Shown here piece by piece: positions 1 to 64,000 of a stretch of 64,000 nt of DNA. The stretch's first letter is position 1. Every line of letters starts with the position of its first letter. The notes under the pieces are model-generated. The model had not been told where the DNA came from. It made no database searches and saw only the letters and a list, made by a program, of their open reading frames with translations. The position numbers and the translations under genes are program-made. This DNA is from Gemmatimonadaceae bacterium (GTDB lineage: Bacteria > Gemmatimonadota > Gemmatimonadetes > Gemmatimonadales > Gemmatimonadaceae), in assembly GCA_011525845.1 (NCBI GenBank), contig WYBP01000001.1, forward strand, positions 1 to 64,000, given 5' to 3'.

Positions 1-3000
1 TCGACGTGAACGAACCGGTGATCACCCCCGAGGCGTTCGTCGTCCCCACCGGCTGCGTCAGCGAGTTCCCGGTGCCGCTCACCGTGAAGGTCGCCGCCAG
101 GCCCGAGATCGGGTTGCCGTTCGCGTCCCGCGCCGTGATCGTGACCGTGCTCGCTCCGCCGCCGGCCGTGATCGGACTCGACGCGGTGACGAGCGAGTTC
201 CCCGCGGAGAGCGGACCCGGGTTGACGACCACCACCGGCTGCGCGGTGATCGGCGTGCTGCCGATGGTCACGACGACCGTCTTGCTCTGCGCCACCGTCG
301 ACGTGAAGGAACCCGTGATCACGCCGGAGGCGTTCGTGGTCCCGACGGGCTGCGTCAGCGAGTTCCCCGTGCCGCTCACGGTGAAGCTCGCGGCGAGTCC
401 GGGGATCAGGTTGTTGAATGCGTCGCGTGCGGTGATGGTGACGGTGCTCGCCGCACCGCCGGCGGTGATCGGGGTCGTCGCCGTCGCCGATGAGGTCGCC
501 GCGGAGACCGCGCCCGGATTCACGGTCACCGCGGCCGTCTGCGTGATCACGGTACCGTTGATCGTCGCCGAGACCGTCTTCGCACCGGCGCCGGTGGAGG
601 TCAGGGTGGCCGTCGCCACGCCGCTGCCGTTGGTCAGCTCGGTGGTGTCGGTCAGGGTGTTCCCGGTCCCGGTGGCCGCCAGGACGACGGTGGCCCCGCT
701 GATCAGGTTGCTGTTCGCGTCGCGCGCGGTGACGGTGATGGTGCTCCCCGCCCCGCCCGCGGTGATCGGGCTCGTCGCGGTGATCGTCGAGGTGGTGGCG
801 GAGACCGGGCCGGGCACCACGGTCACCACGGCCGTCTGCGTGACCGCCGTGCCGTTGATGGTGGCCGAGACGGTCTTGGCGGCCGCGACCGTCGAGGCGA
901 GCGTGCCGGTCGCGACGCCGCCGCCATCGGTCGCGCCGGCGGGCTGCGTGAGCGTGTTCCCGGTGCCGGTGGCCGCCAGGACGACGGTGGCCCCGCTGAT
1001 CAGGTTGCTGAACGCGTCCCGCGCGGTGACGGTGATCGTGCTCGTCGGGCCGCCCGCGGCGATCGACGCGGGTGCGACCGCCACGGTGGACTGCGCCGCC
1101 GAGACGGCGGCCGGCACCACCGTGACCGTCGCCGTGGGCGTGATGAGCACGCCGCCGATGGTCGCGGAGACCGTCTTCGTCTCGGCGACCGTGGACGCGA
1201 TGGTCCCGGTGGTGACCCCACTCCCGTTCGTGGCGGCGGGCTGGACGAAGGTGTTCCCCCCACCGGTGGAGGAGAGCACCACCGTGGCGCCGCTGATCAG
1301 GTTGCTGAAGGCGTCACGCGCCGTCACGGTGATCGTGCTCGTGGGAGCGCCCGCCGTGATGGAGGTGGGCGAGGCGCTGATCGTCGAGTTCGCCGCCGAG
1401 GGCGCCCCTGGGTTGACCGTCACGCTCGGCGTGGTGCTGAGCACCGTCCCGCCGACCGTCACGGTGACGGTCTTCGCCTGCGCCACGGTCGACGTGAACG
1501 ACCCCGTGATCACGCCGGACGCGCTCGTGGTCCCCACCGGCTGCGAGGGCGTGTTCCCCGTGCCGGTGAGCGTGAAGCTCGCCGTGAGGCCCGGGATCGG
1601 GTTGCTGAACGCGTCGCGCGCCGTGATGGTGATGGTGCTCGCCGCGCCCCCGGCGGTGATCGGCGTCGACGCCGTGACCGTCGACACCGACGCGGAGACC
1701 GCGCCCGGGTTCACGACCACGGTCGGCTGCGTGCCGAGGACCGTCGGCCCGTCGATCGTCACCACCACCGTCTTGGATCCGGCGCCGGTGGAGGTGAACG
1801 AACCGGTGATCACGCCGGACGCGTTCGTGGTGCCCGCCGGCTGCGTGAGCACGTTCCCGGCGCCACTCACGGTGAAGGTCGCGGTCCGCCCGGGGATCGG
1901 GTTGTTGTTGGCGTCACGCACCGTGATCGTGACGGTGCTCGCGCCACCCCCCGCCGTGATCGGGCCCGAGGCCGTGACCAGCGACTGCACCGCGGAGGGG
2001 GCGCCCGGCGTCACGGTGAGTGCCGCGGTCTGCGTGATCGCCACGCCACTGATGGTCGCGGAGATCGTCTTCGACTCGGCCACCGTCGACGACACGGTGC
2101 CCGTGGTCACGCCGCTCGCGTTGGTCACCGCGGGCTGACCGTACGAGTTCCCCGCGCCGGTGGCGGAGAGCACCACCGTCGCGCCGGGGATCAGGTTGTT
2201 GAAGGCGTCGCGCGCGGTCACGGTGACGGTGGTCGTCGGCCCGCCGGCGGTGATCGTGCCCGGTGAGGTCGAGACCGTCGAGTTGCCCGCCGAGGGCGCC
2301 GCGGGGCTCACCGTCACCACCACGGGGGTCGTGATCGCCACGCCCCCCGCGGTCGCGGAGACGGTCTTCGCCTCGGCCACCGTCGAGCCGATCGCGCCGA
2401 TGGCCGTGCCGTTCGCGTCGGTGTTGGAGGCGGGCTGCGTGATCGCGTTGCTCGTGCCGGTCGACGAGATCACCACGGCCGCGCCCGGGACCGCGTTCCC
2501 GAACGCATCGCGCGCGACGACCGTGAGGATCGAGGCGCCGCCGCCGGCCGTGATCGTTGTCGGGGCCGCCGAGATGGTGGACGTGCTCCCCGAGATGGCG
2601 GCGGGCGTGACGGTGACCGTCGCGGTCTGCGTGACGCCCACCGCGCCGATGGTCGCCGAGATCGTCTTCGCCTGCGCCACCGTGGACGAGATGGTGCCCG
2701 TGGCGACGCCGCTCGCGTTCGTGACGGACGCGGGCTGCGTGAGCGAGTTCCCCGTGCCCGTCGTCGCGAGCGTGACGGCCGCGCCGGCGACGGGGTTCCC
2801 GTTGGCGTCGAGCGCGGTGACGGTGATCGTGCTCGTCGCGGCGCCCGCCGCGATGCTCGTGGGGGAGGCCACGACCGTGGACTGCGCCGCGGACACCGGG
2901 CCCGCGACGACGGTCACCGGCGCGGTCTGCGTGATCGCCGTCCCACCCACGGTCGCGGAGACGGTCTTGGTGCCCACCGCCGTGGAGGAGATGGTGCCGG

Positions 3001-6000
3001 TCGCGACGCCGCTCGCGTTCGTCACCGCGGCCGGTTGCGTGAGGGAGTTCCCCGTGCCGGTCGCGGCGAGGACGACGTTGAGCCCGGAGATGGGGTTCCC
3101 GTTCCCGTCGCGCGCCACGACCGTGATGGTGCTGGTCGGGCCGCCGGCCGCGATCGACGTCGGCGACGCGGAGACGAGGGTCTGGGCGGCCGAGACGGCG
3201 CCCGGCGTCACGGTGACGGTGGCCGTGGGCGTGATGGGCGTGCCGTTGATCGTCGCGGAGATCGTCTTCGCCTCCGCGACCGTCGAGGCGATGGTGCCCG
3301 TCGCCACGCCACTCGCGTTCGTGGTGCCGGCGGGCTGCGTCAGCGTGTTGCCGGTGCCGGTGGAGCTCAGCACCACCGTGGCGCCGCTGATCACGTTGTT
3401 GCTCGCATCACGCGCGGTGACGGTGATCGTGCTCGTCGCGGCGCCGGCGACGACGCTGCCCGGCGCCGCCGAGATCAGCGACTGGGCGGCCGAGACGGCG
3501 CCGGGCACCACCGTCACCACCGCGGTCTGCGTCACGCCGGTGCCGTTGATCGTCGCCGAGACGGTCTTGGCGGCGGCGACGGTGGAGGAGATCGTCCCCG
3601 TCGCCACGCCGCTCGCGTTCGTCAGGCCGACCGGCTGCGTCACGGTGTTCCCGGCGCCGGTCGCGGAGAGGACCACCGTCGCGCCGGGGATCGGGTTGCC
3701 GCTCACGTCGCGCGCGGTGACGGTGATCGTGCTCGTCGGCCCCCCCGCCGCGATGCTGGTGGGCGATGCCGTCAGCGTCGAGAGCCCTGGCGAGACGGCA
3801 CCCGCCGTGACGGTCACGACCGCGTTGTCCGTGATCGCGACCGCGTCCGCCGTCGCGGTGATCGTCTTCGCCTCGGCCACCGTGGACGCGATCGTGCCCG
3901 TCGCCACGCCGCTGGCGTTGGTGACGGCGGCCGGCTGCGTGAGCGTGTTCCCGGTGCCGGTGGCCGCGAGCACGACGGTCGCGCCCTGGATCGGGTTGTT
4001 GCTGCCGTCACGCACGGTCACCGTGATCGTGCTCGTGGCCGCCCCCGCGACGATCGAGGCCGGGGCGGCGTCCACGATCGACTGTGCCGCCGAGATCGGG
4101 CTCGGCACGACGGTCACGGTCGCGGTCTGCGTCACGGCCAGGCCGCCGATCGTCGCGGAGACGGTCTTGGCCTGCGCGACCGTGGACGAGAGCGTGCCCG
4201 TCGCCACGCCGCTCGCGTTCGTCACCGCTGCGGGTTGCGTCAGGGTGTTCCCCGTGCCGGTCGCGCTGAGGATCACCGTCGCGCCCGCGATCGGGTTCCC
4301 GCTCCCGTCGCGTGCGGTCACGGTGATGGTGCTCGTCGCGTTGCCGGCGGCGATGCTCGTCGGCGACGCCGTGACGGTCGAGAGCGACGCGGAGGGCGAG
4401 TCGGGGATGACCGTCACGGTCGCCGTCTGGGTGACGCCCGTGCCGTTGATCGTCGCCGAGACCGTCTTCGCCTCGGCCACGGTCGAGGCGATGGTGCCCG
4501 TGGCCACGCCGCTCGCGTTGGTCACCCCGGCCGGTTGCGTGAGCGTGTTCCCGCTCCCGGTGGCGGCGAGCACGACCGTCGCGCCGGGGACCAGGTTCCC
4601 GTTGGCATCGCGCGCGGTGACGGTGATCGTGCTGCTCGGGCCGCCCGCCGAGATGGATCCGGGCGAGGCCGTGAGCGTCGAGGTGGCGGCGGCGACGGCG
4701 CCCGGGCCGACGGTCACGACCGCGGTGCCCGTGATCGCGACGCCTGCGGCCGTCGCGGAGATCGTCTTCGACTCGGCCACCGTCGAGCTGAAGGCACCGG
4801 TGGCGACACCGGCCGCGTCGGTCACGGCGCCAGGCTGCGTAATCGAGTTGCCGCCGCCGGTGGCGGCGAGCACGACGGTCGCGCCCGGCACCACGTTGCT
4901 GAACGCGTCGCGGGCGGTGACGGTCACGATCGTCGCCGACGAACCCGCGGTGAGCGTCGTCGGCGAGGCGGAGACGGTGGAGGTCGTGGCGGAGACGGCG
5001 GCCGGCGTCACGGTGACGGTCGCGGTCTGCGTGATGGCCACGCCGCCGATCGTGGCCGAGATGGTCTTGGCCTGGGCGACCGTGGAGGCGATGGTGCCCG
5101 TCGCCACGCCGCTCGCGTTCGTCGTGCCGGCGGGCTGCGTGAGCGTGTTCCCCGTCCCGGTCGCGGCGAGGACCACCGCGGCGCCCTGGATGAGGTTGTT
5201 GTTCGCGTCGCGTGCGGTGACGGTGATCGTGCTCGTCGGCGCGCCGGCGACGATCGAACCCGGCGAGGCGATCACGGTGGATGTCGCCGCCGACGGTGCA
5301 CCCGGCACGACGGTCACCGCCGCGGTCTGCGTGATGGCGGTGCCGCCGATCGTCGCGGAGATGGTCTTCGCCTGCGCGACGGTGGAGGCGATGGTGCCCG
5401 TGGCGACGCCGCTCGCATTGGTCACCGCGGCGGGCTGCGTGAGCGTGTTCCCGCTCCCCGTGGAGGCGAGCACCACGGTGAGTCCGGGGATCGGGTTGTT
5501 GTTCGCGTCGCGCGCGGTGACGGTGATGGTGCTCGTCGCCGACCCCGCGACGATGCTCGCGGGAGAGGCCGAGACGAGCGACTGCGCGGCGGACACGGCG
5601 CCGACCCCGACGGTGACGGTCGCCGTCGGGGTGATCGTCACGCCGTTGATGGTCGCGGAGACGGTCTTCGCCTCGGCCACCGTGGAGGCGATCGTGCCCG
5701 TGGCCACGCCGCTCGCGTTCGTTGTGCCCGCGGGCTGCACGATCGTGTTCCCCGTGCCGGTCGACGCGAGCACGACGGTCGCGCCGCTGATCACGTTGTT
5801 GTTCGCGTCGCGCGCGGTGACGGTGATGGTGCTCGTCGCGGGGCCGGCGACGATGGTCGCCGGGGACGCCGAGATCAGCGACTGGGCGGCAGAGACGGTG
5901 CCGGGGACCACGGTGACGGACGCCGTCTGCGTGATCGCCACGCTGCTGACGGTCGCGGAGACCGTCTTCACGGCGGCGGCGGTGGAGGCGATGGTCCCCG

Positions 6001-8640
6001 TGGCGACCCCACTCGCGTTCGTCACGGCGGCGGGCTGCGTGAGCGTGTTCCCGCTCCCGGTGGCCGCGAGCACGACCGTCGCGCCGGGGACCGGGTTGCC
6101 GTTCGCGTCCCGCGCGGTGACGGTGATGGTGCTCGTCGCGCTCCCCGCCACGATGCTCGTGGGGGAGGCCGTGACCGTCGTGAGCGCGGCCGAGACCGCG
6201 CCCGCGGTGACCGTGACGATGGCGTTGTCCGTGATCGCGATCGCGTTCGCCGTGGCGGTGACGGTCTTCGCCTCCGCGATCGTCGACGCGACGGTGCCCG
6301 TGGCCACGCCGCTCGCGTTGGTCACGGCGGCGGGCTGCGTGAGCGTGTTGCCCGTGCCCGTGGCGGCGAGCACCACGGTCACACCCGGGATCGGGTTGCT
6401 GTTCGCGTCGCGGACGGTGACGGTGATCGTGCTCGTCGCGGCGCCCGCGACGATGCTCGCCGGCGCGGCGTCGACGGTGGACTGCGCGGCCGAGATGGCG
6501 CCGGGCACGACGGTCACGGCCGCGGTCTGCGTGACGGCCAGCCCGCCGATGGTCGCCGAGACCGTCTTGGCCTCCGCGACGGTGGAGGCGATCGTGCCGG
6601 TGGTGACGCCGGCGGCGTTCGTGACGCCGGCCGGCTGCGTGATCGTGTTCCCCGTGCCCGTGGACGCGAGGAGGACGGTGGCGCCCGCGATCGGGTTGCC
6701 GTTCGCGTCGCGCGCCGTGACGGTCACCGTGCTCGTCGCGCTCCCGGCGACGATGCTGGCGGGGGACGCCGTCACGGTGGACTGCGATGCGGAGACCGTG
6801 CCCGCGAAGACGCTCACCACGGCGGTCTGCGTGACCGCGACGCCACCGATCGTGGCCGAGACGGTCTTCGAGCCGGCGGTCGTGGACGAGATCGTGCCCG
6901 TCGCCACGCCGCTCGCGTTGGTGACTCCCACGGGCTGGACGATGGTGTTCCCCGAGCCGGTGGCGGCGAGGACCACGGTGACCCCGGGGACCACGTTCCC
7001 GTTCACGTCACGCGCGGTGACGGTGATGGTGCTCGTGGGTCCGCCGGCCGAGATCGAGGTAGGCGAGGCGGACACCGTGGAGGTGCCGCCCGCGACCGCG
7101 CCCGGCCCGACGGTGACCGTCGCCGTCGCGGTGATCGCGATGCCGCCGGCCGTCGCCGAGATCGTCTTCGACTCCGCGACGGTCGAACCGAAGGCGCCCG
7201 TGGCGACGCCGGCCGCGTCGGTCACCGCGCCGGGCTGCGTGATCGAGTTCCCCGTGCCGGTGGCGCTGAGCACCACCGTCGCACCGGGCACCACGTTGTT
7301 GAACGCGTCGCGCGCGGTCACCGTGATGACCGCGGCGGCGCCCCCGGCGGTGAGCGTGGTCGGCGCCGCGCTCACCGTGGAGTTGGCGGCGGAGACCGCG
7401 GCCGGAGTCACCGTCACCGTGGCCGTCTGTGTCACCGACACGGCACCGATGGTCGCGGAGACCGTCTTCGCCTGGGCGACCGTCGAGGCGATGGTACCCG
7501 TCGCGATGCCGCTCGCGTTCGTCACGGCGGCCGGCTGGGTGATCGTGTTCCCCGTGCCGGTCGCGGCGAGCACGACGGTCGCACCAGCGACCGGGTTGCC
7601 GTTGGCGTCGCGCGCCGTGACGGTGACGGTACTCGTCGCGGCCCCGGCGACGATGGATGTTGGCGCCGCGACCACCGTCGAGGTGGTGGCCGAGACGGCC
7701 CCCGACACCACCGTCACCGCCGCGGTCTGCGTGATCGCCGTGCCTCCGGCCGTCGCGGAGACGGTCTTCGTCCCGATCTCCGTGGAGGCGATCGTGCCGG
7801 TCGCGATCCCGCTCGCGTTGGTCACCGCGGCGGGCTGCGTGAGCGTGTTGTTGTTCCCTGTCGCGGCCAGGGCGACGCTCACCCCGGGGATCGGGTTGTT
7901 GTTCGCGTCCCGGACGGTGACGGTGATCGTGCTCGTGGCCGTCCCCGCCACGATGGAGGTCGGCGACGCGGCGACCAGCGACTGCGCCGCCGAGATCGCG
8001 CCGACGGTCACCGTCACGGTGGCCGTCTGGGTGATCGCGGTGCCGTTGGCCGTCGCCGAGACCGTCTTGGTCGCGGCCACGGTGGACGAGAGCGTCCCGG
8101 TCGCCACGCCGCTCGCGTTCGTCACGCTCGCCGGCTGCGTGAGCGTGTTCCCGGTGCCGGTCGCGGCGAGCACGACGGTGGCGCCGGGGATCACGTTGCT
8201 GAACGCGTCCCGCACCGTGACGGTGATCGTGCTCGTGGCCGCCCCGGCCACGATGCTGGTCGGTGCCCGCGTCAGCGTGGAGGTCGACGCCGACACCGCG
8301 GCGGGCACGACGGTCACGGCGGCGGTCTCCGTGACCGCCGTGCCGTTGATCGTGGCCGAGATGGTCTTGGTGGCCGCGACGGTCGACGAGATGGTGCCCG
8401 TCGCGACCCCGCTCGCGTTGGTCACGCTCGCCGGCTGCGTCAGCGTGTTCCCGGTCCCCGTCGCGGCGAGCACGACGGTCGCGCCCTGGATGGGATTGCC
8501 GTTGGCGTCGCGCGCCGTCACGGTGATCGTGCTGGTGGCCGCGCCCGCAGTGAGTGACGCCGGGGCGACCGCGACGCCCGACTGCGCGGCCGAGACGCCG
8601 CCGACGTTCACCGTGAACGGTGCGCTCGTGGCGCTCGTGA
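1..8640 (-). repeat. Tandem array of ~100-codon Ig units, 300-bp period
   Basis: A landmark (GTGCTC on the plus strand, antisense to a Ser-Thr pair before the conserved TARDA strand) recurs at 147, 444, 741, 1038, 1335, 1635, 1935 and 2229, then every 300 bases to 8529. The first spacings are 297, 297, 297, 297, 300, 300 and 294; the later ones are 300 where checked. All are multiples of three. Units 2,400 bases apart are more alike than neighbours (see findings), so the array has grown partly by copying 8-unit blocks. Confidence 0.9.
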
Positions 8641-11600
8641 GCGCCCCCGAGGTCCCGACCAGCGTGTACCCGGCGCCCGCACGGTCCACGGAGAGCCCGG
8701 CGAACGAGACGAGGCCCGCGATCGCGTTGCGAGTGAGGGTGCCGCTCAGCGTCCCCGCATTCGGGTTCGTGCCGATCGCGACGGTCACCGCGTCGGAGAA
8801 GACGAGACTCCGGTTCCCGAGCGAGTCCAGCACCTGCAGCTCGGGCGCGGGGGTGATCGTCGCGCCCGCCACCACGGTGCTCGGCTGCGTCGTGTACGCG
8901 AGCCGCGTGGCCGGGGCGGCCACGACGCTGAGCACCGGCTGCTGCGTGGCGACGATGCCGTTCACCGTCGCGGTGATCGTGCGCGCTCCGGCGACGGTGG
9001 CCCCGACCGACCCCGTCGCGATGCCGTTCGCGTTGGTGGTCGTGGCGGGCTGGGCGATCGCGTTCCCCGCCGGCGCCATCGCGAGCGTCACGGTGCGCCC
9101 ACGGATCACGTTCCCGAAACCATCGCGCGCCGTGACCGTCACCGTCGCGGGGGTGTCACGCGACGCCGCCACGGTGGTCGGTGCGAGCGCCACGAGCGTC
9201 TGCCCCGCGTTCACCGCGCCCGGGCGTGCCGTCGCGATGAAGCCCACCGGAGCCGCCACACGGGTCGCGCGCGCGGTCTGAGTGCTGTCGGTCGGCGTGA
9301 CGGTCGTGCCGAGGGTCCACGAGGTGGTCGCGATCCCCTGCGCGTTGGTCGTGGAGGTGAGCGGAGCGACCGATCCGCCACCCGTCACCACGCTCCAGGT
9401 GACGAGCTCTCCGGCCACGGGGTTGCTCAACGCATCGCGCACCACCACGGCCAACGGCGTTGCAAGGGTGGCACCGACGGTGTCCGCCTGTGCGTACCCG
9501 TCGTGCACAGCCATCTGCGTCGCGCCGCCGACCGTCGCGCTAGAGGTGAACACCACCGAGGCCGGACCCGTCGAGAGCGTCGCGGCCGCCGTGGTGGTCT
9601 GCGAGCCGGCGCTCGCGCCGAGGGTGCGCACCGTGCTCGCCACGCCGGACGCGTCGGTGACCGAGCTCGTCGGGTTCACGGAACCGCCCCCCGCGACACT
9701 CCAGTTCACCGTCACGCCCGCGACGGGGTTCCCGTTGACGTCGGTGATCCGCGCCTCGAGCGGCGTCGCCAGCGTCGTACCGACGGGGCCCGTCAGGTTG
9801 TCGCCCGAGAAGCGCGTGAGCAGTGCACTCGGCCCGGCGGTGCCCGTCGCGCTGAACGTGACGGGGCTTCCGGTGAGGCCCGTCGCACTGGCGGTGAGCC
9901 CGTTGGCGCCGGCCGTGGCGCCGAGCTGCCAGGAGGTGAGCGCCGAGATCCCGTTGGCGAGGGTCACCACGGGCGCCGTGGGCGCGATCACGCCGCCACC
10001 GCCCGTGACCGCCCAGGTCACCGACACCCCGGCGACCGGGTTGCCGCTCGCGTCGCGCGCGATCACCGAGGGCGGCGTCCCGACCGTCGCGCCCGCGATG
10101 GCGGTCTGTCCGCCTCCCGCCTGGAGCGCGAGCTGTGTCGCCGGGCCCGCCGTGATCGTGATGGTGCCCGATGTGGCGCTCGTGAGCCCGGTCGACGCGA
10201 AGCTGAGCGTGCGCGGGCCGACCGTGCCCGTGATCCGCAGTCCGCTGAAGATCGCGGCACCGGTCGCACTCGTCACCACCGTGGACGTGCCGCCGAGCGT
10301 GCCGCCGCCGGTGGCGATCGCCGCGGTGACCGTCACCCCGGACTGCGCGACGGGATTCCCCGCCCCGTCCTGCAGCTGCACCACGGGCTGCGTCGCGAAC
10401 ACCGCGCCGTTCGCCGCGGTGGACGAGGGCGCGGTGGTGATCCCGATCCGCGCCGCCGTGCCCGCGCCGAGGGTGATCGGGGTGGAGACGAGGCTCGGCA
10501 GGGAGAGCGCGTCGAAGGCGAGCGTGTAGGCGCCCCCCGGTCCGCTGATGGCGAGCCCGGAGAAGGTCGCGACGCCCATCGCGCTCGTGCTCGCCGTCGC
10601 GTTCGCGAGTGTCGCGCCCCCCGGTCCGGTCGCCACTGACGCGGTGACCGTGGTGCCCGCCGTGGTGACCGCGTTGCCGAAGGCGTCCTCGATCACGAGC
10701 ACCGGCTGCTGCGTGAGTGCGATGCCGCTCGCGCCCGTGCTCGACGGCGCGGTGAGGAAGCGCATCGCCGCGGCAGGCGCCGGTGTCACCGCCAGGGTCG
10801 TCAGGCTGTTCCCGGCCGTCAGCCCGGTCGCGCTCGCGACCAGCGTGAGTCCGCTGGCCACGCGCTCCACGCGCACGGCGGGGAAGGAGGCGACGCCCGC
10901 GTCCGCGTTCACGGTGGTCGTCCCGAGCAGCGTGGCGCCCGCGCCGTTCGGCGCGAGCGCGAGCGTCACCGCGCCGGTGAAGGATGTGGCGACGTTCCCG
11001 AGTCCGTCACGCGCCGTGACCTGCACGGTTGGAGCGATCGCAACGCCGGCGACCACCGACGCCGGGATCGTCCCGACGGTGAGCGACTGCGCCGTCGCGG
11101 GGAGCACGTCGAATGGCGCCGTGGTCACGGAGAGCGCGCCCGTGCTCGCCACGAGCGTGTAGCCGACGCCCGACCGGTTGATCGAGAGGTCGGTGAAGGT
11201 CGCCACGCCCTGCACGGCGGTCACCGTCGCCGTCCCGCTCAGCGCGCCGCCGCCGGGGTTCGCGCCGAGCGCCACGGTCACGGCCCCGGTGAAGCTGGTG
11301 AGCGTCGCGCCCGAGGCGTCCTGGGCCGCGATCCGCACGGCGGGCGCGATCGCGGTGCCCGCGGTGGTCGCGGACGGTGCGCCGATGACGCCGAGCCGCG
11401 TGGGGGGGAGCGCCGTGCGGAAGTTCGCGCCGCTGGAGCTGAGGGGAACCCACGCGCTCACGCGCCCGGTCTGGTCCACCGTCCGCGCCTGCCAGCGGTA
11501 GGCCACATCGTCGGTGAGGCCGAGGGTCGAGACGAGGGTCGCGGTCCCCGATGCAACCGGTGCGCTCGATGCGGTCGCGACGTTGGAGAACGCCGTGCCC

Positions 11601-12904
11601 ACCGGGCGCACCTCGACGTCGAGCCGCACCTGGTCCCCGGGGTCCGGGTCGGTGATCGTGGCGCCGAGCCGCACGATGGTCTCGTCGGTGGTCCCGCCAT
11701 CCACGATCGCCGTCGTGCCGTCGCTCCGGCGTTGCACGAGGAGGGTCGGCGGGGCCGGCGCTTCCGGCACGGCCACCGCGAAGTCGGCGGCGCCGGCCGC
11801 ATTCCCGCCGAAGGTCGCCCAGGCACTCGCGCGCCCGGTGACATCGACGGCACGCACCTGCCAGTGGTAGTCCGTGTCGTCGAGCAGGCTGGTGACCACC
11901 TGCGTGAAGAGCGGGCCACGTCCCAGCGCGCTGGTCGCGGTCGCGACGCCGGAGAGGGCGGTGGTCGCGGGGCGCAGCTCGAGCTCGAGGCGGAGCGAGT
12001 CGAGGTCGGGGTCCGCGAGCGACGCCTGCAGCCGGACGCTGCGCGCCGGGATCGTCGCGCCCACATCCACGACCACCGCGCCCACGTCGTCGGTGCGCTG
12101 CACGAGCCCCGTCGGGAGCGTCGGCGGACGAGGCCGCCCAACGACGAGGTCGAACGCCCCCGTGGCCCGTGCGGTGGTGCTCGTGACCTCGACGACGTAG
12201 TTGCCGTTCGTTGGGAGCCGCACGTAGCGCACGCAGGCGCCCGACCCCACCACAGCGCAGGTCGCGCTCTCGGCGATCGGCGTCGGCGTGCCCTCGCGCT
12301 CGAGTGCGACCGACACGGCGAATGCGGCCGAGGTGAGCTGGACCGTCACCGAGTCGTTCAGGTTGCCGGCGAAGCGGTAGCGCTTGACGAAGCGGTCGGC
12401 CTGCCGCGCCGAACCGCAGTCGGCATCGGTGATCGTGCCGGTGATCGTGGCGGGGATCGAGGGGAGGTCGGTGACGGCGCAGGGCTGCACGCGGAAGCGC
12501 ACCGGGACCAGCAGCTGCGGCGCTTCGGGTCCCTCCGACGTGAAGCGGAGGGTGTCCAGGTGCTCGCCCTCGGCGAGTCCCGCGGGGTCCAGCGTGATGG
12601 AGAAGCTGCCGGGTGCCGCGCCCGTGGTCCCGCTCAGCGCGAGCCAGGGACTGCCGCGTTGCGCCAGGACGCTGTAGCGCAACCGCGTGCCGACGCCCTC
12701 GATCTCGGTCTCCGCAGCGGTCGTTCGCATGGCGCGGGAACCCACGCGGGCCGAGTCGACGAGTTCGACAGGGGACACGACCAGTGTCCCGAACTCCCCC
12801 GGGCGGAGGAGTTCGTCGAGCCGGCAGGTCGTGAGCGTTGTGGTGGCGAACAACACCACCAGTGCAGCGAAGAGCCGACGGGTTGTTGCGGGGACGCGAA
12901 TCAC
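1..12904 (-). CDS. Giant multi-Ig-domain surface (lipo)protein, C-terminus outside window
   Basis: The reading frame with codon first bases at positions 1 mod 3 gave uninterrupted Ig-like sequence at every place I translated (near 12900, 12350, 11500, 10480, 9050, 3700 and 1-100). It runs off the left edge, giving about 4,301 residues here. The chosen GTG at 12904 gives a signal peptide (two Arg, then a hydrophobic core) ending in LTTC, an imperfect lipobox with Cys27. In order follow an N-terminal region, a domain resembling pre-peptidase C-terminal (PPC) domains (about 12500-12150), two fibronectin-III-like domains (about 12130-11450), diverse filamin/Ig-like domains (about 11450-8640), then about 29 BIg/invasin-like units of 98-100 residues. 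Typical motifs are TARDANGNPI, GNTLTQP and TNASGVATG. Family knowledge suggests a surface filament or adhesin; ligand unknown. Long plus-strand open frames across this region are antisense shadows. The frame is sure; the exact start is less so. Confidence 0.9.
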   Translation of the reverse strand, partial: MIRVPATTRRLFAALVVLFATTTLTTCRLDELLRPGEFGTLVVSPVELVDSARVGSRAMRTTAAETEIEGVGTRLRYSVLAQRGSPWLALSGTTGAAPGSFSITLDPAGLAEGEHLDTLRFTSEGPEAPQLLVPVRFRVQPCAVTDLPSIPATITGTITDADCGSARQADRFVKRYRFAGNLNDSVTVQLTSAAFAVSVALEREGTPTPIAESATCAVVGSGACVRYVRLPTNGNYVVEVTSTTARATGAFDLVVGRPRPPTLPTGLVQRTDDVGAVVVDVGATIPARSVRLQASLADPDLDSLRLELELRPATTALSGVATATSALGRGPLFTQVVTSLLDDTDYHWQVRAVDVTGRASAWATFGGNAAGAADFAVAVPEAPAPPTLLVQRRSDGTTAIVDGGTTDETIVRLGATITDPDPGDQVRLDVEVRPVGTAFSNVATASSAPVASGTATLVSTLGLTDDVAYRWQARTVDQTGRVSAWVPLSSSGANFRTALPPTRLGVIGAPSATTAGTAIAPAVRIAAQDASGATLTSFTGAVTVALGANPGGGALSGTATVTAVQGVATFTDLSINRSGVGYTLVASTGALSVTTAPFDVLPATAQSLTVGTIPASVVAGVAIAPTVQVTARDGLGNVATSFTGAVTLALAPNGAGATLLGTTTVNADAGVASFPAVRVERVASGLTLVASATGLTAGNSLTTLAVTPAPAAAMRFLTAPSSTGASGIALTQQPVLVIEDAFGNAVTTAGTTVTASVATGPGGATLANATASTSAMGVATFSGLAISGPGGAYTLAFDALSLPSLVSTPITLGAGTAARIGITTAPSSTAANGAVFATQPVVQLQDGAGNPVAQSGVTVTAAIATGGGTLGGTSTVVTSATGAAIFSGLRITGTVGPRTLSFASTGLTSATSGTITITAGPATQLALQAGGGQTAIAGATVGTPPSVIARDASGNPVAGVSVTWAVTGGGGVIAPTAPVVTLANGISALTSWQLGATAGANGLTASATGLTGSPVTFSATGTAGPSALLTRFSGDNLTGPVGTTLATPLEARITDVNGNPVAGVTVNWSVAGGGSVNPTSSVTDASGVASTVRTLGASAGSQTTTAAATLSTGPASVVFTSSATVGGATQMAVHDGYAQADTVGATLATPLAVVVRDALSNPVAGELVTWSVVTGGGSVAPLTSTTNAQGIATTSWTLGTTVTPTDSTQTARATRVAAPVGFIATARPGAVNAGQTLVALAPTTVAASRDTPATVTVTARDGFGNVIRGRTVTLAMAPAGNAIAQPATTTNANGIATGSVGATVAGARTITATVNGIVATQQPVLSVVAAPATRLAYTTQPSTVVAGATITPAPELQVLDSLGNRSLVFSDAVTVAIGTNPNAGTLSGTLTRNAIAGLVSFAGLSVDRAGAGYTLVGTSGALTSATSAPFTVNVGGVSAAQSGVAVAPASLTAGAATSTITVTARDANGNPIQGATVVLAATGTGNTLTQPASVTNASGVATGTISSTVAATKTISATINGTAVTETAAVTVVPAAVSASTSTLTRAPTSIVAGAATSTITVTVRDAFSNVIPGATVVLAATGTGNTLTQPASVTNASGVATGTLSSTVAATKTVSATANGTAITQTATVTVTVGAISAAQSLVAASPTSIVAGTATSTITVTVRDANNNPIPGVSVALAATGNNNTLTQPAAVTNASGIATGTIASTEIGTKTVSATAGGTAITQTAAVTVVSGAVSATTSTVVAAPTSIVAGAATSTVTVTARDANGNPVAGATVVLAATGTGNTITQPAAVTNASGIATGTIASTVAQAKTVSATIGAVSVTQTATVTVTPAAVSAANSTVSAAPTTLTAGGAAAVITVTARDAFNNVVPGATVVLSATGTGNSITQPGAVTDAAGVATGAFGSTVAESKTISATAGGIAITATATVTVGPGAVAGGTSTVSASPTSISAGGPTSTITVTARDVNGNVVPGVTVVLAATGSGNTIVQPVGVTNASGVATGTISSTTAGSKTVSATIGGVAVTQTAVVSVFAGTVSASQSTVTASPASIVAGSATSTVTVTARDANGNPIAGATVLLASTGTGNTITQPAGVTNAAGVTTGTIASTVAEAKTVSATIGGLAVTQTAAVTVVPGAISAAQSTVDAAPASIVAGAATSTITVTVRDANSNPIPGVTVVLAATGTGNTLTQPAAVTNASGVATGTVASTIAEAKTVTATANAIAITDNAIVTVTAGAVSAALTTVTASPTSIVAGSATSTITVTARDANGNPVPGATVVLAATGSGNTLTQPAAVTNASGVATGTIASTAAAVKTVSATVSSVAITQTASVTVVPGTVSAAQSLISASPATIVAGPATSTITVTARDANNNVISGATVVLASTGTGNTIVQPAGTTNASGVATGTIASTVAEAKTVSATINGVTITPTATVTVGVGAVSAAQSLVSASPASIVAGSATSTITVTARDANNNPIPGLTVVLASTGSGNTLTQPAAVTNASGVATGTIASTVAQAKTISATIGGTAITQTAAVTVVPGAPSAATSTVIASPGSIVAGAPTSTITVTARDANNNLIQGAAVVLAATGTGNTLTQPAGTTNASGVATGTIASTVAQAKTISATIGGVAITQTATVTVTPAAVSATTSTVSASPTTLTAGSSATIVTVTARDAFSNVVPGATVVLAATGGGNSITQPGAVTDAAGVATGAFSSTVAESKTISATAAGVAITGTAVVTVGPGAVAAATSTLTASPGSISAGGPSSTITVTARDANGNLVPGATVVLAATGSGNTLTQPAGVTNASGVATGTIASTVAEAKTVSATINGTGVTQTATVTVIPDSPSASLSTVTASPTSIAAGNATSTITVTARDGSGNPIAGATVILSATGTGNTLTQPAAVTNASGVATGTLSSTVAQAKTVSATIGGLAVTQTATVTVVPSPISAAQSIVDAAPASIVAGAATSTITVTVRDGSNNPIQGATVVLAATGTGNTLTQPAAVTNASGVATGTIASTVAEAKTITATADAVAITDNAVVTVTAGAVSPGLSTLTASPTSIAAGGPTSTITVTARDVSGNPIPGATVVLSATGAGNTVTQPVGLTNASGVATGTISSTVAAAKTVSATINGTGVTQTAVVTVVPGAVSAAQSLISAAPGSVVAGAATSTITVTARDASNNVISGATVVLSSTGTGNTLTQPAGTTNASGVATGTIASTVAEAKTISATINGTPITPTATVTVTPGAVSAAQTLVSASPTSIAAGGPTSTITVVARDGNGNPISGLNVVLAATGTGNSLTQPAAVTNASGVATGTISSTAVGTKTVSATVGGTAITQTAPVTVVAGPVSAAQSTVVASPTSIAAGAATSTITVTALDANGNPVAGAAVTLATTGTGNSLTQPASVTNASGVATGTISSTVAQAKTISATIGAVGVTQTATVTVTPAAISGSTSTISAAPTTITAGGGASILTVVARDAFGNAVPGAAVVISSTGTSNAITQPASNTDANGTAIGAIGSTVAEAKTVSATAGGVAITTPVVVTVSPAAPSAGNSTVSTSPGTITAGGPTTTVTVTARDAFNNLIPGATVVLSATGAGNSYGQPAVTNASGVTTGTVSSTVAESKTISATISGVAITQTAALTVTPGAPSAVQSLVTASGPITAGGGASTVTITVRDANNNPIPGRTATFTVSGAGNVLTQPAGTTNASGVITGSFTSTGAGSKTVVVTIDGPTVLGTQPTVVVNPGAVSASVSTVTASTPITAGGAASTITITARDAFSNPIPGLTASFTLTGTGNTPSQPVGTTSASGVITGSFTSTVAQAKTVTVTVGGTVLSTTPSVTVNPGAPSAANSTISASPTSITAGAPTSTITVTARDAFSNLISGATVVLSSTGGGNTFVQPAATNGSGVTTGTIASTVAETKTVSATIGGVLITPTATVTVVPAAVSAAQSTVAVAPASIAAGGPTSTITVTARDAFSNLISGATVVLAATGTGNTLTQPAGATDGGGVATGTLASTVAAAKTVSATINGTAVTQTAVVTVVPGPVSATTSTITATSPITAGGAGSTITVTARDANSNLISGATVVLAATGTGNTLTDTTELTNGSGVATATLTSTGAGAKTVSATINGTVITQTAAVTVNPGAVSAATSSATATTPITAGGAASTVTITARDAFNNLIPGLAASFTVSGTGNSLTQPVGTTNASGVITGSFTSTVAQSKTVVVTIGSTPITAQPVVVVNPGPLSAGNSLVTASSPITAGGGASTVTITARDANGNPISGLAATFTVSGTGNSLTQPVGTTNASGVITGSFTS

Positions 12905-12960
12905 CCGGGAGGCAGCGCGGATGGCGGGCCGCCCGGAGTACAGCACTGCACGTTCGACAT
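12901..12960 (-). CDS. Putative 19-codon leader ORF overlapping giant Ig gene start
   Basis: ATG at 12960 is preceded by GGAG with 5-base spacing. Nineteen codons later a TGA at 12903-12901 overlaps the GTG start of the giant Ig gene as GTGA. The peptide begins MSNVQCC and is rich in Pro, Gly and Cys; it resembles no family I know. The giant gene's GTG has no clear Shine-Dalgarno of its own, so the leader would let ribosomes re-initiate there. It may be a chance frame; the good ribosome site and exact overlap argue otherwise. Confidence 0.45.
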   Translation of the reverse strand: MSNVQCCTPGGPPSALPPG

Positions 12961-13091
12961 CGTTACTCCACAATGACTTAGCGGCACCGATGGGAAAGCG
13001 CCGGTCGACTGAAGATGCGGTGGACCGGGAAGCGCGACAAGGTGGACGGGACTTGGACTACTTCTATAGAGTGTCCCTGCAAGCCCCGTGC

Positions 13092-13694
13092 TCAGCGCTT
13101 CATGTACTTCCAGTTCCTCGACTTACCGTCGGCCAGCCACTCCATGGCGGTGGCCAGCCGCCGCGCCCGGGTCGCCTCGGCCTTGGCCTCGGTGATCCAC
13201 TCGATGTACTCGCGCCGGTGGCTCGGTGGGAACGCGGCGAAGTGCTCGGCCGCGCGCTTGTTCCTCGAGAGCGCGGCGCGGAGGTCGGCGGGCACGCGCA
13301 CGGTCTTCTTCTTCGCGGCGGTGCGCCTGGGCGTGCGCGTGACCCCCGCCTCGTTCAGCCGCATGGCCTGTTTCACGAGGTCCTTGAGGCGCGCACGGCT
13401 CGGGAGGTCATCCACCGAGGTGAGGCGACCGAAGTCCCCCATCGCCTCCGCGTTCCGGCTCGACGCTCCGAGCAGCTGCTCGCCCTTCCAGAAGCCGAAG
13501 ACGCAGTGCTGCTTGAAGGCCGCCATGTGGCAGAGCATCCCGCGATACTCGAAGCTCGGCATGCGCCACTTGATCGTCTCCGCCACACCGGGACAGGCCT
13601 CGTGCACCGTGGCCCGCAGGCGCGTGAGGATCGGCCGCGCGAAGGGCTGCGCCTTCGCGATGTAGTCGTCGACCCGCTGATCCCGCTGCGCCAC
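13092..13694 (-). CDS. YdeI/OmpD-associated (DUF1801 plus OmdA-like) protein
   Basis: Protein of 200 residues. The N-terminal part (about 1-115) resembles DUF1801, with the motif IKWRMPSFEYRG and a hydrophobic core around HMAAFKQHCVFGFW. The C-terminal part (about 130-200) carries the OmdA/YdeI pattern PADLRAALSRN, then AAFPPSHRREYIEWI and a Lys/Arg-rich end. Family members are small cytoplasmic proteins linked to bacteriocin or peptide resistance in enterobacteria; the biochemical role is unknown. The GTG start has GGAGGG four bases upstream. It is divergent from the outer-membrane protein at 13816 and lies upstream of the giant Ig gene on the same strand, with a 131-base gap before the leader ORF, so co-transcription is uncertain. 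Confidence 0.85.
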   Translation of the reverse strand: MAQRDQRVDDYIAKAQPFARPILTRLRATVHEACPGVAETIKWRMPSFEYRGMLCHMAAFKQHCVFGFWKGEQLLGASSRNAEAMGDFGRLTSVDDLPSRARLKDLVKQAMRLNEAGVTRTPRRTAAKKKTVRVPADLRAALSRNKRAAEHFAAFPPSHRREYIEWITEAKAEATRARRLATAMEWLADGKSRNWKYMKR

Positions 13695-13725
13695 GCCGCC
13701 CTCCGGTGATCCGATGAGGCGGGGA

Positions 13726-13782
13726 AAGGTATCGCCGTCGACGACGCGTGCTATTCCGCCGGGCAGGCACGCTTCCTATGTT
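13726..13782. promoter_or_regulatory. Divergent promoter region, two -10-like hexamers
   Basis: On the minus strand TACCTT (13731-13726) lies 31 bases before the YdeI-like GTG. On the plus strand TATGTT (13777-13782) lies 33 bases before the ATG at 13816. No good -35 is visible; TTCCGC at 13754 is 17 bases from the plus hexamer. Assigned by position and resemblance to other hexamers in the window. Confidence 0.4.
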
Positions 13783-13815
13783 TGCGGCGGAATGTCCACC
13801 CTCACGGGAGTACCG

Positions 13816-15090
13816 ATGCTGCGTCCGCTCCTCGTCTCTTCGCTGCTCGTGCTGGCCGCAGCGCCGGTGGCCCAGGCGCAGGGACTGCGCGACCGGCTCT
13901 CCGACCTGTTCACGTTCGGCAGCTGCGGCCAACCTCTCTGCCTCGACCTCGCGAACGCACACGGCAACCACTTCCTCCCGGCGGTGGACGCCGGGAACGC
14001 GACGGTGATCGGCTTCGTGACCGAGGCGCTGGCGAAGAGCGCCGCGAACATCCCCGTGAGCGCGACGAGCAGCGGCGCGACCTTCTCGATCGTGGACGGG
14101 CTTCCGGTCCGCACCTCCACCTCCGCCGGACCGGTGTTCGCCGAGCGCCCGCAGACCCTCGGCAAGGGGCGGTTGTTCGTCGGGACGAACGTCACGGGGA
14201 TCCAGTACTCGACGCTCAACGGGGTGCCGCTCGACCGGCTGCAGCTCAACTTCGCGCACGAGGACGTGGGGAACCCCGGCCGCGGCGACCCGGAGTTCGA
14301 GAACGACGTCATCCGCACGGAGGTGGCGCTCAAGCTCGACCTGCTCGTGGCGTCGGTGTTCGCGACGTACGGGCTCACCGACTTCATCGACGTCGGCGTC
14401 GCGATCCCGCTGATGCGCGTCTCGATGCGCGGGGCGAGCGTCGCGCAGATCGATCCGTTCGGCCCGCTCCCGCCGCACCACTTCGGCGGGACCGACGCCG
14501 ACCCGGTGCTGCGCGCCACGGCCGGCATCTCGGGCACGGCGTCCGGACTCGGCGACGTGGTCGGCCGGCTCAAGGTGAACCTCGGCCAGGGGCGGCGCGT
14601 CGGCGCGGCGCTCCTCTCCGAGGTCCGGTTCGCGACGGGGGATGAGGAGGACCTGCTCGGCAGTGGTGCCACGAGCGTGCGCGGGATGGGCGTCGTCGGT
14701 GCGCAGTTCGGCCGCTTCGCGCTCCACGGCAACGCGGGCTACATCGTCCGCACGGGAGAGCTGCAGAACGACGCCGTGCTGGCCACCGTGGGCTTCGACA
14801 ACCTCATGACGGAGCGCGCGACGCTCGCGTTCAGCCTCATCTCCGAGACGCGCGTGGGCGAGGCGAAGCTCCTCCTCCCGCCGCCGATCGCGCTCGTCTA
14901 TCCGTTCGAGCGCACCATCCAGTCCACGTCCATCCCCGACCGGAAGGACGACCGGCTCGACGCCTCGCTCGGCATGAAGCTCAACCTCCGCGGCGGCACC
15001 GTGCTCGTGATCAACGGCACCGTCCCACTGAAGAAGGCCGGAGTGCAGCCCGACTTCTTCTGGACCTCGGGGCTCGAGATCAGCTTCTAG
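13816..15090 (+). CDS. Outer-membrane beta-barrel protein, Phenol_MetA_deg/transporter-like
   Basis: Protein of 424 residues from the ATG at 13816, which has GGGAG six bases upstream and opens directly into a signal peptide (MLRPLLVSSLLVL to AQAQ). An in-frame ATG at 13792 would add eight residues before it. The mature protein is a series of amphipathic strands with alternating patterns such as GRLFVGTNVTGIQYS, FATYGLTDFIDVGVAIPLM and RLKVNLGQGRRVGAALLSEVRFATGDEEDLLG, and it ends on aromatic F as outer-membrane barrels do. A TYGLTDF-IDVG-like pattern and a GDEEDLLG turn are typical of putative transporters annotated as phenol meta-pathway related. Substrate unknown. The stop lies three bases from the stop of the convergent Ig-cytochrome gene, with no visible terminator between. 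Confidence 0.75.
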   Translation: MLRPLLVSSLLVLAAAPVAQAQGLRDRLSDLFTFGSCGQPLCLDLANAHGNHFLPAVDAGNATVIGFVTEALAKSAANIPVSATSSGATFSIVDGLPVRTSTSAGPVFAERPQTLGKGRLFVGTNVTGIQYSTLNGVPLDRLQLNFAHEDVGNPGRGDPEFENDVIRTEVALKLDLLVASVFATYGLTDFIDVGVAIPLMRVSMRGASVAQIDPFGPLPPHHFGGTDADPVLRATAGISGTASGLGDVVGRLKVNLGQGRRVGAALLSEVRFATGDEEDLLGSGATSVRGMGVVGAQFGRFALHGNAGYIVRTGELQNDAVLATVGFDNLMTERATLAFSLISETRVGEAKLLLPPPIALVYPFERTIQSTSIPDRKDDRLDASLGMKLNLRGGTVLVINGTVPLKKAGVQPDFFWTSGLEISF

Positions 15091-15093
15091 CGG

Positions 15094-16701
15094 TCAGTTG
15101 TTCCGCGCGCCCTGCAGGATCCAGTCGCGCACCAGGCGGATCTGCAGCGCCGACATGAGCGTCGCCCCGGGCATCGGGCCGCCGCAGCTGGGGGAGACGG
15201 TCCGGACCTTCTCGTAGAGCACGCTCAGCGCGGTGTCGCTCGGCACCACGCGCGTGGCGCCGGCGCACGCGCCGAGCGTCGCCGGCTGGTTCACCGAGTT
15301 CGCGTACGTGAACGCGTGGCACGAGATGCAGCTGTTCCGCGTGTACACGTCCACGATGTTGTAGGCGTACGAGACCTCGACGTTGAGCGTCGCGGAGTTG
15401 GTCGCGGTGAACCCCGGGGTGGAGAACTGCAGCACGTGGGCGCCCGTGCCGAGCGTGTCCCCCGTGGTGCGCGTGCCGCGGATCCGCAGGCCGCTGAAGG
15501 TCGCCCGCCCGTTCACCGCACTCACCGTGAACGACCCGGACGCGCTCACGAGCGTGCCGTTGCCGGAGGCGAGCGTCACGGTGATCGGCGCGGACGAGCC
15601 CATCACGCGGTTGCCGAAGGCGTCGCGCACCTCGACCACGGGCTGCGTGGTGAAGACCGCGTTCGACACCGCGCCGGCGGGTTGCGTGAGCACGACGAGC
15701 CCGGCCGGTGCGTTCGCCGTCACGTCCACCGCGGCGGTCTGCGTGAGCGTCGTGGCGCCGTTCACCGTGGCGGAGATCGTCTTGAGCTCCGCCACCGACG
15801 AACTGAAGGCGCCCGTCGCGCGCCCCTGGGCGTCGGTGGTCGCCGTCGGCTGCGTGATGATGTTCCCGCTCCCCGTGGCGGAGAGCGAGACGGTCGCGCC
15901 CATCACCGTGCTCCCCGCCGCGTCACGGACGGTGACGGTGATGGTCGAGGAACTCACGCCGTTGCTCGGCGCGATCACGGTCGGGGACGCGGCGATCGAC
16001 GACTGCGTGGCACTCGGCGGCCCCACGGTGCCGGTCGCGGTGAAGGTGACCGGACTCCCGGTCAACGTCGCACCGGTGACCGTCGCGGTCAGCGTGTTCG
16101 CGCCGGCGGCTGGCCCGAGTGTCCACGACCCGACGCGCGCGATGCCGTCGGCGCCGGTCGCGACGGTGGCCGACGGACCCACGGTGCCTCCCCCGCCCGT
16201 GACGGCGAAGGTCACCTGCACCCCCGCGACCGGGGCGTTCGTCCCATCCGCCACGCGCACCGCCGGGGCGACGGCCACCGCGGTGTTCACGGGCGCCGAC
16301 TGCCCGTTCCCCGCGGAGGCGGCCATCGCTGCGGGCGCACCGCTCACGAGCACCCGCACCGTCCCCTGGAAGCCGTCGATGCTCGCGGTCAGGTCCGCTC
16401 CGCCGGATCCGACCCCGACCACGATTCCAGCCGCGTCGACGACCGCCACGGCCGGCGCCGACGTGGTCCACGTCGCGACGCGCTGCACGAGCAGCGCACC
16501 GCTCGCGTCGAGCGGGAGGGCGCGCACGACGGCGCTGTCCCCCACGCGGAGCAGGAGTGTGTCCGGCGTGACCCGCAACGAGTTCACCGCCCCGGGCGAG
16601 GAGACGCCCACCTCGGTGCAGCCGTAGCCGAGCGCGAGCACGGCCGCGGCCAGGAGTGCGGGGGTCGCCCATTGGCGGCGGCGAGGATGCCGGTGACTCA
16701 T
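15094..16701 (-). CDS. Ig-repeat lipoprotein with C-terminal monohaem cytochrome c domain
   Basis: Protein of 535 residues. An Arg-rich n-region and hydrophobic segment end at Cys28 (LGYGC), a loose lipobox. A BIG2-like domain (about 38-118, ATWTTSAPAVAVV) is followed by three filamin/invasin-like Ig domains (about 120-445) closely resembling units of the giant gene at 1-12904. The last 78 residues form a different domain: CISCH at 458-462 is a c-type haem attachment site, and PMPG at 509-512 offers Met510 as likely axial ligand, as in short cytochromes c that end in an amphipathic helix. An exported, membrane-anchored redox protein is inferred. The ATG overlaps the kinase stop as ATGA, so it is the third gene of the globin-kinase operon. 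A structural haem or non-haem role is possible but less likely. Confidence 0.85.
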   Translation of the reverse strand: MSHRHPRRRQWATPALLAAAVLALGYGCTEVGVSSPGAVNSLRVTPDTLLLRVGDSAVVRALPLDASGALLVQRVATWTTSAPAVAVVDAAGIVVGVGSGGADLTASIDGFQGTVRVLVSGAPAAMAASAGNGQSAPVNTAVAVAPAVRVADGTNAPVAGVQVTFAVTGGGGTVGPSATVATGADGIARVGSWTLGPAAGANTLTATVTGATLTGSPVTFTATGTVGPPSATQSSIAASPTVIAPSNGVSSSTITVTVRDAAGSTVMGATVSLSATGSGNIITQPTATTDAQGRATGAFSSSVAELKTISATVNGATTLTQTAAVDVTANAPAGLVVLTQPAGAVSNAVFTTQPVVEVRDAFGNRVMGSSAPITVTLASGNGTLVSASGSFTVSAVNGRATFSGLRIRGTRTTGDTLGTGAHVLQFSTPGFTATNSATLNVEVSYAYNIVDVYTRNSCISCHAFTYANSVNQPATLGACAGATRVVPSDTALSVLYEKVRTVSPSCGGPMPGATLMSALQIRLVRDWILQGARNN

Positions 16702-19187
16702 CGTGCGCTCCGGATCTGCTGGATCATCCAGCCGTTGGGCCCATTCTCGAGCGTGGCGACGATCTCCACGGGAAGGCGTTCGTTCCGTCGGTTGTCACGG
16801 CTGTAGAACTCGTACTGCCCGCTGATCGTCGCGGTCGCCGCGTTGCCGCGGATGTCGAGCGCGAGCACGCGCAGCGTCACCTTGAGCTGCTCGAGTGCGC
16901 GGAGGGTCTGGGCGAGCTGGGATTCCTGGTCCGGCTGGATGCCGGGATAGACCTTGCGGACCTCCGAGATCTGCCGCGACTCCAGCGCGCGTGCGTACCC
17001 CTGGATCGCCGCGTTCACCGCGACACTCGGCTCCAGCGCCGGTGCCGCGGGGCGCGACGGCTCCGGGGCCGGACGCGCCACGGTCTCCTCGGCCGCCACA
17101 CGGACCGTGGTGCTCGACTCCTGACCATCCGCCGCCGCGAAGATCTGCGTGCTCCCCGCGCCGACCGCCGTCACCACGCCGCCGACGACCGTCGCCACGC
17201 GCGTGTCGCCACTCCGCCAGCTCACCGGCGCGTCCATCGCCTGTCCGTCGCTCCCCACCACCACCGCGGAGAGCCGCGCGGTGGTGCCGACGGTCATCGG
17301 TCCTGGCGCACCCGAGAGATTCACCGCCGCGGCGCGCGCGGCCGTCACCGCGATGGTCACCGCGCGGTCCACGCCGTCGATGCGCGCGATGAGGGTCGCA
17401 TCGCCGGGCGAGAGCGCCGTCACCGCCCCGGTGGGCGTGACGCGCGCGCGCGCCGGGTCAGCGCTCGTCCAGCGCGCCGTCCGCCCGGAGAGCGGAGCGC
17501 CGCTCCCGTCGAGCGCGGTCGCGCGCAGCTGCGCGGTGCCACCGACGGTGAGCGAGGGAGGCACGCCATCCACGCGGATGCTGGCGACGCTCGCGGCGGT
17601 GCCGGACGCCGCGGGCGACGCGGGACGTCCGCCCGGCGGGGCGATCGTGAGCAGCGCCGACGACTCGACCCCTCCGGCCATCGCGCGGATCACGATGGTC
17701 CCGGGTGCGCGCGCCTCCACGAGACCGGTCGGCGAGACAGTGGCGATCGTGGGGTCCGCACTCGTCCACGCGACGGTGACGCTCGTGGGTTGACCGGCGG
17801 CGTCGCGCGCCGCGGCCGCCAGCTGCAGTGACTGGTTGACCTCGAGGTTGCCGGAGCTCGGTGAGACCACGAGGCTGCCCACCGTCGGCGCCGTCGCGGG
17901 TCCCGGCGCAGCGGTCGTCTCCGGGCCCGAGGCTGCGGACTCCCACGGCCGGAGGACGCCGAGCCCTCCGCCGATGACGACCACCGCCGCCAAGGCGGCC
18001 CAGAGCGGTGCCCGCGACTTCGGCGGCGGAGCGACGCGCGTCCGCTCGGCCGGGGGCGGTTGCGTCGCACCCCGCGTCCCCGCAGCGGTGGCTTTCGCGC
18101 GCGTCGGGATCGGGCTGCGCGGCGTCTTCACGCTCTCGAGGATGCGGCGATTGCCCCCCTTCATCGCGAGGTCGACGAGCTGCGTGCGCACCGGGTCGTC
18201 GAAGGAGAGCGAGACCCGCCCGATCTCCTCCACCGCGGCCTCGAGGTTCGGGAAGCGCTCCTCCGGCGTCTTCGCGAGCATGCGCAGCACCGCGGCGTGC
18301 AGCGCCGGGGGACAGTCGGGCCGCTCGTGGAGGAAGGGCGGTGGCGGCTCGTGGCAGTGCTGGTAGAGCAGGCTCACCATCGTCTCCCCGTTGAAGGGGA
18401 GGTGCCCGCTCAGCATCTGGTACGCCACGATCCCGAGCGAGTACTGGTCCGAGGAACCGGTGATCGGGCTCGCGGTCGCCTGTTCGGGGCTCATGTAGGT
18501 CGGCGTACCGATCGTCGCGCCGGTCATGGTGAGCCCGCTCAGCTCCGCGACCTTGGCGATGCCGAAGTCCGTGACGATCGGCTGCCCCTCGACATCGATC
18601 ATGAGGTTGGCGGGCTTGATGTCGCGGTGCACCACGCCCTGCCGGTGCGCGTAGCCGAGCGCCTCGCCGACCTTGGAGAGGATGCTCTGGGCCATCGGGA
18701 TGGGGAGCTTCCCGACCTCGCGGATGATCGTGTCGAGCGGCCGCCCCTCCACGAACTTCATCACGAAGTAGAGCAGCAGGTCGGTGTCGCGGACCGCGTA
18801 GATCGGGATGATGTGCGGGTGGCTCAGGTTCGCCGCCGTGCGCGCCTCGAGCTTGAACCGCTCCGCCATCCCCTCCCCCTCGAGAAGGGTGGGGAGCATC
18901 ACCTTGATGGCGACCTTGCGGTCGAGCTGGAGGTCGTGCGCCAGGAAGACGCTCGCCATCCCACCCCGCCCGAGCTCGGCGAGGATCTCGTACTCGCCGA
19001 GCGCCGCACGGCGGAGCCGCTCGAGGAGCTGGTTGTGCATGAGCGCCGTCGCGCTCGCCGGCGTCATGCGGCGCGTGGCGGCGAACCCCTGCTCCGAGGA
19101 TACGTCGGCACCGCAGTTCGAGCAGAACTGCGCGCCGGCGTCCACCGCGCGGCCGCACCGCTGGCAGCCGGAGAGGGCGTTCACCAC
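16698..19187 (-). CDS. Ser/Thr protein kinase with zinc ribbon, TM, BIG2-like repeats and NTF2-like tail
   Basis: Protein of 829 residues. N-terminal zinc ribbon: C8-x2-C11 and C22-x2-C25. Hanks-type kinase at about 66-330: glycine loop ELGRGGMASV, Lys95 (VAIK), HRD 187-189, DFG 207-209, then GTPTYMSPEQ. A Pro/Lys-rich linker leads to one membrane helix (about 394-412). The outer part has three BIG2-like domains (about 436-690; VAWTSADPTIATVS recurs) and a C-terminal domain of about 105 residues, NTF2/SnoaL-like by its QGYARALESR start and final WMIQQIR strand. It should be a bitopic kinase sensing through its outer domains. The GTG start follows the globin stop with no gap, and the stop overlaps the Ig-cytochrome ATG. 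The kinase assignment is sure; the tail fold is inferred. Confidence 0.9.
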   Translation of the reverse strand: MVNALSGCQRCGRAVDAGAQFCSNCGADVSSEQGFAATRRMTPASATALMHNQLLERLRRAALGEYEILAELGRGGMASVFLAHDLQLDRKVAIKVMLPTLLEGEGMAERFKLEARTAANLSHPHIIPIYAVRDTDLLLYFVMKFVEGRPLDTIIREVGKLPIPMAQSILSKVGEALGYAHRQGVVHRDIKPANLMIDVEGQPIVTDFGIAKVAELSGLTMTGATIGTPTYMSPEQATASPITGSSDQYSLGIVAYQMLSGHLPFNGETMVSLLYQHCHEPPPPFLHERPDCPPALHAAVLRMLAKTPEERFPNLEAAVEEIGRVSLSFDDPVRTQLVDLAMKGGNRRILESVKTPRSPIPTRAKATAAGTRGATQPPPAERTRVAPPPKSRAPLWAALAAVVVIGGGLGVLRPWESAASGPETTAAPGPATAPTVGSLVVSPSSGNLEVNQSLQLAAAARDAAGQPTSVTVAWTSADPTIATVSPTGLVEARAPGTIVIRAMAGGVESSALLTIAPPGGRPASPAASGTAASVASIRVDGVPPSLTVGGTAQLRATALDGSGAPLSGRTARWTSADPARARVTPTGAVTALSPGDATLIARIDGVDRAVTIAVTAARAAAVNLSGAPGPMTVGTTARLSAVVVGSDGQAMDAPVSWRSGDTRVATVVGGVVTAVGAGSTQIFAAADGQESSTTVRVAAEETVARPAPEPSRPAAPALEPSVAVNAAIQGYARALESRQISEVRKVYPGIQPDQESQLAQTLRALEQLKVTLRVLALDIRGNAATATISGQYEFYSRDNRRNERLPVEIVATLENGPNGWMIQQIRSAR

Positions 19188-19607
19188 TCAGCCACCGTGC
19201 TGCGCGGCCATGAACGCGATCCCGGGAGCGATCGCCCGGTGCCAGGCATCCTCGAGTGCGGGGCCCCACTCGGGGTCGAACTCGCGCACGGTCCGCAACA
19301 GGCTCTCCTCGAAGTGCGCGTACTGGGCGGGGGCGACGTCGAGGTCCTGCTTGTTGTGGCGCGCCGCGATCCGCTCCAGGAGCACCGGGTTGCGGCGCTT
19401 GGCGAAGGTGAAGAGCAGGCCCAGCCCGTGCTGGAGCAGCTTGTTCTGCCGGTCGAAGTCGGTGTGGGCGAACTTCGCCCGCGTCGCCGCGTCCGACTGG
19501 AGCAGCCGCTTGTAGAACGCCTGGAAGAACTGCTCGCTCGCGCAGCGGCGGAGGCTCTCCTCCGCGAGCTGGATCGTTTCGGCGGACAGGACATCGGGCG
19601 AGGCCAC
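19188..19607 (-). CDS. Single-domain globin (flavohaemoglobin/sensor-globin type)
   Basis: Protein of 139 residues from the GTG at 19607, which has AGGAG eight bases upstream; an in-frame GTG at 19613 is only two bases from that site. Globin marks: Tyr32 in FYKRLL (B10), Phe46 in KFAHTD (CD1), Gln54 near E7, and His84 in AARHN (proximal F8), followed by the PAQYAHFEESLL pattern of this globin class. No reductase or signalling domain is attached. The family binds O2 or NO and can act as sensor or scavenger. Zero spacing to the kinase and then to a haem protein suggests a gas or redox input to that operon, which is inference. A 77-residue ORF and a hairpin lie just upstream. Confidence 0.87.
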   Translation of the reverse strand: MASPDVLSAETIQLAEESLRRCASEQFFQAFYKRLLQSDAATRAKFAHTDFDRQNKLLQHGLGLLFTFAKRRNPVLLERIAARHNKQDLDVAPAQYAHFEESLLRTVREFDPEWGPALEDAWHRAIAPGIAFMAAQHGG

Positions 19608-19632
19608 TCGCACTACTCCTTCACGGGAGGAC

Positions 19633-19667
19633 GCGGCGCATGCACCGCTATAGAAGCGGTGCGCCGC
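19633..19667. terminator. Imperfect inverted repeat between two minus-strand operons
   Basis: Arms GCGGCGC..ACCGCT (19633-19649, with a 4-base bulge) and AGCGGTGCGCCGC (19655-19667) enclose a 5-base loop. It starts seven bases past the stop of the small ORF ending at 19674 and lies 26 bases before the globin start. It could terminate the upstream operon (no U-tract is present) or be an operator; GGTGCG and CGCACC also make a short palindrome around 19664. A TATAG in the loop could be a -10. Confidence 0.35.
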
Positions 19668-19673
19668 ACCACT

Positions 19674-19907
19674 TTACGCTCCGGCGGGACCCTCGGCAAT
19701 GGCGCGAGGACGCGGGGCACGGGCGTGCTGGTCCGCGAAGACCGCCCGAAGGGCGTAGCGCATGGCCGCGCCCAGCAGGGGCGCCGGGTGCGCGTTCAGG
19801 AACTCGTCCGGCGACTCGACGTAGAGCCAGAAGATCTCCTTGCACTGCTCATCGGAGAGCTCGTCGATCCAGCTCGGGTCGGGCGGGACGGCGGGGGTGA
19901 CGGACAC
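19674..19907 (-). CDS. Small acidic protein of unknown function (77 aa)
   Basis: The GTG at 19907 has GGAG five bases upstream and lies 31 bases after the stop of the Asp/Asn-hydroxylase-like gene, so it is probably the last gene of that operon. An earlier in-frame ATG at 19997 would overlap that gene by about 59 bases and is less likely. The central part reads SWIDELSDEQCKEIFWLYVESPDEFLNAHP, which looks like two amphipathic helices with a conserved-looking Cys. I recognise no family. Coding character (ribosome site, acidic helical composition) supports a real gene, moderately. Confidence 0.55.
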   Translation of the reverse strand: MSVTPAVPPDPSWIDELSDEQCKEIFWLYVESPDEFLNAHPAPLLGAAMRYALRAVFADQHARAPRPRAIAEGPAGA

Positions 19908-19938
19908 GCGTTCTCCGCGGAGATGCTCGGGGACGGGA

Positions 19939-20616
19939 TCAGTTGCCGCTGATGCCCAGCGCGCGCTGTACGCGTCGGCCCAGCAGGTGCTTGGCATAGT
20001 AGCCCGTGAGGCGACCCTCCGCGAGCACCGAGGCGCGGTCGATCAGCGCCGCGAGCTCCGCCGACGGGACCAGGTCCATCACGAGGTGCACGCGGTCCAC
20101 CGCCCCCTCGTTCGCGACCTCGTGCGGGAATCGCACATCCACCAGCCAGGTCTCACCCGCCGCGAGCGGCACCCGGTGGTCGTCCACCGTGAATCGGACA
20201 TCAGGATTCGTCACCACCGGCACGTGCAGCCGCACCAGGTCCTTCGCGATCGTGTGCAGCGGGTCCGAGTGCCGGAGGATGCGGCCCCCCGAACGCAGGC
20301 GCATGAGGCGCACCCGGTTCCGCTCCGCCGGGAACCGGTCGAGCACCTCCTGGAAGTACGGACAGAAGCTCAGCGCGGGCGTCGCCGCGAACGCGCCGCC
20401 CCTGCTGGTCTGCTCCCGCAGGTCGCCGCGCGGTGCCCAGAGGGCCACGGATTCCCACGCGCCATCGTGGTACGGACCCGCGTGCACGCTCCACCAGCTC
20501 TCATGCACGCGCGCCAGGTCGGCGGCGAGGCGCGCCGGGTCGAACGTCAGCTCCAGCCGGCGCGCGATCGGGTGACGCCGCAGGCCGTTCCGCAGCGCCT
20601 CACGCAGCAGGGACAT
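19939..20616 (-). CDS. Aspartyl/asparaginyl beta-hydroxylase-like 2OG-Fe(II) oxygenase
   Basis: Protein of 225 residues. The ATG at 20616 is preceded by GGGAGGG; upstream in-frame sequence is Arg/Pro-rich and not protein-like. The Asp_Arg_Hydrox pattern is present: RHSDPLH (iron-binding His with nearby Asp), LHVPVVTNPDVRFTVD, a glycine turn AAGETWLVDVRFPHEVANEG with the distal His, then DRVHLVMDLV with the Arg that binds 2-oxoglutarate. Family members hydroxylate Asp/Asn in proteins or peptides, or small molecules in biosynthetic clusters; the substrate here is unknown. The start overlaps the SDR gene by 17 bases, so it is translationally linked. It lies about 5 kb from the RiPP-like operon at 25-31.7 kb but on the other strand. 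Confidence 0.82.
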   Translation of the reverse strand: MSLLREALRNGLRRHPIARRLELTFDPARLAADLARVHESWWSVHAGPYHDGAWESVALWAPRGDLREQTSRGGAFAATPALSFCPYFQEVLDRFPAERNRVRLMRLRSGGRILRHSDPLHTIAKDLVRLHVPVVTNPDVRFTVDDHRVPLAAGETWLVDVRFPHEVANEGAVDRVHLVMDLVPSAELAALIDRASVLAEGRLTGYYAKHLLGRRVQRALGISGN

Positions 20617-21628
20617 GCTGCCCTCCCGCTCGCGCGCCGTGCGCCGGCGCGGACGCGGCACCGGCGATCCAGCGAAGGTCGGAGCGTGCGAACTCAGCGA
20701 GGCCCTCGCGCAGGGAGCGCGGCGGAGCGAAGTCCAGACCACCACGCCGCACCGACGTGAAGCGTGAGTCGCTGCAGTACCGCAGGACCTGAGCGGCCGA
20801 TCGAGCCGTGGCTCCCACGACCTCCGTCGCGCGCGTCCCTCGCAGGAGAGCGGCGATCACCGCGACCGCGCGGCTCCGCCGTGGGAACCCCGTCGGCAAC
20901 CCGAGCGCCTCCCGGATCGTGGTCGCCACCTCTCCCAGCGTGAGATCGGGCCCGTCGGCATAGTTGAAGACGTGCACGCCCGGGCCGAGCGCAGCCGCGT
21001 GCGCGTGGAAGGCCGCGACGTTCTCCACATGGGCGAAGGACTTCCGGTTGTCCCCGCTCCCGATCATCACGAACCCCGGGGCGGCCAGCTCGTGGAAGAG
21101 GCCGAGCATCCGACCCCGCACACCGGGGCCGAACACGATCGTCGGCCGGATGATGACGAGACTGCGCGTCGCATCCTCTCGAGCCCACCCCTCGAGGATG
21201 CGCTCCGCCTCCAGCTTGGTGCGCCCGTACGGCGAGCGCGGACGGCAGGGGGAGTCCTCGGTCCGCACGCCCCGATGCTGTCCGTAGACTGCGACCGTGC
21301 TGGTGAAGACGATCCGGCGGAGGCCCGCGCGCCGCGCGGCGCTCGCGACGGCGCGTGCGCCGCCGACGTTCGTCTCCTCGAACCGCTCCACCGGACGGGG
21401 TTCCGTCCCATGCTCCGCGGCGAGGAGGAAGAGCGTCTCCGCCCCCGCGAGCGCGCGCGCCACCGACGCCTCATCGCGCACGTCGGCGTGCTGCCACGCG
21501 TGCGGCGCCACGGTGCACGGCTGGCGGTCCGCGATCCGCACCGGCAGCCCTGCCGCGAGCAGGGCGCGCGCCAGCGCGCTGCCGATGAATCCCGATCCCC
21601 CCAGCAGGACGCGCGGTCGGTCGCTCAC
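20600..21628 (-). CDS. NAD-dependent epimerase/dehydratase (extended SDR)
   Basis: Protein of 342 residues with the extended short-chain dehydrogenase fold. Nucleotide-binding GGSGFIGS lies near residue 10, acidic IADRQ ends strand 2, DVRDEASVARAL sits at strand 3, Ser in FTSTVAVYG and YGRTK supply the Ser-Tyr-Lys catalytic set, and RPTIVFGPG follows. Such enzymes act on nucleotide sugars or on sterol-like 3-beta-hydroxy compounds. With a sterol-desaturase-like partner upstream, a lipid substrate is possible but unproven. The ATG overlaps the upstream stop as ATGA (21625-21628), and the end overlaps the oxygenase start by 17 bases, so this is the middle gene of a tight operon. Confidence 0.88.
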   Translation of the reverse strand: MSDRPRVLLGGSGFIGSALARALLAAGLPVRIADRQPCTVAPHAWQHADVRDEASVARALAGAETLFLLAAEHGTEPRPVERFEETNVGGARAVASAARRAGLRRIVFTSTVAVYGQHRGVRTEDSPCRPRSPYGRTKLEAERILEGWAREDATRSLVIIRPTIVFGPGVRGRMLGLFHELAAPGFVMIGSGDNRKSFAHVENVAAFHAHAAALGPGVHVFNYADGPDLTLGEVATTIREALGLPTGFPRRSRAVAVIAALLRGTRATEVVGATARSAAQVLRYCSDSRFTSVRRGGLDFAPPRSLREGLAEFARSDLRWIAGAASAPAHGARAGGQHVPAA

Positions 21629-22488
21629 TCCCGCTCCGTCGCGGCGCGCACGTTCGCGCCCGCGCTCTCGATGACCGCATCGCGACGGAACGGGGAGACG
21701 AGGTGCGACAGCCAGCGCTCACGCACGCGCCATCCCTCCACACCCGTCCGCTCGGGCCGCCGCTCGGCGTCCACGGCGGTGCCGAAGAGGAAGTCCCAGA
21801 ACGAGAAGAGGCCGCCGAAGTTCGTGTCCCGCACCGCGGGGTCGGTCGAATGGTGGGTCGCGTGGAACACCGGCGAGACGAGGATCTTCCGCGCCCAGCC
21901 GAAGCGCCACGGCAGGTTGGCGTGGTGGGTCGCGTCGATGAAGGCGAGCAGGAAGGAGTAGGGGAGCCACGAGACGGCCGGCGTCCCCAGCAGCAGGAGC
22001 GGGATGAAGGTCACCGTGTGCGCGAAGGCCTGGTCGATCGGGTGGTTCCGGTAGCCCGTCGCGAAGGTCAGCTGCTCCTGGCTGTGGTGCACGCGATGGA
22101 AGCGCCACCAGATGCGGGAGTGCTGCGCCCGGTGGATCCAGTAGCTGAGGAAGTCGAAGATCAGCAGGTAGGCGGGGATCCCGATCCAGAGCGGCGCGCT
22201 GCTGAGCAGCTCGACCCGCATCCAGGGGAACGCCTCGCGCGTGGCCACCGAGAGCGGCGTGTAGAGCATCACGATGTACACCACGAACACGAGGCGGTAG
22301 AGCACATCGGTGAGGAAGCGCCGGGAGGCGTACTGCTCCAGGCTCACGCCCGCGCGGCGCTCGAAGACCATCAGGATCGCCATGCACGCCGCGCCGATGC
22401 CGATCGCGTAGCGCAGTCCGCTCCCGAGCTCCGTGATCGGAAGCCAGGTCGCGAGCCACTCGAGCAGGGCGCGATTCAGGTCGTCCAT
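21625..22488 (-). CDS. Sterol desaturase/fatty acid hydroxylase family membrane oxygenase
   Basis: Protein of 287 residues. Several membrane helices (about 27-45, 62-80, 98-115, 150-170) carry the three histidine clusters of the family: HRAQH and HRVHH (about 118-135), and HATHH (about 210), with HATHHSTDP near the end. These bind a di-iron centre used to hydroxylate or desaturate lipids. First gene of the operon with SDR, 2OG oxygenase and a small ORF; divergent from the formyltransferase at 22604. TATGTT on the minus strand (22547-22542) is 53 bases upstream and is a likely -10. Family assignment is firm; the substrate is not known. Confidence 0.92.
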   Translation of the reverse strand: MDDLNRALLEWLATWLPITELGSGLRYAIGIGAACMAILMVFERRAGVSLEQYASRRFLTDVLYRLVFVVYIVMLYTPLSVATREAFPWMRVELLSSAPLWIGIPAYLLIFDFLSYWIHRAQHSRIWWRFHRVHHSQEQLTFATGYRNHPIDQAFAHTVTFIPLLLLGTPAVSWLPYSFLLAFIDATHHANLPWRFGWARKILVSPVFHATHHSTDPAVRDTNFGGLFSFWDFLFGTAVDAERRPERTGVEGWRVRERWLSHLVSPFRRDAVIESAGANVRAATERE

Positions 22489-22541
22489 GTCGGCGGTCGG
22501 CGCAGGCGGGAGTGCGATTGCGAGGGTGAACGGCGACCCCT

Positions 22542-22547
22542 AACATA
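22542..22547 (-). promoter_or_regulatory. -10-like TATGTT for desaturase-SDR-oxygenase operon
   Basis: Identical to the hexamer at 25094-25099 and 13777-13782. A possible -35, TTGTGT, lies about 20 bases further upstream, which is long spacing. Confidence 0.4.
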
Positions 22548-22603
22548 GGCCACCGTTCCCGGGAGCGACACAACGTGCCTGTGGTCGATGACGTGGTCGT
22601 GCG

Positions 22604-23533
22604 TTGAGGGTCGTGCTCTTCGCCTCCGGCGGTGCGATCCCCGCAGAGGCCGTGCGTGCCCTGCGCGGCACGTGCGATCTCGTGGGGGTCGTGCGGCCGC
22701 GCGCATCGGTTGACGCGCGCGGCCCCGCCTGGCTCGCGCGCCGGGTGTGGCATGGCGCGCGAGCCCTCGCGCGACGCTCGAAGCAGGCAGGACCCGAGAC
22801 GCGGGATCCGCTCGACTCCGTCATCGCGGAGTCGGCGCTCCCGGTCTGGCCGATGCGCGGGCCGAACGATCCGGCGCTCGAGGCACGACTCCGCGCCGCC
22901 GCCGTCGACGTCGCCTGCATCGCGACCTTCCCCTGGCGACTCGGCGCCTCGCTCCTCGGCGCCGCACGCGCCGGCACGCTCAACGTCCACACCTCGCTCC
23001 TCCCGCGGCACCGGGGTCCGACGCCGCTCTTCTGGACCTACCACGCCGACGATCGCGAGGCCGGCGTCACCATCCATCGCGCCGACTCCAGGATGGACGC
23101 GGGTCCGATCGTCGCGCAGGCACGCCTCCCCCTTCCGCGAGGCCATCCGGTGCGCACCCTCCACGCCGAGCTCGCGGAGGTGGGCGCGTCGCTCCTGCGT
23201 GACGCGGTGGTCTCGATGGCGGGTGGGACGGCGACGCTGCAGGCGCAGGACGAGCGCCTCGCGACGCAGGCGCCGCGCGTGCAGTCCGGTGAGCGGATGC
23301 TGGGTGAGGACTGGGGTGCCGAGCGGACCTGGCACTTCCTCGCGGGCCTCGCCGGGATGTACCGCGAGCCACTGTGGTGCGACGGGCGCGAGGTGCGGTA
23401 CCGCGAAGTGCCCGGCTACACGGGCGGTTCCCCGCTCGCCGTGCCAGGCGTCGTGACGCGTGCGACCACGGGACCCGGGTGGACGCTCTGGTGCCGGGAC
23501 GGCGGCGTGACGCTCCTGCCGGACGACGCGTGA
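22604..23533 (+). CDS. Formyltransferase-family protein
   Basis: Protein of 309 residues. The formyl-transferase N domain (about 1-190) begins RVVLFASGG and contains LNVHTSLLPRHRGPTP, the family signature with catalytic Asn and His, then HRADSRMDAGPI with the catalytic Asp. The C-terminal third (WHFLAGLAGMYREP and a short beta region) resembles the C-terminal part of Met-tRNA formyltransferase-like enzymes but is shorter. Relatives transfer formyl from 10-formyltetrahydrofolate to Met-tRNA, UDP-amino-sugars or amines. Context does not suggest translation genes, so a small-molecule, sugar or peptide amine is more likely. The start is the TTG at 22604, chosen because it precedes strand 1 exactly; no clear ribosome site. 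Its stop overlaps the next GTG. Confidence 0.83.
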   Translation: MRVVLFASGGAIPAEAVRALRGTCDLVGVVRPRASVDARGPAWLARRVWHGARALARRSKQAGPETRDPLDSVIAESALPVWPMRGPNDPALEARLRAAAVDVACIATFPWRLGASLLGAARAGTLNVHTSLLPRHRGPTPLFWTYHADDREAGVTIHRADSRMDAGPIVAQARLPLPRGHPVRTLHAELAEVGASLLRDAVVSMAGGTATLQAQDERLATQAPRVQSGERMLGEDWGAERTWHFLAGLAGMYREPLWCDGREVRYREVPGYTGGSPLAVPGVVTRATTGPGWTLWCRDGGVTLLPDDA

Positions 23534-24180
23534 TCGGCGAGCTCGTCGCGCTCACCGGATGGATCGTCCTCGTGGCGACCGGCGCGTGGATCGCACTCCG
23601 CGAGCGCGGCACGTCGGGCACGGGCGGCCCCTCCGCGGCCGTGCGCCGTTTCATCGCGGTGGCGCTCGCGATGTCGCTGCTGGCCGGGTTCTCGCAGCGC
23701 GAGCTCTGGCCGTTCGCGACCTGGGCGCTGATGCCCGCCCGCTCACCCGCCGACGTCCGGATCCGCGCGCTGGTCTGCGTCGACTCCGCCGACCGTCCGT
23801 TCGCGGTGGACCACCGCGCCTGGGCGCCGCTCACGGAGGAGGAGCTGCTCTCCTGGACCCGCGGGCCCTTCACGCGCCTGGAAGCGGCCGCGCAGCGGAC
23901 GGCCATCGTCTCGCTCACGGAACGCGTGGAGGCGGGCCGGGTGCGCGCACGCGGCGGGCTCTCCCCCGCGGCACACGCCTCCCCACTCGGGCGCTTCGCC
24001 GCCTCGTCGCACCTGCTTCACCCGCTGCGGTGGACCACGCCAGAGCGCACACCCGCCACGCCCTGCGTCGCCCTGCGCCTCGTGGAGCGACGGTGGAACG
24101 TGGACTCCGCAGCCGCCGGGCGTGGCGTGGTGATCGAGTCGACGCTCTGGCAGCTCCCGCCGCATGAGGAGGAACCGTGA
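23530..24180 (+). CDS. Membrane-anchored protein of unknown function
   Basis: The GTG at 23530 overlaps the formyltransferase TGA as GTGA, giving 216 residues. Two N-terminal hydrophobic helices (about 2-22 and 36-58, around LVALTGWIVLVATGAWI and RRFIAVALAMSLLAGF) are followed by a soluble region with RIRALVCVDSADRPFAVDHRAW and a charged, Arg-rich remainder. No motif I recognise. The end overlaps the HTTM gene start (GTGA at 24177-24180). The same pairing, a small membrane protein beside an HTTM protein, suggests the two form one complex; inference only. Confidence 0.7.
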   Translation: MIGELVALTGWIVLVATGAWIALRERGTSGTGGPSAAVRRFIAVALAMSLLAGFSQRELWPFATWALMPARSPADVRIRALVCVDSADRPFAVDHRAWAPLTEEELLSWTRGPFTRLEAAAQRTAIVSLTERVEAGRVRARGGLSPAAHASPLGRFAASSHLLHPLRWTTPERTPATPCVALRLVERRWNVDSAAAGRGVVIESTLWQLPPHEEEP

Positions 24181-25073
24181 CCGGATCCCTGCGGGCTCGC
24201 TGGGAGGCGTACTGGTTCGAGCCGGGGCACGCCCTCCAACTCGCCGTCGTTCGCGTGCTCGCCGCCGGGACTGCGCTCTGGGTGCTCGTCTCGCGGGACC
24301 GCGCCGGCGTGAGCGGACTCGGGAGCGAGTTCTGGTCCGGCGTCTCGGCCATCACGCGCTGGCGCTTCCTCCTCTTCCCCGGGCACGAGACGCTCGAGCG
24401 CGCGCTCACCCTGCTGGCGGCGGTCCTCCTGGTCGCCACGCTCCTCGGCATCCGGCCCCGTGTCACCGCGCTCGCCTCGGCGCTCCTGCTCTACCACCTC
24501 GCGCCGCTCGAGAGCATCGTCTGGACGCCGGCACCGTACGGACGCGGACTCACGCTCCCCACACTCGCCCTCCTCCTCTGCGGGATCGCGCCGAGCGCCG
24601 ACGCGCTCGCGCCGGGCGCGCGGACGACCGCGCCTTCGTGGCGATATGGTTGGCCCGTGCGACTGCTGCAGGTGTGGCTTGTGAGCGTGTACTTCTTCTC
24701 CGGCGTCGCGAAGTTGCGTGCGTCCGGACTCGCCTGGGCGAGCGGCGAGAACCTCACGCACTGGCTCCGGCTGGCCACGCAGAACGAGCTCGTCAACGTG
24801 CATGTCGCCGTGGGGGGGTGGATCGCCGACCAGCCGCTCGCCGCCTCCGGCGCGGGGGCCCTGACGCTCGCCTTCGAGTTCGGGTGCGTCGTCGCGCTCT
24901 TCTCGCGCCGGGCACGCCCCTGGTTCGCGCTGGTTGCCATCGGGTTCCACGTCGGCATCTATCTCGCGATGAACATCACCTTCAACTCCTGGCCGCTCCT
25001 CCTGGCCTTCGTCGACTGGCCCGCGGCGCGTGACCGCTGGCGGGGCTGGCGGGGGGGCGCCGTGCTTGCTTGA
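24177..25073 (+). CDS. HTTM-domain membrane protein (vitamin-K carboxylase-like)
   Basis: Protein of 298 residues with about seven membrane helices. The layout matches HTTM (horizontally transferred transmembrane) proteins: an N-terminal RARWEAYWFEP, a first helix starting LAVVRVLAAGTALWV, a mid-region LLYHLAPLESIVWTPAPYG, then RLLQVWLVSVYFFSGVAKL, which is highly typical of the family, and FHVGIYLAMNITFNSWPLLLAF near the end. Eukaryotic relatives carboxylate glutamate in peptides using vitamin K; most bacterial ones are uncharacterised. It ends at 25073, and the -35 of the RiPP-like operon promoter overlaps its stop codon, so the two transcription units abut. Confidence 0.87.
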   Translation: MTGSLRARWEAYWFEPGHALQLAVVRVLAAGTALWVLVSRDRAGVSGLGSEFWSGVSAITRWRFLLFPGHETLERALTLLAAVLLVATLLGIRPRVTALASALLLYHLAPLESIVWTPAPYGRGLTLPTLALLLCGIAPSADALAPGARTTAPSWRYGWPVRLLQVWLVSVYFFSGVAKLRASGLAWASGENLTHWLRLATQNELVNVHVAVGGWIADQPLAASGAGALTLAFEFGCVVALFSRRARPWFALVAIGFHVGIYLAMNITFNSWPLLLAFVDWPAARDRWRGWRGGAVLA

Positions 25074-25099
25074 CGCTCCGCGCGCGACGGCCGTATGTT
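25070..25099 (+). promoter_or_regulatory. Sigma70-like promoter of the RiPP-like operon
   Basis: TTGACG (25070-25075) and TATGTT (25094-25099) are separated by 18 bases, the best -35/-10 pair I see in the window. Transcription should start near 25106, about 30 bases before the PqqD-like GTG. The -35 overlaps the stop of the HTTM gene. Confidence 0.6.
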
Positions 25100-25137
25100 C
25101 TGCGCGAACGGGTACCCTGCAGCGACCGGAGGTCGCC

Positions 25138-25410
25138 GTGTCAGCCGTCTATCGCCGGGCCTCGACCGTGGAGGCCGCGCCGATGCAGAGCGAGACGATC
25201 CTCTTCAACCCCGCCACGAAGGGGTTCTGCGTGCTGAACGCCTCCGCCGCGCTCGTGTGGAACAGCCTCGAGTCGCCGCAGTCGGCGTCCGCGCTCGCCG
25301 ACCAGCTGGTCCGGGCCTTCTCCGGCGTCTCGCTGGAGCAGGCGCAGAGCGATGTGCAGTCCGTGCTCGACGAGTTCCGTTCGCTGTCCCTCGTAGAGTT
25401 GCAGTCCTGA
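25138..25410 (+). CDS. PqqD-family peptide-binding protein (RRE-like)
   Basis: Protein of 90 residues. The GTG at 25138 is chosen because GGAGG lies five bases upstream; an earlier in-frame start at 25030 would lie inside the HTTM gene. The PqqD winged-helix pattern is clear: ETILFNPATKGFCVLNASAALVWNSLE, then SASALADQLVRAF and a helix VQSVLDEFRSLSLVEL. PqqD proteins and the related RiPP recognition elements hold the leader of a ribosomal precursor peptide for tailoring enzymes. A short peptide ORF (25460) and an HPr-kinase-like gene (25692) follow, the same company as in 'HPr-rel-A' systems and in paeninodin-type lasso clusters. First gene of a long plus-strand operon. Confidence 0.87.
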   Translation: MSAVYRRASTVEAAPMQSETILFNPATKGFCVLNASAALVWNSLESPQSASALADQLVRAFSGVSLEQAQSDVQSVLDEFRSLSLVELQS

Positions 25411-25459
25411 ATCCTGGATCGTCCCGCTACCGACACACCCGCATCCGGAGAGTCGACCG

Positions 25460-25585
25460 ATGAACGAGAACGAGAAGGACGAGCGCCCCGCCTACGTGCC
25501 GCCGAAGGTCACCGTGATGAACGAGGCCGAGGTGCTGAAGTCGTTCCAGATCACGAGCGCGGCCAGCACCTGGTGGGGGATGTAG
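25460..25585 (+). CDS. Candidate RiPP precursor peptide, 41 aa, C-terminal STWWGM
   Basis: ATG at 25460 with GGAG nine bases upstream; stop TAG at 25583-25585; 49 bases after the PqqD-like stop. The first ten residues are highly charged (MNENEKDERP). Then comes AYVPPKVTVMNEAEVLKSFQ, which looks like a leader: YVPP fits the YxxP leader motif known to be bound by RRE proteins in lasso peptide systems. The end, ITSAASTWWGM, has no charge and carries Ser, Thr and two Trp, suitable as a core. No Cys, so not a thioether or lanthionine peptide. A strong hairpin follows at once. That it is translated is likely; that it is modified is inferred from its neighbours. I recognise no described peptide family. 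Confidence 0.72.
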   Translation: MNENEKDERPAYVPPKVTVMNEAEVLKSFQITSAASTWWGM

Positions 25586-25634
25586 CGCCCCGTCACGCGC
25601 CGGCGCCGCAGGTGGCGCCTCGGAGCATCGAGTC

Positions 25635-25678
25635 ACAGCGACCGTGCCCTCGCCCCAGGCGACCGGCACGGTCGCTGT
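25635..25678 (+). terminator. Strong hairpin (attenuator) between precursor and HPr-kinase gene
   Basis: Perfect 14-bp arms, ACAGCGACCGTGCC (25635-25648) and its complement (25665-25678), and inside them a second stem TCGCC/GGCGA (650-654 with 658-662) around a 3-base loop. No U-tract follows. It begins 49 bases after the peptide stop and ends 13 bases before the kinase ATG, which itself has no clear ribosome site. In RiPP operons a partial terminator here keeps precursor mRNA above enzyme mRNA; this one may do so or may stabilise the short transcript. Confidence 0.7.
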
Positions 25679-25691
25679 CTGCTTCCCCCGC

Positions 25692-26696
25692 ATGAGTGCC
25701 CTTCGCTGGTACCGGCTGGGCGAGGGAACGCTCGGCGTCGCGAGTGCCGACGCGGCGCTGGCCTCGCGGTTCGAGGAGATCTACGGCGGGTGTGCCGTTG
25801 GCGAGCCCGGCGAAGGGCCGGTCGTGGTCTGTCGCGTGGGTCCGGCCGCGGGCGGCGAGGTGTGCGCCACGTTCGAGGATCCCGAGCCGCTGGATGTTCG
25901 AAGTTTCGTCGGGACGCTCTTCCCGGACCGTGGGTACGTACCGGTCGACGGGAGCGGTGATGCGAGCGGCCTCGCGAGCGGCGACGCGAACGGGATACAC
26001 CTGCCAGGCTCGGATGCATCCGCTCGCATCGACGGGAACGACGTCGTCGCGCCGGCCGACGCGCCCTGGCAGCCCCTGGTGGCGAACCTCGCGGTGAATC
26101 GCCTGCTGCGGCTCCAGCGCGACGTGCTCTTCCTGCACGCGGCATCGGTCCGGATCGGCGGGAAGGGCGTCCTCGCCTGCGGCCCGAAGCGGAGCGGGAA
26201 GACGACCCTCGCACTCGCCCTCGCGGCGCGGGGCCACGGACTCCTCGGCGACGAACTCGCGGGCGTGCACCTCCGCTCGCGGGAGCTGATCCCCATCCGT
26301 CGCTCGGTCGCCACGCGGGAGGGTCCACGCTCGGCCGCGGCCGATGCGCTGCTGGCCGCACACGGCGGGGTGCCCGAGCGATTCCCCGACGGCGAACTCC
26401 GGCGTCGCTATCCGGCGCAGTCGCTGGGCCCCGATGCATCGGCGACTCGCACGCCTTTGACGGCCCTTCTGATCCTCCGTAGTATGGTCCCGGCGACGCG
26501 GATCGAGGCCGCACAGGTGGGACCCGCACTGCTCGGCAAGATGACGCCGCTCGCAGCCTCACTCTGGGAACGGCCGCCGGCACTCGTCGCGGTGCGGCTG
26601 GTCGGGCTCCTCTCCTCGGTCCGCGTGTTCGAAGTCGACTCGGGACCGCCCGACGAGGTCGCGGACCGCATCGAGGCTCTCATGGAGGGTGGATGA
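25692..26696 (+). CDS. HPr kinase-related protein (HprK-rel-A type)
   Basis: Protein of 334 residues from the ATG at 25692; an earlier in-frame GTG at 25644 lies inside the hairpin and is rejected. The HprK-like core has FLHAASV (His149, like the catalytic His of HPr kinase), Walker A GPKRSGKTTL (164-173), and LGDELA (186-191) where HPr kinase has its acidic pair. The N-terminal 130 residues are divergent and contain a repetitive Asp/Ser/Gly stretch (about 88-115). Related proteins phosphorylate a serine, and in paeninodin-type clusters a homologue modifies the lasso peptide. Here the peptide STWW core or a carrier is a possible target. The stop overlaps the next ATG (ATGA). Confidence 0.85.
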   Translation: MSALRWYRLGEGTLGVASADAALASRFEEIYGGCAVGEPGEGPVVVCRVGPAAGGEVCATFEDPEPLDVRSFVGTLFPDRGYVPVDGSGDASGLASGDANGIHLPGSDASARIDGNDVVAPADAPWQPLVANLAVNRLLRLQRDVLFLHAASVRIGGKGVLACGPKRSGKTTLALALAARGHGLLGDELAGVHLRSRELIPIRRSVATREGPRSAAADALLAAHGGVPERFPDGELRRRYPAQSLGPDASATRTPLTALLILRSMVPATRIEAAQVGPALLGKMTPLAASLWERPPALVAVRLVGLLSSVRVFEVDSGPPDEVADRIEALMEGG

Positions 26697-27253
26697 CGCT
26701 GAACGTACGGGAGCGCGCCGACACGATCGGCACGCTGCGACACATCTCCGTCTTCGCGATGGAGACACTCGCCCGCTGGGTGCCGACCACGCCGGAGCTC
26801 GAGGCGAAGATCGTGCTCGGGCGCCACATCTGGGAGTTCGCGCAGCACGCCGACGGCCTTGGCCGCCGCACCCACGAGCTGCGCGCGGCGATGCACTACT
26901 CCCCTGCGCCGACCGATCCGTACGTGGCGATCCTCGAGGAGTGGCGCGCGCTCACCGCGACCGCCGACCGGATCGGCACGCTCTACGACGCGATCATCCC
27001 CGACCTCGACGCGCGCTACGCGGCCTACCTCGCCGCCACCGACGTCTTCCTCGACGAACCCAGCGTCCGCATCGTGGAGCGGAACCGCGCCGACCTCCCG
27101 CGCATGATCGAGGAGTCGCGCGCTCTCCGGAAGGAGCGCCCCGAGCTGGCGGCGAGCCCCGCCGCGGCGGCGATGGCGCGCCGACTCGCCGCCTGCACGG
27201 AGTACGTCTCCTTCCGCGCGCCGGTCGGCAGCACGGCGGAGCGGCTCGCATGA
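26693..27253 (+). CDS. Divergent ferritin-like four-helix protein
   Basis: Protein of 186 residues, almost all helical. Candidate metal residues lie on the helices: Glu24 (AMETLARW), His45, Glu48 and His52 (RHIWEFAQHADGLG), His61, and Glu129 (RIVERN). The pattern recalls the ferritin-like fold but lacks the second Glu-x2-His of the two downstream paralogues, so it may be an inactive or differently loaded partner. It starts in ATGA with the kinase stop and ends in ATGA with the next ferritin-like gene. I recognise no named family. Its position suggests a subunit of a three-part di-iron complex. Confidence 0.7.
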   Translation: MTLNVRERADTIGTLRHISVFAMETLARWVPTTPELEAKIVLGRHIWEFAQHADGLGRRTHELRAAMHYSPAPTDPYVAILEEWRALTATADRIGTLYDAIIPDLDARYAAYLAATDVFLDEPSVRIVERNRADLPRMIEESRALRKERPELAASPAAAAMARRLAACTEYVSFRAPVGSTAERLA

Positions 27254-28065
27254 TCGCCACCGCCGCTCCCACGAGCACGAAGGTGGTCCGCGGCGTCACG
27301 CTCCACGGGGAGCCCGCGCGCGAGGCGATCTTCAACGTCGTCTCGACCGACGCGGAGATGGCGGAATGGCCCGGCATGTCCGACGAGTCGCGGCGCGAGC
27401 GGCTCCACCGCCACATGAACAACGAGTGCGTGGCGATGGAGATCGCCTCGCAGGCCGTGGCCGACTTCCCCGACGCGCCCTGGGACCTGCGCATGTCGAT
27501 CGCGCGCCAGGCGGCGGACGAGTCGCGCCACGTCGAGATCCTCTACCGGCGCCTCCTGGAGCTCGGCGGCCGGAAGGGGGAGTTCCCGGTCTCCAATTAC
27601 GAGTGGAGCGTGACGGGGATGATCGACAACCTCCCCGGGCGACTCGCGATCGAGAACCGGACCTTCGAGGCGGGACTCATCGACATCCTCGGCCAGCTCA
27701 AGACCACCTGGCGCGAGGCGGGGGACGACCGCACCGCGGACGCGCTCGAGGCGATCCTCGCGGACGAGATCACCCACGTGCGATTCGCCAACCGCTGGAT
27801 CAAGCTGCTCACCGAGCGCGACCCGCGCGTGCTGCTCCGCGTCGCGCAGGCCATCCGCTACCTGCGCGCGGTGAACGCAGCGCTCGCCCCGGAGGTCGGG
27901 TCCGTCAACGCGGTCGGCGTGACGCTCACGGAGGAGAAGGTGCAGCCCCCCGCGGTGAACGTGAGTGGTCGGCTCGAGGCCGGATTCACCGAGGAGGAGG
28001 TGCTGGAGGTGCTCCGGCAGGCGGGGTTCCGCTCCATCATCCCCGAGCAGCTGCGCACCACATGA
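27250..28065 (+). CDS. DUF455-like ferritin-fold di-iron protein (first)
   Basis: Protein of 271 residues with a complete set of di-iron ligands in four helices: Glu59 (NNECVAMEIA), Glu91-x2-His94 (DESRHVE), Glu140 (NRTFEAGLI) and Glu173-x2-His176 (DEITHVRFANRW). This is the 4-Glu/2-His pattern of ferritin-like oxidases. Residues 75-85 (DAPWDLRMSIARQ) are shared almost exactly with the next gene. The last 70 residues, with VNVSGRLEAGFTEEEVLEVLRQAG, lie beyond the bundle and could bind a partner. DUF455-type proteins include tRNA- and small-molecule-modifying oxygenases, but most are unknown. Placed between two ferritin-like genes and linked by ATGA at both ends. A role in peptide oxidation is inference. 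Confidence 0.85.
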   Translation: MIATAAPTSTKVVRGVTLHGEPAREAIFNVVSTDAEMAEWPGMSDESRRERLHRHMNNECVAMEIASQAVADFPDAPWDLRMSIARQAADESRHVEILYRRLLELGGRKGEFPVSNYEWSVTGMIDNLPGRLAIENRTFEAGLIDILGQLKTTWREAGDDRTADALEAILADEITHVRFANRWIKLLTERDPRVLLRVAQAIRYLRAVNAALAPEVGSVNAVGVTLTEEKVQPPAVNVSGRLEAGFTEEEVLEVLRQAGFRSIIPEQLRTT

Positions 28066-28829
28066 GCGCCCCGCTCCATCCGCGCCTCGACCCCGCCTGC
28101 TTCGGTGAGCCGGCGGCGCGCGACGAGCGATTCACGGTGGTCGACATCTGGCACGACTGCGTCAACCTGCCCGACGGGCATCCCGAGAAGGCGCAGGAGT
28201 TCTTCCATCGGCAGATGAACGAGGAGGCGGCGGTGCTCGAGAACGCCGCGCGCAGCCTCTGGGAGTTCCCCGATGCCGACTGGGACCTCCGCATGTGGCT
28301 GGCCCGCCAGTGCGCGGATGAGGCCCGGCACACGGAGAACTACCGCCGCCTCTTCGTGAGCCGTGGCGGGCGGCTCGGCCAGTATCCGGTGCTCGGGTTC
28401 CAGTACCGGATCCTGGGGAAGGTGCACACCCTCATCGGACGGCTCGCGGTGCAGAACCGCACGTTCGAGGCGGACGGGCTCGACGCGGTGACGCACGCGA
28501 TCACCGAGGCACGCGAGGCGGGTGACGACGAGTTGGCCGCCGTCTACGACGCCCAGCAGGCGGACGAGATCGTGCACATCCGCTTCGCGAACGAGTGGAT
28601 CAAGCGCGAGGCGGCGCGCAACCCGCGTGCGCTGATCGCGATGGGGCAGGCGCTGGCGCTCGCCGCGCGCGGGTTCCAGCAGACCTTCGACCGGGAAGGG
28701 TCGCGCGTCTCGAAGTACGGCGTCGCCGAGGACCTGCGGACGCAGGCCGGGTTCAGCCCGGAGGAGATCCAGGACTTCGTCGTCATCACCGAGCACCGGC
28801 GGGCGATCGCGCGGCAGGACGCGGGATGA
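28062..28829 (+). CDS. DUF455-like ferritin-fold di-iron protein (second)
   Basis: Protein of 255 residues, paralogue of the preceding gene. Ligands: Glu54 or Glu55 (QMNEEAAVLE), Glu87-x2-His90 (DEARHTEN), Glu136 (NRTFEADGLD) and Glu169-x2-His172 (DEIVHIRFANEW). Shared blocks with its neighbour are DADWDLRMWLARQ and RLAVQNRTFEA. It begins with its own region containing IWHDCVNLPDGHPEKAQEF and ends in a short tail of two helices. Two intact copies in tandem suggest a heteromeric oxygenase or two successive oxidations. Start and stop both overlap neighbours as ATGA. No electron-transfer partner (ferredoxin or reductase) is present in the operon. Confidence 0.85.
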   Translation: MSAPLHPRLDPACFGEPAARDERFTVVDIWHDCVNLPDGHPEKAQEFFHRQMNEEAAVLENAARSLWEFPDADWDLRMWLARQCADEARHTENYRRLFVSRGGRLGQYPVLGFQYRILGKVHTLIGRLAVQNRTFEADGLDAVTHAITEAREAGDDELAAVYDAQQADEIVHIRFANEWIKREAARNPRALIAMGQALALAARGFQQTFDREGSRVSKYGVAEDLRTQAGFSPEEIQDFVVITEHRRAIARQDAG

Positions 28830-29866
28830 GCGAGGCCGTGCTCGCGCGCGGCTGGATCCAGTCCCCGGCCTTCGACCTGGCGGCCTTCATCCTCGTGCCG
28901 CTCTCGAGCCTCATCGTGCTCGGTGCGGTGCTCGAAGTGCCGTACGGCATGCACCTCGTGGTCGGCGCGACCTACCTCGTCGCGATCCCCCACTACCTCT
29001 CCTCGCTGACCTTCTTCCTCGGCGACGACAACCTCTCGTACTATCGCTCGCGGCGCACCGCGTTCTTTGTCGGACCGGTCGTGATCGTCGCGCTCGTGGC
29101 GATCCTCCGTTTGGTCGGCCTCACCGACATCGTGCTGAACACGATGTTCCTCTGGAACATCTGGCACGTCTCGCTCCAGAGCGCGGGCATCCTCTCCATC
29201 TACCGGCGGCTCAACGGCGGACCGCAGGAGGAACGCCCGCTCGCCCACCGCACCATCTTCCTGCTGAACGCGACGCTCGCGCTCTGGTTCGTGGATCGCT
29301 ACCCGCCACTGCACGGCTGGCTGGTGGCCATCCACGAGGGCGTGCCGATGGCGCTGCGGTACACGCTGCTCGTGCTCGGCGCGACGACCGCGCTGCGCTA
29401 TGCGCGGCTCGTCGCCCGCCGCGACCGGCCGATGCCCTTCCCCGAGAAGGCGTTCCTGGTCTCGAGTCTCGTCCTCTTCACGCCCTACCTCTGGGTGCGG
29501 GACTCGAACCTCGCGACCTTCGGGATGCTGATGGGCCACTTCATCCAGTACCTCTCGATCGTCTGGCTGCTCCACCGCCGGAAGTACGCGCGCGCGGAAG
29601 GGTCGGCACGCCAGCGCACGCTGGGGATGATCAGTGCGCGGCCGGCGCTCCTCTTCGCGACCATCGCGGGCTCGGGGCTCGCGTTCTACGCCGCGAGCGA
29701 GCTCTCCGCGCTCTTCGGCGTGGCGATGGCGTACGTGATCCTCTGGAACTCGATCACGCTGGTGCACTTCTACCTCGACGGGCTCATCTGGGCGTTCAAG
29801 CAGCCATTCGTGCGGCAATCGATCGGCGCCTACCTGACACCCGCCGCCCGCGTCGCCATCCGATGA
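28826..29866 (+). CDS. Polytopic membrane protein with conserved-looking intramembrane His residues
   Basis: Protein of 346 residues from the ATG at 28826 (ATGA overlap). About eight to nine hydrophobic helices. Histidines sit in helices or at their ends: AIPHYLSSLTF, WNIWHVSLQSAG, MGHFIQYLSIVWLLH and LVHFYLDGLIW. Such spacing recalls membrane metal oxygenases, for example the Brp/Blh carotenoid-cleaving type, but I cannot assign a family. In this operon it may be an oxidase, an exporter or a membrane platform for the ferritin-like proteins. It has none of the Walker or ABC motifs expected of a peptide-exporting ATPase. The stop overlaps the S26 ATG. Confidence 0.72.
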   Translation: MSEAVLARGWIQSPAFDLAAFILVPLSSLIVLGAVLEVPYGMHLVVGATYLVAIPHYLSSLTFFLGDDNLSYYRSRRTAFFVGPVVIVALVAILRLVGLTDIVLNTMFLWNIWHVSLQSAGILSIYRRLNGGPQEERPLAHRTIFLLNATLALWFVDRYPPLHGWLVAIHEGVPMALRYTLLVLGATTALRYARLVARRDRPMPFPEKAFLVSSLVLFTPYLWVRDSNLATFGMLMGHFIQYLSIVWLLHRRKYARAEGSARQRTLGMISARPALLFATIAGSGLAFYAASELSALFGVAMAYVILWNSITLVHFYLDGLIWAFKQPFVRQSIGAYLTPAARVAIR

Positions 29867-30441
29867 CGGGCGAGGACCGGCCGCCCTCCGCGACACTGGT
29901 CGGCTGGGTGAGCGAGCGCCTGCGCGGGTCCGGCAGACTGGTCGAGTGCGAGGTGCGGGGTGCGAGCATGGGAAGCGGCCTGCCGGACGGATCGATGGTC
30001 CGCGTGCGTTGCGACGGCGCTCATGATGCTCCGCTGGGTACGGTGGTCGCGCTCGACCTTGGCGGGGCGCTCACCATCCATCGGCTCGTGCACCACGGAC
30101 GCTCCCGGCGCGCGCTCGGATGGGTGGTGACCGAGGGGGACGCGAACCTCACCTGCGATGCGCCCGTGCCGGCCGAGGCACTCCTGGGGCGTGTGGACGC
30201 CGTGCGCGCCGAGCGTGGAGACTGGATCCCGGTGGACGTCGCGGTGCCGGCGCCAGCCACACGCCCACGGATCACGGCGCTCGTCCGGCGGGTCGTCTGC
30301 CGTGCGACCGAGTTCCATCCACGTGCCGCACGTGCGATCAAGGGTGCCGTCGTGCTCGCGATGACGCCGCTCGTCTGGCTGCGCCCCTACCCGGAAAGCG
30401 CAGTGCGCCACGCCTCGGTCGCGCATCGCCCGCGGAGCTGA
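29863..30441 (+). CDS. S24/S26-family signal-peptidase-like protein
   Basis: Protein of 192 residues. Family signature VRGASMGSGLPDGSMV gives nucleophile Ser35. The second catalytic position is in LTIHRLVHH (His73), so this looks like the Ser-His type (SipW/ER type), not the Ser-Lys bacterial type. TEGDAN (90-95) matches the GDxN box. No clear N-terminal membrane helix; a weakly hydrophobic stretch near 163-175 (AVVLAMTPLVWLR) could anchor it. In 'HPr-rel-A' type loci and some RiPP clusters an S26-like protein accompanies PqqD, and leader removal is the likely role here, by inference. It is followed after three bases by the nucleotidyltransferase. Confidence 0.8.
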   Translation: MTGEDRPPSATLVGWVSERLRGSGRLVECEVRGASMGSGLPDGSMVRVRCDGAHDAPLGTVVALDLGGALTIHRLVHHGRSRRALGWVVTEGDANLTCDAPVPAEALLGRVDAVRAERGDWIPVDVAVPAPATRPRITALVRRVVCRATEFHPRAARAIKGAVVLAMTPLVWLRPYPESAVRHASVAHRPRS

Positions 30442-30444
30442 GGC

Positions 30445-31719
30445 GTGCGGACCGCCCCGGATGCAGAGACCCGCGCGAGGCGGGCGGAGGTCCTCGCCCT
30501 GCTCGGTGCGACGGGCCCGTTCCCGCTTCCGGCCGGAGCGTCGGCGGACGCGTGGGATGCGCGCCTGGAGACGCTCGGCGCGCCGCTGCACCCCTGGCTG
30601 GCGCATCGACTCGCCGCGCTCGGCATGGAGCAGGACCTCCCGGCGGGGACCCGCGCTCGCCTGCAGGCGTCGCTGCAGGCGAGCGCGGTGGCGGAGCTCC
30701 GCCGTCGGTCGGCGCTGATCGAGATCGTCGAGGCGTTCGGCGCCGGGGGGATCCCATTCGTGCTCCTCAAGGGGATGGCACTCGCACACACGCACTACCC
30801 CGCGCCGCAACTGCGCACGATGTCGGACATCGACATCTGGCTCCAGCCCGAACGCTGCGCGGACGCCGTCGCCCTGCTCGGACGATCGGGTTGGCGGATC
30901 CCCGGGCGCTACGCCACGCACGTGCGCGCGCCGGCGGACGCGCTCCTGCTGGAACGTCCCGATGCGCCATTCGTGCTCGAGGTGCACACCTGGCCTCCAT
31001 CGCTCGGGCGCGACTCCACGGCGAGCGAGCGCATCTGGGCTCGCTGCGACCACGCGACCATCGCCGGTCGACAGGTGCGCGTCTGCTCCACGCGCGACCT
31101 CGTCGCGCACCTGTGCCTCCACCTCACCAGGAAGCACGGATGCAGCGACGGGCTGCGGGGATTGGTCGACCTGGCCTGCGTCGCGCGCCACATCCCCGAC
31201 GACCCGACGTGGCGGGCCCTCGGCGCATGGCACCGCGACGATGGCGTGGCGCTCTGGACATCCTTCGCGCTCGCGATGGCCCGGGACCTCGTCGGCGCCC
31301 CGGTCCCGGCGTCCTACTTCGCCGCGGCGGGTGCGCCCCCCGTCCCCGAGACGCTCCGGTCGCTCGCGCTCGAGCAGCTCTGGGACCACGAACCGACGAC
31401 CATGCGCGGCGTGGAGGGGATGCTCGCCGGCGAGCTCGGGGGCCCGCTGCACGCGCTGCGCAACTACGTCCGGGACTTCTACGCGGCACCCGGCGCCGAT
31501 GGCCGGCGTTGGTGGCGCGCCCTCCCGTCGCGGCTGCGCTTCGACCTGACCGTCCGGATCCCGCGCTACTGGCGCGCGCTGCGGCGCGGCGAGCTGCGCC
31601 GCACACGCCTGTCGCGGCGCGCCACGATGATCCAGGACCGGCACGCGCTCATCGATGGGCTCAAGGCCCTCGCGCCCACGCTCAGCGAGGGACCACCCGC
31701 TCCCAGTGCTCCCAGATGA
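30445..31719 (+). CDS. Nucleotidyltransferase-family protein (NTP_transf_5-like)
   Basis: Protein of 424 residues; GTG at 30445, three bases after the S26 stop. Core pattern of the family: PFVLLKGMALAHTHYPAPQLRTMSDIDI, with LLKG at 107-110 and the metal-binding Asp128 and Asp130 (MSDID), then EVHTW (acidic third residue) around residue 175 and HLCLHLTRKHG further on. The C-terminal half is helical. Homologues are regular members of clusters with PqqD and HPr-kinase-like genes, including kinase-containing lasso peptide clusters. They would transfer a nucleotide or nucleotide-derived group; the acceptor is unknown. Its last 38 bases overlap the 3' end of the convergent DUF2779 gene. Confidence 0.83.
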   Translation: MRTAPDAETRARRAEVLALLGATGPFPLPAGASADAWDARLETLGAPLHPWLAHRLAALGMEQDLPAGTRARLQASLQASAVAELRRRSALIEIVEAFGAGGIPFVLLKGMALAHTHYPAPQLRTMSDIDIWLQPERCADAVALLGRSGWRIPGRYATHVRAPADALLLERPDAPFVLEVHTWPPSLGRDSTASERIWARCDHATIAGRQVRVCSTRDLVAHLCLHLTRKHGCSDGLRGLVDLACVARHIPDDPTWRALGAWHRDDGVALWTSFALAMARDLVGAPVPASYFAAAGAPPVPETLRSLALEQLWDHEPTTMRGVEGMLAGELGGPLHALRNYVRDFYAAPGADGRRWWRALPSRLRFDLTVRIPRYWRALRRGELRRTRLSRRATMIQDRHALIDGLKALAPTLSEGPPAPSAPR

Positions 31720-33517
31720 GCACCATCGCCAGCGTGTCGAGCTTGCAGTACTCCAGCAGCAGCCGCGCCCACTGCGCCGCGGCCGCCGGGTCCTCACGCT
31801 CGTCGCCGTAGACCATCGCGAAGTAGGCGCGCATCGCCGCCGTGCCCTCGCTCACCACCTGCTCCTCGTCCGCGACGATCCCCGGCGGGAGTGACGCATA
31901 GGGACTCGCGTCGGCATCCCCGTCCCGGCCCATCACCTCGGCGAAGCGTCTGCGCGTGTGCGCGTCCGATCGCCAGATCGCGTCGAGCACCTGCTTGATC
32001 GAGTTGCTCCCGCCCATCCCCGGGTGGTAGTAGTGCGCCCGGCAGAGCTTCAGCATGTCGACCTGCCGCGAGTGCTCGGCGCCCGGCGGCGTCGCCGTGA
32101 TCCGGAGCCAGTTCGCGAGCTCCTGGTCGCCGCTGCCGAGCGCCGCGAGATCGTCCGCCACGCTGCGGAGCACCGACTTCTCGAAGGGTGACCAGACGAG
32201 GATCGTGCCGCGGTCCCCGATCGATTCGCGCAGCGAGCGCGCGAAGCGTTCGTTCGGCCAGCTCGCGTCGCGGTCGAGGAACTCCCGGTGCCGGAGCGCG
32301 GCGCCCGGGGTCTCCAGGGTGTGGCAGCTCCACTGGAAGGCGAGCTGTCCGTAGGGCGCCATCCCCCGGTGATGTGGCACCGCGATCCGCGCCGCCTCGA
32401 AGTCGATGAAGTGCAGCGGGTACTCCACCCCCTGGATCGCACGCGCGAGCGGTGGGTCCACCCATTCCTCGTTCCGCTGGGTCTGCACCACCTGGATCCG
32501 CTGGCGCGCGGCATACGTGCCGGTCCGCCCGACGAAGTGCTCCTCGCGCACGTCGAGGATCGAGTCGACGCCGGCCGCGAGCAGCTGGTCCCGGAACTCC
32601 CGCCCCTGGTAGAGGTCCAGCACGTGCGGCTCGACGCGTCCGCGTGCGCCCCAGCACTCGAGGAACCCATTGCGCGGCTCGCCGGGGTCCACGCGGAACT
32701 CGCAGCCGCGACAGTGCCCGCCGACGGGCACCGCGATGCGCACCGGCACGGGGTGCAACGACGCCACGAACGTCGCGGCCGCCGCCCGCACCTCGGGCTC
32801 GAGCTCCGCCACCTCGGCACTCACGTCAATGCCGATGGTGAGCGGGTCGCGCCGTGCGAGCTCCGCGTCGCCGACGAACTCCGCGGCGCGCAGCCTGCCA
32901 TCCTCCCGCCGCACGATGCGGAACCAGGAGGGCATCCCGTCATGCGCGGCGACCTTCCCCTTGTCCATGAGGATCAGGTGCGGACGCACCGGCACCCCGG
33001 GAAAGAGGTCCGTCAGCAGTGCCGCCTGGAAGGTGACGTCCTCGAGGTACTCCCTCCACTCGCCGGCGATCCCGTGCGGACGGCGCAGGCTGCGGAACGG
33101 ACTCCCGGTCTTGTCCAGCCGTTTCGCGGCGTCCTCCGGATCGAGGCTCGACGACTTCACCTCGTAGAGGTCGAGCCCGAGCGCCGACTTCCGCAGGATG
33201 TCCAAGCGCGCGAGGCGCCCATCGCCGAGGAGCGTGGCCTCGAAGAGCGTGACCTCGTCCCGCTCGCGCAGCAGGCGCATCGTCTCCGCCGCGTTCGCCT
33301 GCGCGTCGCGCCCATACTCCAGCGTGATCCCCTCGGGGAAGAGCTGCTTGGCGAGCACCTCCACCATGTAGCCGCCCTCGGCGAGCCAGGCGAGGTAGGG
33401 GTCCTCCGCGACGTTGTCGGGGTAGCCCAGCTCGCGATAGTACAGCTTCGAAGCACAGGTGCGCGCGAGCTTGAAGTCGGACTTGGAGAGCGTGTGGGCG
33501 CGGGCGGGGGTGGGCAT
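31682..33517 (-). CDS. DUF2779 protein: Fe-S RecB-like nuclease fused to DEDD-like exonuclease
   Basis: Protein of 611 residues from the ATG at 33517. N-terminal half: LSKSDFKLARTC (Cys21), nuclease motif Asp106 (RLDIL), Glu119-Val-Lys121 (YEVKSSS) and Gln164 (TFQAALL), then Cys269-x2-Cys272 and Cys288. That is the Cas4/AddB layout of a PD-(D/E)xK nuclease with a four-cysteine 4Fe-4S clasp. C-terminal half (DUF2779): HFIDFEA gives the first Asp-Glu pair of an RNase-H-fold exonuclease, ILVWSPFEKSVL the second region, and YCKLDTLAM a Tyr...Asp motif near the end. Two nuclease centres in one chain are predicted; substrate and process unknown. TATTCC ends six bases before the ATG and there is no Shine-Dalgarno, so the mRNA may be leaderless. 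Confidence 0.85.
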   Translation of the reverse strand: MPTPARAHTLSKSDFKLARTCASKLYYRELGYPDNVAEDPYLAWLAEGGYMVEVLAKQLFPEGITLEYGRDAQANAAETMRLLRERDEVTLFEATLLGDGRLARLDILRKSALGLDLYEVKSSSLDPEDAAKRLDKTGSPFRSLRRPHGIAGEWREYLEDVTFQAALLTDLFPGVPVRPHLILMDKGKVAAHDGMPSWFRIVRREDGRLRAAEFVGDAELARRDPLTIGIDVSAEVAELEPEVRAAAATFVASLHPVPVRIAVPVGGHCRGCEFRVDPGEPRNGFLECWGARGRVEPHVLDLYQGREFRDQLLAAGVDSILDVREEHFVGRTGTYAARQRIQVVQTQRNEEWVDPPLARAIQGVEYPLHFIDFEAARIAVPHHRGMAPYGQLAFQWSCHTLETPGAALRHREFLDRDASWPNERFARSLRESIGDRGTILVWSPFEKSVLRSVADDLAALGSGDQELANWLRITATPPGAEHSRQVDMLKLCRAHYYHPGMGGSNSIKQVLDAIWRSDAHTRRRFAEVMGRDGDADASPYASLPPGIVADEEQVVSEGTAAMRAYFAMVYGDEREDPAAAAQWARLLLEYCKLDTLAMVLIWEHWERVVPR

Positions 33518-33523
33518 CAGCGG

Positions 33524-33529
33524 GGAATA
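33524..33529 (-). promoter_or_regulatory. -10-like TATTCC, six bases before DUF2779 ATG
   Basis: Transcription from this hexamer would begin at or next to the ATG, giving a leaderless message. No ribosome site is visible upstream of the ATG. Confidence 0.4.
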
Positions 33530-33615
33530 TCGTGCGCGGTCACCTCTTGCGCAGCGCGGCCGAGGTCCCGTACTCTCGCGGTTCGTCTCGCCTCCCTCCT
33601 CCGACACCGGGACCG

Positions 33616-34269
33616 ATGCCCCTCCCCCCCGCCCTCCGAAGCTCCGCCCTCATCCTGCTCGCGTCGCTCCTCATGACCGCGACCGCGTCCGCACAGGTGG
33701 AGGGGGAACGCCGGTCCGCCTTCTCCCTCCTCCTCGGCGGCGGCTACGCGACGCTCTTCGGCAGCGCCAGCGAGGGCGGCGTCTTCGGCCTCACCGCCGG
33801 CGTCGCGCACGAGCGCCCCATCCGCGAGGGCCTGGCGTGGCGGACGGAGCTGCTCTTCGAGAGCGGCGGCACGGACCTCGGCCGCACGGGCACCTTCTCG
33901 CTTCCCACGACGATCAGCCAGACGCACGCGGGCCTGAGCGGGCAGTTGCGATGGGCGCGCGAGCGTGGCCGCTACCTCGGCGCGGGCGCGACCCTCCTCT
34001 TCTCCACCACCTGCGACGTGGACACCGAGGGCGGCCCCGGCTTCCTCGGCGGCGAGACGGTCGCCTGCGAGGAGTTCACCGACATCTCGTTCGAGGAGAA
34101 GTCACCGACGGTGGGCCTCCTCCTCGCCGCCGGCGTGCAGCGCACGCGCCTGGGACTCGAGATGCGGTTCGAGCAGGGACTCAACGCCTCGGTCGGGTCG
34201 TCGAGCGGGCCGCTCACGCCGCGGCGCTTCTCCGTGCTCCTCAACTACCGCCTGCGCGCGCGACGCTGA
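33616..34269 (+). CDS. Outer-membrane beta-barrel protein
   Basis: Protein of 217 residues. The ATG at 33616 opens a signal peptide (RSSALILLASLLMTATASAQ). The mature chain has alternating beta strands: FSLLLGGGYATLFG, GVFGLTAGVAHERP, LAWRTELLFESGG, LSGQLRWARERGRYLGAGATLLF, VGLLLAAGVQRTRLGLEMRFEQGL and a final FSVLLNYRLRARR. This is the usual small porin-like or OmpA-barrel look. Two Cys (in the loops TTCDVD and TVACEE) may form a loop disulfide. Function unknown. Its stop is one base from the stop of the convergent MATE gene. Confidence 0.75.
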   Translation: MPLPPALRSSALILLASLLMTATASAQVEGERRSAFSLLLGGGYATLFGSASEGGVFGLTAGVAHERPIREGLAWRTELLFESGGTDLGRTGTFSLPTTISQTHAGLSGQLRWARERGRYLGAGATLLFSTTCDVDTEGGPGFLGGETVACEEFTDISFEEKSPTVGLLLAAGVQRTRLGLEMRFEQGLNASVGSSSGPLTPRRFSVLLNYRLRARR

Positions 34270-34270
34270 C

Positions 34271-35692
34271 TCAGGCCGGCGCCGCCGACCGCTCGACCTT
34301 GATCTCCCGCCACTTGCCCGCCTTGAAGCGCCGCACGCTCAGCGTCGCGCGCATCATGTGCCCGAGCAGGATCGCCAGCCAGACGTCGGACGCCACCAGC
34401 GGACGCGTCAGCTGGAGGACCGTGAGCATTCCGAGCGGGATCACCAGCTGCGAGACCAGCGAGATGTAGAGCGGCCCCTTCGTGTCGCCGGTGCCGGTGA
34501 GGCCGCCGGTGTAGGTGAGCGCCACGGTGATGAAGAGTCCGGAGAGGCTCAGCCAGCGCAGCAGCTCGGTGCCCAGTCCGAGCACGATCGGTTCGGTCAT
34601 CCCGAACAGGCCGAGCAGCACGCTCGGGATCGTGAGGAAGAGCAGCCCGATGGTGACGGCGATCCCGAGCCCGAGCCGCGACGCGATCCGCACGGCGTGC
34701 TCGGTGCGCTCCGGCTTCCCGGCGCCGAGGTTCTGGCCCGCCACCGCCGCCGCCGCACCCATGAGCCCGACGCTGGTCCAGGTGATGAACGAGAAGAGCT
34801 CCGAGTAGCCGACCGCGTACGCCGCCTGCGCCTCGGCGCTGTGCTCGAGCGACCCGATGAAGCGCAGGAGGAAGACGCCGCCGACGTTCATCGCGATCCC
34901 CTGCAGCCCCGCCGGAAGGCCGAAGCGGAAGAGCTGCCTGATGATCGTCCAGTCCCACCGCTTGTCCATGCCGCGCGGCCAGTGGATCACCAGGTGGCCA
35001 CTCAGCAGCCGCGTGATCGCGTAGCCGCTCACCAGCACGCCGGAGATCACGGTGCCGAGCGCGGCCCCCATGACGCCGAACGCGGGGATCGGCCCCAGGC
35101 CGCGGATGAAGATCACGTTCAGCGTGACGTTCAGGACGGTCATCGCGATGCCGAGCCGCAGCCCGGTCTGCGCGTCACCGGCCGCCCGCAGCGCGCCGCC
35201 GAGCATGAAGAAGAGCATCATCCCGAACCCGCCGAGGAACATCGTGCGCAGGTACGGCAGCGCCTCCGCCTGCACCTCGGCCGTGGCGTTCACGAGCGCG
35301 AGCAGCTTCGGCGAGAGGAACCAGCCGACCGGCGCCAGCACCAGGATCGAGAGCGCGACCGACGCGAGGAACGCCTGGTACACGGTCCGGTTGACCGCGT
35401 CGGGATCGTCCGCGCCGGCGAAGCGCGCCACGAGGACGCCCATCCCCGTGTAGATCGACATCACGAACACGATCACGACGAGGAAGATCTGGAACGAGAC
35501 GCCGACCGCGGCGTTCCCCGTGAACCCCACGTAGTGCCCGACCATCGCGTGGTCCACGATCCCCTGCAGGCCCCCGATGACGTTCTGGAGCACGGTCGGC
35601 CAGGCGATCTTCCAGACCGCGCCGAGGATCGGCCCCTCGACGATCGAGCGGTCGAAGGGCTTGCCTTTGCGCGGTGCGGCGGTGGTGCCCAT
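34271..35692 (-). CDS. MATE-family multidrug/toxin efflux transporter
   Basis: Protein of 473 residues from the ATG at 35692. Twelve predicted helices; the repeated MATE halves are seen in PTVLQNVIGGLQGIVDHAMVG and FGLPAGLQGIAMNVGGVFLL, and the second half carries GLMGAAAAVAGQNLGAGKPE, the family signature. It exports organic cations with Na+ or H+ exchange. The ATG lies five bases after the stop of the PLP decarboxylase, so the two are co-transcribed; export of an amine made by the decarboxylase is a reasonable inference. Confidence 0.92.
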   Translation of the reverse strand: MGTTAAPRKGKPFDRSIVEGPILGAVWKIAWPTVLQNVIGGLQGIVDHAMVGHYVGFTGNAAVGVSFQIFLVVIVFVMSIYTGMGVLVARFAGADDPDAVNRTVYQAFLASVALSILVLAPVGWFLSPKLLALVNATAEVQAEALPYLRTMFLGGFGMMLFFMLGGALRAAGDAQTGLRLGIAMTVLNVTLNVIFIRGLGPIPAFGVMGAALGTVISGVLVSGYAITRLLSGHLVIHWPRGMDKRWDWTIIRQLFRFGLPAGLQGIAMNVGGVFLLRFIGSLEHSAEAQAAYAVGYSELFSFITWTSVGLMGAAAAVAGQNLGAGKPERTEHAVRIASRLGLGIAVTIGLLFLTIPSVLLGLFGMTEPIVLGLGTELLRWLSLSGLFITVALTYTGGLTGTGDTKGPLYISLVSQLVIPLGMLTVLQLTRPLVASDVWLAILLGHMMRATLSVRRFKAGKWREIKVERSAAPA

Positions 35693-35697
35693 GGGCG

Positions 35698-37197
35698 CTA
35701 CGTCTCGCCGTCGGTGCGGGGATCCGCGAGCACACCTTCCCGGGGTCCGCGTGACGCATACTCGGCGAGGATCGCGGCGGACTCCTCCGCGAGGTGCTGG
35801 ACGCAGGTCTCGACGATCGAGCGCCGGCTGCGGAAGCTGAGGATGCACACCCGCCCGAGGTACCGGCCCTCGACCATCGCACCGGTGAGCATCACCTTGC
35901 CGCGGGAGGTCACGCGCTCCATCAGTGCCCGCGCGGCCGCGTTCCGCGCGTCCTGCGATTCCAGGCCCGGCCCCTCGAGGTGGAAGGCGAAGAGCGAGAG
36001 CTGCGGCCAGGCGTCCATCACGATCCCGGGGATCCGGGACACCTGCTCGGCCGCCCACACCGCGAGTTCGCGCTTCTCCGCGACCGCCGCCCGGTACTTC
36101 GCGGCGCCGAAGAGCTTCACAGCCATCCAGACGCGGAGCCCGGGGAATCCGCGCGAGAGCTCCGGCCCGTACTGCGCCGGGTCGTAGAACTCATCCTGGT
36201 TCTCCGGCAGGTATCCCGCCGTGGATGAATGCACCGCATGCAGCGCACGGCCGTCCCGGACGAGCAGCGCGCCCGTGCCATACGGGAGGAACATCCCCTT
36301 GTGCGGGTCGAGCGTCAGCGAGTCGGCGCGCGGGAGCCCGGCGAGCAGCGGCCGGAGTTCGGGCACCATGTGGAAGAATGCGCCGTACGCGCCATCCACG
36401 TGGTGCCAGAGCGACTCGCGCGCGGCGAGGTCCGCCACGGCGCCAAGGTCGTCCACCGCGCCGGTGTTCGTCGTGCCGGCGGATGACGCGACGAGGAAGG
36501 GGCGCAGCCCCGCGGCGCGGTCCTCCGCGACCGCCGCCGCGAGCGCATCGATGCGCATCCGGTACTCGGCGTCCACCGGGATCGAGCGCACGCGGTCCGC
36601 CGCGATGCCCGCGAGCTTGGCCGCCTTCACGATGCAGTGGTGGGCCTGCGTCGAGACGTAGAGCGTGCCCGGGCGGATGTCGGTGCCGAGGTGACGCTCG
36701 CGCGCACAGACGATGGCGTTGAACATCGCCATCGAGCCGCCGGTGGTGAGCAGGCCGCGCGTCGTCTCCGGGAACTGCATCCAGTCGCGCAGCCAGTCGA
36801 GCACGTTCGACTCGAGCTGCACGAGTGCGGGGGCGCCCACCCAGACGCCGGTGTAGCGGTTGGCGGTGTCCGCGATGAAGTCCGCGAGTGCGGCCGGATA
36901 GACCCCGCCGCCGGGGATGAACGCGAGGTATCCGGGCCCCGTGGTGGTGAACGAGCGCGGCACGAGGTCATCGAACAGATGGTCGAGCAGCGGCTCGAGG
37001 TCGGTGCCCTGCTCCGGCGCCGGCTCGCGCAGCGACCGGCAGAGCGCGGCGACGTCCATGTCGCCGCGGATCGGCGCCTCCGCGATCCCCGCCAGGTGGT
37101 CGACCGCGCGCGCGACCACGCGCTCGCCCATCGCCCGCATCGTCGCGGGCGACAGGTCGAGGTCGGCGGGATCCTCGGGCGGGCCTACTGCACGCAC
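35698..37197 (-). CDS. PLP-dependent group II amino acid decarboxylase
   Basis: Protein of 499 residues of the aromatic-L-amino-acid/glutamate decarboxylase family. Visible marks: GYLAFIPGGGVYPAALADF, GLLTTGGSMAMFNAI, STQAHHCIVKAAKLAG (His stacking on the cofactor), HVDGAYGAF (Asp binding the pyridine N) and LDPHKGMFLPYG with the Schiff-base Lys. The active-site Tyr loop is not obvious; VHSSTAGYLPENQDEF may replace it. Product is an amine; substrate cannot be told. GTG start at 37197, overlapping the M28 peptidase end by 13 bases; MATE follows after five bases. Confidence 0.9.
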   Translation of the reverse strand: MRAVGPPEDPADLDLSPATMRAMGERVVARAVDHLAGIAEAPIRGDMDVAALCRSLREPAPEQGTDLEPLLDHLFDDLVPRSFTTTGPGYLAFIPGGGVYPAALADFIADTANRYTGVWVGAPALVQLESNVLDWLRDWMQFPETTRGLLTTGGSMAMFNAIVCARERHLGTDIRPGTLYVSTQAHHCIVKAAKLAGIAADRVRSIPVDAEYRMRIDALAAAVAEDRAAGLRPFLVASSAGTTNTGAVDDLGAVADLAARESLWHHVDGAYGAFFHMVPELRPLLAGLPRADSLTLDPHKGMFLPYGTGALLVRDGRALHAVHSSTAGYLPENQDEFYDPAQYGPELSRGFPGLRVWMAVKLFGAAKYRAAVAEKRELAVWAAEQVSRIPGIVMDAWPQLSLFAFHLEGPGLESQDARNAAARALMERVTSRGKVMLTGAMVEGRYLGRVCILSFRSRRSIVETCVQHLAEESAAILAEYASRGPREGVLADPRTDGET

Positions 37198-38915
37198 GCG
37201 CCGCGCGGGTCGGGCTTCGGCTTGTCCACCACGATGCGGTGGTCGAGGTTGCCGACGCGCTTCGCGGTCTCGTAGACGAGCCGGCCGATCTGCGCCATGT
37301 GCGCGTAATCGATGTACTGCGGCTCGTCGGTCACCTGGTGGTAGTCGGCGTGCCCGCCGGTGGTCATGAACACCACCGGGATCCCGTGGCGCGCGTACAT
37401 GTAATGGTCGGAGCGGCAGTAGATGTTCTGCGGGTGCCCGTTCGCGTCGATCGCGTAGTCGAAGTTGAACTTGAGCTTCCTGTCCCTGTTCACGCTCTCG
37501 ACGAGGTCCCCGAGCTCCGTGGAGAGCCGGCGCGAACCCACGAGCTGCAGGTAGCCGGGCCCGCCCTTCAGCAGGCCGCCATCCATCGCGCTCCCGGTCA
37601 CGTCGTTCGCTCCGCCCCGGCCCACCATGTCCATGTTGAGCTGGGCGACGATCGACTCCCGCGGCACCGTCGGGTGCTCCGTGAAGTGGTCCGCGCCCCA
37701 GAGGCCGGCCTCCTCCCCGGCATGCCAGATGAAGATGATCGAGCGCTTCGGGCGGTCCGCCGGCTTGAGCGCCGCGAATGCCTCCGCGATCTCCAGCACC
37801 GCGACCGAGCCGGAGCCGTCATCGTCCGCGCCGTTGTAGATCGAGTCGAGGCGCGGTGCCCCCTTCTTGCGCGCCGCGTCGATCAGGGCGCGCACCTTCG
37901 CCACCTGTTCCGGCGTCGCCTGGGTCGGCGCGTTGTCCGCACCCTGCGGGCGCACCACGGCCATGAACGCCTTCACCGAGTCGTGGTCCATTGGGCGGTT
38001 GTTGAACCCGACGTGGTCGTTGTGGGCCCCGATGGCGACGTACTCGTTCCTGAGCACCGGGTCCGAGCCCTCGAGGATCGCGACCACGTTGCGCCCGAGC
38101 GGGCGGGGGGTGTCGACGAACTTCGCGTTCGTCGTGAACCTCTTCCCGGTCATCCCCTTGGTCGCGTTCGCCACCGGCGTGCCGAGCATCGCCTCGGCCA
38201 CCTTCGCGGTGATCGTGAGCGTCACCGGCGCCTCCGTGGACCGGAGGAAGGTCACGTTCGTCGGGCTCATCGCGAGCCGGACCGTGTTCGGCGGGAGCGC
38301 GTCACCGCCGATCGAGACCACCGTGGCGCCCTGCAGCGAGGCCTGGTACGCGCGGAACCCCGCCGAGCTCACGAAGGCCTGCTGGTCGAACCCGGGGCCG
38401 AAGCTGGCGGCGCGCATCAGCACCACCTTCCCCCGCACCTTGGCGTTGTCGAGCAGGTTCATCGTGTCGAGCGCCTGGCCGCCGAACACGACCTCGGCGT
38501 CCGTGAACTGCAGCGGCTTGCCGCTCGAGCGGGCCACCCAGTCCGTGCCGGCCCCGAATCCGCGGCCGTCCACCACGAGCGTCGACGCCGGGTCGAGCGC
38601 GCGCACCACCAGCGGTAGCTGCTGGAAGTACGTGCCCGCGTCGCCGGCCGGCTTGAGTCCCATCCGGCGCACTTCGCGCTCGATGTAGGCGGTGCCCTTG
38701 TTGTTGTACTCGGTCCCCACCTGCCGCCCCATCATCGAGTCGTCCGCGAAGACGTAGAGGCGGGTCATCAGGTCCTCGGCCGAGATCGCCGCCTTCGTGG
38801 GCGGGCCGACGTACTTGAGCGGCAACTCCTTCTTGCCCTGTGCGGGGAGCGTGAGTGCGAACCCGGCGGTGAGGAGCAGCGCGCGCCGGAGCGAGGCCAG
38901 CAGGTGAACGGTCAT
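37185..38915 (-). CDS. Secreted M28-family metallopeptidase with PA domain
   Basis: Protein of 576 residues. The ATG at 38915 opens a signal peptide (LLASLRRALLLTAGFALTLPAQG). Zinc ligands of the M28 family: GAHNDHVG (His), GADDDGSGS (bridging Asp), GEEAGLWGADHF (catalytic Glu-Glu), NMDMVG (Asp) and ADYHQVTDEP (His). Between the N-terminal region and the catalytic part is a PA-like insert (KVRGKVVLMRAASFGPGFD). It should release amino acids from peptides in the periplasm. First gene of the operon with decarboxylase and MATE; TATCCT at 38999-38994 is a possible -10. Confidence 0.92.
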   Translation of the reverse strand: MTVHLLASLRRALLLTAGFALTLPAQGKKELPLKYVGPPTKAAISAEDLMTRLYVFADDSMMGRQVGTEYNNKGTAYIEREVRRMGLKPAGDAGTYFQQLPLVVRALDPASTLVVDGRGFGAGTDWVARSSGKPLQFTDAEVVFGGQALDTMNLLDNAKVRGKVVLMRAASFGPGFDQQAFVSSAGFRAYQASLQGATVVSIGGDALPPNTVRLAMSPTNVTFLRSTEAPVTLTITAKVAEAMLGTPVANATKGMTGKRFTTNAKFVDTPRPLGRNVVAILEGSDPVLRNEYVAIGAHNDHVGFNNRPMDHDSVKAFMAVVRPQGADNAPTQATPEQVAKVRALIDAARKKGAPRLDSIYNGADDDGSGSVAVLEIAEAFAALKPADRPKRSIIFIWHAGEEAGLWGADHFTEHPTVPRESIVAQLNMDMVGRGGANDVTGSAMDGGLLKGGPGYLQLVGSRRLSTELGDLVESVNRDRKLKFNFDYAIDANGHPQNIYCRSDHYMYARHGIPVVFMTTGGHADYHQVTDEPQYIDYAHMAQIGRLVYETAKRVGNLDHRIVVDKPKPDPRGACVQ

Positions 38916-38993
38916 GGGCGATGGGAGCGTTGGGGACGTGGTCGGTACGGCGCGCAGGAGGCGCCGGCGCGCACTACGGGCGCGGCACCCAAT

Positions 38994-39046
38994 AGGATAC
39001 ATCGCGCCGCGCTCATCTGGTGGCTCCCCCCCTGCTGTCCTAAGTT
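38994..39046. promoter_or_regulatory. Divergent promoter region between M28 operon and kinase
   Basis: TATCCT on the minus strand (38999-38994) lies 78 bases before the M28 ATG. TAAGTT on the plus strand (39041-39046) lies 26 bases before the kinase TTG. Both fit the TANNNT -10 pattern seen elsewhere in the window; -35 boxes are not clear. Confidence 0.35.
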
Positions 39047-39072
39047 CGGGGACCCTCACCCCGAGCCACTAT

Positions 39073-42000
39073 TTGACCCCACCCCTCCGCGACCTGCTCC
39101 AGACGGCCCTCGGCACCGGGTTCCGGCTGGAACGCGAGCTGGGAGGCGGTGGGATGTCGCGCGTCTTCGTCGCCCGGGACCTCGCGCTCGATCGCGACGT
39201 CGTGGTGAAGGTGCTCTCCGCGGAATCCACGGCCGGCGTGAGCGCCGACCGGTTCCGCCGGGAGATCCAGCTCATCGCCAAGCTCCAGCACCCGCACGTG
39301 GTGCCGATCATCTCGGCGGGTGCCGCCGACGGCGTCCTCTTCTACGTGATGCCGTTCATGGGCGGCGAGACCATGCGCGCGCGGCTCACGCGCGAGGGGC
39401 CCCTCCCCATCGCCGACGCGGCGCGCATCCTGCGCGAGGTACTCGACGCACTCGCCTTCGCGCACCGGCACGGCGTGATCCACCGCGACATCAAGCCGGA
39501 GAACGTGCTGCTCGAGGCCGGGCACGCGGTGATGGCCGACTTCGGCATCGCCAAGGCGCTCCGCGAGTCGGGCACCATGACCTCGGCCGGGGTCTCGCTC
39601 GGAACGCCGGCCTACATGGCGCCGGAGCAGGCGACCGCCGACCCCACGGCCGACCATCGCGCCGACCTCTACGCGGTGGGCGTGCTCGCGTACGAGTTCC
39701 TCGTGGGCGCCCCCCCGTTCACGGGGAGCGCGCAGCAGATGATCGTCGGGCACCTCACGACGCCGGCGCCCTCGCTCAGGTCGCTGCGCAGCGACGTCCC
39801 CGAAGCGCTCGCCGACCTGGTGGCGCGCGCACTCGAGAAGGACCCCGCCGCGCGTCCGCAGAGCGCGCAGGAGATGCTCGCGGCGCTCGACACGGCGGTG
39901 ACGCCGAGCGCGACGACGCCGCCGGCCGCTCCGGCCCCGGGTGCCACCGGCGTCGGATCCTCCGCCGGCCACGCCGCCGGTGGCAGTCCCGCCCGGAGTC
40001 GCACGCGCACGGTACTGCTCTCGCTCGCCGGTGCCGCCGCCGTGCTCACCGTCGCGACCATCGGCATCTCGCGCGCGCGTGCCGCGGCGCCCGCGGTGGT
40101 GGATGGCGCCGAGCTCATCGCCGTGATGCCGCTGAGCGCGGTCTCCGACACCTCGCTCTCGCGCCTCGGAACGGACCTGGTCGTCACGCTCAGCACCAAC
40201 TTCGACGGCGTCGGCAACCTGCGCACGGTGGACGCGGTGACGCTCCTCATGCGCGCACGGAAGCTCTCGTCACCGCTCCCGCTCGCCGAGGCGCAGGCGC
40301 TCGCGGCCGAACTCGGGGCGAGGAGCGTGCTCACCGGCACGCTCATCTCGGAGGGGGACCGTGTGCGCGCCACGGTGGTGCTCCACCGCGTCGGCGCGGA
40401 CTCGGCGCTGGCCAAGGCCACGGCGCTCGCCGCGCCGCGCGACATCGGATTACTCACGGACTCGCTCACCTGGGCCGTGCTTCGGCAGGTCTGGCGCCGG
40501 GGGGCGGCGCCCTCGCCCGTGCTCGCCGGGCTCACCACGCCCTCCTTCGACGCGCTCCGCGCCTTCCTCGACGGCGAGCGGCACTTCCAGCGCCTGCAGA
40601 TCCTTCCTGCGATGGCGGCCTACCGAACCGCCATCGACCGCGACTCGAACTTCGTGCAGGCGCTGCTCCGGTACGACTACGTGCGGGCCTGGAGCCTGCT
40701 CCCGCAGGACCCGGCGAATCACGCGCGGCTGCTGGCGCTCAAGGACCGGCTGCCGGAGCGCGAACGGCTCTGGCTGGAGACGAGAGAGCGCGCGCTGCCG
40801 GTGCCGGAGAAGATCGAACTCTGGAAGTCGCTCGCGGCGCGCTTCTCGGACTATCCCCCGGTCCTGATGTCCGCGGCGGATCTGATCATCCATTCGGGGC
40901 CGCTCTACGGCGTGCCCATCACGGACGCCCAGCCGCTGCTCGAACGGCTCGACGACCTCGTGCCCGACCACGCCGACACCAAGTTCCATCTTGCGATGGT
41001 CGCGTCACAGACGGCGCCCCCCGAAGCGCAGGCGGAGCGCCTCGAGGTCGCCGGCGCCGCCGCGGGTCCGCCGTGGGGATCGACACTCGCCTTCGAGGGC
41101 CGGGTGCTCCGGGCGCTGCAGCGCGACGGACGGCCGCCGCCCGCCTCGGAGGGTGTCGCCGCTGGTCGCGAGTTCGCGACGATCATCGCCGGCGACCCCG
41201 AGATGGTCTCGATGATCGGGTTCTCGATGACCATGGCGATCCCGGCGGCCTATCGCCTCGAAGTGCTGGAGGAGCAGCGACGGATGGGCCTCTATGCCGG
41301 CGAGGTCCTGACCGGCACCTCGTTCGGCGAAGGCGTCCTGCGCGTCTCGATGGGCGACTGGGCGGGAGGGCTGGCGGCGATCCGCCGCGCGGAGGGTCTT
41401 CCCCTGTCGATCACCGTGCGCGCATCCGGCTCGCGACTCGCCGCCCTGGGTGCCTGGCTCGGCGCCGTCGCGCCCGAGACGGCCGATAGCGCGCTGCAGC
41501 GCGTGCGTGCCTTGCCGGGCGCGTCTGACGGTCTGGCGGACCGGGCGGAGCAGATCTGGATCGACGGACTGTTGGGTGTGCTGCTCGACCAGCCCGACCG
41601 AACGCGATCGGCTCTCGCGACGCTGCGCGGGGACACCTCGCAGGTCCTGCGCAACGTCGCGCGTTCGCTCGAGGTCGTGCGGCTGGACCGCGCCGGCGTC
41701 GCCGCTGCCGCCGACAGCGCGATGGCCGTCAGCGACGACCTCATGCGGCAGGGCGGGTTCCTGACGAGCGTGGAGGTCGTGAACCGCCTGATCGCCGCGC
41801 GTGCGCTCGTACGGCGCGGCGAGCCGGAGCGTGCCGAGCGCTACCTGCGCTACAGCGATGCCGGCGCGAACACCCCGCGGAGCGCCTCGACGATCGCCGG
41901 GATCGGCATCTTGAGCTCGTACGAGCGCGGCGTCGCACTCGACGAGGCAGGCCGCGGCGACGCGGCGGCCTTCCAGCTCCGCAAGTTCGTGACGAACTAC

Positions 42001-42081
42001 ACCTCGCCACCCGAGGCGCACCGCGCACTGGTCGAGGACGCGAAGCGGCGACTCGCCCGCATCGAGGGCGCCACGCGGTAG
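39073..42081 (+). CDS. Ser/Thr protein kinase with TolB-N-like and TPR-like outer region
   Basis: Protein of 1,002 residues if the TTG at 39073 is the start. That gives MTPPLRDLLQTALGTGFRLEREL, the usual beginning of such kinases, and sits just after the TAAGTT hexamer. An ATG at 38914 would add 53 Arg-rich residues across the promoter. Kinase domain about 17-275: GGGGMS loop, Lys46, HRD 137-139, DFG 156-158, GTPAYMAPEQ. One membrane helix (TVLLSLAGAAAVLTVATIGI, about 315-335). Then a domain like the N-terminal part of TolB/adenylate-cyclase-linked proteins (AVMPLSAVSDTSLSRLGTDLV), and about 500 helical residues of TPR type. Likely a membrane signal receptor. Thirty-seven bases precede the YfcC-like gene. 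Confidence 0.88.
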   Translation: MTPPLRDLLQTALGTGFRLERELGGGGMSRVFVARDLALDRDVVVKVLSAESTAGVSADRFRREIQLIAKLQHPHVVPIISAGAADGVLFYVMPFMGGETMRARLTREGPLPIADAARILREVLDALAFAHRHGVIHRDIKPENVLLEAGHAVMADFGIAKALRESGTMTSAGVSLGTPAYMAPEQATADPTADHRADLYAVGVLAYEFLVGAPPFTGSAQQMIVGHLTTPAPSLRSLRSDVPEALADLVARALEKDPAARPQSAQEMLAALDTAVTPSATTPPAAPAPGATGVGSSAGHAAGGSPARSRTRTVLLSLAGAAAVLTVATIGISRARAAAPAVVDGAELIAVMPLSAVSDTSLSRLGTDLVVTLSTNFDGVGNLRTVDAVTLLMRARKLSSPLPLAEAQALAAELGARSVLTGTLISEGDRVRATVVLHRVGADSALAKATALAAPRDIGLLTDSLTWAVLRQVWRRGAAPSPVLAGLTTPSFDALRAFLDGERHFQRLQILPAMAAYRTAIDRDSNFVQALLRYDYVRAWSLLPQDPANHARLLALKDRLPERERLWLETRERALPVPEKIELWKSLAARFSDYPPVLMSAADLIIHSGPLYGVPITDAQPLLERLDDLVPDHADTKFHLAMVASQTAPPEAQAERLEVAGAAAGPPWGSTLAFEGRVLRALQRDGRPPPASEGVAAGREFATIIAGDPEMVSMIGFSMTMAIPAAYRLEVLEEQRRMGLYAGEVLTGTSFGEGVLRVSMGDWAGGLAAIRRAEGLPLSITVRASGSRLAALGAWLGAVAPETADSALQRVRALPGASDGLADRAEQIWIDGLLGVLLDQPDRTRSALATLRGDTSQVLRNVARSLEVVRLDRAGVAAAADSAMAVSDDLMRQGGFLTSVEVVNRLIAARALVRRGEPERAERYLRYSDAGANTPRSASTIAGIGILSSYERGVALDEAGRGDAAAFQLRKFVTNYTSPPEAHRALVEDAKRRLARIEGATR

Positions 42082-42118
42082 GCAGCGAACGACCACTCCT
42101 TCTCCCGCCCGGACCAGC

Positions 42119-43438
42119 ATGCGCCTCCGCCTCCCCCACCCCCTCGTCCTCCTCCTCGGCGGCGTCGCCGTCGCGGCGCTCCTGACCTGGCTCCTGCCGG
42201 CGGGCGCCTACGAGCGGGTCGCGGACGCCGCGAGCGGTCGTGAGGTCGTCGTACCGGGAACCTACGCCACCGTCGCCGCCGCGCCGGTCGGCGTCATGGC
42301 CGCCGTGCTCGCCGTGCCGCGTGGCATCGTCGCCGGCGCGGATGTCATCCTCACCATCCTCATGGTCGGCGGCGCCTTCGCGCTCCTCGACGCCACCGGC
42401 GCCCTCGGCCGCCTCGTCGGCTCGCTCGTCGGCAACACCCGGCGGCCGCGCGTTATCGTCGTCTTCGTCTGCCTCATCTTCTCGACGCTCGGCGCGCTCG
42501 AGAACATGCAGGAGGAGATCGTCGCGCTCGTCCCCGTGCTCGTGGTGCTGAGCCGCGGACTCGGCTTCGGGTCGATCACGGCGGTGGCGATGAGTACGGG
42601 GGCCGCCGCCATCGGCGCGGCCTTCGGCCCCACCAACCCCTTCCAGACCGGGATCGCCCTCCGGTTCGCCGAGCTCCCGCCCCTCACGCAGCCGACACTC
42701 CGCTTCGGCATGCTCGCCGTCGCCGTCGCGATCTGGATCGCCTGGACGCTCTTCATGACGTCGAGCGACGACGTGCGCCCCGAGGTCACGGCACCCGTGA
42801 AGGAGCCGGCCACAGCGCGCGACATCCTGATGTTCGTCACCGTCGTCGGCGCCTTCGTGCCCTACGTGATCGGCGTGATGTACTACGACTGGGGCTTCAA
42901 CGAGCTCTCCGCGCTCTTCCTCGTCGTCGGCTTCGCGATCGGCCTCATGTCGGGGCGCGACCTCTCCACCACGGCGACCGACTTCCTGAAGGGGATGGAG
43001 ACGGTGCTCGCCGCCTCGCTCTTCGTGGGCGTCGCGAGGGCGATCAGTGTCGTGCTCACCGATGGCCAGGTGATCGACACGATCATCTACGGTCTCGCCG
43101 CCCCGCTCGCCGAGGTGCCCGGCGTGGCCGCCGCGATGCTCATGGTGCCGGTGCACGCGATCATCCACGTGCCCGTCTCCTCCGTGTCGGGTCAGGCGGT
43201 GCTCACGATGCCGATCATGGCACCCCTGGCCGACTTGCTGAGCGTCTCGCGCGATGCCGCCGTGATCGCGTTCCAGACGGGCGCCGGCCTGATGGAGCTC
43301 GCCACGCCCACCAACGGCGCGCTGCTGGCGGTGCTCCTCGGCGCCAAGGTGGACTTCACCCGCTGGCTCCGGTTCGCGGTGCCCGGCGTGCTGATCGTCT
43401 CGCTCGTCGGGTTCACGGGCATCGTGCTCGCCCGGTAG
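42119..43438 (+). CDS. YfcC/DcuC-superfamily membrane carrier
   Basis: Protein of 439 residues, about eleven helices. Family marks: HPLVLLLGGVAVAALLTWLLPAG at the start, LENMQEEIVALVPVLVVLSRGLGF, GAAAIGAAFGPTNPFQTGIA (re-entrant loop) and, near the end, HVPVSSVSGQAVLTMPIMAPLADLL with ELATPTNGALLAVL. The family includes putative basic amino acid or C4-dicarboxylate carriers; the substrate is not established for most. Same strand as the kinase upstream; the EEP lipoprotein follows four bases after the stop. Confidence 0.88.
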   Translation: MRLRLPHPLVLLLGGVAVAALLTWLLPAGAYERVADAASGREVVVPGTYATVAAAPVGVMAAVLAVPRGIVAGADVILTILMVGGAFALLDATGALGRLVGSLVGNTRRPRVIVVFVCLIFSTLGALENMQEEIVALVPVLVVLSRGLGFGSITAVAMSTGAAAIGAAFGPTNPFQTGIALRFAELPPLTQPTLRFGMLAVAVAIWIAWTLFMTSSDDVRPEVTAPVKEPATARDILMFVTVVGAFVPYVIGVMYYDWGFNELSALFLVVGFAIGLMSGRDLSTTATDFLKGMETVLAASLFVGVARAISVVLTDGQVIDTIIYGLAAPLAEVPGVAAAMLMVPVHAIIHVPVSSVSGQAVLTMPIMAPLADLLSVSRDAAVIAFQTGAGLMELATPTNGALLAVLLGAKVDFTRWLRFAVPGVLIVSLVGFTGIVLAR

Positions 43439-43442
43439 CCCC

Positions 43443-44249
43443 GTGCGGCGCTCGCTGCTCGGGCTCGTCGCCCTCGCTGCCGCCCTCACCGGCACCCTCG
43501 CTTCGTGCGCGAGCACGGGCGGCGGCTCCGCGGCTCCGGGAGCGGAACTCCGCGTCGTCACGTACAACATCCGCCACGGCCGGGGGATGGATGACTCCGT
43601 GGATCTCGCGCGCACCGCGCGCGTCCTGCGCGCGCTCGCGCCCGATGTCGTCGGGCTGCAGGAGGTGGATCACCGCGTGCGGCGCAGTGGTGGCGTCGAC
43701 CAGGCGGCGGCCCTCGGCGGGATGCTCGGCATGGCGCACGCGTTCGGCGCGTTCATGGAGTACCAGGGCGGGCAGTACGGTCTCGCCATCCTCTCGCGCT
43801 TCCCGGTCGTCCGCGCGACACCGGTGCGCCTCCCCGATGGGAACGAGCCGCGGGTCGCACTCGTGGCCGAGCTCCGGCTGCCCGACGGTCGCTCGGTCGC
43901 CGTCGTGAACGTGCACTTCGACTGGGTGGACGACGACGGGTTCCGCTTCGCGCAGGCGCGCGCGCTGACGTCCGTGCTGGACACCCTCTCACTCCCCTAC
44001 ATCCTGCTCGGCGACTTCAACGACCTCCCCGGGTCGCGCACGCTCGCGCTCTTCCACCAGCGCGCCGCGGAACTCGCCAAGCCGTCGGATGACCGCTTCA
44101 CCTTCTCCTCGACATCACCGGCACGGGAGATCGACTTCATCTTCGTCTCGCCGGCAGACGCCTGGATCGCAGGGGCTGTGCGCGCCATCACCGAGCCGGT
44201 GGCGTCGGACCACCGGCCGGTGCTGGCCACGGTCGGACTCGAGCGCTAG
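43443..44249 (+). CDS. Endonuclease/exonuclease/phosphatase-family lipoprotein
   Basis: Protein of 268 residues; GTG at 43443. Signal peptide with lipobox (TLASC, Cys about 22). EEP fold motifs: VVTYNIRHG (Asn), VGLQEVDH (metal Glu), AILSRFPV, VVNVHFDW (His), LLGDFNDLPGS (Asp and Asn), EIDFIFVS and SDHRPVLATV (Asp-His). All catalytic positions are present. Surface-anchored members hydrolyse phosphodiesters such as lipids or extracellular DNA; the substrate cannot be told. Its stop is six bases from the stop of the convergent charged protein. Confidence 0.9.
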   Translation: MRRSLLGLVALAAALTGTLASCASTGGGSAAPGAELRVVTYNIRHGRGMDDSVDLARTARVLRALAPDVVGLQEVDHRVRRSGGVDQAAALGGMLGMAHAFGAFMEYQGGQYGLAILSRFPVVRATPVRLPDGNEPRVALVAELRLPDGRSVAVVNVHFDWVDDDGFRFAQARALTSVLDTLSLPYILLGDFNDLPGSRTLALFHQRAAELAKPSDDRFTFSSTSPAREIDFIFVSPADAWIAGAVRAITEPVASDHRPVLATVGLER

Positions 44250-44255
44250 CGGACA

Positions 44256-44567
44256 CTACCGCCCGGTGCGCGTCTCGCGCCGGCGTTCCCGACGATCCTC
44301 GCGCCGGTCGCGCACGTCCTCGCGGCGGTCCCAGCGGTCCTCGATCCGGTCGCGGCGCCCACCGTCGTGCCGCGCGTCGCGCACATCCTCGCGGCGGTCG
44401 CGCACATCTTCGCGCCGGTCGCGACGATCCTCCACGCGGTCGCAGCGCGTGCCCTCCGCACACGGACGGACGGCACGATCCGCACGGCCGGCCTGCGCCT
44501 GGCCCTCCTGGGCGGTGCCCGCGAGCGCGAGCAGGAGTGCGGCGGTGACGACGAGGGGTGAGCGCAT
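44256..44567 (-). CDS. Small secreted highly charged Arg/Asp repeat protein
   Basis: Protein of 103 residues. The ATG at 44567 has GGAGG seven bases upstream and opens a signal peptide (RSPLVVTAALLLALAGTAQEGQAQA). The rest is almost only Arg, Asp, Glu and Val in a rough 7-8 residue repeat (DRREDVRD, DRWDRRED). The short CAEGTRC segment at its start offers two Cys. Such proteins are common in Gemmatimonadota and soil bacteria; function unknown, perhaps polyelectrolyte or metal binding. Another reading frame is open on the same strand but lacks the signal peptide. Confidence 0.65.
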   Translation of the reverse strand: MRSPLVVTAALLLALAGTAQEGQAQAGRADRAVRPCAEGTRCDRVEDRRDRREDVRDRREDVRDARHDGGRRDRIEDRWDRREDVRDRREDRRERRRETRTGR

Positions 44568-44752
44568 CTGATCCTCCGATGGTGGTGCGCCTGATGCGGC
44601 GCGTTCATCCATTCGACGTCCGCGCGCGGCCGGTGTTAGCGCCGTGCCGCCCACGACACGCGCACGTGACGCAGCGCACACGGCGCGTGTGACGCGTAGT
44701 TTCCGTCGTCGTCCCGTCCCGCGCCGTCGTACCACCCGCGCCCGGAGTGCCC

Positions 44753-46672
44753 ATGTCCCTCTTGCGCTCGCTGGCCCTCTGCACGGCCGGCTCGCTGCTC
44801 ATCGCCGGTCCGCTCGCCCCGCAGTCGCGCGAGCTCTCCTGGCCGGCGGTGCATGTCACCGCGCGACTCGACGCGGACGGGCGCCTGCACGTCCGCGAGC
44901 AGCAGGTCATGCGCTTCACCGGCGACTGGAACGGCGGGGAGCGCACGTTCAACCTTCGAGCGGGACAGGAGCTCGCGCTCGCGCGCATCACCCGGTCCGA
45001 CGGCGCGGGCGAGCGGGAGCTCGTGCAGGGCGACCTCGCGAACGTGGACGAGTTCGACTGGGCCTCGCGCTCGCGGCTCCGCTGGCGCAGCCGGCTCCCG
45101 TCGGACCCGCCGTTCGACGACGCCCGCATCACCTACACGCTCGAGTACACGCTCTCGAACATCCTCTTGCCGCAGGAGGAGGGGCGCTTCCTCCTCGACC
45201 ATGACTTCGCCTTCGCAGACCGCGAGGGGATGATCGACACGGTCACGGTGGCGCTCACACTCGACTCCATCTGGACGGCCGGCCCCGTCTTCCCGAGCCG
45301 CTACGAGGTGACCGCGCTCCCGCCCGGCGAGGGATACGTGATCTCGCTCCCACTGCGGTATCTCGGCGCGGCTCCGCCCGCCGCAGTCCGCTACGGTGCG
45401 GACGAGCGGACACGCGACACGCTCCTCGCCCTCTTCGCGGTCGGCACCCTGCTCCTCCTCGTGCGACTCGCGGTGCGGGAGCACCGGCTCGGCCGCTTCG
45501 CCCCGCTCCCTGCGCGTCACGAGATCACCCCCGCGTTCCTGCACGAACACCTCTTCGCGCGGCTCCCGGAGGTCGTCGGCGCCGCGTGGGACGACACGAC
45601 CGCGGCACCGGAGGTCGCGGCCACGCTCGCCCGGCTCGTCGGCGAGAAGAAGCTCTCGAGCCGCGTCGAGGAGACGAAGGCCTGGATCTTCTCGCGCAGC
45701 GTGCTCCACCTCACGCTGGAGGTGCCGCGCGACACGTTCAAGGGACATGAGCGCGCGCTCATCGACGGACTCTTCAAGAGCCATGAGACGAGCACCGACA
45801 CCGACCGCGTGCGGAAGCGCTATGAGAAGAGCGGCTTCGATCCCGCCGCACTCATCCGGAAGCGCCTCACGAAGCTCGTCGAGGACACGACGCGCGGCCC
45901 CAAGGGCGAGAAGCCCTCGGTCTGGATCACGCTCGCCCTGCTGGCGTCCGGTGCGCTCCTCATGGCCTGGTCGGCGACGCAGGACGCGCTCGACGCCGCC
46001 GGTGGCGTGGTCACGGTCGGGGCGTCGGCCGCGTTCTACCTCGTGACCGTCTCGCAGTCCGCGGTCTGGCGGACCCGCGTGCGCGCCGTCGCACCGCACG
46101 CCCTGCGCTTCCTCCTCCCCCTCGGCCTCGGCGCCCTCCTGTTCGCCCGCGAGCTCTCCGGGGGTCGTTTCGAGTTCAGTGCGATGATGCTCGTCGGCCT
46201 GACGCTCTGGGCGCTCGGCCTCGTGAGCAGCATCTGCAACCAGGGGCACTCGCGGCAGTCCGCCGATCGCATCGCGCTGCGCAAGCGGCTCGCGGCCGTG
46301 CGCGCGTTCTTCAAGTCCGAGCTGGCCAAGCCGCGCCCGGAGCTGCAGGACGCCTGGTTCCCCTACCTCATCGCGTTCGGACTTGGTTCGCACATCGACA
46401 AGTGGTTCCGCGCCTTCGGCGGTGCCGTCGACCACGCGGCGATGGCCGGGGCGGTCACGGCGAGCAACGTCGACTCCCGAGGCGGCGGCAGCTCGTGGAC
46501 CGGGTTCGGCGGGGGCGGCGGATTCTCTGGTGGCGGCTCGAGCGCGTCGTTCGCGGCCGCCGTCGGCGGCATCGCGGCGTCGGTGCCCTCGCCGAGCTCC
46601 GGGGGATCCGGGGGAGGGGGCGGCGGGGGCGGGGGCGGCAGTTCGGGCGGGGGCGGCGGGGGCGGATGGTGA
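44753..46672 (+). CDS. DUF2207-family membrane protein with Gly-rich tail
   Basis: Protein of 639 residues from the ATG at 44753 (GGAG five bases upstream). Signal peptide, then the DUF2207 beta domain (WPAVHVTARLDADGRLHVREQQVMRF, about 25-205). One helix near 225 is followed by a cytoplasmic part with AWIFSRSVLHLTLEVPRDTFKGHERALIDGLF, two helix pairs (about 385-480), a second soluble region ending HIDKWFRAFGG, and a tail of Gly, Ser and a final Trp. The tail of poly-Gly ending GGW is usual for the family. Role in the envelope unknown. A TAGTTT hexamer (44697-44702) is a possible -10. Confidence 0.87.
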   Translation: MSLLRSLALCTAGSLLIAGPLAPQSRELSWPAVHVTARLDADGRLHVREQQVMRFTGDWNGGERTFNLRAGQELALARITRSDGAGERELVQGDLANVDEFDWASRSRLRWRSRLPSDPPFDDARITYTLEYTLSNILLPQEEGRFLLDHDFAFADREGMIDTVTVALTLDSIWTAGPVFPSRYEVTALPPGEGYVISLPLRYLGAAPPAAVRYGADERTRDTLLALFAVGTLLLLVRLAVREHRLGRFAPLPARHEITPAFLHEHLFARLPEVVGAAWDDTTAAPEVAATLARLVGEKKLSSRVEETKAWIFSRSVLHLTLEVPRDTFKGHERALIDGLFKSHETSTDTDRVRKRYEKSGFDPAALIRKRLTKLVEDTTRGPKGEKPSVWITLALLASGALLMAWSATQDALDAAGGVVTVGASAAFYLVTVSQSAVWRTRVRAVAPHALRFLLPLGLGALLFARELSGGRFEFSAMMLVGLTLWALGLVSSICNQGHSRQSADRIALRKRLAAVRAFFKSELAKPRPELQDAWFPYLIAFGLGSHIDKWFRAFGGAVDHAAMAGAVTASNVDSRGGGSSWTGFGGGGGFSGGGSSASFAAAVGGIAASVPSPSSGGSGGGGGGGGGGSSGGGGGGGW

Positions 46673-46697
46673 GCCGTCGCGGCCGCGCGCCTCTCCG

Positions 46698-47387
46698 CTA
46701 GGGCGTCGCCGTCGCGCTGATCGTCACGGGGTCGAGCGTCGAGACCTGCACGCTCGCCGTGTTCGCGCCGGCAACCGTGCCCATCGTCCAACGCACGGTC
46801 ACCTCGCCGCTGGTGTTCGTGAGCGCGGTCGCCGGCGTGAACGACCCGCCTCCGGCTGTCACCTGCAGCGCGACGTTGATGCCCACGAGCGGGATGTTCC
46901 CCGCGCCCAGCACGCGGACCACCACCTGCGTGGGCAGCGCGGTGCCGACCCGTGCGCTCTGGTTGTTCCCCTGCACGATCACGACCTGCGACGGCACGAT
47001 CCCCACCGCCTGCACGGCGATGGGGTCCACGCCGGGCGCGGTCGCCATCAGCGTCTGCGTCGTGGCGGTCGGTCCGAGGGTCCAGACGGCGCTGATCTCG
47101 CCCGTGGCGCCCGTCTCGCCGGCGGTGGGCGTGACGCTGCCCCCTCCCGAGCCGAGGACGAGCGTGATCGTCCGCCCCTCAACACCGTTCCCCGTGGAGT
47201 CGACGGCGCGAAGGATGATGGGAGTCGGAAGGGCACGCCCGACCTGGCCGGACTGGTCGGCGCCCTGCACCACGATGATCCCGGCCAGCGGCACCGGTTC
47301 GACCGGCTTCTGGCACGCGGCGCTGAACAGCAGCGCGAGTGCGCCGGCGAGGCCGACGAACAGGCGGAGTGGCGAGGGGGTGGGCAT
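46698..47387 (-). CDS. Ig-like repeat lipoprotein (two domains)
   Basis: Protein of 229 residues. Signal peptide ends in lipobox SAAC (Cys25), then two Ig-like domains of about 95 residues. Each begins IVVQGADQSGQVG or VIVQGNNQSARVG and contains GGGSVTPTAGETGATGEISAVWTLG or GGGSFTPATALTNTSGEVTVRWTMG. Domains of this type also occur in the giant gene at 1-12904. Fifteen bases after the stop of a one-domain paralogue (47403), so the pair form an operon. Role: surface, unknown. Confidence 0.8.
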   Translation of the reverse strand: MPTPSPLRLFVGLAGALALLFSAACQKPVEPVPLAGIIVVQGADQSGQVGRALPTPIILRAVDSTGNGVEGRTITLVLGSGGGSVTPTAGETGATGEISAVWTLGPTATTQTLMATAPGVDPIAVQAVGIVPSQVVIVQGNNQSARVGTALPTQVVVRVLGAGNIPLVGINVALQVTAGGGSFTPATALTNTSGEVTVRWTMGTVAGANTASVQVSTLDPVTISATATP

Positions 47388-47402
47388 CGGCCGTCGCTCT
47401 TC

Positions 47403-47840
47403 TTATGGAAGGCGCGCGTCGGCACGCACCAGTGGCGCCGCGCTCGTCGCCACGGCCTGCACCGTCACCGGGCCGACGCCGGAGGAGTTGGCGATGATCG
47501 TCTGCGTCGCGACCTCCGGACCCAACGTCCAGACGACGCTCACCTGCCCATCCGCGCCCGTCTCGCTCACCACGGGCGTGACGCTGCCACCACCCGTGCC
47601 GATGACGAAGGTGATCCGGCGCGCGGCGATGGGACGGCCCCGCGAGTCGGTGGCACGGAAGACGACTGGCGCAGGGAGGGGCTGGTTCACTGCGGCCGAC
47701 TGACCCGCGCCCTGCACCACCTCGATCTGCGGCGGCGCCTCGGGCTCCGCCACCGCGAGGACGCAGGCGGGTGCGACGAACAGGAAGGCGACGAGCAGGA
47801 GCGCGCGGAACGGACGGCGGATGCCGGAGATGGGCTGCAT
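47403..47840 (-). CDS. Ig-like lipoprotein (one domain)
   Basis: Protein of 145 residues: signal peptide with a lipobox-like APAC (Cys26), then one Ig-like domain starting IEVVQGAGQSAAVNQPLPAPV and containing GGGSVTPVVSETGADGQVSVVWTLG. It closely resembles domain 1 of the next gene, so one arose from the other by duplication. First gene of a two-gene operon; divergent from the VPS10-like gene with about 150 bases between the starts. Confidence 0.78.
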   Translation of the reverse strand: MQPISGIRRPFRALLLVAFLFVAPACVLAVAEPEAPPQIEVVQGAGQSAAVNQPLPAPVVFRATDSRGRPIAARRITFVIGTGGGSVTPVVSETGADGQVSVVWTLGPEVATQTIIANSSGVGPVTVQAVATSAAPLVRADARLP

Positions 47841-47938
47841 GGGGTCCCGAGGGTCAGGGGAATGCCTTCAGTATCGGAAGCGGCCCGGAGAGCTTGACCG
47901 CCTCCCCCCCCATCCTCCCCAGCGAACCCGGCCCTCCG

Positions 47939-47944
47939 TACGTT
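47939..47944 (+). promoter_or_regulatory. -10-like TACGTT of the VPS10-like gene
   Basis: The hexamer lies 46 bases before the chosen GTG at 47991 and 16 bases before the in-frame GTG at 47961. A -35 is not clear. Confidence 0.35.
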
Positions 47945-47990
47945 CTACGTCGAATCCCCCGTGCCTCCCATCCCCGCGTGGAGACCCTTC

Positions 47991-50900
47991 GTGACTCCCC
48001 TGTATCACCGCGTGACACTCCGCCGCGCCGCCCTCCTCGTCGGCGCCTCGATGGTCCTCGCTCCCGCTGCACAGGCCCAGCTCCCCGTGGCCACCGAGTT
48101 CGACGCCCTCCACTTCCGGTCGATCGGTCCCGCCACCATGTCCGGCCGTGTGGCGGACCTCGCGGTCTATGAGGCCAATCCCGCGGTCTACTATGTCGGC
48201 ACCGCGCACGGGGGTGTCTGGAAGACGACCTCCAACGGAGCCCTCTGGACCCCGCTCCTGCAGGACCAGGGACTGATGTCGATCGGCGACGTGACCATCT
48301 CGCAGACCAACCCGGACCTCGTCTGGGTGGGCACCGGGGAGTCGAACAACCGCCAGTCGACCTCGTGGGGCGAGGGCGTCTACAAGTCCACGGACGGCGG
48401 GAAGACCTTCACCCACATGGGGTTGCGGGACTCCAAGCACATCAATGAGATCCTGATCGACCCCACGAACAACGACATCGTCTATGTCGCCGCGACGGGG
48501 CCGCTCTGGGGACCCGGCGGTGAACGCGGCATCTACAAGACCACGGACGGCGGCCGGACCTGGCGCCAGGTGCTCAAGGGGGACGACGACACCGGTGCGA
48601 ACGACGTCGTGATGTCGAAGGCCGACCCGAAGGTGCTCTTCGCCTCGATGTACCAGCGCCGGCGCACCAGCTGCTGCATGAACGGCGGCGGGCCCGGCTC
48701 CGCCCTCTACAAGTCCGTCGACGGCGGCGAGAACTGGACCAAGGTCGCCGGCGGATACCCCACCGGGACCCTCGGCCGCATCGCCGTCGACATCTCCCGC
48801 TCCAACCCGTCCATCGTCTACTCGCTCGTCGAGGCACCGGCCGCCGTGCCGGTCGACTCGGGCAAGAGCGGCCTCTGGCGCTCCGACGACGCGGGCGCCA
48901 CCTGGCAGCGCGTCAATCGCGTGAACCCGCGCCCGATGTACTTCAGCAAGCTCGTGATCGATCCCACCACGCCGGAACGCGTGTACTACGGCGGCGTCGG
49001 GCTCCACATGTCGATCGACGGCGGGAAGAGCGTCGAGACGGACGCCGCGATGGTCACGCACGACGACGTGCATGCGATCTGGGTGAACCCGGCGAACCCC
49101 GAGCACGTCCTGATCGGCAACGACGGCGGGCTCGCCGTCTCATACGACATGGCGAAGAGCTGGATCTTCGTGCCCAACCTCCCCGTCGGGCTCTTCTACC
49201 ATGTGAGCTTCGACATGGAGACGCCGTACAACATCTGCGGCGGCATGCAGGACAACTACAACTGGTGCGGCCCCAGCGCCTCGCGACACAACGGCGGCAT
49301 CTACAACTACGACTGGTTCCAGATCCTGGGCGGCGACGGCTTCGTCGCCATCCCCGACCATCGCGACTCGCGCATCGTCTACACCGAGTCGCAGGACGGC
49401 AACCTCATCCGGCGCAACATCGTCACGGGCGAGTCGCGCAGCATCCGGCCCACGCCGCTGAACGTCACGCCGGCACCCGCGCAGGGCGAGAGCTTCCGCT
49501 GGCACTGGGACACGCCCCTCGTCCGCTCGCCGCACGACGCGGGCGTGCTCTACGTCGCCGCCAACCGGGTCTTCCGCTCCACCGACCGCGGCGATTCGTG
49601 GACGATGCTGAGCCCGGACCTCACGCGGAACGCCAGCCGCGACACCATCGTCACCATGGGCGTCGCGGGGAACAAGATCGAGGTCGCCCGCAACGACGGC
49701 ATCTCGGCCTGGCCCGCGATCGTCACGCTGGCCGAGTCCCCGAAGCAGGCGGGCGTGCTCTACGCGGGCACCGATGATGGCGTGGTGCAGATGACGCGCG
49801 ACGCCGGCCGCACCTGGACCGACGTGACGAGCCGCATGCCGGGGTTCCCGGCCGGCAGCTACGTCTCCGAGGTCGTGCCCTCCGCGTTCGACGCGGGCAC
49901 GGTCTACATCACGGTCGACAACCACCGGCTGAACGACTACGCGCCCTACATCTGGGTGAGCACCGACTTCGGCGCGACCTTCCGCGCGATCAACCAGGGC
50001 CTCGCGGGCCAGGTGGTGCGCACCCTCACGGAGGACACGCGGAACCCCGACGTGCTCTACATCGGCACCGAGACGGGGATCTTCCTGAGCGTGGACCGCG
50101 GACGGAGCTGGCGCCGCCTCAAGGCCAACCTCCCCACCGTGCGCGTGGACGAGATCACCCTCCACCCGCGCGACAACGCGATGCTCGTCGCGACGCACGG
50201 CCGCTCGATCTTCGTGCTCGACCACCTCGAGCCGATCCAGGAGTACGCGGCGGCGATGGCCGCGGCCGAGTCGAAGCTCTTCTCGGTGCCGACGGCCCTT
50301 CAATGGAAGGGGAAGGACGACCGGAACGACGAGTTCTGGGGGCACCAGACCTTCATCGGCGAGAACCCGCCGACCGACGCCGTGATCCAGTTCCTCGTGA
50401 AGGGCTCGGCCAAGGAGCTGATGCTTCGCATCAGCAGTGGCACGCGCATGGTGCGCGAGGTGAGCGTTCCGGCGAGCAAGAACCGTCCGGGCATCCAGAC
50501 CGTCTGCTGGGACATGCGGGTAACGCCCAACGCCACAGTCCCTGGTGCCGGTGGACCCGGCGCGGGAGGAGGCGGCGGCGGTGGTGGCGGTGGCGGCGGA
50601 CAGGGTGGAGCACGGCCGGTCCCCGGCGTACGCGCGCCGCTCCCCACGCCCGGCTACCTGCCGCTCAACCCCTGCGCGGCCGGCGGCCCCGGCGGCGGAC
50701 CGGGCGGCGGCGGCTTCGGTGGCTTCGGCGGCGCCGCGAACGCCGGCCCGTACGTCGCACCCGGCGCATACACGGTGTCGCTCGTCGCCGACGGCAAGGT
50801 GATCGACTCCAAGCCGATGCACGTGATCGGCGACCCGGAGGTGAAGTTCACGGTCGCCGAGCGCGCTGCGTACGACAAGCTCGTCACCGAGCTGCACGAG

Positions 50901-51374
50901 GCGCAGGGCCGCGGCAATGCGATGGCCATCCGCCTCAACACGCTCGGCACGCAGATCGCGATCGCCAAGTCGAAGCTCGATTCCACGCAGAACGTGAGTG
51001 CGGCGGCGCGCACGCAGCTGGCCGCGCTCGAGAAGGCGTTCGACGCCATCCGCGTGAAGTTCGGCGTGTCCGCGGGCCGCGTGCCCGGTCCGGCGGCGGG
51101 CGCCGGCCCCGGCGGTCCCGGCGGCGGGGGCGGGGGCGGCGGCTTCGGCGGCTTTGGCGGCGCCAACGCCGAGAACGCGCTCGGGCGCGTCGGCGCGATC
51201 AAGAATGCGCTGATCGGCGTCTGGGAGGTCCCGAGCGCCGGCAGCCGCGCGCAGGCGTCCGCGGCGACGGCGGCCCTCGACGCGGCCATGCGGGACGCCG
51301 CACCCGTGTTCGCCATGGTGGGCGGCGTGAACGACGCACTCAGGCCGACGGGGTTGTCGCTGCAGGTGCCCTGA
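47991..51374 (+). CDS. Secreted VPS10/sortilin-like beta-propeller protein
   Basis: Protein of 1,127 residues from the GTG at 47991 (GGAG seven bases upstream, then RRAALLVGASMVLAPAAQAQ). The body is a large propeller of sortilin/BNR type: Asp-box-like repeats GGVWKTTSNGALW, GVYKSTDGGKTF, GIYKTTDGGRTW, ALYKSVDGGENW, GLWRSDDAGATW, RVFRSTDRGDSW, VVQMTRDAGRTW and IFLSVDRGRSW. The last third has a beta region, then a helical hairpin (KFTVAERAAYDKLVTELHEAQGRG) and Gly-rich inserts near 50560-50740 and 51110-51170. Such proteins are numerous in Gemmatimonadota and often labelled glycosyl hydrolase; catalysis is not shown. Probably binds or processes peptides or glycans outside the cell. Confidence 0.88.
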   Translation: MTPLYHRVTLRRAALLVGASMVLAPAAQAQLPVATEFDALHFRSIGPATMSGRVADLAVYEANPAVYYVGTAHGGVWKTTSNGALWTPLLQDQGLMSIGDVTISQTNPDLVWVGTGESNNRQSTSWGEGVYKSTDGGKTFTHMGLRDSKHINEILIDPTNNDIVYVAATGPLWGPGGERGIYKTTDGGRTWRQVLKGDDDTGANDVVMSKADPKVLFASMYQRRRTSCCMNGGGPGSALYKSVDGGENWTKVAGGYPTGTLGRIAVDISRSNPSIVYSLVEAPAAVPVDSGKSGLWRSDDAGATWQRVNRVNPRPMYFSKLVIDPTTPERVYYGGVGLHMSIDGGKSVETDAAMVTHDDVHAIWVNPANPEHVLIGNDGGLAVSYDMAKSWIFVPNLPVGLFYHVSFDMETPYNICGGMQDNYNWCGPSASRHNGGIYNYDWFQILGGDGFVAIPDHRDSRIVYTESQDGNLIRRNIVTGESRSIRPTPLNVTPAPAQGESFRWHWDTPLVRSPHDAGVLYVAANRVFRSTDRGDSWTMLSPDLTRNASRDTIVTMGVAGNKIEVARNDGISAWPAIVTLAESPKQAGVLYAGTDDGVVQMTRDAGRTWTDVTSRMPGFPAGSYVSEVVPSAFDAGTVYITVDNHRLNDYAPYIWVSTDFGATFRAINQGLAGQVVRTLTEDTRNPDVLYIGTETGIFLSVDRGRSWRRLKANLPTVRVDEITLHPRDNAMLVATHGRSIFVLDHLEPIQEYAAAMAAAESKLFSVPTALQWKGKDDRNDEFWGHQTFIGENPPTDAVIQFLVKGSAKELMLRISSGTRMVREVSVPASKNRPGIQTVCWDMRVTPNATVPGAGGPGAGGGGGGGGGGGGQGGARPVPGVRAPLPTPGYLPLNPCAAGGPGGGPGGGGFGGFGGAANAGPYVAPGAYTVSLVADGKVIDSKPMHVIGDPEVKFTVAERAAYDKLVTELHEAQGRGNAMAIRLNTLGTQIAIAKSKLDSTQNVSAAARTQLAALEKAFDAIRVKFGVSAGRVPGPAAGAGPGGPGGGGGGGGFGGFGGANAENALGRVGAIKNALIGVWEVPSAGSRAQASAATAALDAAMRDAAPVFAMVGGVNDALRPTGLSLQVP

Positions 51375-51387
51375 CCACCGGTCGCGT

Positions 51388-51393
51388 TATCTT
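51388..51393 (+). promoter_or_regulatory. -10-like TATCTT before small secreted protein
   Basis: Same hexamer as at 62295. It lies 64 bases before the ATG at 51458 and 13 bases past the VPS10-like stop. Confidence 0.35.
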
Positions 51394-51457
51394 GGGTGGA
51401 GGGAGCGACCGTCACTCCGGACGGGCGCTCCCTCCACTCGTTCGCAGGGACCGATCC

Positions 51458-51844
51458 ATGCTCCGCATCCGCACGGCGCTCGTCGCCATCGCCTCGCTCG
51501 CCCTCGCCTCCACCGTCGCGCTCGCCGCGATCGCGCGCATCGACTTCTCCGGCACCTGGCAGTTCTCCGTGGTGACCGACAACGGCACCGGCACCCCGAC
51601 CGTGACGCTCAAGCAGGAAGGGACGAAGATCACCGGCACGTACAGCTCCCAGATGATGGGGCTCCGCGCGCTCGAGGGCTCCGCGAAGGGCGATTCGCTC
51701 CGCTTCGTGCTCTCCAACGGCGGGAACGCCGACGCGCCGACGCTCACCTATATCGGTGTCGCGACCGACGCGAACACGCTCAAGGGGATCGTCGACTTCG
51801 GCGGCATGGGCGGCGCGACCTTCACCGCCGTTCGGAAGCAGTGA
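51458..51844 (+). CDS. Small secreted lipocalin-like beta protein
   Basis: Protein of 128 residues. The ATG at 51458 opens a signal peptide (RIRTALVAIASLALASTVALA). The mature part starts RIDFSGTWQFSVVTDNGTGTPTVTLKQEG and continues with beta strands KITGTYSSQ, DSLRFVLS, TLTYIGVA and TLKGIVDFG, ending FTAVRK. A Gly-x-Trp start followed by short strands is lipocalin-like. Proteins of this kind are common in the phylum; ligand unknown. It has its own -10-like hexamer. Confidence 0.75.
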   Translation: MLRIRTALVAIASLALASTVALAAIARIDFSGTWQFSVVTDNGTGTPTVTLKQEGTKITGTYSSQMMGLRALEGSAKGDSLRFVLSNGGNADAPTLTYIGVATDANTLKGIVDFGGMGGATFTAVRKQ

Positions 51845-51854
51845 GCTGAGGCCT

Positions 51855-51868
51855 CGGCCGCGCGGCCG
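51855..51868. terminator. 14-bp perfect palindrome between convergent genes
   Basis: CGGCCGCGCGGCCG lies 11 bases past the stop of the small secreted protein and 10 bases before the stop of the convergent universal stress gene. With flanking CC/GG it can form a compact stem; a two-way terminator is likely, though there is no U-tract. Confidence 0.45.
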
Positions 51869-51877
51869 GGGCGCCGG

Positions 51878-52774
51878 CTACGCCGTGGCCGACGGCGCGA
51901 GCAGCACCGGCACCCGGGCCGTGCGGACGAGCTTGTCCGCCACGCTTCCCACGACCATCCGCTGCAGCCCGCCGAGTCCCTGGCTCGAGATCGCGATCAA
52001 CTCCGCGTCGTGCGCGTCGGCGATCTCGAGCAGGGTGCGCACCACATTCCCGCTCGTGCGCATGTCGTGGTTGATCACGAGCGACCCGCTCCGGTGCTTC
52101 GCTGCGAGCGGCTCCAGGTAGGAGACCGTCGGGTCCAGCTCCGGACGCGGCGCGAGGTTCGCCACCGCCGCCGCCGACATCGGATGGACCACGTGCGCCA
52201 GTGTGATCGCCGCGTGCGCGTCGCCGAGCAACGTCTTGGCCGCCAGCAGCGCCCCCTCCGCACGCTCCGACCCATCGAGCGGGATCATCACACGGCGGAA
52301 GAGCGAGGCCCCGACCATCCGGCTCCCCGGCGCGCGCCCGCCACGGGCGAGCAGCAGCGGCACCTTGCTCACGCGGGCCAGCCCGTCCGCGACACTCCCC
52401 AGCCAGAAGCGCTGGAACCCGCCACGCCCGTGCGTGCACATCACGATCAGGTCCACGCCCTGCTCGTCCGCGTACTTGGCGATCGTCGGAACCGTGCGCC
52501 CGTCGAGGAACTCCGTCTTCACGGGCGCCGTGGTCCGGCGGCTGACGCGCTTGGCCAGCTTCGTGAGGTACTCCCGGTGCTCCTTGCGCCACTCGTTGTC
52601 GAGCGCCGGGTCGCGCACGGGGGCACCACCGCCGAGCGTGAAGTCCGCGATCGGCTCGTGCACGCTGAGGAGCGTCAGCGTGGCGTTGTGCTGGTCGGCC
52701 AACGGGACGGCGAGCACGAGCGCGCGCTCACCGAGCTTCGAGCCGTCTACGGGAACCAGGATGTTGCGATACAT
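51878..52774 (-). CDS. Tandem universal stress protein (two Usp domains)
   Basis: Protein of 298 residues from the ATG at 52774 (GGAGG eight bases upstream). Domain 1 (1-150): YRNILVPVDGSKLGERAL, then MCTHGRGGFQRFWLGSVADGLARVSKVPLLLAR, which has the ATP-binding G-x2-G-x9-G pattern. Domain 2 (about 160-298): RRVMIPLDGSERAEGAL, ending ISSQGLGGLQRMVVGSVADKLVRTARVPVLLA, also with the glycine pattern. Both should bind ATP. Divergent from PEP synthase, with a nested dyad between them. Confidence 0.92.
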   Translation of the reverse strand: MYRNILVPVDGSKLGERALVLAVPLADQHNATLTLLSVHEPIADFTLGGGAPVRDPALDNEWRKEHREYLTKLAKRVSRRTTAPVKTEFLDGRTVPTIAKYADEQGVDLIVMCTHGRGGFQRFWLGSVADGLARVSKVPLLLARGGRAPGSRMVGASLFRRVMIPLDGSERAEGALLAAKTLLGDAHAAITLAHVVHPMSAAAVANLAPRPELDPTVSYLEPLAAKHRSGSLVINHDMRTSGNVVRTLLEIADAHDAELIAISSQGLGGLQRMVVGSVADKLVRTARVPVLLAPSATA

Positions 52775-52845
52775 GGGTGGGCCTCCGTCCGCTGGGGTCA
52801 TCTCAGTAATTGAATCTGGCGCCGCGCACGCTCGCAGGCCGAGAG

Positions 52846-52898
52846 CGATTCCCCCGCACGTCAACAGGGATATCCCCTATGGCCCTGCGGGGGAATCG
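52846..52898. promoter_or_regulatory. Nested dyad operator between stress gene and ppsA
   Basis: Outer inverted repeat CGATTCCCCCGCA (52846-52858) and its exact complement (52886-52898), 13 bp each. In the middle is a perfect 10-bp palindrome GGGATATCCC (52867-52876). The two centres fall within half a base of each other (872 and 871.5). It lies 72 bases from the Usp ATG and 152 from the ppsA ATG. A dimeric or tetrameric regulator, or two stacked sites, could control both directions. Confidence 0.6.
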
Positions 52899-53049
52899 GC
52901 GCTTCCGGGACGGGGGGCACCTGCATCCATTCAAGGTGGGCGGATGCACGGGACGTGCAGCCGCATCGACCCGCGTCGACCCGCATCGGCTTGGAACGCG
53001 CCTGCCCCGCGGAGCCTCCGGGTCGCTCCTCCTGCCGAGGCAACGGATC

Positions 53050-55455
53050 ATGACGCCGACTCCCTTCGTGCTCCCGTTCAGCGGACTCTCGCTCGACCAC
53101 CTGGCCCAGGCCGGCGGGAAGAACGCGTCGCTGGGGGAGTTGATCCGCATCCTGGTCCCCCAGGGGATCCGCGTCCCCGACGGGTTCGTCCTCACCTCCG
53201 CCGCGTTCCGGCGGCACCTGGCCGATGCGGGGCTCGACGTGACGATCTACGAGGAGCTCGACCGCCTCGACGTGGACGACGTCGCGGCGCTCGCCGCGAC
53301 CGGGCGCGGCATCCGGGAGCGGATCGCCGCGGCCCCACTCCCGCGCGCGGTCGCCGAGGAGCTGGCGTCCGCCTACCACGCGCTCTCGCGCCAGTACGGG
53401 GAGGAGGCGACCGACGTGGCCGTGCGATCGAGCGCCACGGCCGAGGACCTGCCGACCGCGTCCTTCGCCGGCCAGCAGGAGACCTTCCTCAACGTGCGCG
53501 GCATCGCCGCCCTCGACGAGGCGGCCCGGCGGTGCCTCGCCTCGCTCTTCACCGACCGGGCGATCGCGTATCGCGCCCACCACGGCTTCGCGCACCGCGA
53601 CGTCGCGCTCTCGGTCGGCGTGCAGAAGATGGTGCGCAGTGACCTCGGCTCGGCCGGCGTGATCTTCACGCTCGACACCGAGAGCGGCTTCCGGGACGTC
53701 GTCACGATCACCGGGGCGTGGGGACTCGGCGAGACCGTCGTGCAGGGCCGGGTGCGGCCGGACGAGTTCTGGGTGCACAAGCCGACGCTGGCGGCGGGCT
53801 TCCGGCCGATCGTGCGCCGGGAGATCGGCGACAAGAGCGTGAAGCTCGTGAACGCCGAGGGCGGGACGAAGGCGGTGCGCGAGGTCCGCGTCCCACTCGG
53901 GGACCGGACGCGCCCGGTGCTCGACGACGACGAGATCCTCACGCTGGCGCGCTGGGCCGTGCTGGTCGAGGCGCACTACTCGAAGCGCGCCGGTGCCGCG
54001 ATGCCGATGGACCTGGAGTGGGCCAAGGACGGGCGCACGGGAGAGCTCTTCATCGTGCAGGCGCGACCCGAGACCGTGCATTCGCAGCGCGTCGCCCCGC
54101 GCATCGAGCTGTATCGGCGGCGCGGCGAGGGCACCGTGCTCACCTCCGGCCGCAGCGTCGGGAACAAGGTCGCGACCGGCCGCGTGCGGGTGATCGTGTC
54201 CACGGACGAGCTCGCGCGGTTCGCGCCGGGCGAGGTGCTGGTCGCGCCCATGACCGACCCCGACTGGATGCCCGTGCTCACGCGCGCGGCCGCCGTCGTC
54301 ACCGACGAGGGGGGCCGCACCTGCCACGCCGCGATCGTCGCGCGCGAGCTCGGCATCCCCTGCGTCGTCGGCACGGGGGATGCGACGCGGGTCCTCCGCG
54401 ACGGACAGGAGGTGACGGTCTCCTGCGCGGAGGGCGACGACGGCCGGATCTACGACGGCCGGGTCGAGTTCGAGCGGGAGAGCGTGGACCCGGCGACGCT
54501 CCCCACGCCGCGCGTCCCGCTCATGCTCAACCTCGGCAACCCGGAACGCGCCTTCCACCTCTCGCGGCTGCCGACCGCCGGCGTCGGGCTCGTGCGGATC
54601 GAGTTCATGGTCTCCTCGTGGATCGGCGTGCACCCGATGGCCCTCGTGCACCTGGCACGGGTCGGCGACGCGGCCGTCCGCACCGCGATCCGCGCCCGCG
54701 TCGCAGGCGCCGCGTCGCCATCGGAGTACTTCGTGGGGCGCCTCGCCAGCGGCATCGCCACCATCGCCGCCGCGTTCCATCCGCGCCCGGTGCTCGTCCG
54801 GTTCTCGGACTTCAAGACCAACGAGTACGCGGGCCTGCTCGGTGGCGAGACCTTCGAGCCGCGGGAATCGAACCCGATGCTCGGGTTCCGCGGCGCGTCC
54901 CGGTACTACGACGCGCGCTACCGGGAGGCCTTCGCCCTGGAGTGCGCGGCCATCCAGCGGGTCCGCCGCGAGATGGGGCTCACCAACGTGAAGGTGATGA
55001 TCCCCTTCTGTCGCACCCTCGACGAGGGACGGAAGGTGCTCGAGGAGCTCGCGCGCAACGGCCTCGTCCGTGGGGACGACGGACTCGAGGTGTGGGTCAT
55101 GTGCGAGATCCCGAGCAACGTGATCCTCGCGGAGGAGTTCGCGGAGCTCTTCGATGGGTTCTCGATCGGCTCCAACGACCTCACGCAGCTCGCCCTCGGC
55201 GTGGACCGCGACTCCGAGCTGCTGGCGCCGCTCTTCAACGAGCGCGACCCGGCCGTCCTGCGGATGATCCGCCAGACCATCGAGGGTGCCCACCGCAAGG
55301 ACCGGCCGGTCGGCATCTGCGGCCAGGCGCCGAGCGATTCCGCGGAGTTCGCCGAGTTCCTCGCCGACGCCGGGATCGACTCCATCTCACTCAACCCCGA
55401 CGCCCTCGCGAAGGTCGCCGTGCGGCTCGGCGGCGCGGGACGGCCGGCGCCCTAG
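53050..55455 (+). CDS. ppsA: Phosphoenolpyruvate synthase
   Basis: Protein of 801 residues; ATG at 53050 with GAGG nine bases upstream. Longer in-frame starts reach into the operator and are not used. Domains in order: N-terminal nucleotide-binding part (SLDHLAQAGGKNASLGEL; VRSSATAEDLPTASFAGQQETFLNV), the phosphohistidine domain with GGRTCHAAIVARELGIPCVVGTGDAT (His carrying phosphate), and the C-terminal barrel with CGQAPSD (catalytic Cys) and FSIGSNDLTQLALGVDRD. It turns pyruvate and ATP into PEP, AMP and phosphate. The stop TAG is immediately followed by the ATG of the P-type ATPase, so they are one operon. Confidence 0.95.
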   Translation: MTPTPFVLPFSGLSLDHLAQAGGKNASLGELIRILVPQGIRVPDGFVLTSAAFRRHLADAGLDVTIYEELDRLDVDDVAALAATGRGIRERIAAAPLPRAVAEELASAYHALSRQYGEEATDVAVRSSATAEDLPTASFAGQQETFLNVRGIAALDEAARRCLASLFTDRAIAYRAHHGFAHRDVALSVGVQKMVRSDLGSAGVIFTLDTESGFRDVVTITGAWGLGETVVQGRVRPDEFWVHKPTLAAGFRPIVRREIGDKSVKLVNAEGGTKAVREVRVPLGDRTRPVLDDDEILTLARWAVLVEAHYSKRAGAAMPMDLEWAKDGRTGELFIVQARPETVHSQRVAPRIELYRRRGEGTVLTSGRSVGNKVATGRVRVIVSTDELARFAPGEVLVAPMTDPDWMPVLTRAAAVVTDEGGRTCHAAIVARELGIPCVVGTGDATRVLRDGQEVTVSCAEGDDGRIYDGRVEFERESVDPATLPTPRVPLMLNLGNPERAFHLSRLPTAGVGLVRIEFMVSSWIGVHPMALVHLARVGDAAVRTAIRARVAGAASPSEYFVGRLASGIATIAAAFHPRPVLVRFSDFKTNEYAGLLGGETFEPRESNPMLGFRGASRYYDARYREAFALECAAIQRVRREMGLTNVKVMIPFCRTLDEGRKVLEELARNGLVRGDDGLEVWVMCEIPSNVILAEEFAELFDGFSIGSNDLTQLALGVDRDSELLAPLFNERDPAVLRMIRQTIEGAHRKDRPVGICGQAPSDSAEFAEFLADAGIDSISLNPDALAKVAVRLGGAGRPAP

Positions 55456-58104
55456 ATGCCGACGCCCCTCCCCTGGCACCTGCGGCCCGTCGACGAGGTG
55501 GCGCTCGACCTCACGACGGAGCTCCGGGCGGGGCTCGACGACGCCGAGGCCCAGGCACGCCTGGCGCGCATTGGCCCCAACCTGCTGGCGGAGGGAAGGC
55601 GCCGCGGGCCCGTGCGCATCCTCGCGGAGCAGTTCGCCGACCTCATGGTCCTGGTCCTGCTCGCGGCAGCGGTCCTGGCCGGCGCGATCGGGGACGCGCA
55701 GGATTCGGTCGCGATCATCGCGATCGTGGCGCTCAACGCGATCCTCGGGTTCGTGCAGGAGTACCGCGCGGAACGCGCGGTCGCCGCCATCAAGGCGATG
55801 GTGGCACCGCAGGCCCGGGTCCGGCGCGGCGGCATGCTGCGGACCGTCCCGGGTCGCGACCTCGTGCCGGGCGACCTGGTCCTCCTCGAGGCCGGGAGCG
55901 TCGTGCCCGCCGACCTGCGGCTCGTCGAGGTCGCGGACCTGCGGATCGACGAGGCGCCCCTCACCGGGGAGTCGCATCCGGTGGAGAAAGGGACGACCGT
56001 CCTGACGGATGCCGCCCGGCCGCTCGCGGAGCGGCGCAACATGGCGTACAAGGGCACGACCGTCGTCCACGGACGGGCGACCGGGATCGTCGTGGGCACC
56101 GGCATGCGGACCGAGCTCGGGCGGATCGCGGCGCTGCTGCACGAGGAGCCCCACCTCCGCACGCCGCTCCAGCGGCGGATGGCGGCCTTCGCCCGGCGCC
56201 TCGCCGGCGGCGTGCTGGGGCTCTGCGCGGTGATATTCGGCGTGGGCGTCCTGCGCGGCGAGGATTTCCTGCTCATGCTCCTCACCGCGCTCTCGCTGGC
56301 CGTCGCGGCGATCCCCGAGGCGCTACCGGCCGTCATCACCGTCTCCCTCGCGCTCGGGGCCCGGCGCATGGTCGCGCGGAACGCGCTCGTCCGTCGTCTT
56401 GCCGCGGTCGAGACGCTGGGGTCGGTCACCGTCGTCTGCTCCGACAAGACCGGGACCCTCACGCAGAATCGGATGGAGGTCCACGCGGTCCAGGCGGCCG
56501 TTCCCGCCGGCGATCCCGACGTCGATACGGCACCGCGCGGCGAGGCGGAGGACCTCCTCTACCTCGCGCTCACCCTGAGCCACGACGCGGAGCACGACGC
56601 CGAGGGCACCGTCCGGGGCGATCCCACGGAGCACGCGCTCCTCGTCGCCGCGTCCGCACGGGGCCTCTCCAAGGCCACGCTCGAGGCGGAGCGACCCCGG
56701 GCGGCCGAGATCCCCTTCTCCTCCGAGCGCGGTCGGATGACGACCCTCCACCGGGATGGTGAGGGGATCCTCGCGTTCACCAAGGGCGCGCCGGAGCGCG
56801 TGCTCCCGCTCTGTGCCACCCGGCTCGTGGGGGACCGGCGCGAGCCCTGCGATCCCACCAGCCTCGACGGCCTCGTCGCGACGATGGCCGAACGCGGGCT
56901 GCGCGTGCTCGCGGTCGCCGCGCGTCGGTTCGCGACGCTCCCCGACGTGACGCGACCGGAGATGGTGGAGACCGACCTCACCCTCCTCGGCCTGGTCGGC
57001 CTGCGGGACGCCCCGCGCCCCGAGGTGAAGGAGGCGATCGCGCTCTGCGCCACCGCCGGCATCACCGTGGTCATGATCACGGGGGACCACCCGGTCACCG
57101 CACGGGCCATCGCGCGGGAGCTGGGCATCCTCCGTGACGGGGACGACCGCGTGATGACGGGAACGGCCCTCGGCCGGCTCACCCCCGAGGAGCTCCGCGA
57201 GGTCGTGCGCGAGGTCCGCGTGTATGCGCGCGCGGCGCCCGAGCAGAAGATCGGGATCGTGAAGGCGCTGCAGGCCGGGGGCGGCATCGTCGCGATGACG
57301 GGGGACGGCGTGAACGACGCCCCCGCGCTCCGCCGGGCGGACATCGGCATCGCGATGGGGGACTCGGGCACCGATGTCGCCCGCGAGGCCGCACACATGG
57401 TGCTCGTCGACGACAACTTCGCGACCATCGTCGCCGCCGTGCGCGAGGGACGCCGGATCTACGACAACATCCGGAAGTTCATCCGGTACGCGCTCGCCTG
57501 TAACTCGGCCGAGATCTGGACCCTCTTCCTCGCCCCCTTCCTCGGACTGCCCATCCCGCTCCTCCCGATCCACATCCTCTGGATCAACCTGGTCACCGAT
57601 GGACTGCCGGGCATCGCGCTCGCGGTGGAACCCGAGGAGCCCGGCGTCATGGAGCGGCCGCCGCGGCCGCCGCGCGAGAGCGTGTTCGCCCACGGGCTCT
57701 GGCAGCATGTCGTCTGGGTCGGCCTCCTGATGGCCGGGGTCACGCTCCTCCTGCAGGCGTGGGCGTACCACGCCGGCTCGGCCAACTGGCAGACGATGAC
57801 GTTCACGGTGCTGGCGCTCTCGCAGCTCGGCCACGTCCTCGCGATCCGCGCGGAGCGGACGTCCGTGTTCCGGCTGGGCTTCTTCTCCAACCGCGCGCTG
57901 ATCGGCGCGGTGGCGCTGACCCTGGGCCTCCAGCTCGCGACGTTGTACGTGCCGGCGCTCCATCCCGTCTTCAAGACCGCGCCCCTCACCGCCACCGAGC
58001 TCGCCATCTGTGTGCTCCTGTCCACGGTGGTCTTCTTCGCGGTCGAGCTGGAGAAGTGGATGACCCGGCGTCGCTGGATCCTCCGTGAGGAGACCGCCCC
58101 ATGA
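55456..58104 (+). CDS. P2-type (Ca2+-like) cation-transporting ATPase
   Basis: Protein of 882 residues. N-terminal cation-ATPase domain (PWHLRPVDEVALDLTTELRAGLDDAEA), helices near 60-100, actuator with LTGESHPVEKGT, ion-path helix with AVAAIPEALPAVITVSLALGARRM, phosphorylation motif CSDKTGTLTQNRM, nucleotide domain with FTKGAPERVL, hinge MTGDGVNDAPALRRADIGIAMG, and six C-terminal helices with NLVTDGLPGIALAVEP. The PEALP and NLVTDGLP helices fit Ca2+ or Mn2+ pumps better than K+ or heavy-metal pumps. It sits between ppsA and an exchanger whose start overlaps its end (ATGA). Confidence 0.93.
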   Translation: MPTPLPWHLRPVDEVALDLTTELRAGLDDAEAQARLARIGPNLLAEGRRRGPVRILAEQFADLMVLVLLAAAVLAGAIGDAQDSVAIIAIVALNAILGFVQEYRAERAVAAIKAMVAPQARVRRGGMLRTVPGRDLVPGDLVLLEAGSVVPADLRLVEVADLRIDEAPLTGESHPVEKGTTVLTDAARPLAERRNMAYKGTTVVHGRATGIVVGTGMRTELGRIAALLHEEPHLRTPLQRRMAAFARRLAGGVLGLCAVIFGVGVLRGEDFLLMLLTALSLAVAAIPEALPAVITVSLALGARRMVARNALVRRLAAVETLGSVTVVCSDKTGTLTQNRMEVHAVQAAVPAGDPDVDTAPRGEAEDLLYLALTLSHDAEHDAEGTVRGDPTEHALLVAASARGLSKATLEAERPRAAEIPFSSERGRMTTLHRDGEGILAFTKGAPERVLPLCATRLVGDRREPCDPTSLDGLVATMAERGLRVLAVAARRFATLPDVTRPEMVETDLTLLGLVGLRDAPRPEVKEAIALCATAGITVVMITGDHPVTARAIARELGILRDGDDRVMTGTALGRLTPEELREVVREVRVYARAAPEQKIGIVKALQAGGGIVAMTGDGVNDAPALRRADIGIAMGDSGTDVAREAAHMVLVDDNFATIVAAVREGRRIYDNIRKFIRYALACNSAEIWTLFLAPFLGLPIPLLPIHILWINLVTDGLPGIALAVEPEEPGVMERPPRPPRESVFAHGLWQHVVWVGLLMAGVTLLLQAWAYHAGSANWQTMTFTVLALSQLGHVLAIRAERTSVFRLGFFSNRALIGAVALTLGLQLATLYVPALHPVFKTAPLTATELAICVLLSTVVFFAVELEKWMTRRRWILREETAP

Positions 58105-59108
58105 TCTCCGCGACGGTGTTCTTCATCCTGAGCGCCGTGGCGGTCGTCGCCGCGGGGACCGCGCTCACGCGCGCCGCGGACGCGATCGCCGAGCGCACCG
58201 GCCTGGGCCGCGCCTGGATCGGGCTGATCCTGCTCGCCACCGCGACCTCGCTCCCGGAGGTCGCCACCGACATCGCCGCGGTGCGCCTCGGCGCGCTCGA
58301 CCTCGCGGCCGGCGACCTCTTCGGCTCGAGCATGGCGAACATGCTGATCCTCGCGCTCCTCGGCCTCGTCCCCCCGCGCAACCAGGTCTTCGAGCGGGCA
58401 GCCCTCGACCACGCGCTCTCGGCCAGCCTCGCCATCGTCCTGAACGCCACCGCCGCGATGCTCATCCTGAGCCCGCTCGGCGCGAGCGCGTTCGGCATCG
58501 GCATGGAGGCCGTCGTGCTCCTGGCGATCTTCTTCGCGGGCACGCTGGTGGTCTTCCGGCAGAACAAGCTGATCACGCTCGCCGCCGCCACCGCCGGCGT
58601 CGTCCCCCCCGTCCTCCCGCAGCCGCACGTGCTCACGCTCAGGCGCGCGATCCTCCGCTTCGCCGGCGCCTCACTCGCGATCCTCCTCGTCGCGCCCGTC
58701 TTCGCGCAGTCGGCGCACCGGATCGCGGAGCTCAGCGGACTGGGCCAGACCTTCGTCGGCACGCTCCTGGTGGGCCTCTCCACCTCGCTCCCCGAGCTCG
58801 TCACCGCCCTCACCGCCGTGCGACTCGGCGCGTTCGACCTGGCGGTGGGGAACCTGTTCGGCTCCAATGCCTTCAACATGGTCGTCTTCGTCTTCATGGA
58901 CGCGGCGCACCCCGGGGCGCTCTTCGCCGCGCTCGACAAGGGGCACGCGCTGACCGCGCTCTTCGCCGTGGTCCTGATGGCCATCGGGCTCGCCGCGATC
59001 GTCTTCCGCGCGGAGCGCCGCCACGCGCTCGTCGAGCCGGGGAGCCTGCTGATGGTGCTCTCCTACCTCGCGGGCATCTGGGCGCTCTACGACTACTCCG
59101 CCAGGTGA
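58101..59108 (+). CDS. CaCA-superfamily sodium/calcium exchanger-type protein
   Basis: Protein of 335 residues, about ten helices. Two inverted alpha-repeats: LLATATSLPEVATDIAAVRLG with DLFGSSMANM, and LLVGLSTSLPELVTALTAVRLG with NLFGSNAFNM. The acidic residues in both SLPE motifs bind the cation. It should exchange Ca2+ or a similar ion for Na+ or H+. Translationally linked to the P-type ATPase (ATGA), so both are likely to lower cytoplasmic cation together. It ends 25 bases from the convergent glutamine synthetase stop. Confidence 0.92.
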   Translation: MISATVFFILSAVAVVAAGTALTRAADAIAERTGLGRAWIGLILLATATSLPEVATDIAAVRLGALDLAAGDLFGSSMANMLILALLGLVPPRNQVFERAALDHALSASLAIVLNATAAMLILSPLGASAFGIGMEAVVLLAIFFAGTLVVFRQNKLITLAAATAGVVPPVLPQPHVLTLRRAILRFAGASLAILLVAPVFAQSAHRIAELSGLGQTFVGTLLVGLSTSLPELVTALTAVRLGAFDLAVGNLFGSNAFNMVVFVFMDAAHPGALFAALDKGHALTALFAVVLMAIGLAAIVFRAERRHALVEPGSLLMVLSYLAGIWALYDYSAR

Positions 59109-59133
59109 CGCGTGGTCCCCCGGCGCTGACGGC

Positions 59134-60495
59134 TCAGTACTTCGTCAGGTACTCCGACAGCTCCCACGCCGAGACCTGCGAGATGTACTCGCGCCACTCG
59201 GTGCGCTTGGCGTCGAGGAAGTGCGCCGTGACATGCTCGCCGAGCGCCGCCGTGATCTCGCCGTCCTTCTCCAGCTCGTCGCACGCCTCGTTCAGGTCGC
59301 GCGGCAGGTCGTCGATCCGGAGGCGCCGCCGCTCGCGGTGGCTCATCTCCCAGATGTTCTGGTTCACCGGCTCGCGTGACGTCGCCTCGGTCTCGATGCC
59401 ATGCAGGCCCGCGGCGAGCATCACCGCCAGCGCGAGGTACGGGTTCGCCGCCGGGTCGGGCGAGCGCAGCTCCACACGCGTTCCCGTGCCGCGGCGGTCG
59501 GGCACGCGGATCAGCGGCGAGCGGTTCCGCATGGACCAGGCCACGTTCACCGGCGCTTCGTATCCCGGCACCAGCCGCTTGTACGAGTTCACGAGCGGGT
59601 TCGTGATGGCGCTCATCCCGCGCGCGTGCGCGAGCAGCCCGCCGATGTAGTGATGCGCCGTGGCCGAGAGCTCGAACTCCCCCTTCGCATCGTAGAAGGC
59701 GTTCTCGCCCTTCCTGAAGAGCGACTGGTGCGTGTGCATCCCGCTCCCGTTCTGCCCGAACACCGGCTTGGGCATGAACGACGCGATCAGGCCGAACTGC
59801 TGCGCGACGTGCTTCACGACGAAGCGGAAGGTCGCGATGTTGTCCGCCGTCGTCAGCGCGTCGGCGTAGCGGAAGTCGATCTCATGCTGGCCGTGCGCCA
59901 CCTCGTGGTGCGCGGCCTCCACCTCGAACCCCATCTGCTCCAGCACCGCCACGATCGCGCGCCGCGCGTCCTCGCCGCGGTCCATCGGCGCGAGGTCGAA
60001 GTACCCGCCGACGTCGTGCGTGAGCGTGGCCGCGCCGCCGTCGGCGGCGGGGCGGAACAGGAAGAACTCCGCCTCCATCCCGGCCTTCATCACGAACCCC
60101 TGCTTCGCCGCGCGCTCCACCTGCCGCTTGAGGACGAACCGCGGATCCCCCTCGAAGGTGCGGCCATCGGGGTACGTCACGTCGCAGATCACGCGGGCCA
60201 CCCGGCTGTGCGGGTCCCCCCAGGGGAAGATCCGGAAGGTCGCCAGGTCCGGGCGCAGCAGCATGTCCGACTCCTCCACCCGCACGAAGCCCTCGATCGA
60301 GGACCCGTCGAAGAGGATGTCCCCCGCGAGCGCCTTCTGGAACTGCGACGCCGGCACCTCGACGTTCTTGTTCACGCCGAGGATGTCGGTGAACTGGAGG
60401 CGCAGGAAGCGCACCTGGTGGGCGTGCGCCAGCTCGAGGATCTCCTTCGCGGTGGCGCCGCTCAGGTCAGCGGGGATCGGTCGTGGGACGGTCAT
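59134..60495 (-). CDS. glnA: Glutamine synthetase, type I (short, alpha-like)
   Basis: Protein of 453 residues. Visible marks: FTDILGVNKNVEVP, DGSSIEGF (N-terminal signature), GMEAEFFLF, HHEVAHGQHEIDFRY, FMPKPVFGQNGSGMHTHQSL, NPLVNSYKRLVPGYEAPVNVAWS and NPYLALAVMLAAGLHGIE. It makes glutamine from glutamate, ammonia and ATP. Length is that of the shorter GSI-alpha type. At the place of the adenylylation site the sequence is LRIDDLPRDLNE with no Tyr, so adenylylation control is unlikely. TATTGC ends seven bases before the ATG and there is no ribosome site: probably leaderless. Confidence 0.95.
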   Translation of the reverse strand: MTVPRPIPADLSGATAKEILELAHAHQVRFLRLQFTDILGVNKNVEVPASQFQKALAGDILFDGSSIEGFVRVEESDMLLRPDLATFRIFPWGDPHSRVARVICDVTYPDGRTFEGDPRFVLKRQVERAAKQGFVMKAGMEAEFFLFRPAADGGAATLTHDVGGYFDLAPMDRGEDARRAIVAVLEQMGFEVEAAHHEVAHGQHEIDFRYADALTTADNIATFRFVVKHVAQQFGLIASFMPKPVFGQNGSGMHTHQSLFRKGENAFYDAKGEFELSATAHHYIGGLLAHARGMSAITNPLVNSYKRLVPGYEAPVNVAWSMRNRSPLIRVPDRRGTGTRVELRSPDPAANPYLALAVMLAAGLHGIETEATSREPVNQNIWEMSHRERRRLRIDDLPRDLNEACDELEKDGEITAALGEHVTAHFLDAKRTEWREYISQVSAWELSEYLTKY

Positions 60496-60502
60496 CGTGC
60501 CC

Positions 60503-60508
60503 GCAATA
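60503..60508 (-). promoter_or_regulatory. -10-like TATTGC seven bases before glnA ATG
   Basis: The hexamer reads on the minus strand and is followed by GGGCACG and then the ATG. Transcription would begin at the start codon, so no Shine-Dalgarno is needed. Confidence 0.4.
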
Positions 60509-60595
60509 TCGGCGTGTCGGCATCCCCGGCGCCATCCGGCGCGCGCGCCCCCTCACGCCCCGTCGACGCCTCGTTCGCACCGGCACCGCCTCGAT

Positions 60596-60601
60596 TACCT
60601 T
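60596..60601 (+). promoter_or_regulatory. -10-like TACCTT seven bases before zinc-ribbon gene ATG
   Basis: The hexamer is followed by GCAGGCG and then the ATG at 60609, the mirror case of the divergent glnA. TTCGCA at 60574-60579 is a weak -35 with 16-base spacing. Confidence 0.4.
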
Positions 60602-60608
60602 GCAGGCG

Positions 60609-61346
60609 ATGACTGCGACCCGATTCTGCTCCAACTGCGGCGCCTCGCTCACCGCGACCGCCAGGTTCTGCCATCGCTGCGGCGAGCCCATGGAAGCGGG
60701 CGCGCAGCGCGCCGCCCCCGGCACGTCCGGCACGTCCGGCCCGACCGGCGCCTCCACGGCGCTCCCCTGGAGCATCGCGGCGATCGCGGTGCTCTCCCTG
60801 CTCGCGTTCATCGCGGGGATGAACTGGAAGCGCTCGCCGGCCGCGCCCCCGCCGACCGTGGCGGCCGCCCCGGGTCGCGCCCCCGACATCTCGCAGATGT
60901 CCCCGGAGGAGCGCGCCGACCGCCTCTTCCAGCGCGTGATGACGTACGTCGCGCAGGGGCAGGACGACAGCGTGCGCTTCTTCTCGCCGATGGCGATCCA
61001 GAGCATGGCCGCCCTCGAACCGCTCGACGCGCACCGGCGCTACGACCTCGGCCTCCTCGGCATCGTCAGCGGCGACGGGCCGATGGCCCGCGCCCAGGCC
61101 GACACCATCCTCGCGGCGGAACCGGCCCACCTGCTCGGCCTCATCCTCGCGATGCGCGCCGCCGGGCTGCAGCTCGACACCCTCGCGCGCGCGCGCTACG
61201 CCGACCGCTTCCTCACCGCGCTCCCCCGCGAGCGGCCCAAGGCCCTCCCGGAGTACGTCGACCACGGGCCGGACATCGAAGCCGCGGCACGCGAGGCCGC
61301 GAGCGGGCCGGCCATCGGGACCACGCGCCCGCCCGCGCGCGACTGA
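60609..61346 (+). CDS. Zinc-ribbon membrane protein of unknown function
   Basis: Protein of 245 residues. N-terminal zinc ribbon with RFCSNCGASL and RFCHRCGEPM (two CxxC pairs within 22 residues). A Gly/Ser/Thr linker leads to one membrane helix (WSIAAIAVLSLLAFIAGMNW, about 53-72), then a helical domain (SPEERADRLFQRVMTYVAQGQDDSVRFFSP, then AHRRYDLGLLGIVSG) with TPR-like character. Similar zinc-ribbon plus membrane helix heads occur on the kinase at 16698. No enzyme motif. Twenty-six bases precede MqnD. ATG chosen because the -10-like hexamer lies directly before it. Confidence 0.72.
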   Translation: MTATRFCSNCGASLTATARFCHRCGEPMEAGAQRAAPGTSGTSGPTGASTALPWSIAAIAVLSLLAFIAGMNWKRSPAAPPPTVAAAPGRAPDISQMSPEERADRLFQRVMTYVAQGQDDSVRFFSPMAIQSMAALEPLDAHRRYDLGLLGIVSGDGPMARAQADTILAAEPAHLLGLILAMRAAGLQLDTLARARYADRFLTALPRERPKALPEYVDHGPDIEAAAREAASGPAIGTTRPPARD

Positions 61347-61372
61347 TTGTCACCCATCTCCACGCCATCGCC

Positions 61373-62218
61373 ATGACCGACTCCCCACGCACCATCCGCG
61401 TCGCGCACTCCCCCGACAGCGACGACGCCTTCATGTTCTACGCGCTCGCCACCGACAAGGTCGACACCGAGGGACTGACCTACGTGCACGAGCTGCAGGA
61501 CATCGAGTCCCTGAACCAGCGCGCGATGCGGGGCGAGCTCGAGGTGACCGCCGTGAGCATCCACGCCTACGCGGACATCGCGGACCGGTACGCCCTCCTG
61601 CCGAGCGGCGCCTCGATGGGCGACCGCTACGGCCCGCGCCTGGTGGCACGCGAACCGATGACCAAGGCGCAGGTCGCGGGGAAGCGGATCGCCGTGCCCG
61701 GACTCAAGACGAGCGCCTATCTCGCGCTGCGCCTCTACGAGCCACGCTTCGAGGCGGTCGTCATCCCGTTCGACCAGATCGAGCAGGCCGTGGCGGACGG
61801 CAAGGTCGATATCGGGCTGCTCATCCACGAGGGTCAGCTCACCTTCGGCGACCTGGGGCTGCACCTGATCGCTGACCTCGGCGAGTGGTGGTTCGAGGAG
61901 ACGGGACTCCCCCTCCCGCTGGGCGGCAACGTGATCCGTAAGGACTTCGGTCCGGCGATGATGAAGAAGATTTCGCGCCATCTACACGCCAGCATCGCGT
62001 ATGCATTGAGCCATCGCGAGGACGCGCTCGACCACGCCATGCAGTACGCCCGCGGGCTCGACCGCTCCAAGGCGGACACCTTCGTCGGCATGTACGTGAA
62101 CGACTGGACCCTCGACTACGGCGAGCGCGGACGCGAGGCGATCCGGCTCTTCCTCGAGCGAGGCGCCCAGGCCGGGATCGTGCGGCGCGACGTGAAGGTC
62201 GAGTTCGTCGAGGAGTGA
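61373..62218 (+). CDS. mqnD: 1,4-dihydroxy-6-naphthoate synthase-like (MqnD, menaquinone pathway)
   Basis: Protein of 281 residues of the MqnA/MqnD family. The opening IRVAHSPDSDDAFMFYALATDKVDTEGL is characteristic of MqnD, followed by YALLPSGASMGDRYGPRLVAREP, KRIAVPGLKTSAYLALRLYEP, FDQIEQAVADGKVDIGLLIHEGQLTFGDLGL and LPLPLGGNVIRKD. The fold is a periplasmic-binding-protein-like two-lobe enzyme. MqnD turns cyclic dehypoxanthinylfutalosine into 1,4-dihydroxy-6-naphthoate, so the organism uses the futalosine route. No other mqn gene is in the window. Confidence 0.9.
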   Translation: MTDSPRTIRVAHSPDSDDAFMFYALATDKVDTEGLTYVHELQDIESLNQRAMRGELEVTAVSIHAYADIADRYALLPSGASMGDRYGPRLVAREPMTKAQVAGKRIAVPGLKTSAYLALRLYEPRFEAVVIPFDQIEQAVADGKVDIGLLIHEGQLTFGDLGLHLIADLGEWWFEETGLPLPLGGNVIRKDFGPAMMKKISRHLHASIAYALSHREDALDHAMQYARGLDRSKADTFVGMYVNDWTLDYGERGREAIRLFLERGAQAGIVRRDVKVEFVEE

Positions 62219-62294
62219 GCGCCGCGGCCGATACTGTGGACGCACCCATTGCACGATCCTCGAAATCAATGCTGGCCCTCGACGGAGCGGGGCG

Positions 62295-62300
62295 TATCTT
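62295..62300 (+). promoter_or_regulatory. -10-like TATCTT of the HD-GYP regulator
   Basis: Lies 39 bases before the ATG at 62340; identical to the hexamer at 51388. No convincing -35. Confidence 0.4.
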
Positions 62301-62339
62301 AGCCGCACGCAACGGCTCGCCGAGGGAGAACCCGATCCG

Positions 62340-63455
62340 ATGACCGACCAGCGTACGTCCCAGCCGTCCCGACTCACCCGCGCCATCCGCTCCGTCGCCG
62401 AACCGGCGGTGCGGCGCATCCTCGTCGTCGACGACGAGGAGTTGATCCGCACGGCCCTCGCGAAGTTCCTGCGCTCGCGCGGCTACGAGGTGAGCACCTG
62501 CGACGCCGGCCCGGCCGCCCTCGACCTGCTCGCGCGCGAGAAGTACGTCCTCATGCTCGCCGACGTGCGGATGCCCGGCATGACCGGCCTCGAGCTCGTC
62601 CCCGCCGCGCTCGACCTCGACCCCGACCTCGCGGTCATGATGCTGACCGCGGTGAACGACGCCCCGACCGCCACCGAGGCGCTCGCGCAGGGGGCGATGG
62701 ACTACCTCATGAAGCCGATCGAGCTGGCGGACCTCGCCGCCGCGGTCGAGCGCGTCCTGCACAAGCGCGACCTCTCGATCGAGCAGCGGAAGGTCGAGCG
62801 CCTCATCCGCGAGGAGGTCGCCGCGCAGACCGAGGAGATCACGCGCGAGCGCCAGATGCTGCACAGCGTCGTGGTGGACGTCGTGAAGTCCCTCGTGCAG
62901 GCACAGGAGGCGAAGGACCCGTTCCTCGGCGGCCACTCCGACCGCGTGGCCGACCTCGCCGCCTCGATCGCCTCGCAGCTCGGGATGAACGATGACGACA
63001 TCGAGGCGATGCGCCTCGCCGGGCGCCTCATGGATGTCGGCAAGATCGGCATCCGGGAATCGGTCCTCAACAAGCCCGGCAAGCTCACGCCCGAGGAGTT
63101 CGAGCACGTGAAGGACCACGTGCGCATCGGCATCGAGATCCTCACGCCGCTCAAGCCGATCGCGCACGTCCTCGCCGCCATCCAGGACCACCACGAGCAC
63201 TGGGACGGCCAGGGGTACCCCAACCAGAAGTCGGGCGAGGCCATCGCCATCGGGGGACGCATCCTCGCCGCCGCGGATGCCTTCGATGCCCTCACCTCGC
63301 GTCGCGCCTGGCGCGACTCCCTGACCCCTCCGGAGGCGGTGAGCTTCCTCCGCGAGCGCTCGGGGAAGCTGCTGGAGCCCAGGGTCTTCGAAGCGCTCCA
63401 CGTGGTGGTCACCCGGCGCAAGACACTGCAGTTCCTGGACGCATCGTCCGAGTGA
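62340..63455 (+). CDS. Response regulator with HD-GYP-type output domain, altered HD motif
   Basis: Protein of 371 residues. Receiver domain (about 27-140): VVDDEE (acidic pocket), phospho-acceptor Asp75 (LADVRMPG), Thr103 (MLTA) and Lys125 (MKP). A helical linker (145-180) joins an HD-GYP domain (about 183-355): GHSDRVADLA (His199), RLMDVGKIGIRE, VKDHVRIG (His260), IQDHHEHWDGQGYP (His284, His285, GYP 292-294). In active HD-GYP enzymes the second motif is LHD; here it is LMD, so the metal-binding His is Met231. It may still bind cyclic di-GMP or use another ligand set, or may have lost hydrolysis. No sensor kinase is nearby. Confidence 0.9.
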   Translation: MTDQRTSQPSRLTRAIRSVAEPAVRRILVVDDEELIRTALAKFLRSRGYEVSTCDAGPAALDLLAREKYVLMLADVRMPGMTGLELVPAALDLDPDLAVMMLTAVNDAPTATEALAQGAMDYLMKPIELADLAAAVERVLHKRDLSIEQRKVERLIREEVAAQTEEITRERQMLHSVVVDVVKSLVQAQEAKDPFLGGHSDRVADLAASIASQLGMNDDDIEAMRLAGRLMDVGKIGIRESVLNKPGKLTPEEFEHVKDHVRIGIEILTPLKPIAHVLAAIQDHHEHWDGQGYPNQKSGEAIAIGGRILAAADAFDALTSRRAWRDSLTPPEAVSFLRERSGKLLEPRVFEALHVVVTRRKTLQFLDASSE

Positions 63456-63505
63456 GGCGCCCTCGCGGCGCAGCGCCGGCCTCGGGTCAGGCGCCGCCGG
63501 GCTGA

Positions 63506-63523
63506 ACGACCAGCAGTGGTCGT
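63506..63523. promoter_or_regulatory. Palindrome upstream of TolC-like gene
   Basis: ACGACCA and TGGTCGT (7-bp arms) around GCAG, ending 15 bases before the TolC-like ATG. It may be an operator overlapping the start of transcription; TetR-type repressors of efflux operons use sites of this kind. No repressor gene is in the window. Confidence 0.4.
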
Positions 63524-63538
63524 GCGTTCAGTCTGCTG

Positions 63539-64000
63539 ATGCGACCACCGTCCTTCGTCCCATGGATGACCGCCGCGTGCCTGCTCGCCGCCGGCGCCAC
63601 CGCCGTCCGCGCGCAGGCGCCTGACACGCTCCGCGTGAGCGTGGCGGAGGCGGTCACCCGCATGCTCCGTGTCTCCGACGAGGCGCGGATCGCGGATGCG
63701 CAGGTGCAGTTGGCGGATGCCCAGGTCCTGACGGCACGCGCGGCCGGGCTCCCGCAGCTCCGGCTCGCGTCCACCTACTCGCAGGTCATCAAGAACGCGC
63801 GCGCGACCGTCGTCGGCTCCGTCTTCGGGCAGAGCTACACGTACAACACGAACCTCCTCCTCCAGCAATCGTTCTTCCAGGGAGGCCGCATCGTGGCCGG
63901 GTCGCAGGCGGCCGCCCGCTCCGAACGGGCGGCGCTCGCCACGCGCGAGGAGCGCCGCACCGAGATCGCGGTGCTGGCCCAGCGCGCCTACCTGAACGCG
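63539..64000 (+). CDS. TolC-family outer-membrane efflux protein (5' part)
   Basis: Starts at the ATG at 63539 and runs off the right edge (154 residues seen). Signal peptide MRPPSFVPWMTAACLLAAGA to AVRAQA, then the first TolC coiled-coil region: LRVSVAEAVTRMLRVSDEARIADAQVQLADAQVLTARAAGLPQLRL, beta turn into STYSQVIKNAR, the SYTYNTNLLLQQSFFQGGR strand and a second long helix RSERAALATREERRTEIAVLAQRAYLNA. It is an outer-membrane channel partner of an efflux pump or type I secretion system. Pump genes probably lie to the right. Confidence 0.87.
   Translation, partial: MRPPSFVPWMTAACLLAAGATAVRAQAPDTLRVSVAEAVTRMLRVSDEARIADAQVQLADAQVLTARAAGLPQLRLASTYSQVIKNARATVVGSVFGQSYTYNTNLLLQQSFFQGGRIVAGSQAAARSERAALATREERRTEIAVLAQRAYLNA

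Follow-up and report, generated by a model that had tools for sequence, protein, structure and literature searches.

Kinase-containing lasso peptide clusters, such as those of paeninodin and pseudomycoidin, combine a YxxP leader with a discrete PqqD-type B1 protein, an HPr-kinase homologue, and an NTP_transf_5 nucleotidyltransferase. The operon described here shares these features. However, it has neither a cyclase nor a B2 protease, its peptide carries no C-terminal Ser, and a trio of ferritin-like proteins and a Sec11-type peptidase occur instead. PQQ and mycofactocin are matured by radical SAM enzymes acting on Glu-Tyr or Val-Tyr. These systems resemble the operon in the PqqD/MftB-type binding of the leader, in the conserved aromatic residues, here candidate targets, and in the usually single precursor, whereas here ferritin-like proteins stand next to a Trp-Trp pair. 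MNIO (DUF692) RiPPs likewise depend on non-haem iron enzymes, which here would oxidise a leader-presented ribosomal peptide; the MNIO family is, however, unrelated to DUF455 and has a fold different from the DUF455 helical bundle. O2-dependent di-iron oxidation of tryptophan is described for AetD and SktA, which act on free tryptophan derivatives and feature a haem-oxygenase-like (HDO) fold in contrast to the ferritin-like one here (PMC13108848). In the open-licence literature, neither an enzyme activity of the DUF455 family nor a report of DUF455 or ferritin-like proteins in RiPP biosynthesis was found.

The operon lies in the window—the whole stretch of 64,000 nucleotides that was analysed—with which contig C15 of a 3.58-Mb genome begins. 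The gene list, order, and coordinates proposed in the earlier note were borne out (Table 1), with Pfam/TIGRFAM matches for PqqD, the kinase, ferritin-like proteins 2 and 3, the peptidase, and the nucleotidyltransferase. All five ATGA junctions that it named are present in the sequence (26693, 27250, 28062, 28826, and 29863). Its promoter before pqqD was recovered by a consensus scan as the sigma-70-like TTGACG-N18-TATGTT starting at 25070, the only one found versus 0.0 expected in shuffles, and its strong hairpin lies in a stretch with z=-4.1. About half of the loci have a similar hairpin 3′ of the peptide, in some cases with a T run; the hairpin could raise the level of the precursor over that of the enzymes. 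The kinase ORF probably starts at the ATG at 25692, 3′ of the hairpin, rather than at the GTG at 25644. As to the extent of the cluster, the genes placed between 25070 and 31719 stand, but the reported start does not: since members of the upstream gene families also neighbour the cassette in other loci, the cluster probably spans about 19939 to 31719.

Table 1. Features of the cluster in the window, with the evidence for each
Feature	Position	Strand	Evidence
Asp/Asn beta-hydroxylase family protein, probable cluster member	19939..20616	-	PF05118 E=1.5e-18; adjoins pqqD in L033, L099
NAD-dependent epimerase, probable cluster member	20600..21628	-	PF01370; co-directional with cassette in L033
Fatty-acid/sterol hydroxylase family protein	21625..22488	-	PF04116 E=1.6e-29; homologue in about 9 loci
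Formyltransferase family protein	22613..23533	+	PF00551 E=3e-23; homologue in about 12 loci
Small protein paired with HTTM	23530..24180	+	adjoins HTTM wherever found
HTTM membrane protein (gamma-carboxylase-like domain)	24177..25073	+	PF05090 E=7e-11; homologue near cassette in about 9 loci
Sigma-70-like promoter, upstream of pqqD	25070..25099	+	consensus scan
PqqD family RiPP recognition element	25138..25410	+	PF05402 E=1.3e-12; in all 19 complete loci
Precursor peptide MNENEKDERPAYVPPKVTVMNEAEVLKSFQITSAASTWWGM	25460..25585	+	kept beside cassette in 19 loci; single match in own genome
Strong hairpin between precursor and enzyme genes, possible attenuator	25637..25677 (about)	+	stretch z=-4.1
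HPr-kinase-like protein	25692..26696	+	TIGR04352 E=1.6e-10, PF07475 E=1.6e-4; longest ORF from 25644
Ferritin-like protein 1, predicted ferritin-like fold	26693..27253	+	model pLDDT 92; fold matches; no ExxH motifs
Ferritin-like protein 2 (DUF455), candidate di-iron oxidase	27250..28065	+	PF04305 E=2e-30
Ferritin-like protein 3 (DUF455), candidate di-iron oxidase	28062..28829	+	PF04305 E=9e-19
Multi-pass membrane protein, four invariant His	28826..29866	+	no Pfam match; conserved in about 10 loci
S24/S26-type (Sec11/SipW-like) Ser/His peptidase	29863..30441	+	PF00717 E=5e-5, TIGR02228 E=6e-4
NTP_transf_5 nucleotidyltransferase, accessory tailoring	30445..31719	+	PF14907 E=1.2e-42; homologue in about 13 loci

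Twenty-one independent loci were found, 19 of which contain pqqD, the peptide, ferritin-like proteins 1, 2, and 3, and the S24/S26 peptidase. These complete loci are spread over Gemmatimonadota, Acidobacteriota, and Burkholderiales; two of them are split over contigs (G067, as L034 and L093, and G092, as L036 and L037). Outside the 19 are L063, a frameshifted and decayed remnant, and L064, which sits at a contig end and keeps the leader but not the WW. The carriers are soil and groundwater bacteria of several phyla. In the searches with ferritin-like proteins 2 and 3, with the exceptions of L063 and, partly, L064, every locus came with the peptide. In the other direction, a profile search with the peptide alone through 399 Burkholderiales and 396 Acidobacteriota genomes yielded four new strong matches (G557, G845, G870, and G829; E <= 1.7e-9), each adjoining pqqD and all three ferritin-like genes. 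One further peptide match (G993/L101, E=1.6e-4) was discarded as spurious, having no ferritin genes and no WW. Within Gemmatimonadota, the peptide occurs in 5 of 326 genomes, all of which carry the ferritin trio and were among the finds of the ferritin searches. The association of peptide and trio is strict in both directions and across phyla. As judged from the 19 independent loci, conservation of the peptide beside the same genes is beyond chance. The earlier note had read the locus as a RiPP-type operon with a short precursor, a reading to be abandoned if related loci did not keep the peptide beside pqqD and the ferritin genes; the peptide is kept there in all 19. The cassette of the minimal locus, L092, comprises six genes: pqqD, the peptide, ferritin-like proteins 1 to 3, and a Sec11-type Ser/His peptidase. 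Since the kinase gene is missing from it, these six constitute the minimal set—a compact and testable cassette that ties a defined peptide substrate to DUF455, a domain of unknown function.

The precursor ORF encodes 41 residues and ends in WWGM. In the peptide alignment, (Y/F)xxP is followed by an acidic stretch, by (F/I)Q, and by WW, with the P, the Q, and both W unchanged throughout the final alignment. All 21 copies from the 19 complete loci have the WW pair, L053 and L055 contributing two copies each. The pair is directly preceded by Ser, Thr, or Cys in 17 of the 19 loci (missing in two), and the residues C-terminal to it vary in sequence and in number, from 0 to about 9. Among the 17 genomes with the peptide or a relic of it, the profile gave one match per genome—two where there are two copies—and none away from the cassette. 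Two independent signs mark the ORF as a RiPP precursor. First, PqqD and the precursor are naturally fused into one protein in the Ramlibacter locus L059 (8559-8990). Second, peptides ending in Cys occur only in L062 (...WWMAGC) and L092 (...GCWWNTC), and the same two loci are the only ones with a CoaC/LanD-like flavoprotein, the two flavoproteins being 53% identical to each other. Known members of this family, to which the LanD/EpiD peptidyl-Cys decarboxylases belong, decarboxylate a C-terminal Cys; here, the homologue is an accessory of two lineages only and is absent from the window. An overlap of two such features, each in 2 of 19 loci, has a chance of about 1 in 171, for a pattern noticed after the fact. 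The locus also has what is expected of a RiPP, i.e., a short conserved precursor with a leader motif adjoining a recognition element. On these sequence grounds, the ORF of 41 residues encodes a genuine precursor of the RiPP type.

Of the three ferritin-fold proteins named in the earlier note, 2 and 3 were confirmed as DUF455 proteins, whereas the fold of ferritin-like protein 1 is given by a model only and its di-iron ligands are missing. The ligands invariant among aligned members are E59, E91xxH94, E140, and E173xxH176 in ferritin-like protein 2 and E55, E87xxH90, E136, and E169xxH172 in ferritin-like protein 3. Both thus present the E, ExxH, E, ExxH pattern of a di-iron site in a helical bundle, which supports them as candidate di-iron proteins; they are the constant enzymes of the operon. 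They form two separate lineages, both kept in each cassette, with an extra copy in Ramlibacter. Ferritin-like protein 1 has no Pfam match and lacks the canonical di-iron ligand set, including both ExxH motifs. Its model is a helical bundle that matches ferritin-like folds at a TM of about 0.5-0.64, none with E<0.001. Its homologue is the N-half of DUF455-like proteins with two domains, as shown by the weak ferritin matches L039-L048; these were rejected as cassettes, each being a lone protein of this kind set among ordinary genes and lacking a precursor. Sequence searches of the PDB returned weak bacterioferritin-like matches only, plus one unexplained match to Crov588.

The operon is likely to direct the biosynthesis of a ribosomal peptide that is modified and belongs to a class not yet described, in which PqqD would present the leader and the di-iron proteins would oxidise Trp-Trp. 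The class itself is probably new, and the RiPP logic is already known. Each chemical step of the following model is our reading of the gene content, the conserved precursor, the metal ligands, and the association. PqqD would bind the leader of the precursor, the YxxP type being a recognised motif (PMC12710340), and offer the C-terminal part to the ferritin-like trio. Ferritin-like proteins 2 and 3 would act as O2-dependent di-iron enzymes, with ferritin-like protein 1 as a partner or regulatory subunit. Because of its invariance, the WW pair is the favoured candidate for their target, and its oxidation would consist in a hydroxylation or in an oxidative cross-link, possibly with participation of the preceding Ser, Thr, or Cys. 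More specifically, the DUF455 proteins might install an oxidative cross-link within Trp-Trp or from Trp to the neighbouring Ser, Thr, or Cys, which would be the first case of ribosomal peptide maturation by ferritin-like enzymes; this narrower proposal is tentative and on balance doubtful. The leader would then be cut off by the Sec11-type Ser/His peptidase. Where present, the HPr-kinase-like and NTP_transf_5 proteins would modify a core Ser or Thr with a phosphate and another group, for which pseudomycoidin offers a model of phosphorylation and further derivatisation by a kinase and a nucleotidyltransferase (PMC8498205), and other, lineage-specific enzymes may decorate the product further. 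If the peptide is oxidised, the DUF455 ferritin-like family gains a chemistry, and the class would be one overlooked by RiPP mining keyed to cyclases, radical SAM, YcaO, or MNIO enzymes.

The peptide could, alternatively, serve as the scaffold of a small cofactor or metallophore, from which an oxidised Trp-Trp fragment is excised and used in the producer, as PQQ is from PqqA and mycofactocin from MftA. The near-invariance of WW across phyla, the usually single precursor copy per genome, and the presence of PqqD agree with such a role, as does the lack of a conserved exporter: neither an exporter nor an immunity gene was recognised among the gene families shared by the loci. However, the variable tail after WW speaks against it, and the many lineage-specific tailoring genes—with the LanD-like ones matched to a C-terminal Cys—point to a C-terminal region that is retained in the product, so that a scaffold is unlikely. 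Iron storage or oxidative-stress defence by ferritin-like proteins that are merely co-transcribed with an unrelated PqqD peptide system is less probable still. The trio does share its fold with ferritins and has distant two-domain DUF455-like relatives among ordinary genes, yet its two-way association with the peptide holds strictly across phyla, both paralogues are always kept, and even the minimal locus L092 loses the kinase and not the trio.

The HPr-kinase-like protein has a Walker A motif, GxxxxGK(T/S), conserved in all aligned members and an acidic motif present in all but L057. Its matches to PF07475 and TIGR04352 are both under the curated cut-offs, and the locus does not classify as an HPr-rel-A system (TIGR04352/TIGR04353), with the kinase at 40.6 bits versus 200 and PqqD at 21.3 versus 35. 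Paeninodin-type kinases target a C-terminal Ser (PMC8498205), which the window peptide with its WWGM end does not provide. The kinase gene occurs in 18 of the 19 loci and is therefore, being missing from L092, an accessory. A kinase acting on Ser or Thr as part of the class, as the earlier note had it, lost support accordingly. For the same reason, a central modifying kinase that makes a phosphopeptide, with the ferritin-like proteins as late tailoring enzymes, is highly improbable: the frequency of the gene and the Ser or Thr near WW in most peptides speak for it, but peptide and trio are intact in L092.

The window operon has the PqqD-type B1 protein and the YxxP leader of a lasso cluster. 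The lasso macrocyclase and B2 protease, already reported as missing, were not found either: the window holds no homologue of an asparagine-synthase-like cyclase, and Pfam detects no B2 transglutaminase-like protease among the operon or upstream cluster proteins. Of 17 aligned peptides, 15 have no acceptor Asp or Glu after FQ, and the window peptide has none. With no cyclase, no B2 protease, and no acceptor residue, the operon is, by its gene and peptide content, not a lasso operon. About 12 related loci have an asparagine synthase nearby; as candidate lasso cyclases these enzymes were rejected, most of them being AsnB-like with Cys2. A lasso peptide closed in trans by the cyclase of one of the two PqqD/asparagine-synthase/HprK/NTP_transf_5 clusters elsewhere in the source genome is hardly credible, for although lasso clusters typically have such a leader, PqqD, HPr-kinase, and NTP_transf_5, the 64,000-nt window lacks an asparagine synthase, the core lacks an acceptor in nearly all members, and the asparagine synthases neighbouring related loci mostly retain the AsnB catalytic Cys2, unlike the lasso cyclase of the source genome.

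The His-rich membrane protein of the earlier note does feature invariant His residues but belongs to no known family; its fold model is poor (pLDDT 66), and a fold search gave nothing usable. Homologues of the protein in two relatives (L005 and L006) were discarded as they sit in unrelated loci. The S24/S26-type peptidase, in turn, is probably the processing protease, and its GxSM (Ser), HR (His), and GD motifs are invariant in 14 of 14 aligned members.

The DUF455 proteins of the operon (ferritin-like 2 and 3) and ferritin-like 1 have relatives in an uncharacterised family of two-domain proteins with a length of approximately 430–460 aa (loci L039–L048): ferritin-like 1 resembles the N-half and DUF455 the C-half. 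In a PDB sequence search, the DUF455 profile weakly matched 6nyr, a protein named Crov588 (E = 2e-7).

At locus L092, on a 4.8-Mb contig, the cassette is reduced to its minimum and lacks the kinase; for reconstitution, this is the most suitable system. The precursor features a C-terminal Cys in two loci, L062 and L092, and a LanD/CoaC-like flavoprotein is restricted to the same two. In Ramlibacter monticola (L059), PqqD and the precursor are naturally fused, and a third DUF455 copy adjoins this fusion. At L063, ferritin-like 1 and 2 form a decayed remnant; the source MAG is labeled, doubtfully, Bordetella parapertussis.

The window's own genome carries two lasso-like clusters, L009 and L010 (contigs C3 and C23), the former with the candidate precursor YRAPALRALGNAADLTRVVSMIGNMDGGMGNGGMSRTG. 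The long ORF of the window is possibly the antisense of an opposite-strand repeat protein.

Coordinates of additional features in the window and in related loci
Feature	Position	Remark
ORF	window:2160-9281	very long, repetitive, 2373 aa
Globin-like protein	window:19188-19607	adjoins the cluster's upstream end
LanD/CoaC-like flavoprotein	L062:4577-5152	
LanD/CoaC-like flavoprotein	L092:8635-9135	
PqqD–precursor fusion	L059:8559-8990

Follow-up and report, generated by a model that had tools for sequence, protein, structure and literature searches.

Several di-iron oxygenases combine a metal-binding chain with a metal-free one. In the hydroxylase of toluene 4-monooxygenase, chain B is metal-free, and phenylacetyl-CoA epoxidase (PaaA/PaaC) consists of a metal-binding and a metal-free four-helix subunit. 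In other multi-subunit di-iron oxygenases, beta-type subunits hold or activate their partners. Aldehyde-deformylating oxygenase, VlmB, and MiaE follow an E/ExxH/E/ExxH ligand scheme and have aldehydes, azoxy precursors, or tRNA as substrates. Among peptide pathways, linear polyphosphorylated peptide (LPP) RiPPs were described in 2026 with the precursor motif YxxPxVLxHQxIxFETxxS, and no oxidase is described for them; the words oxygenase and oxidase are absent from the main text of that paper (PMC13381572).

We analyzed a window of 64,000 nucleotides, that is, the whole stretch of DNA from a little-studied bacterium of the Gemmatimonadaceae, which contains three ferritin-like genes next to genes for a short peptide and its handling. 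The trio is proposed, with a probability of roughly 0.6, to act as a heteromeric di-iron oxidase and to modify the peptide in a RiPP pathway, possibly at its invariant Trp-Trp pair. A preliminary description of the locus knew of no such arrangement in a described peptide pathway. This agrees with the literature searched on DUF455, di-iron and ferritin-like proteins, RiPP and lasso clusters, and Gemmatimonad RiPPs, in which no comparable oxidase was found (PMC13381572, PMC12710340, PMC12257519, PMC12141560, PMC4520260, PMC4554924, PMC10040529, and PMC9867215, among others). The papers searched gave no function for DUF455.

Organization of the locus

The preliminary description had placed three tandem genes at 26693-28829, and these coordinates were exact for three overlapping ORFs, here called fer1, fer2, and fer3 (Table 1). 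ATGA overlaps join the three genes to one another and to both flanking genes. At the protein level, fer1 was conserved in five other genomes compared and fer2 and fer3 in four, and dN was lower than dS for all three genes in every genome pair (dS was saturated in G170). This conservation indicates that the trio is not a chance product.

Table 1. Features of the cluster in the window
Feature	Coordinates	Strand	Details
Aspartyl/asparaginyl beta-hydroxylase family (PF05118)	19939..20745	-	True start probably further in
NAD-dependent epimerase/dehydratase (PF01370)	20600..21628	-	Among six clusters, in the window and G376 only
Membrane fatty-acid-hydroxylase family protein (PF04116)	21625..22488	-	Homologue in 6/6 clusters
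Formyltransferase (PF00551)	22604..23533	+
Uncharacterized protein conserved beside HTTM	23530..24180	+
HTTM-domain membrane protein (PF05090)	24177..25073	+
PqqD-like discrete leader-binding protein	25138..25410	+	90 aa; probable GTG start at 25138 by alignment
Precursor peptide gene	25460..25585	+	41 aa; leader starts YVPPKV; C-terminus FQITSAASTWWGM
HprK-related kinase with P-loop	25644..26696	+	Start may be ATG at 25692
Gene one (fer1)	26693..27253	+	186 aa; four-helix partner, putatively metal-free; no Pfam match over cut-off
Gene two (fer2)	27250..28065	+	271 aa; DUF455 ferritin-like; predicted di-iron ligands E59, E91/H94, E140, E173/H176
Gene three (fer3)	28062..28829	+	255 aa; DUF455 ferritin-like; ligand set as in fer2
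Membrane protein	28826..29866	+	No Pfam/NCBIfam match
S24/archaeal-type signal-peptidase-like protein	29863..30441	+	Conserved Ser, His, Asp
Nucleotidyltransferase (PF14907)	30445..31719	+	146.7 bits

Among the five other clusters, the membrane protein following fer3 had an orthologue only in G376, and the PF05118 beta-hydroxylase was likewise confined to the window and G376. An asparagine synthase lay near the cluster in four of six cases, with none on the window's contig (C15) or on the 10-kb contig of G376, and it was rejected as a core gene on this count. The five asparagine synthases of the four other clusters passed the asn_synth_AEB cut-off only and were far under the lasso cyclase cut-off. 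A lasso peptide cluster was ruled out by these scores and by the leader and core. A scan of 16 window proteins between 19.2 and 31.7 kb gave no match to a reductase or ferredoxin family, no MsbA-like transporter, and no B2-type leader peptidase family.

Two DUF455 chains and a probable partner from a separate family

The fer2 and fer3 products scored 106.6 and 68.5 bits, respectively, against the DUF455 profile (PF04305; curated cut-off, 34.3 bits) and were 40% identical across 238 columns. The NRTFEA block previously noticed in both was found and is also visible as a DNA repeat (27615-27673 and 28415-28473). A full di-iron ligand set had been claimed for these two chains, and conservation bears this out: the E, ExxH, E, ExxH set was invariant in 24/24 aligned relatives, and E59, E91, H94, E140, E173, and H176 (fer2 numbering) were invariant in 11/11 cluster copies. 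The fer2 model (pLDDT 79, pTM 0.79) has helices at 45-72, 78-104, 128-156, and 160-190, so that each helix bears one ligand set, as the claim of ligands on four helices had it; for fer3, the ligand set was assigned by alignment only. Both fer2 and fer3 are probably iron enzymes and are predicted to bind metal. In a tree built without the eight fused sequences and the five proteobacterial ones (L058-L062), fer2 formed one clade (98/95) and fer3 its sister clade (98/96), with joint support of 100/100.

The best structural match of the fer2 model was aldehyde-deformylating oxygenase (Z 16.3, rmsd 3.5, 193 aligned), followed by VlmB (Z 16.1, rmsd 3.4, 204 aligned) and a MiaE-type protein (Z 15.2, rmsd 3.1, 171 aligned). 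The fer2 product was also slightly over the Pfam Ferritin cut-off (28.1 versus 24.5 bits), as would be expected if ordinary ferritin-like proteins for iron storage or peroxide detoxification stood beside the peptide genes by chance. We regard this as very improbable, because the DUF455 scores are much stronger than the Ferritin score, the fer2 model matched oxygenases better than bacterioferritins, and the peptide co-occurs in all six genomes that carry the pair. Foldseek gave no match at E 0.001 or better for the fer1 or fer2 model, and PDB sequence searches returned weak matches only. The structure matches of both models are of a kind generic to helical bundles. Since not every possible family is listed by the structure search, absence from it carries no meaning.

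Single-chain structure prediction, which the preliminary description had suggested, yielded the four ligand-bearing helices of fer2 and a four-helix bundle for fer1 (pLDDT 89, pTM 0.85). The latter gene had been described as degenerate and as lacking the second Glu-x2-His. The second motif is indeed absent, but fer1 contains no Glu-x2-His anywhere; the nearest form is one Glu-x3-His, and among six aligned orthologues individual sequences carry Gln or Glu in place of the helix-2 His residues. Furthermore, fer1 had no match to DUF455 (PF04305) in the profile scan, and its relatedness to fer2 and fer3 was undetectable in sequence (profile-profile probability, 0.3%). The values of 0.3% to 3.4% against DUF455 sets and 99% against its own relatives rule out a degenerate third copy and place fer1 in a four-helix family of its own, whose members stand next to DUF455-like proteins or are joined to them in one chain. 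In Gemmatimonadota, relatives of fer1 occur as fusions with DUF455-like domains, and in 15/29 loci of other phyla they adjoin DUF455 genes; for this reason, the favored reading of fer1 is a metal-free partner subunit. The top structural match of the fer1 model, toluene 4-monooxygenase chain B (Z 17.0, rmsd 2.7, 174 aligned), was tied with a Dps-like protein (Z 16.6, rmsd 2.7, 140 aligned), and the PDB search gave no toluene-monooxygenase-type sequence match. The ligand sets and the partner family thus support, at the sequence level, the earlier idea of two putatively active chains and one supporting chain in a peptide cluster. Altogether, the preliminary observation was partly confirmed and its interpretation partly supported.

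Distribution within and outside the phylum

Among 395 genomes of the phylum, the peptide gene, PF04305 over cut-off (two copies each time), and a stand-alone, high-scoring fer1 (289 bits or more) each occurred in six, and these were the identical six genomes. No genome carried a true DUF455 pair without the peptide, and its presence over cut-off in only 6/395 genomes ruled out that DUF455 is common to the phylum at large. The trio-peptide association is therefore strong; the six genomes are related (5 genera, 2 families) and thus do not represent six fully independent events. The order PqqD-peptide-HprK-fer1-fer2-fer3 was identical in the window, G376, G156, and G170, and the clusters split over contigs (G195 and G205) were consistent with it.

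Outside the phylum, the 15 loci with a DUF455-partner pair showed no PqqD, peptide, or HprK matches. Wide occurrence of the trio away from PqqD and peptide genes had been named beforehand as a refutation. This applies in part, through these 15 pairs and through two of the 29 loci, L039 (only 3,977 bases long) and L050, each with two DUF455 genes, a partner, and no visible peptide genes. These two loci rule out, as an absolute statement, that the trio is exclusive to the peptide pathway. The oxidase module is thus not restricted to this pathway, and the pairs without peptide genes indicate that it can act on something else.

The same loci bear on whether fer1 pairs in turn with fer2 and fer3, giving two separate alpha-beta oxygenases for successive steps on the peptide. 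One DUF455 chain with one partner is usual outside, as a gene pair or as a single polypeptide, and fer2 and fer3 fall into different clades that both retain the complete ligand set; however, one fer1 and two DUF455 genes were present in all six clusters, with a single gene order wherever contig breaks do not intervene. We consider two such oxygenases somewhat unlikely. An obligate trio and two oxygenases would fit this gene content equally well.

Peptide-handling genes and proposed role of the trio

The peptide gene has a GGAG-type ribosome site upstream and a GC3 of 1.0. T32-S33-A34 and W38-W39 of the peptide were among the invariants in 5/5 aligned sequences and were kept in the sixth as well. 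The PqqD-like protein (PF05402, 48.9 bits; cut-off, 23.4) and the GKTT P-loop of the HprK-like kinase were conserved in 6/6 clusters; the kinase scored under cut-off for both HprK_rel_A (E 1.6e-10) and Hpr_kinase_C (E 1.6e-4). The Ser, His, and Asp columns of the signal-peptidase-like protein were also conserved in 6/6 clusters; it scored 23.4 bits for Peptidase_S24 (cut-off, 23.3) and 19.8 for TIGR02228, under the cut-off of 51.85, and is probably the leader peptidase. The PF14907 nucleotidyltransferase was present in 4/6 clusters.

In the proposed pathway, the PqqD-like protein would bind the 41-residue peptide at its YxxPx[V/L] leader, and the HprK-like kinase would phosphorylate one Ser/Thr within the TSA...S/T stretch. 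The trio would activate O2 and oxidize the short C-terminal core, with the invariant Trp-Trp as the favored target; the paralogues fer2 and fer3 would both be catalytic, with a carboxylate-bridged di-iron site in each subunit, and fer1, as their metal-free four-helix partner, would hold or activate both. The signal-peptidase-like protein would cleave near FQ[I/V]T-SA. We infer the complex, the peptide as its substrate, Trp-Trp as the site, the chemistry, and the order of steps.

Alternatively, the trio may oxidize a small molecule, acyl chain, or sugar of the cluster instead of the peptide. The fatty-acid-hydroxylase gene in 6/6 clusters, the formyltransferase in 5/6, HTTM and epimerase genes in some, and the likeness of the fer2 model to aldehyde-deformylating oxygenase are consistent with this view. 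We nevertheless judge it unlikely, since the trio is directly flanked by PqqD, peptide, HprK, and signal-peptidase-like genes and 0/395 genomes have a true DUF455 pair but lack the peptide. The membrane hydroxylase, formyltransferase, and HTTM genes of the clusters would be compatible with a lipid or sugar substrate.

The travelling of the peptide gene with the trio in related species suggests a new kind of peptide-modifying enzyme team. More tentatively, and with less than even confidence, the trio may represent a new class of RiPP-modifying enzyme whose target is the Trp-Trp end of a linear peptide that carries phosphate, and it might, for example, hydroxylate or cross-link both indoles. If true, the Trp-Trp reading would give a first function to DUF455 and to its Pfam-less partner family, and the conserved short peptide alongside offers a direct test of the oxidase role. 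If the trio modifies the peptide, peptide chemistry would gain ferritin-like di-iron enzymes as a new tool, and the search for RiPP clusters outside Bacillota would gain them as a new marker.

Comparison with known systems

LPP clusters and the window share a discrete leader-binding protein, an NTP transferase (PF14907 in the window, which may or may not be the family of LppN), and, putatively for the window, an HprK-like kinase and an archaeal-type signal-peptidase-like protease, and both are without lasso machinery of their own. Both leaders begin YxxPxV and have F-x-(x)-T ahead of a Ser-bearing core. Unlike the LPP motif, the window leader reads YxxPx[V/L]xV...FQ[I/V]TSA, with extra residues between and no HQ; the window is therefore LPP-like and is not filed as LPP. 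It further differs in its very short Trp-Trp core, its ferritin-like trio, and the absence of an MsbA-like transporter from the proteins scanned. Paeninodin-like lasso peptides share HprK-like and nucleotidyltransferase tailoring genes and a Y/WxxP-type leader with the window, which in contrast has no B2 protease, no lasso cyclase, and no acidic core residue for a ring.

Aldehyde-deformylating oxygenase, VlmB, and MiaE are single-chain enzymes encoded by single genes, unlike the three-gene trio. Toluene 4-monooxygenase and PaaA/PaaC combine one metal-binding and one metal-free subunit, as proposed here, but have no detectable sequence relation to the trio, and the fold match of fer1 to the former is tied with an unrelated bundle. 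The DUF455-partner pairs of Myxococcota and Gammaproteobacteria and the fused forms of Gemmatimonadota bring these two families together in the same way; they have one catalytic chain as a rule and no PqqD, peptide, or HprK matches nearby, whereas the trio has two putative catalytic paralogues per partner.

Three overlapping genes in a conserved peptide cluster

The three tandem genes, fer1, fer2 and fer3 (together, the trio), overlap one another and their neighbors. Amino-acid-changing differences were less frequent per site than silent ones when fer1 was compared with five other genomes and fer2 and fer3 with four, silent sites being saturated in the comparison with genome G170. Because of this conservation, the three are real proteins and not chance frames.

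Genes of the trio and its surroundings in the window
Gene	Position	Remark
Small globin-family protein	19188-19613 (-)	Edge of cluster
Aspartyl/asparaginyl beta-hydroxylase family	19939-20745 (-)	Only window and G376, among six clusters
Epimerase	20600-21628 (-)	Only window and G376, among six clusters
PF04116 membrane hydroxylase	21625-22488 (-)	6/6 clusters
Formyltransferase	22604-23533	5/6 clusters
PqqD-like		Upstream of trio
41-codon peptide		Upstream of trio; GGAG-type ribosome site; G or C at all third codon positions
HprK-like kinase		Upstream of trio
fer1	26693-27253	Overlaps fer2 and preceding kinase gene
fer2	27250-28065	Overlaps fer1 and fer3
fer3	28062-28829	Overlaps fer2 and following membrane-protein gene
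Membrane protein	28826-29866	Downstream of fer3
Signal-peptidase-like		Downstream of trio; conserved Ser, His, Asp in 6/6
Nucleotidyltransferase PF14907		Downstream of trio

Six Gemmatimonadota genomes hold the cluster. By tblastn, the PqqD, peptide, HprK, trio, membrane hydroxylase and signal-peptidase-like genes were present in all six; the formyltransferase was present in five (the G205 contig ends at about its expected place), the nucleotidyltransferase in four and an asparagine synthase in four, none of the last being found near the cluster in the window or G376. The cluster is divided between two contigs in G195 and G205. The window and G376 have in common the aspartyl-hydroxylase-family gene, the epimerase and the membrane protein; G376 and G195 belong to the same family as the window's genome. 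All six peptides carry Y-x2-P-x-[V/L], F-Q-[I/V]-T-S-A and W-W. The membrane hydroxylase and formyltransferase accompany the peptide, a hint of additional tailoring. The membrane protein, translationally coupled after fer3, lacks a Pfam or NCBIfam match, and its place is occupied in G156 and G195 by a second PF04116 hydroxylase-family gene.

In a search of 395 genomes from the phylum, six matched the peptide model, and six had DUF455 (PF04305) above its cut-off, with two copies apiece; 8 additional genomes gave DUF455 matches below it. The fer1 profile matched 24 genomes: six reached at least 289 bits, and the remaining 18 scored about 79 bits or less, mostly in long frames resembling the fused proteins. 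The peptide, above-cut-off DUF455 and high-scoring fer1 sets were identical (G000, G376, G195, G156, G170 and G205). The coincidence of two six-genome sets has a chance of about 2e-13 if genomes are independent; because the six are related (5 genera, 2 families), this figure makes the association look stronger than it is. Twelve other searched genomes of the window's genus gave no match for the peptide, PF04305 or fer1.

Genes two and three are DUF455 proteins with invariant ligands

Both fer2 and fer3 matched DUF455 (106.6 and 68.5 bits; cut-off, 34.3) and were 40% identical. The full ligand set that the preliminary description assigned to them was borne out: Glu59, Glu91-x2-His94, Glu140 and Glu173-x2-His176 were invariant in 11/11 cluster copies and in 24/24 rows of a wider set. 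The structure prediction it had proposed placed these residues of fer2 on four long helices (pLDDT 79, pTM 0.79). The model aligned, among its best alignments, with aldehyde-deformylating oxygenase (Z 16.3, rmsd 3.5, 193 aligned), and also with azoxy synthase VlmB (16.1, 3.4, 204), MiaE-type tRNA hydroxylase (15.2, 3.1, 171) and R2-like ligand-binding oxidase (14.5, 3.2, 197); a Foldseek search found nothing with an E value of 0.001 or lower. In a tree of 26 proteins, fer2 and fer3 each formed a single clade (98/95 and 98/96), jointly separated from outside DUF455 proteins at 100/100, which fits a duplication inside this lineage, with both copies retained since.

Outside the phylum, a fer1 relative adjoined DUF455 in 15 of 29 DUF455 loci, and no PqqD, peptide or HprK match was found in any of the 29, several on short contigs. 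The preliminary description had named wide occurrence of the trio away from PqqD and peptide genes as evidence against its reading, and in part this was seen: 2 of the 29 loci, L039 and L050, carry two DUF455 genes together with the partner. In several Myxococcota loci (L034:6979-7734, L036:6988-7734, L042:7044-7718), a gene that, judged from its sequence, probably encodes a TetR-type regulator immediately precedes DUF455 and its partner.

Gene one belongs to a separate, probable partner family

The fer1 protein had no Pfam or NCBIfam match above cut-off and contained no Glu-x2-His. Its predicted structure (pLDDT 89, pTM 0.85; helices 5-32, 36-64, 90-115 and 122-148) aligned first with toluene 4-monooxygenase chain B (Z 17.0, rmsd 2.7, 174 aligned), the metal-free subunit of that enzyme, tied with a Dps-like protein (16.6, 2.7, 140). 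Profile comparison related fer1 at 99% to the Myxococcota and Gammaproteobacteria partner proteins and at 99% to the N-terminal halves of the Gemmatimonadota fusion proteins, whose C-terminal halves were related to DUF455 at 97%; fer1 itself did not group with DUF455 (0.3-3.4%). Thus, the observation of three genes stands, but gene one, previously taken as a degenerate ferritin-like copy, is a separate, predicted metal-free family. We regard it as a probable partner subunit mainly because its family and the DUF455 family occur together in three arrangements, as a gene pair, as a fusion and in the trio. The fusions (10 Gemmatimonadota loci, L022-L031, e.g., L023:9549-10931) are typically about 430-490 aa, with a gene-one-like N-terminal domain and a DUF455-like C-terminal domain retaining ExxH motifs, and peptide-cluster genes do not lie beside them.

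Proposed pathway and comparison with linear polyphosphorylated peptides

In linear polyphosphorylated peptide (LPP) clusters (PMC13381572, 2026), the leader is bound by a discrete protein, core Ser3 is phosphorylated by an HprK-like kinase, and an archaeal-type signal peptidase cleaves after F-E-T; the clusters also encode an NTP transferase and a transporter. The window cluster has leader-binding and NTP transferase genes, probable counterparts of the kinase and signal peptidase genes, a leader with a YxxPxV start, and F-x-x-T ahead of a Ser-bearing tail. Given these likenesses, the same handling is proposed: the leader would be bound, Ser/Thr of the peptide phosphorylated, and the leader removed near FQ[I/V]T-SA.

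The trio would add a step in which two di-iron sites activate O2 and fer1 serves as scaffold or activator. Oxidation of the peptide by the trio is putative but well motivated by genome context. As an invariant and oxidizable feature near the end of each of the six peptides, Trp-Trp would be the favored target. Since none of 16 scanned window proteins matched an electron-transfer family, electrons may be supplied by a general ferredoxin, or the chemistry may require no reductant. The precursor does not match the LPP motif, and none of the 16 scanned window proteins was an LPP-type transporter, so the cluster is classed as LPP-like and not as LPP; the arrangement is an LPP-like RiPP cluster with a putative heteromeric ferritin-like oxidase.
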